Shown here one piece after another: positions 1-35,150 of a stretch of 35,150 nucleotides of DNA; position 1 is the stretch's first letter; each line of letters begins with the position of its first letter. A program made the translations under genes and the position numbers. This DNA is from Rhodospirillaceae bacterium (GTDB taxonomy: Bacteria > Pseudomonadota > Alphaproteobacteria > Rhodospirillales > JABHCV01). The notes under the pieces were generated by a model that searched no databases, was not told the origin of the DNA, and saw only the letters and a program-made list of their open reading frames with translations. Where the stretch lies: NCBI GenBank assembly GCA_014382375.1, contig JACNJU010000099.1, positions 1 to 35,150 of the forward strand, written 5' to 3'.

Positions 1-662
1 TTGCCCACCTGGACGCGCCACCGCCCCTTGGCATCCTGCCGCTGGGCACGGCAAACGTCCTGGCACACGAGTTGGGCTTGCCGAAAACCGCCGCCGCCCT
101 CGCCGAAATTTTGTTTAATGGCAAGACGCGGGTCCTGTATCCGGGAAGCATTCACTGTGAAGGACAGCCTGAACGCCTGTTTGCGCAAATGGCCGGGGTC
201 GGTATGGACGCCCGCATCGTTGAGGGTGTCAGCGGCCCCTTAAAGCGCTTTATAGGCAAGGGAGCATACGCCTATGAGGCCGCCCGTCAGTGGCTTAAAG
301 GAGGCCTTCCAGCCTATCAGATCGACATCGACGGCGTCGCCCAACAGGCCTGCTCCCTGATCATCGCCAACGGCAGACTCTACGGTGGGCGATTCGTTGC
401 AGCACCGGATGCGGACTTAAGCCAGCGCAGCTTCGACATCCTGCTCCTGAAAGGCGGCAGGATCGATATGCTCGCCAATACACTGGCCCTGACCTTCAAC
501 AGATTAAGCCGCAAAAACAGTGTTCGGGTCATAAAGGGCCAAAAAATAACGATTTCCGGCCCTGTCGGTGAGCCGGTTCAGGCCGATGGCGACCTTATGG
601 GCAGGTTGCCTGTCACCATCGAGGCCACGGCAAAACCCCTAATAGTTATCGCCGGACAATAA
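1..662 (+). CDS. Diacylglycerol/lipid kinase family protein (YegS/DgkB/BmrU type), 5' end cut by window
   Basis: This is the 3' part of a lipid kinase that phosphorylates diacylglycerol or a related lipid alcohol with ATP at the inner face of the cytoplasmic membrane. The reading frame is open from the first base (codons start at position 3), so the true start lies outside the window. The second half of the DAGK catalytic domain is visible: LGILPLGTAN near the left edge, which is the conserved substrate/nucleotide loop, and then a beta-rich C-terminal domain with a GGRF motif and a closing GEPVQADGD motif. The GGDGT motif expected upstream is not in the window. About 218 residues are present out of the usual 290 to 320. 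The next gene, 77 bp downstream on the same strand, is an LtaS-like phosphoglycerol transferase, an enzyme class that releases diacylglycerol, so DAG recycling is a reasonable inferred role. Family assignment is firm; the exact substrate is not. Confidence 0.85.
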   Translation, partial: AHLDAPPPLGILPLGTANVLAHELGLPKTAAALAEILFNGKTRVLYPGSIHCEGQPERLFAQMAGVGMDARIVEGVSGPLKRFIGKGAYAYEAARQWLKGGLPAYQIDIDGVAQQACSLIIANGRLYGGRFVAAPDADLSQRSFDILLLKGGRIDMLANTLALTFNRLSRKNSVRVIKGQKITISGPVGEPVQADGDLMGRLPVTIEATAKPLIVIAGQ

Positions 663-669
663 AAGAACT

Positions 670-686
670 TGCCTTTGGCCAAGGCA
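670..686 (+). terminator. Weak hairpin between lipid kinase and LtaS-like gene
   Basis: A six-base-pair stem (TGCCTT/AAGGCA) with a five-base loop starts 8 bases after the lipid kinase stop codon, and a short run of five T follows after several bases. It could be a weak or attenuating terminator. The poor T-tract and the short distance to the next gene make read-through likely. Confidence 0.25.
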
Positions 687-739
687 TCGAAGATTTTTCA
701 GGCACTTAAACTTTCGCTGATGAAGGCAATTCACACCCC

Positions 740-2683
740 ATGCTTCACTTTCTGACACCGCGCTATCGTTTTCCGGCCCTCTCGATCCTGATTTACCTGC
801 TCGCCACCAGCATCGAGAGACTGGCCCTGATCGTCATGGCCTATAAAGACAACAGCGGCCGTCTGGGCGAGCTTCTGCTGGCCCTGCCGGTAGGACTTTT
901 CGCAGACGCGGCGATGGCGTGCCTGCTTGGGTTGCCGTTCTTTTTTGTCCTTCACCACTTGCCGGGATTTATGCAAAAACGCTGGGTCACCAGATTGGCC
1001 TCGTTGATGTTGCTGTTTTTGCTGTGGAACCTTTTTTTCAGCAACGTGGCGGCGGTTATTTTCTGGGAGGAATTCTCGAGCCGCTTCAACGGCATCGCCG
1101 TCAACTATTTGCTGTTCCCAAGGGAAGTGATTGGCAACATTCAGCAATCCTTTAATCTGCCGTTGCTGCTGCCGCCGGTCATCGCCGTGGCGCTGGGCGT
1201 TTACTGGTTTTTGCGAGGCCGCCTGATGGACGCCATCAACGATACGGGCCGGGCCTCACACGGGCGCTTTTACGCGGCCTTTATCCCGATCCTTGTGGTT
1301 TCCGCGCTGAGCGTAAACGCCGCACCGATAAGCGTTGGTGACAATCGGGAAGCAAACGAAATCGCCAACAACGGCTATTTCAGTTTTCTACGCGCCGCCT
1401 GGACAAACGACGCCGAATACGACGGCCTGTATCCCGGCATGGACGAGGCCCGGGCCATCACCCTGACCCGCCAGATGGTGACCCAGGACAACACCCGTTT
1501 CCTGACCCCCGACGGCACCCGCAGCCTGTTGCGCCATGTCGATAACGGTAGTAATCCGAACAAACTCAATGTTGTGCTGGTGATCAATGAATCATTCGGC
1601 GCCACCTATGTCGATAACCTGGACAACACCCGCGGCGAAATCATCACACCAAACCTGACCCGGCTGTCAAAAGACGGCTTGTGGTTCACCAACATGTACG
1701 CAACGGGGGTGCGGACAGTTCGTGGACTTGAGGCGCTGCTGACCTCTTTCTCACCCATTCCCGGTATCTCGACGGCCAGACGGCCCGGTTCGGAAGGCAT
1801 GAATTCAATGCCATATCTGATGAAGGAAAAAGGCTATCAGACAGCGTTTCTGTATGGTGGGCGGGCGGTCTTCGATAACATGGGCCATTACTGGTCAACC
1901 ATCGGCTTTGATACGGTTTGGGACCAGGCAGACATTGCCGACATCGGCTTCGACACCATCTGGGGTGCGGCCGATGAATATATCTACGATGAAGCCCTAA
2001 GGCGCATTGAAACCATGAGCGGCTCAAAAGACCCCTTCTTCCTGAGCATGCTCAGCATTTCCAACCACCGCCCCTATACGTACCCTGAGGGACGAATCGA
2101 TAAGGACCCGGCCGAAAAACGGAAAGAGAATGCCGCCACCTATGCGGACTGGTCGTTCGGTCGCTTTATCGAAATGGCCCGCAAGCGTCCCTGGTTCGAC
2201 AATACGGTTTTTGTCTTCGTCGCCGATCACGGACCACGCCTCAGCGGTCAGGCCCAGGTTCCGGTCGACCGCTACCGGATCCCTTTGTTAATTTACGCCC
2301 CAAAACAAATTCAGCCGCAACAGATCGATACACTGGGATCACAGATCGATTTCCTGCCGACACTGATGGGGTTGCTCGGCATCAGCTTTGACAGCCCGTT
2401 CTTCGGTATTGACATAAGACGCATCCCCGAAGGCCAGGGCCGCGTTATCATGAGCCACAATTACGCCATCGGCTTCGGCCAGAAAGGCCATGTCGTCAGC
2501 ATCGACCCAACCGGTTCTTCGCGTGGCTACACGATGCCGCCGGGGGATGATCAGCTTATTCCGGTCGATACGCCGGACCCGGAAACCAGGGCCAAGGCGA
2601 TCGCCATTACCCAGACCGCCCACCGTATGTTCTATAGCGGGCAGTATCTTTGGAAAAACCGCCATCAGGCTGTTGGCAACTGA
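740..2683 (+). CDS. LtaS-type phosphoglycerol transferase / alkaline phosphatase superfamily (sulfatase fold), membrane bound
   Basis: A 647-residue inner-membrane enzyme built like lipoteichoic acid synthase: five predicted TM helices (about 11-33, 45-72, 86-109, 139-158, 177-195) followed by a large periplasmic sulfatase-fold domain (about 275-600). Catalytic and metal residues can be placed by eye: Glu284 in INESFG, Thr326 in GVRTVRG as the nucleophile, His443 in SNHRPY, and Asp496-His497 in VADHGPR. Their spacing matches Glu255, Thr300, His416 and Asp475-His476 of S. aureus LtaS as I remember them. Threonine rather than formylglycine-forming Cys/Ser argues against a true sulfatase. Enzymes of this group move glycerol phosphate from phosphatidylglycerol to an acceptor and release DAG; in Gram-negatives the best known is OpgB on periplasmic glucans. 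A phosphoethanolamine transferase is a less likely alternative. The 3' end overlaps the convergent acyP gene by 19 bp. The acceptor is unknown. Confidence 0.85.
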   Translation: MLHFLTPRYRFPALSILIYLLATSIERLALIVMAYKDNSGRLGELLLALPVGLFADAAMACLLGLPFFFVLHHLPGFMQKRWVTRLASLMLLFLLWNLFFSNVAAVIFWEEFSSRFNGIAVNYLLFPREVIGNIQQSFNLPLLLPPVIAVALGVYWFLRGRLMDAINDTGRASHGRFYAAFIPILVVSALSVNAAPISVGDNREANEIANNGYFSFLRAAWTNDAEYDGLYPGMDEARAITLTRQMVTQDNTRFLTPDGTRSLLRHVDNGSNPNKLNVVLVINESFGATYVDNLDNTRGEIITPNLTRLSKDGLWFTNMYATGVRTVRGLEALLTSFSPIPGISTARRPGSEGMNSMPYLMKEKGYQTAFLYGGRAVFDNMGHYWSTIGFDTVWDQADIADIGFDTIWGAADEYIYDEALRRIETMSGSKDPFFLSMLSISNHRPYTYPEGRIDKDPAEKRKENAATYADWSFGRFIEMARKRPWFDNTVFVFVADHGPRLSGQAQVPVDRYRIPLLIYAPKQIQPQQIDTLGSQIDFLPTLMGLLGISFDSPFFGIDIRRIPEGQGRVIMSHNYAIGFGQKGHVVSIDPTGSSRGYTMPPGDDQLIPVDTPDPETRAKAIAITQTAHRMFYSGQYLWKNRHQAVGN

Positions 2684-2946
2684 TGAAAACCGTGGTCTGG
2701 TGGCTCGCAGGGTTGATCGAAAAGGTTTGAAACTTCGGCAAGTGGCGGCCCACTGCGGCATTTTTCAAGCATCAATTTTACGTTTTCTGCGGGCCCGCTA
2801 AAAACTGCCTCGACCGCTCCATCACGGCAATTTCTGACCCAACCTGACAGGCCTAGCATGGTTGCCTCGCGAGCCGTCCAGGCACGAAACCAGACACCCT
2901 GAACCTGCCCTTCAATGCGCACCTGACGGGACAGGGTATTCGTCAT
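2665..2946 (-). CDS. acyP: Acylphosphatase
   Basis: A 93-residue acylphosphatase, the usual length, which hydrolyses carboxyl-phosphate bonds in small acyl phosphates in the cytoplasm. The signature GQVQGVWFRAW holds the catalytic Arg21, and GWVRNCRDG holds the catalytic Asn39. Trp replaces the more common Gly before Phe-Arg, a variant I recall in alphaproteobacterial members. The ATG follows directly on the TAA stop of pccA with no base between, so the two genes are almost certainly cotranscribed and perhaps translationally coupled. The last codons overlap the 3' end of the convergent LtaS-like gene. A link to carboxyphosphate, the labile intermediate of biotin carboxylase, is only an inference from this placement. 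Confidence 0.93.
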   Translation of the reverse strand: MTNTLSRQVRIEGQVQGVWFRAWTAREATMLGLSGWVRNCRDGAVEAVFSGPAENVKLMLEKCRSGPPLAEVSNLFDQPCEPPDHGFHQLPTA

Positions 2947-4932
2947 TTATTCATATTCGATAATAGCCTGATCGACGCTCAGGCTATCGCCAGCAGCGGC
3001 GTGAACCGTCTTGATGACCCCGTCGCGTTCGGCGTGAAGGACATTTTCCATCTTCATCGCCTCAATAACCGCCAGTTCCTCACCAGCCTTGACCTCCTGC
3101 CCTTCGGTAACGGAAAGCGAAATCAGCAGGCCAGGCATTGGTGAAAGCAGAAACTGGGAGGTATCGAGAGCCACTTTTTCCGGCATCAGGGCGTACAATG
3201 CTGCGACCTGCGGATTGAGCACAACCACATCGGCGCGCAAACCCGAATGAAACAAACTGTACCCGGCACCGTCGCGTTCCATCTGCAGACAGATAAGCGA
3301 GCCATTAACCTGAGCCTGGAACAGCGGCTGACCCAGTTGCCATTGGGTGCGGATATGCAAACGTTCCTCGCCGATTGAAACATCATACCCACCGGTAACG
3401 CAGGTAATGTTAACGCCATACTCTTTGCCCCCTAAAACCACGACCCAGTCATCGCGAACCTGTCTTTGATGGCCAGCGTACTGGCCACTAATACCAGCCG
3501 CACGCTCCTGATAAGCCCGGTGGATGGCCGTAGCAATGGCAACAAGCAATTCAGGGTCATCGTGGGGAACATCCGATGGATCAAAACCATCGGCGTATTC
3601 CTCGGCAATGAAATTGGTTGTCAGATTCCCTTTCTGAAAGCGCGGATGGGCCATAAGCGCCGCCAGAAAGCTGATGTTATGGGAAACACCGCGAATGAAA
3701 TAACCATCAAGCGCGTGACGCATGTGGGCAATGGCTTCGTCCCGGTCGTTACCGTAAGTGATCAGCTTGGCAATCATCGGATCGTAGTAGATGGAAATCT
3801 CGCCGCCTTCATAAACACCGGTATCGACGCGCACATGATCGCTTTCCTGCGGTGGCTGATAGCGCACAAGTCGCCCCACCGATGGCAAAAATCCACGGAA
3901 CGGATCTTCTGCGTAGATTCGCGTTTCCATGGCCCAACCCGTTAGCGTGACGTCTTCCTGTTTGAGGGGCAGCTTTTCACCGGCGGCAACCCTGATCATC
4001 AATTCAACCAGATCAAGACCGGTGATTTTTTCTGTTACCGGGTGCTCAACCTGCAAGCGGGTGTTCATTTCCAGAAAATAGAAATTACGCTTGCTATCGA
4101 CGATAAACTCAACCGTACCGGCTGACACGTACTTGACCGCCCGGGCCAGATGAACCGCCTGCTTACCCATGGCCTTGCGGGTTTTCTCGTCGATAAAGGG
4201 GCTTGGCGCTTCTTCGATCACCTTCTGGTGGCGGCGCTGGATCGAACATTCACGCTCGCCCAGATAAACCGTATTGCCGTGGCTGTCGGCGATGATCTGA
4301 ATTTCGATGTGACGGGGTTCCTCGATGAACTTTTCAACGAACATCCGATCATCGCCAAAACTGGAGGCGGCCTCGCGCTTGGCAGAAGCGAAGCCTTCAC
4401 GGGTCTCTGCCTCGTTATAGGCGACACGCATTCCCTTGCCACCACCACCGGCTGATGCTTTCAACATCACCGGATAGCCGATCTTCTTTGCGGCACTCAA
4501 AGCCTGACGGACATCCCGCAAGGCCTCCGTATGTCCCGGCACCGTATTAACCCCGGCTTTCTCGGCCAGTTTCTTCGATTCGATTTTGTCACCCATCTTG
4601 GTGATGGCGAGCACGTTTGGACCAATAAAAGCGACGCCCTGCCGTTTAAGCTTGCGGGCAAAGGTCGCGTTTTCAGACAAGAAACCATAACCAGGATGAA
4701 CAGCGTCAGCACCCGTCAGCTTGATCGCTGCCAGTATCTTGTCAATCCGCAGGTAGCTTTCCGAAGATGGCGCAGGGCCAATGCAGACGGCTTCATCAGC
4801 CATCTCCACATGCAGTGCGTCCCCATCGGCTTCAGAATAAACCGCGACCGTCTTGATGCCCATTCTACGCGCCGATTTAATGACGCGGCAGGCAATCTCA
4901 CCACGATTGGCAATGAGGATTTTTTTAAACAT
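2947..4932 (-). CDS. pccA: Propionyl-CoA carboxylase, biotin-containing alpha subunit
   Basis: A 661-residue acyl-CoA carboxylase alpha chain. The biotin carboxylase part covers about residues 1-450: it opens with FKKILIANRGEIACR and carries the ATP-grasp glycine loop GGGGKG at 162-167 and the EMNTRLQVEHPVTE motif. A BT linker domain (about 500-580) and a C-terminal biotinyl domain follow, with EAMKMEN and the biotinylated Lys627. It carboxylates biotin with bicarbonate and ATP; the beta subunit then transfers CO2 to propionyl-CoA, giving methylmalonyl-CoA for entry into the TCA cycle. The gene lies 58 bp downstream of pccB and directly upstream of acyP. The length and BT domain fit PCC better than acetyl-CoA carboxylase AccC (about 450 residues). 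A methylcrotonyl-CoA carboxylase is less likely given the PCC-like partner. Confidence 0.93.
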   Translation of the reverse strand: MFKKILIANRGEIACRVIKSARRMGIKTVAVYSEADGDALHVEMADEAVCIGPAPSSESYLRIDKILAAIKLTGADAVHPGYGFLSENATFARKLKRQGVAFIGPNVLAITKMGDKIESKKLAEKAGVNTVPGHTEALRDVRQALSAAKKIGYPVMLKASAGGGGKGMRVAYNEAETREGFASAKREAASSFGDDRMFVEKFIEEPRHIEIQIIADSHGNTVYLGERECSIQRRHQKVIEEAPSPFIDEKTRKAMGKQAVHLARAVKYVSAGTVEFIVDSKRNFYFLEMNTRLQVEHPVTEKITGLDLVELMIRVAAGEKLPLKQEDVTLTGWAMETRIYAEDPFRGFLPSVGRLVRYQPPQESDHVRVDTGVYEGGEISIYYDPMIAKLITYGNDRDEAIAHMRHALDGYFIRGVSHNISFLAALMAHPRFQKGNLTTNFIAEEYADGFDPSDVPHDDPELLVAIATAIHRAYQERAAGISGQYAGHQRQVRDDWVVVLGGKEYGVNITCVTGGYDVSIGEERLHIRTQWQLGQPLFQAQVNGSLICLQMERDGAGYSLFHSGLRADVVVLNPQVAALYALMPEKVALDTSQFLLSPMPGLLISLSVTEGQEVKAGEELAVIEAMKMENVLHAERDGVIKTVHAAAGDSLSVDQAIIEYE

Positions 4933-4990
4933 TCCTCTTTGATTCCTTCAAAAAATTCATTTCATGGACTGAAGATTTCAACATGACGAT

Positions 4991-6523
4991 TTAAAGCGGG
5001 ATATTGCCGTGTTTCTTCCACGGGTTTTCAAGCTTCTTGCCTGCCAGCATACGCAAGGAACGGCAAATCCTTACCCGGGTGTTGCGGGGCATAATGACAT
5101 CATCAATAAAGCCCCTGTTTCCGGCAATAAACGGATTGGCGAAACGCTTACGGTACTCTTCTGTGCGGTCGGCGATTTTTTTATTATTTCCCAAGTCCTT
5201 TCGGAAAATGATCTCAACAGCGCCTTTCGGCCCCATAACCGCGATTTCGGCACTCGGCCAGGCGAAGTTGACGTCGCCACGCAAGTGTTTTGAGCTCATA
5301 ACATCATAGGCGCCGCCGTAGGCCTTGCGCGTAATGACCGTTACTTTAGGCACCGTCGCTTCAGCATAGGCATAAAGCAATTTGGCCCCGTGCTTGATAA
5401 TGCCACCGAATTCCTGTGACGTACCGGGCAGGAATCCCGGAACATCGACCAGCGTCAATATGGGGATGTTGAAACAATCACAAAAACGCACGAAGCGTGC
5501 CGCTTTTTTCGATGAATCGATATCCAGGCACCCTGCAAGAACCATAGGCTGGTTGGCGACAACGCCAACTGTCGAGCCCTCCATCCTGATAAAACCGGTC
5601 AGGATATTTCCGGCGTATGCGGATTGCAGTTCAAAAAACTCACCCTCATCGGCGACTTTTTCGACCAACTCTCTCATATCGTAAGGTTTGTTGGTATTAT
5701 CCGGGATCAGCGTATCAAGGGACTCCTCGATCCGGGTCGGGCTATCAGGGGTCGGTCGTACGGGCGGTTTTTCGCGGTTGCTGGCAGGCAGAAAATCAAT
5801 AAAGCGGCGAAGCTGCAAAAGCGCTTCGGCATCGTTCTCAAAAGCTTTGTCGGCGACACCGGATTTACTGGTATGGGTCATCGCCCCGCCCAGTTCTTCG
5901 TGGGTAACTTCTTCATGGGTCACGGTTTTGACAACATCAGGCCCGGTAACGAACATGTAGGAGGTGTCCTTGACCATAAAGATGAAGTCAGTCATCGCCG
6001 GTGAATAGACAGCACCGCCGGCGCACGGACCCATGATCATAGAAATTTGCGGCACCACGCCACTTGCCAGAACGTTGCGCTGGAACACCTCGGCGTAACC
6101 GGCAAGGGATGAAACACCTTCCTGAATTCGCGCCCCGCCGGAATCGTTGAGACCAATAACCGGTGCCCCGACTTTCAATGCCTGATCCATGATCTTGCAA
6201 ATTTTTTCAGCATGCGATTCCGAAAGCGAGCCGCCAAAGACCGTAAAATCCTGCGAGAAAACAAAAATCAGTCGGCCATTGACCGTGCCGTGACCGGTGA
6301 CAACGCCATCACCCGGCGGGGTCTGTTTTTCCATGCCAAAATCATTGCACCGGTGTTCGACAAACATGTCCCATTCTTCAAAGGAGTCCGGATCAAGCAA
6401 CAACTCAATTCTTTCACGCGCCGACAGCTTGCCTTTTTTGTGTTGGGATTCAATACGCGCCTTGCCGCCGCCAAGTCTGGCCAGTTGGCGTTTTTCTTCA
6501 AGCTGTCGAATTATGTCATGCAT
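4991..6523 (-). CDS. pccB: Propionyl-CoA carboxylase, beta (carboxyltransferase) subunit
   Basis: A 510-residue carboxyltransferase with the two crotonase-like halves of the family (about 25-280 and 285-510). It opens with a short helix and [17 protein letters not shown], typical of PccB. The oxyanion-hole regions are visible as [12 protein letters not shown] in the N half and [12 protein letters not shown] in the C half, with VDVPGFLPG between. The enzyme accepts CO2 from the biotin of PccA and carboxylates propionyl-CoA; with PccA it forms an alpha6-beta6 complex in the cytoplasm. It is the upstream gene of the pccB-pccA-acyP set and begins 42 bp after the ATP12 gene, so cotranscription with that gene is possible. 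Length and motifs are normal. Confidence 0.95.
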
Positions 6524-6565
6524 GGTGTTTCCTGTTCGTACGATTTATCCATTTTGCACCAGCGT

Positions 6566-7270
6566 CTATTGTCTGAGAAGGGATAAAAACAAAACAGCCG
6601 CATTGATGTCATCTTTCAAGTATTGATTTCGCGCCGCAGCCTCCGCGTCCTCTCCCCAGCGCTCCTTCTGAAAGGACTCGTCCAACAAGGACAACTCAAA
6701 GGCTTGTTCGGCTCCGATGTGGTTTTCACTTACCGCCAGAGCGAGAATGATTGAGCCCGTCGCAGCGGCAATACTGGCCACCGCCGTAAAGGTCATATCA
6801 TCCAGTTTGTTTAATGAATCTCTAATCGCTTGCAAGGCTTCGGGTGATGGCGTCAATGGCAATACACCGCTTGTCACTTCAAGATGCACATCCAGCGCTG
6901 CTGCCGCCCAATCAAGAACAGGTTGCCACTGTTCATTCTGTCTGGTCACCAAATCGGCAGGCTCTTTTGCCTGGTAACACAGCAGGTCAGTCTCTGCAAA
7001 ATGCAGCAAATTAGCCATCACAACAGCTTTCTCCTTGCCGATCCGGTCAATGGCCGTGTTGGCATAGCCGCAAAGCGGCATGGATGCGGGATTAATCGTC
7101 TCATCCTGGGCTTGCCATTCGGATACAACAGCTTCGGCCAATGGAAGTACCGGTAATAAAAGTGCCTGACCTAAAGGCGTTCGCACCGGTTTATCGTCAA
7201 GATGAATGGTGTAACCGCCTTCTATCGTGGCGATGCTTGCGTCTTTATAAAAGCGTTTTGGCAGGGCCAT
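6566..7270 (-). CDS. ATP12 family F1-ATPase assembly chaperone
   Basis: A 234-residue protein of the ATP12 family, found in alphaproteobacteria and mitochondria, where it binds the unassembled alpha subunit of F1-ATPase. Family hallmarks are the N-terminal KRFYKDASI and DDKPVRTPLG strands, the TAIDRI segment, the ETDLLCYQA segment and a helical C-terminal half ending in SFQKERWGED and AARNQ. There is no signal peptide. Its ATG comes 2 bp after the stop of the HAD phosphatase gene, so the pair is an operon, and pccB may continue it. A HAD-ATP12 pairing is one I recall as common in alphaproteobacteria. No anomalies seen. Confidence 0.92.
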   Translation of the reverse strand: MALPKRFYKDASIATIEGGYTIHLDDKPVRTPLGQALLLPVLPLAEAVVSEWQAQDETINPASMPLCGYANTAIDRIGKEKAVVMANLLHFAETDLLCYQAKEPADLVTRQNEQWQPVLDWAAAALDVHLEVTSGVLPLTPSPEALQAIRDSLNKLDDMTFTAVASIAAATGSIILALAVSENHIGAEQAFELSLLDESFQKERWGEDAEAAARNQYLKDDINAAVLFLSLLRQ

Positions 7271-7272
7271 TA

Positions 7273-7986
7273 CTAACCCGACCCCATCAGGCTTTCGATA
7301 ACACCTGGAAGCTGGTCATAGGTTTCGACGACCCGGTGGGCTCCTGCATCAGTCAGTTCATCAATTTCGTGATATCCCCAGGCTACGCCAATTGCCAGTG
7401 TGCCAGCATTGCGGGCCATTTCCATATCGAAGGACGTATCACCAATCATTACCGTGGCTGACGCATTTACTCCGGTTTCGGCCATGGCTTTATAAAGCAT
7501 GTCCGGGTTGGGTTTGCCGTGCGAAAGATCGGCAGTTTGCAAAGTAACGAAACGCTCCTCAATATCATGAGTTTTCAACGTCGCGACCAACCCCCGCATG
7601 GCCTTGCCCGTTGCAACGCCAAGCAACCAGCCTGCCTTTTCCAGCACATTCAAAGCGTCCAGGGTGCCATGGTAAAGCGGCTCGTGAACTTCGCCGTTTT
7701 GCCGAAGGGCACTGAAGGAATCGCGATATCCCTCGCGGACATCCATCACCGTGCCTGGCTCCATATCAGGATACAGGCGGCTAATGGCATCTTCCAGCGG
7801 CAGGCCAACCATGGCGCGCACCTGTTCAGCTGTCGGCTCGGGCACCCCTTGGGCTGCACAGGCGATCTGCATACACGACACAATGGAATGTGCAGAATCG
7901 ACAAGCGTCCCGTCGCAATCAAAGACCGCGAGGCGCAGGGCATTAGAAGACACTGACGGTGAAGATTGTTGGTTCAACGCGATCAT
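7273..7986 (-). CDS. HAD-superfamily hydrolase, phosphoglycolate phosphatase-like (subfamily IA)
   Basis: A 237-residue haloacid dehalogenase-type phosphatase. Motif I FDCDGTLVDS has the nucleophile Asp23 and acid/base Asp25; motif II is Thr126 in VATGKA; motif III is Lys158 in HGKPNPD; motif IV is GDTSFD with Asp183 and Asp187. A helical cap lies between motifs I and II. It removes phosphate from a small metabolite in the cytoplasm. 2-phosphoglycolate is a guess by similarity to Gph; the family also includes pyrophosphatase- and sugar-phosphate-specific members. It is translated just ahead of the ATP12 gene. A short Ser/Gln-rich N-terminus precedes motif I, so the exact start is slightly uncertain. 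Confidence 0.88.
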   Translation of the reverse strand: MIALNQQSSPSVSSNALRLAVFDCDGTLVDSAHSIVSCMQIACAAQGVPEPTAEQVRAMVGLPLEDAISRLYPDMEPGTVMDVREGYRDSFSALRQNGEVHEPLYHGTLDALNVLEKAGWLLGVATGKAMRGLVATLKTHDIEERFVTLQTADLSHGKPNPDMLYKAMAETGVNASATVMIGDTSFDMEMARNAGTLAIGVAWGYHEIDELTDAGAHRVVETYDQLPGVIESLMGSG

Positions 7987-8044
7987 TCCCTGATGTTAAA
8001 GGCATGATCTAAACGTGATGGCGGGTGAACTCAACCCTTGTTAT

Positions 8045-8797
8045 TCAGCCATCGTTGGCGGAAACGTGCTTTTTGTCTCCGGAATTGACCAGTTCGCGAC
8101 GCGCCAGGCATTTTGTTACCGATAGGCGGTCTTCGATGGCCTCGACGTACCTGGCCAGGTTTTCGCCTTCCAGTTTTAGTTTTTTGGTTTTGAAAACAGC
8201 GGTGCCACCACGTTCACTAAGTGATTTCATTTTCTCAAACTGTTTTACCCACTTTTCGACATATATGTTCCAGTCACCGCCATGCTTTTTTTCCACATAG
8301 GATGCGACTTTTGCGTGGCTGGTTTCCCACCACACGACCTTGCTGAAATTAGGACAGGTTTCTGCCGTCTGGACAGTCGTGTTGCCACCGGCGGCCGTGT
8401 CCATGTTATTAAACTCTTCAATCGTCCGGGCCTCGACAACCTGATCAGCGATGCAACGCGTAACCTCAACACGCTTGGCGATCCGCTCAATGTGACGAGC
8501 CAGGTCTTCTCCCTGAAGGGTAATGTTCTGGGATTTGATAACTACGGATTTTCCATTGTCCAGGATGCCGCGCATTCTTTCTTCGTAACGTTGCCATTTT
8601 TTCAGGTAAGGTGCCCAGTCACCATCGTGTTTACGATCAACGTATGCCGTCATTGCTTCAACAGACGTAACCTTCCACCACGAAACCTTGGGGACTTCCG
8701 GGCATGTTTCCCCAGCATTTGCCGAGGCACTGAAAACCACGGAAAAAGCCAGAAATGTGATGAAAAGGAAAGGCTGGCGAAGAATGATCATTTTCAT
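8045..8797 (-). CDS. Secreted protein with two tandem copies of an uncharacterised Cys-bounded domain
   Basis: I do not recognise this 250-residue protein. It has a clear Sec signal peptide (basic start, hydrophobic 10-22, cleavage after ANA at residue 28), so it should be periplasmic or exported. The mature part is two copies of a domain of 87-88 residues (30-117 and 146-232), about 40 % identical by eye, joined by a 28-residue Thr/Asn/Ala-rich linker. Each copy opens with ETCP, then has KV-WW, YV-KH-GDW, KW, GE-LAR, and closes with VT-C-A. The two cysteines of each copy (C32/C115 and C148/C230) flank the domain and could pair as a disulfide. Each copy is predicted mostly helical with many charges. 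The gene lies 202 bp downstream of a histidine kinase gene and may be its target or accessory; it probably has its own promoter. Function unknown. Confidence 0.8.
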   Translation of the reverse strand: MKMIILRQPFLFITFLAFSVVFSASANAGETCPEVPKVSWWKVTSVEAMTAYVDRKHDGDWAPYLKKWQRYEERMRGILDNGKSVVIKSQNITLQGEDLARHIERIAKRVEVTRCIADQVVEARTIEEFNNMDTAAGGNTTVQTAETCPNFSKVVWWETSHAKVASYVEKKHGGDWNIYVEKWVKQFEKMKSLSERGGTAVFKTKKLKLEGENLARYVEAIEDRLSVTKCLARRELVNSGDKKHVSANDG

Positions 8798-8937
8798 ATG
8801 TTCCCATTTCTTCGTTGTATTCCACGCCCCGGAGAATCCAACGACAGATTGATGGCACCTCTTGTACCCAAGAAATCTTACAAAACCCTTACCTTGATTT
8901 TGATTTGGACTGTTTTTTCTCAGCCTTCGTGAGGGAT

Positions 8938-8960
8938 AATTATTTATTATTTATTTTCAA
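8938..8960. other. AT-rich stretch beside tandem DnaA-box-like repeats
   Basis: Twenty-three bases almost wholly A and T, with TTATT repeated, lie directly beside two DnaA-box-like repeats in the 202-bp gap between the histidine kinase and the secreted protein gene. In this GC-richer region it stands out. It could be an easily melted promoter element for the secreted protein gene, or an unwinding-type element. Confidence 0.35.
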
Positions 8961-8964
8961 CATA

Positions 8965-8986
8965 CTATGCACATAACCTATGCACA
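8965..8986 (+). promoter_or_regulatory. Tandem 9-bp direct repeat CTATGCACA, DnaA-box-like or response-regulator operator
   Basis: The nonamer CTATGCACA occurs at 8965-8973 and again at 8978-8986, the same orientation, 13 bp apart. It differs from the DnaA box consensus TTATNCACA only at the first base. The repeats lie just past the stop codon of the histidine kinase gene, upstream of the secreted protein gene. OmpR-family regulators also bind direct repeats, usually with 10-11 bp spacing, so the upstream response regulator is a second candidate binder. Confidence 0.4.
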
Positions 8987-8999
8987 GATTTTTACGTTT

Positions 9000-10973
9000 C
9001 TAGCCATTGGTTGGTGGAAACGAAAGAATAAAGGTGGCGCCACCGCCCGGAGTATCCTCAATTTCGATGATACCATTATGGTTTTTGATGGTGCGCCTGA
9101 CGATTGAAAGCCCCAATCCGGCACCGCCACCACGCCTGTCAGAGCGTTTGAAGCGCTGGAAAATCTTTTCTCTCTGTTCAAGGGCGACCCCCCTTCCCCG
9201 GTCAATAACCTTAATACAGGGGACTTTTTTGTTGCTCACTTTCAAGGAGATCACGGTTCCCCTTGCAGAGTATCGAATAGCATTTTCGACCAGATTGCGC
9301 ACCGCTTGCTCAAGCGACGCAGCATTTCCCCTGATCAGAACAGGAACCTTGCCACCGGTAACTTCAATGGACCGGTGTTCCTTAATCGCCAAGGGCGCGA
9401 TCAGTGTCGCCACATTACGACACACTTCACCCAGATCGACATCATCCAGGTCTTCATCGGTGGTGAATGTTTCTATCCGTGTCATGGCCAGCAACTGAGC
9501 AACCAGGCGGGACATGTTTTCGGCGTCCACCCGAAGCGACTGAACTTCCTTTGAATCGTTTAAATTATCCAAGTGAGTCCGCAGCACGGCCAACGGAGTG
9601 CGGAGCTCATGGGCCACGTCAGCGGCAAAATTACGGTGTCGTTCCTCACTTTCACGCAAGGCATCTTCAACCCGAACCTGTTCGGAAATATCGGTTCCGG
9701 TACCACGGTAACCGCAAAACGCACCATCATCGTCAAAAACAGGAACCCCGTTTACGCTGATTTGACGCCGGTTTCCATCATTGGTGTTAAAAATATAGAT
9801 CAAATCCCTGAAAGGCTGATGCTGGCGTAAAGCTTCCATATGGCGTTCCCATTTTTCAGGGTCCTCGGCGATTTGATCTTTGCCGACGAGTTCCAGGCGG
9901 GTCTTTCCCAGCACCGTCTCTGGCGCAACTCCCAAAATTTCCTTTACCCTGTCAGACAGGTAGGAAAGCCGGTGCTGAACATCGGTCTCCCAAAACCAGT
10001 CGGATGCAGACTCGGCGATATTGCGGAATCGTTCTTCACTATCCCTGAGCGCTATTTCCATGCGTTTGCGATCAGATATATCCAGGATGGTGCCGATCAA
10101 CCCGCCAATACTGCCATCGCTCTTGGTTCGCAGCGCCTTGTGATAAATGACGTCTTGACGCGAGCCATTTGCGGAAGGAACTTTTGATTCGTATGTTTGA
10201 AAGCCGCCCTGGCGGATAAGCGCCTTGTCCATATTTTCCTGGGCGTTTGCCACTTCAGGTGGCATAAAATCGCGTATCGTTTTTCCCAGAATTTGTTCCT
10301 TGGTGGTTCCGCTGAAATTTTCGAAAGCCTTGTTGCAACCCTCATAAATTCCATTTTCGTCTTTGTGGTAAACGGGAATGGGAATGGCGTCGATCAAAGA
10401 TTGCAGAAGGTCAAAACGATCCTTGAGGTCTGATTCGTCGTGTTTGCGTTCGGTAACATCAGTGACGACACCTGTCATTAGTACCGGTTTGCCAGCTTCA
10501 AAAACCACTTCGCTTTTCTCGTTAACGATGCGGACATCACCTGCGGGCGTGCAAATCCTGAAGTAAACATCATAGCTAACATTGTTTCTTAGACTTCGGG
10601 CGACCGTTTCCTCATACTGATGGCGATCTTCGGGATGAATGAACTTCAAAAAATCATGATAAGTGAAATTGATGTCTTCGGGCGTGATACCAAGGATTTC
10701 AAAAAACTCGTCTGACCACTGATGCTTGTCCTTGGCAATGTCCCAACTCCAGCTTGCAATTCCGGTTTGGAGCTGGCTGCCACAATCCAGTATCTGTTGC
10801 CATCGTCGATAAGAAAAGACACCAAAGCACAGGGCCAGCCACAACAAGATATACGGGATTAATTCAGAAGCCGGGAGACGCTCAGGAAGATCAAAAACAA
10901 AAACCAGCAAGAACGCCAGCACGTTTAGTCCAGCAATAATGACCAAATCCTGCCTGCTTTCCCTGTCGCGCAT
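9000..10973 (-). CDS. Membrane-bound sensor histidine kinase with three PAS domains
   Basis: A 657-residue sensor kinase (an in-frame start further upstream would overlap the regulator gene; the ATG at 10973 is chosen because it gives TGA-T-ATG with the regulator stop). Two TM helices (about 10-27 and 39-56) flank a very short external loop of some 11 residues, so the signal is probably sensed in the membrane or by the three cytoplasmic PAS/PAC domains (about 65-175, 185-305, 310-430). Next come the HisKA dimerisation domain with ADVAHELRTPLA, phospho-accepting His455, and a HATPase domain with the N box RNLVENAIRYS and the G boxes DRGRGV and GAGLGLSIV. It autophosphorylates and passes the phosphate to the OmpR-type regulator encoded just upstream. 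Stimulus unknown. Confidence 0.9.
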   Translation of the reverse strand: MRDRESRQDLVIIAGLNVLAFLLVFVFDLPERLPASELIPYILLWLALCFGVFSYRRWQQILDCGSQLQTGIASWSWDIAKDKHQWSDEFFEILGITPEDINFTYHDFLKFIHPEDRHQYEETVARSLRNNVSYDVYFRICTPAGDVRIVNEKSEVVFEAGKPVLMTGVVTDVTERKHDESDLKDRFDLLQSLIDAIPIPVYHKDENGIYEGCNKAFENFSGTTKEQILGKTIRDFMPPEVANAQENMDKALIRQGGFQTYESKVPSANGSRQDVIYHKALRTKSDGSIGGLIGTILDISDRKRMEIALRDSEERFRNIAESASDWFWETDVQHRLSYLSDRVKEILGVAPETVLGKTRLELVGKDQIAEDPEKWERHMEALRQHQPFRDLIYIFNTNDGNRRQISVNGVPVFDDDGAFCGYRGTGTDISEQVRVEDALRESEERHRNFAADVAHELRTPLAVLRTHLDNLNDSKEVQSLRVDAENMSRLVAQLLAMTRIETFTTDEDLDDVDLGEVCRNVATLIAPLAIKEHRSIEVTGGKVPVLIRGNAASLEQAVRNLVENAIRYSARGTVISLKVSNKKVPCIKVIDRGRGVALEQREKIFQRFKRSDRRGGGAGLGLSIVRRTIKNHNGIIEIEDTPGGGATFILSFPPTNG

Positions 10974-10974
10974 A

Positions 10975-11649
10975 TCAATCGTCTTCAGAGAGCAGATAAC
11001 CAACTCCGCGCAGGGTATGCACCGAGATATCGGCATTGGCTTTGGAAAGACGTTTACGCAAGCGCGATATATGGACTTCGACCGAGTTGGAGGTTACTTC
11101 CTCGCCGAAACCATACAGTTTGTCTTCCAAAATATCTTTGGGGACGACCCGCCCGTAACGGCGCATCAGTTGTTCAAGAACACCCATTTCACGCCTTGAG
11201 ACGGAAATCACGTTCTCGTCAACACGCACTTCCCGCGCCGCCGTATCAAAGGACACATTTCCGGCGGTCAGCGCTAATCCCAGCGCCCCACCAGGGCGGC
11301 GAAGAAGGGCCCGGACACGGGCGATCAATTCGGCCATGGCAAACGGTTTCAGAAGATAGTCATCGGCACCGCCATCAAGTCCCTTGACCCTGTCGTCGAC
11401 CCCGTCCCGGGCGGTCAGGATCAATACCGGTGTCGATGATTTTCGGGCCCGCAGTTGTTTTAGAATATCCATGCCGTCGCCATCGGGCAGACCCAGGTCG
11501 AGAACAATGGCATCGTAGGAAACCGTCTCAATAGCCGCTTCGGACTCGCCAACGGTATCGAACCAATCAACGGTGAAGGATTCTTTTTCTAGGCCTTCCT
11601 TCGTCGTTTCGGCCAAACGTTGATTATCTTCGACCAGCAGCAGGCGCAT
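10975..11649 (-). CDS. OmpR/PhoB-family response regulator
   Basis: A 224-residue two-domain transcription factor of the QseB/PmrA/TctD type. The receiver domain (1-115) has the acidic pocket Glu7-Asp8, the phosphorylated Asp51 in VLDLGLPDGDG, Thr in LILTARD and the Lys of LKPF. The winged-helix DNA-binding domain (about 128-222) has SRREMGVLEQLMRR and SNSVEVHISRLRKRL, typical of the recognition helix. It is the first gene of a regulator-kinase operon; its stop is one base before the kinase start. A purine-rich Shine-Dalgarno sequence (GGGGAAGG) lies just ahead of its ATG. It begins 43 bp after rluC, so some transcription from the rluC operon may continue into it. Targets are unknown; the secreted protein gene downstream is a candidate. 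Confidence 0.94.
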   Translation of the reverse strand: MRLLLVEDNQRLAETTKEGLEKESFTVDWFDTVGESEAAIETVSYDAIVLDLGLPDGDGMDILKQLRARKSSTPVLILTARDGVDDRVKGLDGGADDYLLKPFAMAELIARVRALLRRPGGALGLALTAGNVSFDTAAREVRVDENVISVSRREMGVLEQLMRRYGRVVPKDILEDKLYGFGEEVTSNSVEVHISRLRKRLSKANADISVHTLRGVGYLLSEDD

Positions 11650-11692
11650 GGCCTTCCCCTAAATTAGTTTTGACCAGTATATCATCATAAAA

Positions 11693-12706
11693 TCAGTAGT
11701 TTGGATATTCTTCACCGTCAGGAAGATAAAACGGATCCGCGGCTAACGCCTCATCAAAGCCCAGAAATGTCCAGGTCGCTTCCATGTGCTTGGGCATGGG
11801 AGCAACAACTTCGATCTCACCACTACCAGGATGGGGAATACGGATGGCGCGGGCGTGCAAGTGCATCTTGCGGCTTAAGCCTGGCCCCTGCAAAAAAGCT
11901 TCCGCACCACCGTACTTGCCATCGCCTAAAATTGGCGTTCCCAGCGCCTGCATGTGGACACGAAGCTGATGGGTGCGACCGGTTTGTGGTTCAAGCGACA
12001 ACCAACTCGCCTTACGGCCGGCTTTTTCGATGGTGCGATAAAACGTCACCGCCCGTTTGCCCTTTTCTTCATCAGGAACCATTTGTTCGCCCTGCTTTCC
12101 GGGCAGTTTGGCCAGGGCCAGGTTTATCCGCCCCGATAGTGGGCTTGGCGCGCCAACAACCACCGCCCAATAGATTTTGCGGGCTGTCTTGGCGCGAAAG
12201 GCTTCGGCCAGCTTGGCCGCCGCCGCAGTTGACCTTGCGAGAACCAAAACGCCAGAAGTATCCTTGTCCAGCCGGTGAACCAGTTTCGGGCGTTGGCTTT
12301 TATCGAACATCAAACCGCCGAGCATGGCATCGACGCTTTTGGTAATTCCGGTCCCTCCCTGCACTGCCAACCCCGGTGGCTTGTCCAGAACAATGACATC
12401 ATCATCAATAAACAAAACCCGTTCGCGCAGTTCGGCAATATCGCGATCCGGTACAGCAGCTGGCTTTCTGGTTTCATTCCTTGTCGACTCGTTGGCTTCC
12501 TTTGATAACGGCGGAATGCGTATCTTTTGCCCGGCTTCAAGGCGGTTGTTGGCCTTCGCCCGTTTACCGTCAACACGGACATCCCCTTTACGCAGCAATT
12601 TTTGCAACTGAACATGGGATAGGCCGGGATAGTGACGTTTGAACCAGCGATCAAGCCTCAGGTTGGCTTCGTCGCTTGTCACGTCAGCGAAGCAAACGCC
12701 GCTCAT
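11693..12706 (-). CDS. rluC: RluA/RluC-family 23S rRNA pseudouridine synthase
   Basis: A 337-residue pseudouridine synthase that isomerises uridines in 23S rRNA. An N-terminal S4 RNA-binding domain (about 15-65, with LDRWFKRHYPGLS and LQKLLRKGDVRVDG) is followed by the catalytic domain with LVHRLDKDTSG (catalytic Asp147) and the TGRTHQLRVH motif near 265-280. The start at 12706 is preferred over a longer in-frame reading to 12910: it gives the family N-terminus and an ATGA overlap with the stop of crcB, and the extra residues would merely read crcB in another frame. By length and S4 domain it is RluC-like; RluD specificity cannot be excluded. It is the last gene of a degP-rarA-crcB-rluC coupled set. 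Confidence 0.93.
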   Translation of the reverse strand: MSGVCFADVTSDEANLRLDRWFKRHYPGLSHVQLQKLLRKGDVRVDGKRAKANNRLEAGQKIRIPPLSKEANESTRNETRKPAAVPDRDIAELRERVLFIDDDVIVLDKPPGLAVQGGTGITKSVDAMLGGLMFDKSQRPKLVHRLDKDTSGVLVLARSTAAAAKLAEAFRAKTARKIYWAVVVGAPSPLSGRINLALAKLPGKQGEQMVPDEEKGKRAVTFYRTIEKAGRKASWLSLEPQTGRTHQLRVHMQALGTPILGDGKYGGAEAFLQGPGLSRKMHLHARAIRIPHPGSGEIEVVAPMPKHMEATWTFLGFDEALAADPFYLPDGEEYPNY

Positions 12707-13089
12707 GTCAGGATCTGTCTGAACATCATCATCCCGGCGAATACCCCGGCGACGGAAAGAATGACAGACAGGGCGATGTAGCCTCCGGCCGATGTTAATT
12801 GTCCGCGCTCGATCAGAAAGACGACATCCATCGAAAAAGCCGAAAAGGTGGTAAAGGCCCCCAGCACGCCGACGACCAGAAAACTTCTCATTTCCTGACC
12901 CGGTGACCAACTGATGGCCATGATTTCAATTAATGAACCGAGCACAAATGACCCCAGCACGTTGACGGCAAGCGTCGCGTAAGGGAACCCGGCATGCAGG
13001 AAGTGGCCGATGCCACTCATCATCAGGTAGCGAAAAACCGCCCCGAAGGCACCGCCGAAAGCAATTGAAGTCAACATCTTGAAACTCAT
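12703..13089 (-). CDS. crcB: Fluoride channel CrcB/Fluc
   Basis: A 128-residue membrane protein with four TM helices, the normal length for the Fluc family of dual-topology fluoride channels, which export toxic fluoride as antiparallel dimers. Conserved features seen are GGAFGAVFRYL near the start, the pore Asn in NVLGSFVLG (about residue 43), and GVLGAFTTFSAFSMD, which includes the sodium-site and phenylalanine-box region. A single copy is present, consistent with a homodimer. It overlaps rarA and rluC by ATGA junctions on both sides. No fluoride riboswitch precedes it, as it lies inside an operon. Confidence 0.95.
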   Translation of the reverse strand: MSFKMLTSIAFGGAFGAVFRYLMMSGIGHFLHAGFPYATLAVNVLGSFVLGSLIEIMAISWSPGQEMRSFLVVGVLGAFTTFSAFSMDVVFLIERGQLTSAGGYIALSVILSVAGVFAGMMMFRQILT

Positions 13090-14387
13090 TTATGACGATT
13101 CCCCGGTTTTTTCTGGCGTAGCTTGTCCCAGTACTCGAGACGTTTCTGGATGTCTCTTTCAAAGCCCCGTTCCTTTGGTTGATAGAAGCGTTGACGGTTC
13201 ATGCCGTCGGGAAAATAGTTCTGGCCGGAAAAACCGTCTTCCGCGTCGTGATCGTAAGCATATCCGTCACCGTATCCAAGTTCCTTCATCATCTTGGTAG
13301 GTGCGTTGAGGATATGCATGGGCGGGGTTAGCGAACCGGTTTCCCTGGCCGCCTGTTTTGATATCTTTTCGGCCTTGTAGGCGGCGTTGGACTTCGGTGC
13401 CGTCGCCAGATAGATCACACACTGAACCAACGCCAGTTCGCCTTCGGGCGAACCCAATCGCTCGTAAGCCTGCCAGGCGGCCATCGCCTGAGTCAGGGCC
13501 TGCGGGTCGGCAAGGCCTATATCTTCAACGGAAAAACGCAGCAATCGGCGGGCGATATAATTGGGATCCTCGCCGCCGTCGATCATGCGGGCAAACCAGT
13601 AAAGCGCCGCGTCGGTGTCAGAACCTCGCAGGGACTTGTGAAGCGCGCTGATCAGGTTGTAGTGGCCTTCCTGGGATTTGTCATAAAGCGGCATCCGCCG
13701 TTGCACGGCTTCCGCCAGGGTGGCGGTGTCCATGACCTCATCAATGGGAAGGGCGAGCAGGGTTTCGGCCATGTTCAACAGGTAACGCCCGTCGCCATCA
13801 GCCATAGCGCGCAGCGAGGCGCGGGCGTCACTGTCCAATGGTAGTGGCTTGCGTTCTTCCTTTTCAGAACGCTCGAGCAATTCTTCCAGGGCATGATCAT
13901 CAAGGCGGTTCAACACCAGTACCTGGCAGCGCGACAGTAACGCAGCATTCAGTTCGAACGAGGGATTTTCCGTCGTCGCCCCGACCAGAATGACGGTGCC
14001 ATCCTCTACGTAAGGCAGGAAGCCGTCTTGCTGGGCACGGTTAAAGCGATGGACCTCGTCAATAAAAAGCAATGTCCCCTGTCCGGCCTGACGACGACCA
14101 CGGGCAGCCTCGAATATCTTGCGCAGATCGGCAACGCCGGAAAACACCGCCGACAGGGGCTCGAAGTGCAGATCTGTATGTTCAGCCAGCAGACGCGCAA
14201 TCGTCGTCTTGCCGGTGCCCGGCGGCCCCCACAGAATGATCGAGGTCATCGTCCCTGAGCTACGCATTCTGCCAATTGGTTTTTCAGGGGTCAGCAAATG
14301 ATCCTGCCCGACGACCTCGTCCAAAGTACGTGGACGCAGGCGGTCGGCAAGCGGCCGTGGGGCCTGGGATTCGAAAAGGCTGCTCAT
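13086..14387 (-). CDS. rarA: Replication-associated recombination protein RarA (MgsA), AAA+ ATPase
   Basis: A 433-residue clamp-loader-like AAA+ ATPase that acts at stalled replication forks. The N-terminal PLADRLRPRTLDEVVGQ motif, Walker A GPPGTGKTT with Lys60, Walker B LLFIDEVHRFN, sensor 1 in ATTENPSF, and the C-terminal tetramerisation region with GYGDGYAYDHD and FSGQNYFPDG are all present. The start at 14387 is chosen over a longer reading to 14441: it gives the standard MSSLF start and an ATGA overlap with degP, whereas the extra residues lie over the degP coding region. Length is normal. Coupled downstream to crcB. Confidence 0.95.
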   Translation of the reverse strand: MSSLFESQAPRPLADRLRPRTLDEVVGQDHLLTPEKPIGRMRSSGTMTSIILWGPPGTGKTTIARLLAEHTDLHFEPLSAVFSGVADLRKIFEAARGRRQAGQGTLLFIDEVHRFNRAQQDGFLPYVEDGTVILVGATTENPSFELNAALLSRCQVLVLNRLDDHALEELLERSEKEERKPLPLDSDARASLRAMADGDGRYLLNMAETLLALPIDEVMDTATLAEAVQRRMPLYDKSQEGHYNLISALHKSLRGSDTDAALYWFARMIDGGEDPNYIARRLLRFSVEDIGLADPQALTQAMAAWQAYERLGSPEGELALVQCVIYLATAPKSNAAYKAEKISKQAARETGSLTPPMHILNAPTKMMKELGYGDGYAYDHDAEDGFSGQNYFPDGMNRQRFYQPKERGFERDIQKRLEYWDKLRQKKPGNRHK

Positions 14388-15799
14388 CTGTCGATTACCA
14401 GTTTCATCACCTTGCCACCCCGTTTGATGCCAATTGCCCAACTATCGACACGTTTCGCCATCACCGCTTCAAGACCACTGGTGTTTTTAATAACTTGGTT
14501 GTTGATAGTGGTGATCCTGTCGCCGGGCTTAAGCCCCAGGCGTGAGGCAAAATCACGGCCTTCCATCCGCAGTATGTAGACACCATCCTCGAAGGAATCG
14601 ATTCCGACTTCATCGGCCAGCGCCGGCGACATATTAGCGACAACAACACCCGATAACGGATGCTGGCCTGAAAGCTTTTTAAGGTCGCGGACGGGAACCT
14701 CCGGTGGTGCCATCAGTTTCAGGGTAAGCGTCTTCTCTTTGCCGTCTTGCAGAACAGTCAGGGAAGCCTTGCCGCCAAGGGGCATGGTGGCGATGCGGTA
14801 TGTCAGGGCCTTGGGATCATCGACGATCGCCTTTTTAATCTGAATAATAACGTCCCCTGCCCTGATACCGGCCAGATCAGCCGGTCCACCCGGATGTACC
14901 TTCTTGATCAGCACCCCGGTTGGCTTGTCCATGTCCAGGGCTTGAGCAATATCGGGGGTAACGGCCTGTCCCCATGCACCAAACCAGGCTCGAACAAGCC
15001 TGCCGTCTTTGACCGTACCGGCGACGACGGCTCTTACCATGTTTGAAGGAATGGCGAACCCGATCCCTTGCGAGCCACCACTTTTTGAAAAGATAGCTGT
15101 GTTAATGCCAACCAGACGGGCATCCATTCCAATGAGCGCGCCACCGGAATTGCCGGGGTTGATGGCGGCGTCGGTTTGAATAAATGAGGCCAGATCGGAA
15201 ACCCCGACCTGGGTCCGCGCCAGCGCCGAAACAATGCCACTTGTGACCGTTTGGCCAACCCCGAAAGGATTTCCAATGGCGAGCACCAGATCGCCGACTT
15301 CCAGTTCATCTGAATCACTTAAGGGCAAGAACGGCAACGCCTCACCCTTGGACTCGACCTGCAGCAGGGCAAGATCTGTACGCTCATCGGTGCCGACGAT
15401 TTGGGCTTCGAATTCGCGCCGGTCGGTCAACACCACGCGAATTTCATCGGCCCCTTCAATGACGTGATTATTGGTGACGATCAATCCCTCGGCGCTGACC
15501 AGGACACCTGAACCCAACGAGTTCTGTATTTTTTTACGTGAACCCGAAAAACCGGGTGCCCCCTGAAAAAACCGCTGAAAGAACGGGTCACTGAAAAGTG
15601 GTGATATAGCCCGGCTTCTGACCACCTTACGGGTGTAGATATTAACCACCGCAGGGGATGCCTTTTGAACCAGCGGTGCGTAGGAAAATTCAACCTGGGC
15701 GCGGGAATCCGGAACGACTTTCTCTGCCGCAAACACACCAGTGCTTTCCAGCAAAGCCAGAACAACAAAGCCTAATACTGCAAAAATTCCCTGCTTCAT
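14384..15799 (-). CDS. Periplasmic Do-like serine protease (DegP/DegQ/MucD family)
   Basis: A 471-residue HtrA-family protease/chaperone of the periplasm. A signal peptide (MKQG then hydrophobic 5-22, cleavage near FAA at 23-25) precedes the trypsin-like domain with the triad His112 (TNNHVIEG), Asp142 (RTDLALLQ) and Ser218 (NPGNSGGAL). Two PDZ domains follow (about 255-345 and 375-465). The Q-linker region between 60 and 90 is rich in Phe, as in MucD-like members. The ATG at 15799 gives a proper signal peptide and has GGAA upstream; an in-frame start 45 bp earlier is less likely. The gene follows the DMT permease by 45 bp and overlaps rarA by ATGA. It probably degrades misfolded envelope proteins. 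Confidence 0.93.
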   Translation of the reverse strand: MKQGIFAVLGFVVLALLESTGVFAAEKVVPDSRAQVEFSYAPLVQKASPAVVNIYTRKVVRSRAISPLFSDPFFQRFFQGAPGFSGSRKKIQNSLGSGVLVSAEGLIVTNNHVIEGADEIRVVLTDRREFEAQIVGTDERTDLALLQVESKGEALPFLPLSDSDELEVGDLVLAIGNPFGVGQTVTSGIVSALARTQVGVSDLASFIQTDAAINPGNSGGALIGMDARLVGINTAIFSKSGGSQGIGFAIPSNMVRAVVAGTVKDGRLVRAWFGAWGQAVTPDIAQALDMDKPTGVLIKKVHPGGPADLAGIRAGDVIIQIKKAIVDDPKALTYRIATMPLGGKASLTVLQDGKEKTLTLKLMAPPEVPVRDLKKLSGQHPLSGVVVANMSPALADEVGIDSFEDGVYILRMEGRDFASRLGLKPGDRITTINNQVIKNTSGLEAVMAKRVDSWAIGIKRGGKVMKLVIDR

Positions 15800-15844
15800 C
15801 AAATACGTTCCGTCAATTCCGTTTTTCAGGCGATAGTCTAACAC

Positions 15845-16738
15845 TTATGAACTGACAGATTGTTCCAGTTTCTTGATTTTTTTCTCGCGGTAAAACGTAT
15901 AAATACCCATCGACACGATGATGCCGCTACCCAGCAGGGTCCAGCTATCAGGGGCGTCGCCAAAAATGACAACACCCAGGCCAATCGCCCAAATAAGGGC
16001 CGTATAACGAAACGGTGAGACGAAGCTGATTTCGCCGACCCGCATGGTCATGACGCTGGTCAGATAGGCGAAGACCATCAGCGTCGCCGCAGCGGCAAGA
16101 AGCCTAAACTCGTTCGTCCCAACCGGTTCCCAGACCGTAAACATTGTCATCACGCCACCTGTCAACGTAATCGCAACAGAGGTCAGCAAGGAGACGAAAA
16201 TGGACGAAACATGCGCCGAAAGATGGCGCGTCGACAAGTCCCTGAGCACAACAAAGGCTACTGCGGCAAGGGCCCAGATAGAGTAAGCGTTAAAGCCTTC
16301 GGCACCGGGCCGGACAATAATCAAGACCCCGGCAAAACCGACCAAAATTGCCAGATAGCGCCGCCAGCCAACGGGCTCCCCCATGAAAACTGCGGCCGCC
16401 AGGGTTACCGCCAGCGGCAGCGCCGCCAGAATCGCCGTGGCATTGGCAAGCGGAATGTTGAAAAGCGCCGTCAGATAGCAAAGCGTCGCCCCAACTTCAC
16501 CGGTCAACCTGAAAGCCAGGACTTTCCAGTCAGGCCTGTTGAGGATGGGAAAGATGGATTTTCTTTTCATGGCGACCAGCGCCAACAAGGCGCTCGCCAT
16601 CAGCCCACGCAGTAAGATGATCTGAAAAAGACCAAGATTTTCGGACACCAGTTTGACCAAACTGTCATTGATGACGAAAAAAGCCATGCTGGCCGCCATC
16701 AACGCCGCACCGCGAAAATTATCTGAATCCTTCACCAT
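15845..16738 (-). CDS. DMT-superfamily permease with two EamA domains
   Basis: A 297-residue inner-membrane protein with about ten hydrophobic helices, arranged as two EamA repeats (roughly 10-140 and 150-285) and a short basic C-terminal tail rich in Lys. This is the standard architecture of the drug/metabolite transporter superfamily, whose members export amino acids, nucleotides or other small metabolites. Motifs seen include the NATAILAALPL segment at the end of repeat one and RYTALIWAIGLGVVIFGD in repeat two, both typical of the RhaT/EamA group. The substrate cannot be told from sequence. It is the first gene of a minus-strand set leading into degP, and is divergent from manC across a 115-bp gap. 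Confidence 0.9.
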   Translation of the reverse strand: MVKDSDNFRGAALMAASMAFFVINDSLVKLVSENLGLFQIILLRGLMASALLALVAMKRKSIFPILNRPDWKVLAFRLTGEVGATLCYLTALFNIPLANATAILAALPLAVTLAAAVFMGEPVGWRRYLAILVGFAGVLIIVRPGAEGFNAYSIWALAAVAFVVLRDLSTRHLSAHVSSIFVSLLTSVAITLTGGVMTMFTVWEPVGTNEFRLLAAAATLMVFAYLTSVMTMRVGEISFVSPFRYTALIWAIGLGVVIFGDAPDSWTLLGSGIIVSMGIYTFYREKKIKKLEQSVSS

Positions 16739-16853
16739 ACCGCTTCAATCAAGCATTCTACGGGTGAAAGCAAGACTAATCAGTCCATAGCCCGAAGAGG
16801 GCATCTGTGGTAATCAAAACCCTCAGTATTCCGAATCAGAGAACCCGAAAACA
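16739..16853. promoter_or_regulatory. Divergent intergenic region, DMT permease / manC
   Basis: The 115-bp gap separates divergently transcribed operons and must hold promoters for both. I see no convincing -35/-10 pair and no strong inverted repeat. The plus-strand gene has only a modest purine-rich ribosome-binding site (GAGAA) about ten bases before its ATG. Confidence 0.45.
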
Positions 16854-18269
16854 ATGAGCATTCATCCAGTTATCCTGTCAGGCGGATCGGGAACCCGGTT
16901 ATGGCCGTTGTCGCGAAAACACTACCCCAAACAACTGCTGTCGCTGACGTCTGAAAAGTCGCTGTTGCAGGAAACCCTGGAACGGGTCACTGGTAAGGGC
17001 TTTGAAGCACCGCTGGTTATTTGCAACGACCAGCATCGTTTCAGCGTTGCCGAGCAAGTCCGCGAGATCAATCTGTATGTCCGGGATATCATTCTGGAGC
17101 CAGTCGGCAGAAACACCGCCCCTGCCGCCGCCATTGCGGCAATGACGCTGCGTGCCATTGACAAGGACGCGACCATCCTGCTGTTGCCATCGGATCACCT
17201 GATAGAAAATCGCAAAGCCTTCCTGGCCGCCATCAAGACCGCCGCCAAAGCGGCTGAAAACGATTATCTGGTGACCTTCGGAATCAAACCCACCGGCCCT
17301 GAAACCGGATATGGATATATTCTGGGCGGAGACGAAATAAGTGCCGCGCCGGGTTGTCTCAGCGTCGAGAAATTTATCGAAAAGCCGAACCCCGAAAAGG
17401 CTGCTAAAATGCTCGCCGCTGGCGGCCATGTCTGGAACAGTGGAATTTTCCTGTTCAAGGCTTCCACCTATCTTGAAGAACTGAAAATCCTGCAGCCTGA
17501 TGTCTTCGCAATTTGCGAAAAATCCATGTCGGCGACCATTCGCGATCTGGATTTCACCCGCATGGATGGGGAAATTTTCGAGAGCTGCCCGGCCATATCC
17601 ATCGACTACGCCGTCATGGAGCATACCCGCAAGGCCTGTGTTGTCCCCGTTGATATGGGATGGAGTGATATCGGTTCGTGGTCTGAACTATGGAAGGTTT
17701 CAAAAAAAGACAAACAGGACAATGTCATCATCGGTGATGTTTTTGCCGAAGACACCAGCGGCAGTTACCTTCGCACCTATAACAAAATGATCGCCACTAT
17801 CGGCATCAAAGACATGGTTATCGTTGATACCGGCGACACGGTGCTGATCGCCCCAAAAGACCGGGCACAGGACATTGGCACCATCGTCAAGAGACTGGAA
17901 AAGAAAGACCGCACGGAACACCTTTTGCCGGAGCGGGTACGCCGCCCCTGGGGCTGGTATCAGTCACTGGATAGTGGGCCGTCCTTTCAGGTCAAGCGGA
18001 TTTGTGTCAATCCCGATAGCCGCCTTTCCCTGCAACGTCACCAGCGCCGCGCCGAACACTGGATTGTCGTCTCAGGCGAGGCTTTGGTTCACTGCGACGG
18101 CAAGGATATGACGCTGGGGCCCAATCAATCGACTTATATTCCCGTTGGTGCCGCCCACCGGCTGGAAAACACCACCAAGGAACCGCTTTACCTGATTGAG
18201 GTACAATCGGGTGACTATCTTGGCGAAGATGATATAGAACGTCTGGATGACGACTTCGCCCGTAGCTAA
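16854..18269 (+). CDS. manC: Mannose-1-phosphate guanylyltransferase / mannose-6-phosphate isomerase (type II)
   Basis: A 471-residue bifunctional-type enzyme (ManC/AlgA/XanB family) making GDP-mannose, the donor for mannose, fucose or rhamnose in LPS, capsule or exopolysaccharide. The N-terminal nucleotidyltransferase domain (about 4-285) has the pyrophosphorylase loop LSGGSGTRLWP (residues 8-18), LPSDHLI, and FIEKP at 174-178. The C-terminal cupin (about 345-465) has the type II isomerase motif LQRHQRRAEHWIVVSGEA and the PVGAAHRLEN metal site. Length is standard. The gene heads a three-gene plus-strand set with the DUF6165-like protein and a glycosyltransferase. Whether both activities are retained cannot be judged, but both signature motifs are intact. 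Confidence 0.94.
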   Translation: MSIHPVILSGGSGTRLWPLSRKHYPKQLLSLTSEKSLLQETLERVTGKGFEAPLVICNDQHRFSVAEQVREINLYVRDIILEPVGRNTAPAAAIAAMTLRAIDKDATILLLPSDHLIENRKAFLAAIKTAAKAAENDYLVTFGIKPTGPETGYGYILGGDEISAAPGCLSVEKFIEKPNPEKAAKMLAAGGHVWNSGIFLFKASTYLEELKILQPDVFAICEKSMSATIRDLDFTRMDGEIFESCPAISIDYAVMEHTRKACVVPVDMGWSDIGSWSELWKVSKKDKQDNVIIGDVFAEDTSGSYLRTYNKMIATIGIKDMVIVDTGDTVLIAPKDRAQDIGTIVKRLEKKDRTEHLLPERVRRPWGWYQSLDSGPSFQVKRICVNPDSRLSLQRHQRRAEHWIVVSGEALVHCDGKDMTLGPNQSTYIPVGAAHRLENTTKEPLYLIEVQSGDYLGEDDIERLDDDFARS

Positions 18270-18285
18270 TTTCTAGGAGAATACC

Positions 18286-18678
18286 GTGTCCGTTACCGTT
18301 TCCGTCAATGTCGCCCCGGGTGAACTTGTCGACAAAATCACAATTTTGGAAATCAAGCTCGAACGCATTGAAGACGAAGCCAAGCTGGCTAATGTCAGGC
18401 TTGAATACGACACCCTGAGCGCGGCGCGGGACGAGGCCATTCCCAAATCAGAAGAACTGGAGCAGTTGAGCGCAGAACTGAAAAAAATCAATGAGGCCCT
18501 GTGGGAAATCGAAGACGATATCCGCGACTGTGAACGGGCCAAGGATTTTGGTGAAGACTTCGTCAGGTTGGCACGCGCGGTTTATGTCACCAACGATAAA
18601 CGCATGGCCGTCAAGCGCCAGATCAACGATTTACTGGGATCCGCACTGGTCGAAGAAAAATCCTACGCGGCATATTAA
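18286..18678 (+). CDS. Small coiled-coil protein, DUF6165-like
   Basis: A 130-residue, acidic, largely helical cytoplasmic protein with no signal peptide or TM segment. The N-terminal PGELVDKITILEIKLERI motif is, as I recall, the hallmark of the DUF6165 family, whose members often lie beside sugar-nucleotide and glycosyltransferase genes. Long charged helices (about 20-110) suggest a coiled-coil or helical bundle. The GTG start at 18286 is supported by a good ribosome-binding site (TAGGAGA) about five bases upstream. Its TAA stop abuts the ATG of the family 9 glycosyltransferase without a gap, so the two are translationally coupled. It may help or bind the glycosyltransferase; that is inference. 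Function unknown. Confidence 0.8.
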   Translation: MSVTVSVNVAPGELVDKITILEIKLERIEDEAKLANVRLEYDTLSAARDEAIPKSEELEQLSAELKKINEALWEIEDDIRDCERAKDFGEDFVRLARAVYVTNDKRMAVKRQINDLLGSALVEEKSYAAY

Positions 18679-19773
18679 ATGAAGCCGTTTCGAATCCTTG
18701 ATAAATTTCTCAGCCTGAAACGTCGCTTCAGCAATCGAGGCGACCCGGCAAATGGAATCCTGCTGATTTCGGCCGGGGGTTTGGGTGACACCGTTCTTTT
18801 CTCACTTCTCGCTTCTCGCTTCAAATCCCTCGCCCGTGACGGCGAACCGGTCACCGTGCTACTCAGAAATGACGCCCGTAAAATGGCCTTTCTGCTGCCT
18901 ACGGATATGGGTCTGGAGATTGTCAATTTCGGGGATTTGAGAAAGTCCCTGTCCTACCGGCGTAAAGTTGCCAACCGCCTTTTCAATGCCCATTACCGGC
19001 TTGTCATCTCAACCGACCAGTTGCGCCACCCCGATCTTGATGAGGCGCTGATCAAAATGGCCGCCCCGGATGAAGCCATCGCCATGGAGCCCCGCTCGTG
19101 GCCGAAATACGCCGCCGCCCTTAATGCCAACCGCGGGCTTTACAGCCGCTTGTTCGACAGCGGCCCCGACAGGCTTGACAAGGTGGTGCGCTGGAGTAAC
19201 TTCGCCAACTGGTTGGCGGGCACCCAGACGCCGCCGCCAAAAGTTCAGATTGCCGTTGAGGACAGGAGCGGCGAGACGTTTGATGTTCTGATCCAGCCAT
19301 TTTCCGCCGTCGCCGCCAAGCAAAGCCCGGTGGCGCTTTATCGACACATCATCAAAAGCCTGCCGCAAGGCATGAGCATCGCCCTGACCGGCGCGCCCGG
19401 CGATATGGCCGCCAACCCTGATTACCAGCAATTGTTGTCTCTGCCCGGCGTCAGCTTCAATTCAAACGGCTTTGAGGAACTTGTCCCGGCCCTGAAAGCG
19501 GCCAGGCTGGTGATCAGCGTCGATACTGCCCTGATGCACCTGGCCGTGGCCCTGGGCGCGCCAACCATCTGCCTGGCCAGTGCCGCCTACGTCGGTGAAA
19601 TCGTCCCCTACGCCCCGGAAATCACCCCGGACAACGCCCATTTTATTTACCAATCCATGGACTGCGAGGGTTGCCTGGGAAAATGCCACCTGCCCCCGGT
19701 GGAGGGCATGTATCCCTGCGTCGCGGAGATTGACGCCGATCAGGTGATCGCCCTTTGCAAAGAAATTTTATGA
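18679..19773 (+). CDS. Glycosyltransferase family 9 (heptosyltransferase-like)
   Basis: A 364-residue GT-B fold glycosyltransferase resembling ADP-heptose:LPS heptosyltransferases. The N-terminal domain has the family start ISAGGLGDTVLFSLLASRFK (about 30-49), and the C-terminal domain holds the donor-binding segment VISVDTALMHLAVALGAPTICL (about 275-296; quoted here in part only by position). A C-terminal Cys cluster, CEGCLGKCHLPP then YPCV, is typical of many GT9 proteins and may bind metal. Domain 1 is shorter and less conserved than in WaaC/WaaF, so the sugar donor and acceptor are uncertain. It starts at the base after the stop of the DUF6165-like gene and is the last gene of the manC cassette. 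It faces the convergent metallopeptidase gene 22 bp away. Confidence 0.82.
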   Translation: MKPFRILDKFLSLKRRFSNRGDPANGILLISAGGLGDTVLFSLLASRFKSLARDGEPVTVLLRNDARKMAFLLPTDMGLEIVNFGDLRKSLSYRRKVANRLFNAHYRLVISTDQLRHPDLDEALIKMAAPDEAIAMEPRSWPKYAAALNANRGLYSRLFDSGPDRLDKVVRWSNFANWLAGTQTPPPKVQIAVEDRSGETFDVLIQPFSAVAAKQSPVALYRHIIKSLPQGMSIALTGAPGDMAANPDYQQLLSLPGVSFNSNGFEELVPALKAARLVISVDTALMHLAVALGAPTICLASAAYVGEIVPYAPEITPDNAHFIYQSMDCEGCLGKCHLPPVEGMYPCVAEIDADQVIALCKEIL

Positions 19774-19795
19774 GCCCATCCGGAGCCTTATGAGG

Positions 19796-20810
19796 CTACC
19801 AGACCGGTATCTCCAACGCCCCAGGATTCATTGCAGGGCTTGAACCGATTTGACATTTTTTGGCATCGATCTTTTTTACCCATGATGCAAAATCCAGAAC
19901 CTCTGCCGGACGCATTATACAAGCTTCGTTGGACCAGGGATGTCCAAGCTGAAGCAATTGATGTCCCAACTCATGAGCCAACATGGCACTGGCATATGTC
20001 AGTGCCTTATCGCGTGTGTAGACATCACCGTTTCTGAGTTTTTTGATTTGTTTATCGTTGGACAAGTATGGAAAGAGAGAAACCCACACCGATGATCCAA
20101 ACTGTGAAGCAGGAATGTATTCTGTTGAACCGCCGGTAATCCCTCCCCTTATGGAGGTGTGGATCGGTATGGGCATATATTCAACACTGGCGACAAGCTG
20201 ATTGGTCAAAATGATATCAGCTTCAACACCACGTTTAGCCATCAAGGTCCAGTAGCCGTATTCATTCAGGGGCAAATTCTGACGCCCCGGGAATTCTCCT
20301 ATGACAGGATATCCATCTTCCAAACGGGCGCTTGTCCAATAAGACAAGCGAGTCCTGAAAGTTTCAATAATTGCGTTGGCAAAAGATTCCAGATCATCAT
20401 TTTTCAGCGGCTGAACGAGATAAGGGCGAGCAAATTCTATTTGCTTTATGAGTGGATCTCTCTGTTTCCCGATTTGATCGATGAGAGATTCCTTTACATA
20501 TCCCCAATCGACTTTCCCGTTACGGAAATCCCCTATGAGATCATCAAATTCAGGGGGTTTATTTTCGACAAGGCTCGTAAAAATATTATCGATATGAAAA
20601 ACAGGAATTTCCTTTGGTCTTATAACGGTAATTTCGAAATGCTCCTTGATCAGATCAGATGCTAATTGAATAATTTTCCAGAGTTCTTCATTCGAAATAT
20701 TGGGGAATCTCGGGTTTTCAATGTAAATGACCCGGTTGAAAGCACATCCCGAGCATTAAAATCAACGTCATCAGTAATTGGCGCACCAACGATTTCTTGT
20801 CCCTATCCAT
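19796..20810 (-). pseudogene. Probable lipoprotein zinc metallopeptidase with an apparent one-base frameshift in the signal-peptide region
   Basis: The frame ending at 19796 is open upstream to 20755, yet between 20755 and 20348 it has no ATG, GTG or TTG: 136 codons without a usable start. An ATG at 20810 in another frame opens a signal peptide (MDRDKKSLVRQ, then a hydrophobic stretch) and stops at 20718. Removing one G from the GGG at 20748-20750 (CCC on the plus strand) fuses the two into 337 residues with MLGC, a plausible lipobox. So this is either a sequencing error or a recent inactivation. The C-terminal part has HELGHQLLQLGH (19940-19975), a zinc-protease type signature, followed by a CIMRP segment resembling a Met-turn. 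I recognise no named family. Base composition is more AT-rich than its neighbours, suggesting transfer. A TTG at 20347 could start only a truncated 183-residue product. Confidence 0.65.
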
Positions 20811-20917
20811 AATGGAAATACTTTAGATGGGGGATTATTCAAGAGCAATTTGTTGTTTTTTGTTTCCCGGATTCGCCTTACGAAAATATGCGTGAGGAAC
20901 CGATATCCGAAAATACC

Positions 20918-20951
20918 AAAAAAAAGGCCGCTCCCGAAGGTGCGGCCTTTT
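20918..20951 (-). terminator. Intrinsic terminator of the ribosomal superoperon (after rplQ)
   Basis: On the minus strand a GGCCGC/GCGGCC stem with two more inner C-G pairs and a UUCG tetraloop is followed by eight T. It lies about 22 bp after the rplQ stop. This is a textbook Rho-independent terminator and marks the end of the rpsM-rplQ transcript. On the plus strand a four-T tail also follows the stem, but no plus-strand gene reads into it. Confidence 0.9.
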
Positions 20952-20972
20952 AAATCTTTTGGGCGTTACTGC

Positions 20973-21407
20973 TTATTCAGCTTCGGCAAGTGCCGCTGCA
21001 GCTTCGTCGGCCTCAACGCGGGCCAGATCGGCGGCGCCTTTGGCTTCCGGGTCGCGGTCGACCAGCTCCAGCACCGCCATCGGTGCACAATCCCCGTAAC
21101 GATTGCCGGCCTTCAGAACCCTGGTGTAACCACCATTGCGTTCCTTGTAGCGTTCAGCCAAAGAACTGAACAGCTTACCGACGATTTCAGCGTCCTTAAT
21201 GACAGACAATGCCTGACGGCGGGCATGCAGGTCACCGCGCTTGCCAAGGGTGATCATCTTGTCGGCAATGCGACGCAATTCCTTCGCCTTGGGCAGGGTC
21301 GTGGTGATCTGTTCATGATCCAACAGGGACGTCACCATGTTCGAGAACATCGCCTTGCGATGTGAACTGGTCCGGTTAAGTTTGCGTCCGCTCATGCCAT
21401 GTCGCAT
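20973..21407 (-). CDS. rplQ: 50S ribosomal protein L17
   Basis: A 144-residue L17, a large-subunit protein near the exit tunnel. The N-terminal [20 protein letters not shown] block and the [20 protein letters not shown] block are diagnostic. It is about 17 residues longer than the E. coli protein because of a C-terminal tail rich in Ala, Glu and Asp, which is common in alphaproteobacteria. It is the last gene of the alpha operon, 32 bp after rpoA, and is followed by a strong terminator. Confidence 0.97.
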
Positions 21408-21439
21408 GATTTCTCTCCTTGAGTAAGTTCTTTAAACCC

Positions 21440-22456
21440 TCAGAACGGGTCTTCAAGCTTTTTGGCCAAATCTTCGATGTTTTCAGGCGGCCAATCAGCA
21501 ATTTCCATTCCCAGGTGCAAACCCATCTGTGAGAGCACTTCTTTGATCTCGTTTAGGGATTTACGACCGAAGTTCGGGGTCCTGAGCATATCGGACTCAC
21601 TCTTTTGTACGAGATCGCCGATATAAATGATGTTGTCGTTCTTCAGGCAATTGGCTGAACGTACTGAGAGTTCCAGCTCGTCAACCTTGCGAAGCAGGTT
21701 CCTGTTGAACGGCAGTTCATCTTTTTCTTCTTCCTGCTGAACCTTCTGCGGCTCTTCGAAGTTGATGAACAACCGCAACTGGTCTTGAAGAATGCGGGCA
21801 GCCAGGGCGACCGCATCATCAGGTGCTACAGCGCCATTGGATGTCACTTCAAGGGAAAGCTTGTCGTGATCGGTAATCTGACCGACACGGCTGTTTTCAA
21901 CCTTGTAGCTAACCTTGGTAACCGGCGAGAAAACCGCATCAATGGGAATAAGCCCGATCGGTGAATCTTCAGCCCGGTTCTGGGCCGCAGCAACATAGCC
22001 CTTGCCATGTTCCACAGTCATTTCCATGGACAGCTTGGCGCCTTTGTCGAGATGACAAATAACCAAAGACGGGTCCATAATCTCGATGTCGGGACCGGTT
22101 TCAATATCACCGGCCTTGACTTCGCCTGGCCCCGAAGCCTTCAGCGTAATACGCTTCGGCCCTTCGGCGTGCATACGAAGTCCCATCGATTTGATATTCA
22201 AAACGATGTCGGTGACGTCCTCGCGGACACCCGGGATAGATGAAAACTCGTGCAATACGTTGTCGATCTGCACAGACGTCACGGCGGCCCCTTGCAGGGA
22301 CGACAGCAGCACCCGGCGTAACGCATTACCCAGGGTAAGGCCAAAACCGCGTTCCAGCGGTTCTGCAACGACGGTGGCGCGACGTTCCGGATCTGCACCC
22401 GGAACAACGTCAAGTTTCATCGGTTTAATCAATTCCAGCCAATTCTTTTGAATCAC
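21440..22456 (-). CDS. rpoA: DNA-directed RNA polymerase alpha subunit
   Basis: A 338-residue alpha subunit. The N-terminal assembly domain (about 1-235) includes the [19 protein letters not shown] dimerisation helix, and the C-terminal domain (about 255-330) has the helix-hairpin-helix region with [13 protein letters not shown] that contacts UP elements and activators. An acidic/Gln linker ([14 protein letters not shown]) joins them. The gene follows rpsK after an unusually structured 99-bp gap that may act as a leader. It is a normal, full-length housekeeping gene. Confidence 0.98.
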
Positions 22457-22485
22457 GGAAAAAACCTCATGCTCAATGCATTAAT

Positions 22486-22551
22486 GTCAGGCCCTTAAAC
22501 GAAAACAAGAGCCACTTAAATAAACTGGGGACTTTAAGTCCTCAGCCTGAC
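22486..22551 (-). promoter_or_regulatory. Structured leader RNA upstream of rpoA
   Basis: Between rpsK and rpoA the transcript can close a seven-base-pair stem (GTCAGGC at 22545-22551 with GCCTGAC at 22486-22492, minus-strand sense) around a perfect 13-base inverted repeat at 22529-22541 (GGACTT-A-AAGTCC when read on the minus strand). All other gaps in the cluster except the one before rpsM are shorter. It may set rpoA translation or mark an RNA processing site. Confidence 0.45.
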
Positions 22552-22555
22552 CGTC

Positions 22556-22948
22556 CTATACGCGACGGCGTTTACGTGGACGGCAGCCATTGTGCGGAAT
22601 GGGCGTAACGTCACGAATTGCGGTAATGGTAAAGCCGACGGCCTGCAGGGCACGAAGTGCTGACTCACGTCCCGAACCAGGGCCTTTAACTTCGACTTCA
22701 AGTGTCTTCATACCATGTTCCTGGGCCTTGCGACCGGCATCTTCACCTGCCATCTGGGCGGCGTGCGGTGTCGATTTACGCGATCCTTTAAAGCCCTGAC
22801 TACCAGCGGACGCCCAGGCAATAGAGTTACCTTGCGCATCAGTGATGGTAATCATGGTGTTATTGAACGTGGCGTTTACATGGGCCACACCTGAAGCAAT
22901 ATTTTTGCGTTCACGACGGCGTGGTCGCTGCGTTGTCGGCTTTGCCAT
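22556..22948 (-). CDS. rpsK: 30S ribosomal protein S11
   Basis: A 130-residue S11 of the small-subunit platform. Diagnostic segments are [33 protein letters not shown] and the C-terminal [16 protein letters not shown] short basic N-terminus ([15 protein letters not shown]) is present. It lies 15 bp after rpsM and is separated from rpoA by the structured 99-bp leader. Length and sequence are normal. Confidence 0.98.
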
Positions 22949-22963
22949 TGTTTATCCTAATTC

Positions 22964-23341
22964 TTACTTAGCAACTTTTTTCTTGCCAGCGATAGCCTTT
23001 GCCGGACCCTTACGGGTACGCGCATTGGTATGTGTTCGCTGACCGTGAACAGGCAAGCCGCGGCGATGCCTGAGACCACGATAACAGCCAAGGTCCATAA
23101 GACGCTTGATGTTCATGGCGACTTCACGGCGAAGATCACCTTCGACCTGATAGTCATTATCTACGGAATCACGGATACCCGTCAGTTCCGATTCAGTTAG
23201 ATCACTGACCCGTCTTTCGGCTGGTATTCCAACCTTTTCACAGATTTCAACCGCCTTTGTGCGACCGATTCCGTGGATGTATGTCAGTGCAATTACGACC
23301 CGTTTCCCGGTCGGAATGTTTACGCCAGCGATTCGCGCCAA
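22964..23341 (-). CDS. rpsM: 30S ribosomal protein S13
   Basis: A 125-residue S13 of the small-subunit head, involved in contacts with the P-site tRNA and the large subunit. It opens with [15 protein letters not shown] and closes with [18 protein letters not shown] and a Lys-rich tail. It is the first gene after a strong promoter and has an AGGAG ribosome-binding site a few bases before its ATG. The rpsD gene often found in this operon elsewhere is absent, as is usual in alphaproteobacteria. Confidence 0.98.
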
Positions 23342-23407
23342 TGCTGGTACTCCTTACCCGTTGGTTTTAAACGATAAAGACTGGGTCAGGGAACCCAAAG
23401 AGGCGCG

Positions 23408-23435
23408 ATTATAGGCGCTCTTTTCCCTAAGTCAA
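23408..23435 (-). promoter_or_regulatory. Strong sigma70-type promoter of the rpsM-rpsK-rpoA-rplQ operon
   Basis: On the minus strand, TTGACT (23435-23430) is followed after 16 bases by a perfect TATAAT (23413-23408). Transcription would start around 23400, about 60 bp before the rpsM ATG. It sits in the 104-bp gap between adk and rpsM and matches the housekeeping consensus in 11 of 12 positions. Confidence 0.85.
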
Positions 23436-23445
23436 CACGCAGTCG

Positions 23446-24090
23446 TTAGCCAATTAAATCCTTCATTTGTTTCGTTACATCATCGATGGCAGCCATGCCG
23501 TCGATGCTCTTCAAAATGCCTTTATTTCCATAGTAGGAAATGATCGGCGCCGTCTGTTCATTATAGGCCTGAAGCCTTGAACGGACAGTTTCGGCGTTGT
23601 CGTCAGCGCGTCTGGAAAACTCTGTTCCACCGCATTTATTACAAACACCTTCAACATCCGGTTTTTTGAACGAATCGTGGTAACCCCGACCACACGCCGA
23701 ACATGTATATCGTCCGGTAATGCGCTCAACCATCGCTTCGTCATCAACCTGCATCTCGATCACACAATCGAGTTTTAAACCTTTTTCATCAAACATCACA
23801 TCCAGCGCTTCGGCCTGCGGGGTCGTACGCGGAAAACCATCAAGAATAAAGCCAGCCTTACAATCATCTTTATCAATACGCGACGAAATCATCTTGATAA
23901 TCAATTCGTCGGAAACAAGCTCGCCTGATTCCATCACTTCTTTTGCCTGGGCGCCAAGTGCGCTGCCTGAATCGACTTCGGCGCGCAGCATATCACCTGT
24001 TGAAAGTTGAATAATGCTATAGGATTCCTGCAAACGCTTGGCTTGCGTCCCCTTCCCGGCTCCCGGAGGCCCTAGCAAGATCAGTTTCAT
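23446..24090 (-). CDS. adk: Adenylate kinase with Cys4 zinc-type LID
   Basis: A 214-residue adenylate kinase (ATP + AMP to 2 ADP). The P-loop GPPGAGKGT is at 7-15, the AMP-binding region includes STGDMLR (30-36) and DGFPRT (84-89). The LID carries Cys130-x2-Cys133 and Cys150-x2-Cys153, the four-Cys arrangement that binds zinc in many bacteria and is absent in E. coli. Its ATG overlaps the secY stop by ATGA, so it is translationally coupled. The promoter for rpsM lies directly after its stop. Confidence 0.97.
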   Translation of the reverse strand: MKLILLGPPGAGKGTQAKRLQESYSIIQLSTGDMLRAEVDSGSALGAQAKEVMESGELVSDELIIKMISSRIDKDDCKAGFILDGFPRTTPQAEALDVMFDEKGLKLDCVIEMQVDDEAMVERITGRYTCSACGRGYHDSFKKPDVEGVCNKCGGTEFSRRADDNAETVRSRLQAYNEQTAPIISYYGNKGILKSIDGMAAIDDVTKQMKDLIG

Positions 24091-25430
24091 CCCCGCTTTC
24101 CCTTCAGTTTCGATTTCTTGATTAACCCCTCGTACTGATGGGCCAGTAAATGTGATTGAACCTGTGACACCGTATCCATGGTCACGGTAACCACGATCAA
24201 AAGGCTCGTTCCACCGAAGTAAAACGGCACCGAAAAGCGGGAAATCAAAATTTCAGGCAACAGACAGACAACTGCCAGATAAGCGGCGCCTACGACTGTC
24301 AAGCGGGTCAGCACCTTGTCCAGATACTGGGAGGTATTTTTGCCAGGGCGAATGCCCGGAATAAAGCCGCCATGCTTCTTCAGGTTATCGGCGGTGTCTT
24401 CCGGATTAAAGACAACAGCGGTGTAGAAGAAAGCAAAGAAAACGATCAAGCTCACGTAAATCGCCAGATACAGCGGTTGCCCGCGACCCAGCAAAGCAGC
24501 AACCGTCGACAGCCATTCCGGTCCGGAACCGGCGCTAAATCCGATTATCGTAATCGGCATCAACAGGATAGAGCTTGCAAAAATCGGCGGAATCACACCT
24601 GCGGTGTTCAATTTAAGCGGCAGATGCGAGCTTTCACCACCACTCATCTTGTTACCCTGCTGGCGCTTTGGATACTGAACAATCAGGCGACGCTGGGCCC
24701 GCTCCATGAAGATTATGAAGAAGATCACGCCTACCGACATGATGATCAGGGCGATAATCAACAACGATGAAAGCGCTCCGGTGCGACCCAATTCAAGGGT
24801 TCCGGCTATGGCGCTGGGCAAATTGGCGACGATGCCCGAGAAAATGATCAATGAAATGCCGTTGCCAATGCCGCGAGCCGTAATCTGTTCACCCAACCAC
24901 ATCAGGAACATGGTGCCGCCAACCAGGGTGACAACCGTCGTAAAGCGGAAGAACACACCAGGATCAATCACCGCCGAACCGACGCTGGAATTCATTCCCT
25001 CAAGCCCAACTGAGATGCCGTAGGCCTGCATTGTGGTAATCAGAACTGTCAGGTAGCGGGTGTACTGGTTAATCAGCTTACGACCAGACTCGCCTTCTTT
25101 CTTCAATGCCGCCATTTTCGGCGATACCGAGGTCATCAACTGCATGATGATCGAGGCCGAGATGTAGGGCATGATATTGAGGGCGAAAATGGTCATCCGG
25201 CCAAGCGCGCCGCCGGAGAACATGTCAAACATTCCCAGAATGCCACCGGCCTGTTGCGAGAAAATATCCTGCAGCACAACCGGATCAATACCCGGCAACG
25301 GGATGTATGTCCCCAAGCGGTAGACAATCAACGCGCCAAGCGTAAACCAGATACGCTTCTTGAGCTCCGTGGCCTTTGAAAAGGCCCCGAAGTTCATATT
25401 GGCTGCGAGTTGCTCTGCTGCGGAGGACAT
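24087..25430 (-). CDS. secY: Preprotein translocase subunit SecY
   Basis: A 447-residue SecY with ten TM helices, forming the protein-conducting channel with SecE and SecG in the inner membrane. Recognisable segments are LGTYIPLPGID after TM1, the plug and TM2 region GALGRMTIFALNIMPYISASI, the cytoplasmic loop with RRLIVQYPKRQQGNKMSGG, and the C5 loop GFIPGIRPGKNT. Length is normal. It lies 15 bp after rplO and overlaps adk by four bases. Confidence 0.98.
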   Translation of the reverse strand: MSSAAEQLAANMNFGAFSKATELKKRIWFTLGALIVYRLGTYIPLPGIDPVVLQDIFSQQAGGILGMFDMFSGGALGRMTIFALNIMPYISASIIMQLMTSVSPKMAALKKEGESGRKLINQYTRYLTVLITTMQAYGISVGLEGMNSSVGSAVIDPGVFFRFTTVVTLVGGTMFLMWLGEQITARGIGNGISLIIFSGIVANLPSAIAGTLELGRTGALSSLLIIALIIMSVGVIFFIIFMERAQRRLIVQYPKRQQGNKMSGGESSHLPLKLNTAGVIPPIFASSILLMPITIIGFSAGSGPEWLSTVAALLGRGQPLYLAIYVSLIVFFAFFYTAVVFNPEDTADNLKKHGGFIPGIRPGKNTSQYLDKVLTRLTVVGAAYLAVVCLLPEILISRFSVPFYFGGTSLLIVVTVTMDTVSQVQSHLLAHQYEGLIKKSKLKGKRG

Positions 25431-25445
25431 GACGTCGGTTCTGCC

Positions 25446-25991
25446 TTATTCAGCCGTATCGGCTTCAGTTTCGGAGACGGCTTCTGCTTTTTTAGCTTTT
25501 TCAGGCGCGGGCTTGTCCTCTGCGACCGTGATAGGGGCCGTTAGCGTGACCTTGCCACCGGCTTTTTCAACAGCGGCAACAGCAGCCTTGGAGGCACCAG
25601 CGACTTCAATGTTCAGCTTGGCTTTCAGTTCACCCTTGGCCAGCAACTTGACGCCGTCCTTTGACTTGCGGATCAGACCGGCTTCAAGCAAAACAGCGGC
25701 ATCGAGATTTTTCTTGCCGTCAATCTTGCCGTCATCAATAGCGCTCTGCACCTTGCCAAGATTGATCTCGGCAAAGTTCTTCGAGAACGGATTTTTGAAG
25801 CCACGTTTCGGCAACCGGCGATAAAGAGGCATCTGGCCACCTTCAAAGCCAAGCAGCGAGACGCCACTACGGGATTTCTGTCCCTTGTGTCCGCGACCGG
25901 CAGTTTTGCCTGTTCCCGAACCAATACCACGGCCAACCCGCTTACGGTTCCTTGTAGCACCCGGGTTATCACGTAACTCATTGAGTTTCAT
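25446..25991 (-). CDS. rplO: 50S ribosomal protein L15 with acidic C-terminal tail
   Basis: A 181-residue L15. The Gly/Arg/Lys-rich N-terminus ([21 protein letters not shown], by position 18-38) and [18 protein letters not shown] are diagnostic. It is some 35 residues longer than the E. coli protein (144), with an Ala/Lys/Glu-rich tail ending in SETEADTAE. The tail is likely solvent exposed. It lies 71 bp after rpmD, a relatively large gap within this cluster. Confidence 0.97.
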
Positions 25992-26062
25992 ATTCTTTTC
26001 CTTCCGGCTTGCGCCCCTTTTTGTCTATGAACAAAAAGCAACTCGCCTACATTATTTAAGTC

Positions 26063-26257
26063 TTAACCGACCTCTTCGACGCTGATCAGGTGCTTGACCT
26101 TATTGATCATGCCACGGACGGAAGCTGTATCTTCCAGCTCGCGGGTTTTGTGCATCTTGTTGAGCCCGAGCCCTTTAAGGGTTTCACGCTGGTATTTCTG
26201 GCGACCGATCGGACTACCGATTTGTGTCACTTTGACAGTACCTTTTTTATCAGCCAT
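26063..26257 (-). CDS. rpmD: 50S ribosomal protein L30
   Basis: A 64-residue L30. [23 protein letters not shown] and the short [20 protein letters not shown] segments are diagnostic. The ATG at 26257 is chosen; an in-frame reading from 26347 would overlap the end of rpsE and add residues foreign to the family. It overlaps the rpsE stop by eight bases, suggesting translational coupling. Confidence 0.96.
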
Positions 26258-26864
26258 CTGCTTGCTCCTTAACGGCTGCAGCGCCTGCTCCACCGCCACG
26301 ACGGGCAACAATATCACTGACTTTCTTGCCACGACGTGCGGCAACACTGCGCGGTGAGGAGCTGTTTGCCAGCGCCTTGAAAGTGGCCTTGATCATGTTA
26401 TGGGGATTGGCGCTACCAATTGATTTGGTAACAACATCCTGCACGCCCATCGCTTCAAAGACAGCGCGCATGGGACCACCGGCAATAATACCAGTACCCG
26501 GAGGCGCACTACGCAGAACAACCTTGCCAGCGCCGAAATCGCCTTCAACATCATGATGCAAGGTGCGGCCGTCACGCAGCGGCACATGAATCATTTCACG
26601 CTTGGCCTGATCGGTAGCCTTACGAATGGCTTCAGGAACCTCGCGGGCCTTACCTGTGCCAAAGCCGACGCGCCCGCTGCCGTCACCGGCAACAACCAGG
26701 GCAGCAAAGGAAAAGCGGCGACCGCCTTTAACCACTTTGGCAACGCGGTTGATGTGAACAAGTTTGTCAATCAGTTCGTCTTCACGAGACTGCTCTTCCT
26801 TGTTCCTACCACGACCGCGGCCGGGGCGGCGATCATCTCTATTCTGTGTCGGTGTCTGTGCCAT
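26250..26864 (-). CDS. rpsE: 30S ribosomal protein S5
   Basis: A 204-residue S5, a small-subunit protein that supports decoding accuracy. The double-stranded RNA-binding N domain ([20 protein letters not shown], about 34-53) and the C domain with [20 protein letters not shown] are conserved. It has an extra basic N-terminus rich in Arg and Gly and a short C-terminal extension, making it longer than the E. coli protein (167), as is common in alphaproteobacteria. It lies 13 bp after rplR. Confidence 0.97.
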
Positions 26865-26877
26865 ATAAATAGCGCTC

Positions 26878-27240
26878 CTAGAATGACAAGCCGGCTTCGC
26901 GAGCCGCTTCAGCCAGGGCTTTTACCCGACCGTGATATTTATAACCGCCGCGGTCGAAGACCACGTCCTTGATGCCAGCCTTGACCGCACGTTCGGCGAC
27001 AAGCTTGCCAACTTCGATGGCAGCAGTCTTGTCGGCGCCGGTTTTGACCTTGCTCCGTAAATCCTTATCGACGCTCGATGCCGAAGCCAGGGTAACGCCC
27101 TGCGTGTCATCGATAATCTGGGCATAGATGTGCTTGCCCGAACGGAATACGGATAAACGCGGGCGGCTTCCGCCTGCACGCCGGATCTGGACGCGATTGC
27201 GGCCCTTGCGGCGTTCGAAGAGTTGCTTTGAATGAGCCAT
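26878..27240 (-). CDS. rplR: 50S ribosomal protein L18
   Basis: A 120-residue L18 that binds 5S rRNA with L5 and L25. [22 protein letters not shown] (about 20-41, given by position) and the C-terminal [19 protein letters not shown] are diagnostic. It starts three bases after the rplF stop. Length is normal. Confidence 0.97.
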
Positions 27241-27243
27241 GAC

Positions 27244-27777
27244 TTACTTCTTCTTGCCTTCTTTGCGCCGAACGTATTCGTCGGCGTATTTGATGCCTTT
27301 GCCCTTGTAGGGTTCTGGCGGGCGATAGGAGCGAATTTCAGCAGCCGTTTGACCGACTTTCTGCTTATCAACGCCTTCGATGGTGATGTGGGTCTGGTCT
27401 GGGCATTTGATGCTGATGCCTTCGGGAACAGCGTGGCGAACCTCGTGGCTGAAACCAAGCTGCATAATAAGCTCACTACCCTGAACCTGGGCGCGATAAC
27501 CAACACCATTGATTTCCAGGTTGCGGGTAAAGCCTTCCGAAACACCAACGACAAGATTGTTGACCACGGCGCGTGCCGTTCCCCACATCTTGCGGGCACG
27601 GATAGAAGTACCACGGGGCTTAACCCAGACCTGATTTTCTTCCCGACTGATATCAACATCATCACTTAATGTAAAAGACATCTCACCGAGCTTACCTTTT
27701 GCTGTGATTTGCTGCCCAACGATGGCGATATCAACGCCTTCGGGAAGTTCAACAGGATTTTTACCAATTCGAGACAT
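27244..27777 (-). CDS. rplF: 50S ribosomal protein L6
   Basis: A 177-residue L6, the same length as in E. coli, binding near the sarcin-ricin loop. MSRIGKNPVELPEGV at the start and RPPEPYKGKGIKYADE with a Lys-rich end are diagnostic. Two L6 repeats are present (about 11-82 and 90-165). It lies 15 bp after rpsH. Confidence 0.98.
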   Translation of the reverse strand: MSRIGKNPVELPEGVDIAIVGQQITAKGKLGEMSFTLSDDVDISREENQVWVKPRGTSIRARKMWGTARAVVNNLVVGVSEGFTRNLEINGVGYRAQVQGSELIMQLGFSHEVRHAVPEGISIKCPDQTHITIEGVDKQKVGQTAAEIRSYRPPEPYKGKGIKYADEYVRRKEGKKK

Positions 27778-27792
27778 GTGGTTAGCCCTATT

Positions 27793-28191
27793 CTAAAAGA
27801 CCTGGCAAAGCACTTCGCCGCCAACATTGGCGTCGCGTGCTTCAGCATCGGACATAACGCCGCGTGGTGTCGAAAGGATCGAGATACCAAGCCCGTTATA
27901 TACACGGGTCAAGTCCTTGATCTTCGAATAAACGCGGCAACCTGGGGTCGACACTCGAGAAATCTCGCGGATCACGGGGTCACCCTCGTGATACTTAAGC
28001 TCGATTGTCAGTTCATTGATTCCGGGGCGAATTTCTTCCTGGCTGAAGCCGCGGATGAAACCCTCACGCTTGAGGACTTCAAGCACGTTAGAGCGCAGCT
28101 TGGAAGCTGGTGCCATAACGGTGCTTTTACGGGCCTGTTGGCCATTTCGGATACGCGTAAGCATATCACCCAAGGGATCGGTCATAGACAT
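27793..28191 (-). CDS. rpsH: 30S ribosomal protein S8
   Basis: A 132-residue S8, a primary 16S rRNA-binding protein and, in enterobacteria, the translational repressor of the spc operon at the rplE start. It opens with [18 protein letters not shown] and closes with [17 protein letters not shown] and GGEVLCQVF, all diagnostic. It lies 13 bp after rpsN. Confidence 0.98.
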
Positions 28192-28204
28192 ATTCGTACC
28201 TCTC

Positions 28205-28510
28205 CTACCAGCTCGACTTAACCATGCCGGGAATTTGACCGGTGGATGCTAAATCACGAAGGGCAATACGCGAAAGCTTGAACTTGCGATAATTGCCACG
28301 GGGACGGCCGCTCAATTGACAGCGCAGGCGTTGCCTTACAGGCGATGCATTACGCGGAATTTCGGCCAGTTTCAAACGGGCTTCGAAACGCTCTTCCAGG
28401 GACAGGCTCGAGTCCTTGGCTAGTGCTTTCAGGGAAGCGCGACGGGAAGCAAACTTGGCTGCCAGCCTTTCACGCTTCTTGTTCCTCTCAACAACGCTTT
28501 TCTTAGCCAT
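28205..28510 (-). CDS. rpsN: 30S ribosomal protein S14, zinc-independent long form
   Basis: A 101-residue S14 of the long type without the CxxC pairs of the zinc-binding short form. [36 protein letters not shown] and [21 protein letters not shown] (last two given as landmarks) are diagnostic. Its ATG shares one base with the rplE stop (TAATG), so translation is coupled. Confidence 0.97.
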
Positions 28511-29070
28511 TACTTGTTCTCTCCGGTTGCTTCACCTTTGAACGGCAGATCAAAGCCCCTGAGCAGGGATCTTGCTTCGTCGTCGCTCTTGGCGGTTGTG
28601 CAGATTATGATGTCCATACCGCGAACCCGATCGACCTTGTCATAATCAATCTCGGGAAAAATGATCTGTTCCTTGACGCCCATGGCGTAATTGCCATTCC
28701 CATCAAAGCTTTTACCATTCAATCCACGGAAATCACGGACACGGGGCAACGCGATGTTGACCAACCGGTCCAGGAATTCGTACATGCGCTCATTGCGCAG
28801 CGTCACCTTGCAGCCAACGGTCATGCCATCGCGCAACTTGTAGGTGGCGATAGACTTCTTGGCTATGGTGGCGACCGGCTTCTGACCACTGATCAAAGCC
28901 ATGTCTGCAAGGGCGCCATTGATCAGCTTCTTATCCTGGGAAGCTTCACCAACGCCCATGTTAATGACAATCTTTTCCAGTTTAGGAACCTGCATAGAGC
29001 TCTTGTACTGGAATTCGTCCTGCAAGGCCGGACGGATCGTCGATTCGTAGTGTTCTTGTAAACGTGCCAT
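28510..29070 (-). CDS. rplE: 50S ribosomal protein L5
   Basis: A 186-residue L5, part of the 5S rRNA complex of the central protuberance. It shows [35 protein letters not shown] (about 69-87) and [15 protein letters not shown]. It ends in a short GEATGENK tail beyond the E. coli length of 179. It lies 15 bp after rplX. No S8-binding helix was checked at its start. Confidence 0.97.
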
Positions 29071-29085
29071 TATTACTTACATCCG

Positions 29086-29409
29086 CTATTTGTCGATGAC
29101 CTCGCCGGACCGCTTTGCGAAGCGGACCCTGCGGCCATCTTTGAGTACCTTGACGCCTGTTCGCGTCGGTTTACTGTCTTTCGGATCGATTTGAGCCAAA
29201 TTGGAGATATGGATCGAGGCTTCTTTCTCGACGATCCCACCAGCAGATGCCTGGGTCGGGCGCGTGTGACGCTTGATCATGTTCACACCCTGCACCAAGG
29301 CACGGTTCTCCTTCGGGATCGTGCGCAGAACTTCTCCGCTCTTTCCCTTATCTTTGCCGGTACGGACGATGACTTGGTCGCCCTTTTTCATTCGCATTTT
29401 CTGAGCCAT
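29086..29409 (-). CDS. rplX: 50S ribosomal protein L24
   Basis: A 107-residue L24, an assembly initiator of the large subunit. The KOW motif region [20 protein letters not shown] and the IKRHTRPTQ segment are diagnostic. The ATG at 29409 is preferred over an in-frame GTG 12 bp upstream, because that GTG lies inside the likely ribosome-binding site AGGTGA. It lies 16 bp after rplN. Confidence 0.96.
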
Positions 29410-29425
29410 TTTCAGAGTCACCTAA

Positions 29426-29794
29426 TCAAAGAACTTCCGGTGCCAAAGAAATAATCTTCATATATTTCTTGGCGCGCAATTCACGGGTCACCGGGCCGAA
29501 AATACGGGTGCCGATGGGTTCACCCTGCTTGTTGATAAGCACGGCAGCATTATTGTCGAAGCGGATGGTCGTACCGTCTTCGCGATTGATATCCTTGGCT
29601 GTGCGAACGACGACAGCCTGCACCACGTCGCCCTTTTTGACGCGACCGCGGGGAATTGCCTCTTTGATAGAGACAACAATGACATCGCCGACGGAAGCAT
29701 ATCGGCGCTTTGAGCCACCGAGCACCTTGATGCACTGGACTCGACGGGCGCCGGAGTTGTCGGCAACAGCCAAGTTTGTTTCCACTTGGATCAT
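29426..29794 (-). CDS. rplN: 50S ribosomal protein L14
   Basis: A 122-residue L14, forming an intersubunit bridge. [20 protein letters not shown] and [23 protein letters not shown] (given as two landmarks, start and end) are diagnostic and almost invariant. Length is one residue under the E. coli form. It follows rpsQ after 41 bp, in which I see no clear promoter. Confidence 0.98.
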
Positions 29795-29835
29795 TTTCTC
29801 ATTCCTCTATGCGTTCACTCAAAAGACCACTGCTT

Positions 29836-30072
29836 TTAAGCGGTCTCGGTGACGACTTCCCATGTCTTGCGCTTCGAAATCGGACGACATTCGCGGATTT
29901 TCACCACATCGCCAATTTTGACCACGTTGTTTTCATCATGCGCCGCATACTTTTTCGAGCGACGAATAAATTTCTTGTAGAGCGGGTGCTTGAACCGACG
30001 TTCGACCTTGACGGTCACGGTCTTGTCCATTTTGTCGCTAACCACGACTCCTTGCAGTATTCGCTTGGGCAT
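29836..30072 (-). CDS. rpsQ: 30S ribosomal protein S17
   Basis: A 78-residue S17, a primary 16S rRNA-binding protein. [19 protein letters not shown] and [20 protein letters not shown] are diagnostic. Slightly shorter than the E. coli form (84). It lies 18 bp after rpmC. Confidence 0.97.
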
Positions 30073-30090
30073 CTGTCGTTACCTCAATTC

Positions 30091-30309
30091 TTACGAAGCG
30101 GTCTTGGCAGCGTTATCACGCTCGCCAAGAATGGTTTTAATACGCGCAATGCCACGGCTTACCTGGCGACATCTTGCAGTGTTCTCCAACTGGCCGCTGG
30201 CGGCCTGGAAGCGAAGATTGAAGGACTCCTTGCGAAGGCCAATCAGTTCATCTTTCAACTGATCATCGGAATTGGCGCGCAAATCTGCGGGTTTCATACC
30301 TTTGCTCAT
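30091..30309 (-). CDS. rpmC: 50S ribosomal protein L29
   Basis: A 72-residue L29, located at the tunnel exit where it helps dock SRP and trigger factor. The helical hairpin with [21 protein letters not shown] and ARIKTIL is diagnostic. The ATG at 30309 has GAGGAG nine bases upstream; an in-frame TTG 21 bp earlier would lie inside rplP and is rejected. The start is four bases after the rplP stop. Confidence 0.95.
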
Positions 30310-30313
30310 GGTC

Positions 30314-30733
30314 CTACTCCTCTTCGCCAAGGCGCGTTACGAAACGCGTGCTCAATGGCAATTTAGCGGCGGCAAGCTCGAAAGCCTTTTTAGCGACGGC
30401 CATGGGAACGCCATCAACCTCAAACATGATGCGGCCAGGCTTAACCCGGGCTGCCCAGAATTCAACCGAACCCTTACCCTTACCCTGACGAACTTCAGGC
30501 GGCTTCTTTGAAACCGGAACATCAGGGAAAATCCTGATCCAGACACGACCGGCACGCTTCATGTGACGGGTCATGGCACGACGGGCGGCTTCGATCTGAC
30601 GCGCGGTAACACGTTCGGGCGATGTCGCCTTCAGGCCGTAAGCGCCGAAATTAAGCTCGGTACCACCTTTTGCATTCCCATGAATGCGGCCTTTGTGGGC
30701 CTTGCGATATTTTGTACGTTTTGGACTTAGCAT
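30314..30733 (-). CDS. rplP: 50S ribosomal protein L16
   Basis: A 139-residue L16, near the A site and needed for peptidyl-transferase centre maturation. [39 protein letters not shown] and [17 protein letters not shown] are diagnostic. Length is normal. It lies 36 bp after rpsC. Confidence 0.98.
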
Positions 30734-30769
30734 CGTTTTGCTTCCGCTTAACTCTTAAACATGGCCGCC

Positions 30770-31447
30770 TTAGCGAGCCGGCTGAGATTCAATAACCTGT
30801 TTTTCCATGGCCATTGGATCGTGGGTCATAATTTCACCCTTGTAGATCCAAACCTTGACGCCGCAAGCGCCATACGTGGTGCGCGCGGTAGCCGTGCCGT
30901 AATCGATATGGGCGCGGAACGTGTGCAACGGCACGCGACCTTCGTGGTACCAGACGTCGCGGGCGATTTCAGCACCACCCAAACGACCGGAACAATAAAT
31001 GCGAATGCCTTCAGCGCCCAGACGCATGGCCGACTGGACGACCCGCTTCATGGCGCGGCGGACAGAAACACGACGTTCCATCTGCTGGGCAACGTTGGCG
31101 GCGACAAGCTGGGCATCGATTTCAGGCTTGCGGATTTCAACGATGTTGACATGCACTTCCGAGCCGGTCAGCTTCGAGATATCACGACGCAGGATTTCGA
31201 TATCAGCGCCCTTCTTTCCAATAATGACACCGGGACGAGCCGTATGAACGGTAATTCTGGCCTTTTTGGCCGGGCGTTCGATGACAACCTTTGAAACACC
31301 GGCCTGTGCCAGACGTTCCATCAAATACTTGCGAATGCTTAAGTCTTCATGCAGGAATTCTGCATAGTTGTCTTCAGCATACCAACGAGAATCCCAGGTA
31401 CGAATAATTCCCAGCCTGAGGCTGATCGGGTTTACTTTTTGACCCAT
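30770..31447 (-). CDS. rpsC: 30S ribosomal protein S3
   Basis: A 225-residue S3 at the mRNA entry channel with helicase activity. The N-terminal [14 protein letters not shown], the KH domain motif [15 protein letters not shown] (about 67-81) and the C-terminal [21 protein letters not shown] are diagnostic. It starts directly at the base after the rplV stop. Length is normal. Confidence 0.98.
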
Positions 31448-31828
31448 TTAGACGGTCTCCTCACGCTCGCGCACAATGACGCGCAAATTGCTGAAGGGTT
31501 TAAGAATTTTACCGGTACGGCCACGAGCGCGGGCCCTCCAGCGTTTCATAACCATGGTCCGGCCAACGCTGGCCTCGGCGACAAAAAGCCTGTCGACATC
31601 AAGGTCATGGTTGTTTTCGGCGTTTGCGATTGCCGATTCGAGAACTTTCTTCACATCACCGGCGATGCGGCGTTTGGAGAACTGAAGTTCAGCCATTGCC
31701 GCTTCGCAATTCATGCCGCGGATCTGTGATGCAACCAGATTCAATTTCTGGGCGCTGACCCGCATGTGCTTGGAATAAGCCATCGCTTCGTTATCGGCAT
31801 AAGGCCGAGGTGCAGATTTCTTACCCAT
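31448..31828 (-). CDS. rplV: 50S ribosomal protein L22
   Basis: A 126-residue L22 whose beta hairpin lines the exit tunnel. [16 protein letters not shown], the [13 protein letters not shown] segment and the hairpin [19 protein letters not shown] are diagnostic. It is longer than the E. coli form (110) through an N-terminal extension, usual in alphaproteobacteria. It lies two bases after rpsS. Confidence 0.97.
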
Positions 31829-31830
31829 GA

Positions 31831-32109
31831 CTAGACCCTCCTCGCCTTCTTGTCGGCGGTGTGACCAAGGTAGGTGCGGGTCGGTGAGAACTCGCCCATC
31901 TTGTGACCAATCATGTCTTCGGTAATCAGAACCGGAATAAACTTGCGGCCGTTGTAGACGCCGAAGGTCAATCCAACGAACTGCGGCAGTATCGTGGAAC
32001 GGCGCGACCAGGTTTTAATAACCTCGTTACGGCCACTGGCGCGACTGGTTTCTGCTTTTTTAAGAAGGTATCCGTCTACAAACGGACCTTTCCAAATGGA
32101 ACGAGCCAA
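31831..32109 (-). CDS. rpsS: 30S ribosomal protein S19
   Basis: A 92-residue S19 of the small-subunit head, the same length as in E. coli. [39 protein letters not shown] (by position about 33-53) and [18 protein letters not shown] are diagnostic. It lies nine bases after rplB. Confidence 0.98.
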
Positions 32110-32118
32110 AACGGCCTC

Positions 32119-32949
32119 CTACTTCTTGCTGCGACGGCGACGCATAATCAGGCGATCCGTCTTTTTGTTGCTACGTGTACGTTTGCCTTTGGTCGGCTTG
32201 CCCCAGGGGGTCACCGGATGACGACCACCAGATGTCCGGCCTTCACCACCACCATGTGGGTGATCGATCGGGTTCATGGCGACACCGCGGACAGACGGGC
32301 GTTTGCCAAGCCAACGGTTACGCCCGGCCTTGCCGAGTTTGATGTTCTGTTGATCCGGGTTGGACACGGCACCGATGGTGGCCATGCATTCACCGCGAAC
32401 CATACGCAGTTCACCTGAGCTGAGGCGAAGCTGGGCGTAGCCCTGATCCTTACCAATCAGCTGCACGTAAGTACCTGCAGAGCGCGCGATCTGCGCTCCT
32501 TTGCCAGGTTTCATCTCGACGTTGTGAATGATCGTTCCAACAGGGATATTCTTCAGGGGCATGGCGTTGCCGGGTTTAATATCAACCTGTTCGCCGGAAA
32601 TAACCTTGTCACCAACAGCCAGACGCTGCGGCGCAATGATGTAAGCGCGCTCACCATCTTCGTAATTGATCAGGGCGATAAAGGCCGTGCGGTTAGGATC
32701 GTATTCCAGCCGTTCAACGGTGCCGACGACATCAAGCTTGTTGCGCTTGAAGTCAATAATCCGGTAGCGGCGCTTATGCCCGCCACCACGACGACGGGCG
32801 GTGATGCGACCAGTGTTGTTGCGGCCACCCTTCTTGCGAAGGCCTTCGGTCAGCGCCTTTTCGGGCTTGCCCTTCCACAGACCTTCACGGCTGACGAGGA
32901 CTAAACCACGGCGGCCAGGTGTTGTCGGTTTAAATTGTTTGAGTGCCAT
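32119..32949 (-). CDS. rplB: 50S ribosomal protein L2
   Basis: A 276-residue L2, a core protein near the peptidyl-transferase centre. The OB-like and SH3-like domains are intact; [21 protein letters not shown] and the C-terminal [15 protein letters not shown] with the conserved functional His of HPHGGGEG are diagnostic. Length is close to E. coli (273). It lies six bases after rplW. Confidence 0.98.
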
Positions 32950-32955
32950 TAGACT

Positions 32956-33282
32956 TTAAACCCCCGTCGAAACATCAATGGACTGACCTTCGGCCAGCGT
33001 AATGATGGCTTTCTTGGTGTCGATCCGTTTGCCGGCACGACCACGAAACTTTTTGGTCTTGCCCTTGGCAATAAGTGTGTTCACTGCCGTCACGTTGACC
33101 TTGAACAGGTCTTCGACGGCGGCCTTGATTTCAGGCTTGCTTGCATCCATGGGGACGCGGAAGCTGACCTGGTTGAATTCCGAAAGCAGGGTCGACTTTT
33201 CCGTAATGATCGGTGCGCGAAGCAATTCAAACTTGCGCTCCGGGCTCGGGGTCGCCTTGCCGTTGTATTTGCTGAGGCTCAT
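32956..33282 (-). CDS. rplW: 50S ribosomal protein L23
   Basis: A 108-residue L23, the main docking site of trigger factor and SRP at the tunnel exit. [14 protein letters not shown], the [15 protein letters not shown] segment and [13 protein letters not shown] are diagnostic. It has a short N-terminal extension compared with E. coli. Its start overlaps the rplD stop by four bases (ATGA). Confidence 0.97.
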
Positions 33283-33899
33283 TTCAAACGCTCCACAAGC
33301 TTTTCAATGGCATCCTTGGTCAGCACCAGTGTGTCGCTGCGCAAGATGTCATATACGTTAGCGCCCTGGCTTGGCAGGACGTCCAAACCCATGATGTTTC
33401 TGGCGGCGAGCTGGAAGTTGTTGTCCAGTTCGGGGCCATCAATAACCAGGGCTTTACCCCAGCCGAGTTTGCCAAGATTTTTAATCAGGTCGGCGGTCTT
33501 CGGATTCTTCATCTTGGCATTTTCGAGGACAACCAGTTTGCCTTCGGCCTGTTTCGATGACAGGGCAGATTTCAATGCCAGCCTGCGAACCTTTTTCTGC
33601 AGACCAAAGCCGTGATCCCGGACGTGCGGGCCAAAAACAACACCGCCGCCACGAAGCTGCGGGGCGCGCTTGGAACCCTGACGCGCATGACCGGTGCCCT
33701 TCTGCTTGAAGGGTTTGGCCGTGGTTCCCTGGACTTCCGAACGGGTCTTGACCTTGTGATTGCCGCCACGGCGCTTGGCAAGCTGCCAATTGACGTAGCG
33801 CGACATAAGGTCGGCACGAACCGCTGTACCGAATACAGCTTCGTCAAGGTCGACAGAGCCGACCTTTTTGTTCTCTAAACTGATGACGTCGCACTTCAT
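33279..33899 (-). CDS. rplD: 50S ribosomal protein L4
   Basis: A 206-residue L4, which in enterobacteria also represses its own S10 operon. The internal tunnel loop [20 protein letters not shown] and [21 protein letters not shown] (landmarks about 50-95) are diagnostic. Length is normal. It lies three bases after rplC. Because tuf ends only 14 bp before rpsJ, the S10-leader attenuation known from E. coli cannot be located directly before rpsJ here. Confidence 0.98.
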
Positions 33900-33902
33900 A
33901 GC

Positions 33903-34733
33903 TTATTCTTCCTTCGTCTCGGCATCTTCAGCCGGAGCTTCCTCAGCCGGGGTCTCTTCAGCCGGAGCTTCGACAACCGCTTCTGTAGCAACTGCTTCTT
34001 CGGCCACGATTTCTTCAACCGCGACTTCTTCGATTACTTCTTCATCAACCGGTGTTTCACCACCAACCAGAGCCGCCGGGAAAGGCAACTCAAGGGTATT
34101 GGTACGCTTGACCGAGTCAAAAATACGGACATAACCGCCCTTGGAGCCAGGCACGGCGCCTTTAATCAGGATCAGGCCGCGTTCGCTATCGGTGGAAACA
34201 ACTTCCAGATTTTGAGTGGTAACCTGAACAGAGCCCATATGACCGGCCATCTTCTTGCCCTTGAACACACGCCCGGGGTCCTGACACTGGCCGGTTGAAC
34301 CGTGTGAACGGTGCGAAATCGAAACACCATGGGAAGCACGAAGACCGCCAAAATTATGGCGCTTCATGGCGCCGGCAAAACCTTTACCGATTGTGGTTCC
34401 TGAAACATCGACATATTGTCCGGCAACGAAGTGAGCGGCGGAAAGTTCAGCGCCGACGTCAACCATCGCATCTGCGGGAATGCGGAATTCTTCAAGGCGC
34501 CTTTTCGGCTCGACCTTGGCTGCGGCAAAATGACCACGCATCGCCTTTGATACCCGCTTGACCTTGGCAGCGCCAACGCCGAGCTGGATCGCGGAATAGC
34601 CGTCTTTTTCTTCGGTGCGCTGTGAAACAACCTGGCAGTTGTCGACTTTCAGCACGGTGACGGGGATGTGACGTCCGTCATCGGCGAAAACACGCGACAT
34701 ACCAACTTTTTGCGCGATAAGACCTGTACGCAT
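33903..34733 (-). CDS. rplC: 50S ribosomal protein L3 with long acidic C-terminal tail
   Basis: A 276-residue L3, an assembly initiator reaching the peptidyl-transferase centre. The core (1-224) is normal: [33 protein letters not shown] (119-131) and [20 protein letters not shown] (140-159) are diagnostic. After residue 224 comes a tail of about 52 residues, nearly all Glu, Ala, Val, Pro and Thr, with repeated AEE and PAEE units. The E. coli protein has 209 residues and no such tail. The tail is in frame, has the same codon style and ends at a stop just before rplD, so it is not an artefact of a frameshift. It lies 23 bp after rpsJ. Confidence 0.97.
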
Positions 34734-34756
34734 AGCTTAAGTCCCTAATCCCTGGC

Positions 34757-35065
34757 TTAAAGTTTAATCTCGACGTCGACACCAGCAGCAAGGTCGAGCT
34801 TCATCAGCGCGTCCACTGTTTGCGGTGTCGGATCGATAATATCCAGTACCCGCTTGTGGGTACGAATTTCGAACTGCTCACGTGACTTCTTGTCGATGAA
34901 GGGTGAACGCAGAACCGTGAATTTCTCAATACGTGTCGGCAGCGGGATCGGTCCGCGAACATCAGCACCTGTCCTTTTTGCCGTATTGATGATCTCGCCA
35001 GCAGATTGATCGAGAACGCGGTGATCAAATGCCTTCAAGCGGATACGAATATTCTGATGTTCCAT
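34757..35065 (-). CDS. rpsJ: 30S ribosomal protein S10 (NusE)
   Basis: A 102-residue S10, small-subunit head protein and, as NusE, a transcription antitermination factor that links RNA polymerase and ribosome via Nus[41 protein letters not shown] and [17 protein letters not shown] are diagnostic. It is the first gene of the S10 operon and follows tuf after 14 bp. Confidence 0.98.
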
Positions 35066-35079
35066 CGTTAAAGCCCTAT

Positions 35080-35150
35080 TTATTCGACAATTGAAGCGAC
35101 GACGCCAGCACCGACGGTCCGGCCACCTTCGCGAATAGCGAAGCGCAGAC
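35080..35150 (-). CDS. tuf: Elongation factor Tu, 3' end only
   Basis: The last 23 codons of a gene entering from the right edge. The translated end, [20 protein letters not shown] then TAA, is the invariant C-terminus of EF-Tu domain 3. EF-Tu delivers aminoacyl-tRNA to the ribosome as a GTP complex. Its position 14 bp before rpsJ is the usual str-S10 junction, so rpsL, rpsG and fusA are expected further right. Confidence 0.95.

Follow-up and report, generated by a model that had tools for sequence, protein, structure and literature searches.

An LtaS-like enzyme of a Gram-negative bacterium beside a lipid kinase: a probable head-group transferase with diacylglycerol salvage

The salvage of diacylglycerol (DAG) left behind by head-group transferases is a well-known principle. 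For instance, E. coli has the Gram-negative transferase OpgB (MdoB), whose DAG is salvaged by DgkA, as described in the part of PMC8027125 available to us; for the Gram-positive pair LtaS/DgkB, an excerpt of PMC10865820 states that cells can do without dgkB only when LTA synthesis is blocked, and mcr-3 with dgkA provides a third precedent (in the excerpted text of PMC7559476). What seems to be new in the present study is the repeated attachment of DAG kinases of two folds to an uncharacterised Gram-negative family of LtaS-like enzymes. Our literature search returned nothing that we recognised as describing the pairing of an LtaS-like enzyme with a DAG kinase, nor any biochemistry for a member of this VP1736-type family.

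The window, as we call the whole stretch of 35,150 nucleotides analysed here, is a complete contig (G000:C24), one of the 205 that make up a 3.3-Mb draft genome. Its features relevant to this study are as follows.

3 to 662, + strand: C-terminal 219 aa of a YegS/DgkB-type lipid kinase whose N-terminus is cut off at the contig end (PF00781 positions 79-120; PF19279)
663 to 739, + strand: 77-bp gap with a 14-bp stretch, ATCnAAGATTTTTC, common to three congeners; + strand without a listed terminator-like site
740 to 2683, + strand: LtaS-like, VP1736-type membrane transferase, 647 aa (PF00884, E 6.4e-49; 3LXQ, E 2.6e-70, Z 54.2)
758 to 1321, + strand: five long helices at the N-terminus (residues 7-194), taken to be transmembrane (model, pLDDT 91.8)
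1448 to 2644, + strand: sulfatase-fold domain (residues 237-635), presumed periplasmic (model, structure comparison)
1589 to 1591, + strand: E284, metal ligand by alignment, invariant in members
1715 to 1717, + strand: T326, predicted catalytic nucleophile by alignment, motif RTVRGLE
1853 to 1882, + strand: Y372 to M381, family motif YGGxxxFDNM at the place of LtaS HGxxxxFWNR (alignment)
2066 to 2068, + strand: H443, aligned with LtaS H416
2225 to 2230, + strand: D496-H497, metal ligands by alignment

The product of 740-2683 matches PF00884 over residues 277-548 and forms one tight clade with two same-genus copies. Its AlphaFold2 model, made from an input alignment of 48 sequences, has long helices at residues 7-37, 39-73, 81-112, 140-166 and 174-194, followed by a mixed alpha/beta domain, and the five helices of the original prediction, which had been made from the letters of the window, were right. 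E284, T326, H443, D496 and H497 also stand where they had been placed and do not vary in any of the 48 aligned members; their spacing, said to be as in S. aureus LtaS, is similar without being identical (42/117/53 compared to 45/116/59). Type I sulfatases carry a Cys or Ser that is converted to formylglycine, and the presence of Thr at position 326 in 48/48 aligned members, in place of that Cys or Ser, therefore disfavours a formylglycine sulfatase.

We take H347 and H416 to be further residue numbers of S. aureus LtaS, in which H347, W354 and R356 presumably hold the head group. At the columns of these three residues the window protein has Y372, D379 and M381, so the description of the enzyme as having the full LtaS plan holds for the helices and catalytic residues and is too strong for the protein as a whole. 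The same Y, D and M occur in 78 of 80 family loci (80 being listed out of 541), the two exceptions being Rickettsia members in which F replaces Y at the H347 column and F or L replaces M at the R356 column. The LtaS pocket was dropped as a test of the donor; OpgB, a known phosphoglycerol transferase, also has other residues at those columns, as read from a distant alignment that deserves limited trust. LtaS numbering for E255, T300, W354, R356, D475 and H476 follows the accessible part of PMC7576196.

The nearest solved protein by sequence is VP1736 of Vibrio parahaemolyticus (PDB 3LXQ), ahead of Listeria LtaP (E 2.8e-26) and LtaS (3.1e-16). VP1736 is 32% identical to the window enzyme, superimposes over 405 residues and has the YGGxxxFDNM motif in common with it, but carries Ser where the family enzyme has its catalytic Thr; the 3LXQ title names only the alkaline-phosphatase superfamily, the entry gives no function, and no mention of the name VP1736 was found in the literature searched. 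The structural Z scores of the model then fall from LtaP (38.5) and LtaS (36.2) through YejM (32.4) to the best sulfatase (29.3), GacH (26.6) and EptC (25.3), so that the structure comparison proposed with the original prediction matched LtaS/LtaP above phosphoethanolamine transferases and sulfatases. LtaS and LtaP resemble the window enzyme in the plan of five helices and sulfatase fold, in the catalytic Thr and metal ligands, and in having a DgkB-class kinase as DAG salvage; they differ at about 20% identity, in the residues replaced at the H347, W354 and R356 columns and in their separate clade. The window enzyme scores 71.7 of the 970 bits required by the LtaS model NF053595, and 54.5 of 574 and 80 of 572 bits with the OpgB models NF003000 and NF009027. 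Judged by the record titles of the 80 loci listed out of 541, family members occur in Myxococcota and Bacteroidota as well as in Magnetococcales and in Alpha-, Beta- and Gammaproteobacteria.

A tree of the soluble domain (38 rows, of which 26 are family rows) places LtaS/LtaP in their own clade (100/100) and the four E. coli phosphoethanolamine transferases, EptA, EptB, EptC and OpgE, in a separate one (100/99). The window protein belongs to a ten-member clade of its own family (99/99), and a second clade (93/98) takes in the remaining 16 family rows; with long branches and an unsure deep order, the tree does not settle whether these two join before VP1736, OpgB and LtaS. Clustering with phosphoethanolamine transferases or true sulfatases had been named as a result that would speak against the prediction, and the enzyme clusters with neither those four transferases nor the sole sulfatase in the tree, subject to the same uncertainty in deep order.

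Two alternatives bear on this placement. The product might be a non-transferring regulator like LapC/YejM, which shares the fold and the order of membrane and soluble parts; most of the model can be aligned with LapC/PbgA, albeit at rmsd 16 (Z 31). We consider this very improbable, given that LapC has D, Q and GR at columns where the family has E, H and DH, and that the LapC/YejM model NF038282 scores 37.6 bits against a cut-off of 825. Alternatively, the enzyme might be an LtaS-related counterpart of EptA with phosphatidylethanolamine as the donor, passing phosphoethanolamine to lipid A or LPS, the kinase salvaging DAG likewise. The invariant acidic D379 at the column of LtaS W354 favours such a donor, while the separate clade of the E. 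coli phosphoethanolamine transferases and the Z of 25.3 for EptC as compared to 36-38 for LtaS/LtaP speak against it; we return to this reading, which we regard as unlikely yet deserving of attention, with the wider gene neighbourhood.

A gene of the DAG kinase family had been predicted 77 bp upstream on the same strand, and it is indeed there, with only its C-terminal part inside the contig; the missing N-terminus of 66 residues, covering PF00781 positions 1-63, lies at the end of another contig (G000:C141). In the same-genus genomes G001 and G003 (the latter being locus L031), the gene order is lipB, complete kinase, transferase and a convergent gene. Complete congener kinase genes encode 297 and 306 aa, and the gap between kinase and transferase, 77 bp long in the window, measures 75 bp in G001 and 161 bp in G003. 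The start of the kinase gene and the upstream lipB overlap by 4 bp both in the window's genome and in G001, whose lipB copy scores above the cut-off of NF010921. By eye, the convergent gene of G001 and G003 appears acylphosphatase-like. A scan of positions 1-3200 gave no promoter-like sites (1.8 expected by shuffles) and six terminator-like sites (4.2 expected).

The kinase combines PF00781 with the C-terminal domain of the YegS/DgkB type, and the GGDGT motif of that type, which falls within the part missing from the window, is present in the complete congeners; with TIGR00147 (cut-off 118.65) the G001 protein scores above the cut-off at 138.3, and the G003 protein (111.2) and the window fragment (71.8) below it. 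Among solved proteins, S. aureus DgkB is the best match of the complete G001 kinase (E 1.1e-23), followed by YegS (3.4e-13) and sphingosine kinase (6.7e-5), which agrees with the earlier comparison of the gene to DgkB. The window's own genome has one clear PF00884 protein, a second weak match being below the cut-off and carrying a stop, and one PF00781 gene in two contig pieces; PF01219 (DgkA) was not found in it. On these counts, if the enzyme releases DAG, the neighbouring kinase would be the only DAG kinase of the two families for its salvage.

To survey relatives we used a profile of seven members with a threshold of E 1e-40 or better, which found the enzyme in 22 of 385 genomes of the class and 25 of 317 of the order, together 46 different genomes. 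In 10 of these 46 alphaproteobacterial genomes, a DAG kinase is an immediate same-strand neighbour of the enzyme, as compared to about 0.035 expected from kinase counts and genome sizes with genomes treated as independent. A YegS-type kinase is directly upstream in G000, G001 and G003 and directly downstream in G017, G244 and G445; DgkA is directly upstream in G005 and directly downstream in G225, G395 and G261. Geminicoccus flavidas, with a YegS-type kinase one gene off, downstream after a PAP2 gene, brings the arrangements to five. On an enzyme tree of 80 rows, the adjacency label changes 8 times (a quick search, in which gain and loss are not separable); this tree leaves aside five short fragments (L025, L030, L196, L197, L198) and 32 Bacteroidota-titled loci, three more with such titles being kept. 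A further ten loci were excluded as copies. Linked YegS-type kinases of different lineages are 34-55% identical, and linked DgkA proteins 42-82%.

Most loci nonetheless lack the linkage: among those evaluable, a DAG kinase is adjacent in 11 of 52 from Alphaproteobacteria and in 0 of 58 others (6 of 58 alphaproteobacterial loci and 1 of 59 others being left out as not evaluable for neighbours; a further DgkA about 4.7 kb from the enzyme at L073 was not counted as adjacent). The original prediction had held that rarity of the two genes as neighbours in relatives would tell against it, and in part this is what was found, 41 of the 52 and all 58 lacking the kinase; the excess over chance in the 46 genomes points the other way. 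It might be argued from the many relatives without linkage, and from the lack of an evident link between lipB and the pair, that lipB, kinase and transferase came to share one transcript by chance and operon drift, with no shared function. Set against the 10 of 46 adjacent genomes, the eight changes on the tree and the two kinase folds, this explanation strikes us as scarcely credible.

The occurrence of two kinase folds in the same place indicates DAG, their common substrate, and by analogy with DgkA at that place in relatives we infer that DAG may be what the YegS-type kinase phosphorylates in vivo. The kinase might instead act on ceramide or another lipid, its linkage to the enzyme reflecting something else: Caulobacter has a ceramide kinase, CpgB, that belongs to this broad class, and the part of PMC10331486 available to us concludes that it phosphorylates ceramide in vivo and takes DAG in vitro. 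The two folds beside the enzyme, together with the ranking, among the solved proteins compared, of DgkB above YegS and sphingosine kinase, make action on another lipid improbable in our judgement.

Co-occurrence is consistent with DAG salvage. Among the 46 enzyme-bearing genomes, 33 have PF00781, 12 have PF01219 and 42 have at least one of the two, the remaining four being 65-74% complete. When genomes are restricted to those with completeness of 90% or more and contamination of 5% or less, either kinase is present in 33/33 enzyme-bearing genomes versus 22/37 comparison genomes (Fisher 1.4e-5); without this filter the figures are 42/46 and 23/38 (p 0.0013). The comparison genomes (38 without the enzyme; PF00781 in 21, PF01219 in 2) were hand-picked and some are small, so that phylogeny and genome size confound the association. 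Counted among the 21 are G002, with a broken remnant, and G021, where the match is weak and partial; 22/37 takes the G002 remnant as absent, and it becomes 23/37 if the remnant is taken as present. Four close contrasts agree with the association (g1, G002; g18, G020 versus G637 and G641; f18, G022 versus G568 and G571; f1, G004 versus G005) and one disagrees, in genus g29, where G031 lacks the enzyme and keeps the kinase. G002 has no enzyme match and has lipB, a short kinase remnant and an acylphosphatase remnant side by side; it was set aside as an independent coordinated loss, since it looks like one deletion and carries little weight. Within the class, DgkA is found in 7/22 enzyme-bearing genomes versus 47/363 others (p 0.023, two draws of 385 genomes being taken as the same), which lends weak support to its link with the enzyme. 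Repeated adjacency with kinases of two unrelated folds, co-occurrence, and one clear transferase of this fold with one such kinase in the window's own genome all support the DAG recycling that had been predicted.

The wider neighbourhood bears on donor and acceptor. A PAP2 gene adjoins the enzyme on the same strand in 4 of 116 loci (L034, L050, L063, L086; at L088 it is on the other strand and was not counted), and these four genes match the PAP2 linked to mcr-1 (E 3e-17 to 2e-31) as well as the PAP2 of a Pseudoalteromonas plasmid run of phosphoethanolamine transferase, cation transporter, PAP2 and DgkA. Adjoining two-component genes on the enzyme's strand occur at 8 of 116 loci, several being Ferrovibrio or close kin. 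Around EptA/MCR, PAP2 and two-component genes are likewise reported, in the available parts of PMC10285318 and PMC7559476. Some family members thus share the neighbour kit of EptA/MCR (dgkA, pap2 and two-component genes), from which the family enzyme differs in its separate clade and lower structural similarity to them. This kit, with DgkA beside four members, and LpxC, present in 13/13 genomes tested including the window's, would suit phosphatidylethanolamine as the donor; its PAP2 and two-component components are, however, a minority, given here as raw frequencies, and the nearest two-component genes lie 6.3 kb from the window pair. The phosphoglycerol transfer originally predicted is less well supported than the DAG recycling: the LtaS/LtaP-like structure favours it, and the replacement of LtaS H347, W354 and R356 and the EptA/MCR-type kit beside some members count against it.

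With regard to the acceptor, MdoG, the marker of OpgG-type periplasmic glucans, was found in 1 of 13 genomes tested (G014) and not in that of the window, a context different from that of OpgB. OpgG-type glucans were accordingly rejected as the acceptor here, and of the periplasmic glucans in which glycerol phosphate was to be sought, this type is an unlikely target. Lipid A or another part of LPS is our guess, and a tentative one.

Alongside the observed fold, catalytic residues, repeated linkage and co-occurrence, we consider it probable that the enzyme is a DAG-releasing head-group transferase whose DAG is salvaged by the neighbouring kinase; the reaction, the donor and the flow of DAG to the kinase are what we infer. 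The enzyme would sit in the inner membrane with its periplasmic domain cleaving a phospholipid; E284, D496 and H497 would hold a metal that activates T326, and this residue would take the phospho-head group. This head group would most likely be glycerol phosphate from phosphatidylglycerol, in which our confidence is evenly balanced, with phosphatidylethanolamine the less likely donor discussed above and other lipids making up the rest. It would be passed to an envelope acceptor, leaving DAG, which the YegS/DgkB-type kinase would convert to phosphatidic acid for return to phospholipid synthesis. The integral kinase DgkA, which takes the place of the YegS-type beside the enzyme in some relatives, might do so there.

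We speculate, as a possibility to be held with reserve, that the family is a second Gram-negative lineage of envelope-decorating transferases, related to LTA synthase and not to EptA, that has recruited DAG kinases of two folds several times, along with PAP2 and two-component control, and that decorates lipid A or another part of LPS. If true, the EptA/MCR kit would have been assembled anew around an LtaS-like enzyme. For a family that has a solved structure and for which we found no function, the presence of one or another unrelated DAG kinase beside the same enzyme leads to a sharp prediction, namely that the enzyme makes DAG, and the LtaS-like members of the family in Bacteroidota would likewise be a candidate source of DAG.

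The intergenic gap between the kinase and transferase genes carries a short stretch that is common to three congeners, and which we regard as a possible regulatory site:

663-739 of the window, kinase-transferase gap: contains the 14-bp stretch ATCnAAGATTTTTC

In the same-genus genome G002, neither the transferase nor the two carboxylase-like genes that the window has at 2947-6523 gave a match in a 16-kb stretch (L202), in which the following lie side by side:

L202, 7093-8871: lipB, with remnants of a kinase (short) and of an acylphosphatase

Elsewhere in the family, the LtaS-like frames of G023, G032, G568 and G446 are fragmented or carry an in-frame stop, as a result of decay or assembly errors. 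A stop is also present in the transferase gene of L073, a locus whose record is titled as a Klebsiella pneumoniae MAG although its protein groups with Burkholderiales members in the tree; we consider the title probably wrong.

On the window contig, a two-component pair lies 6.3 kb from the transferase, and LPS or polysaccharide genes are also borne there:

9000-11649, - strand: PAS-rich histidine kinase and OmpR-type response regulator
16854-19773, + strand: ManC-like gene (by eye) and GT9 heptosyltransferase-like gene (PF01075)

In Geminicoccus flavidas the transferase belongs to a single run, which resembles the PAP2-DgkA run that a Pseudoalteromonas plasmid carries close to a phosphoethanolamine transferase:

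L034, 708-4266: transferase, PAP2 and YegS-type kinase
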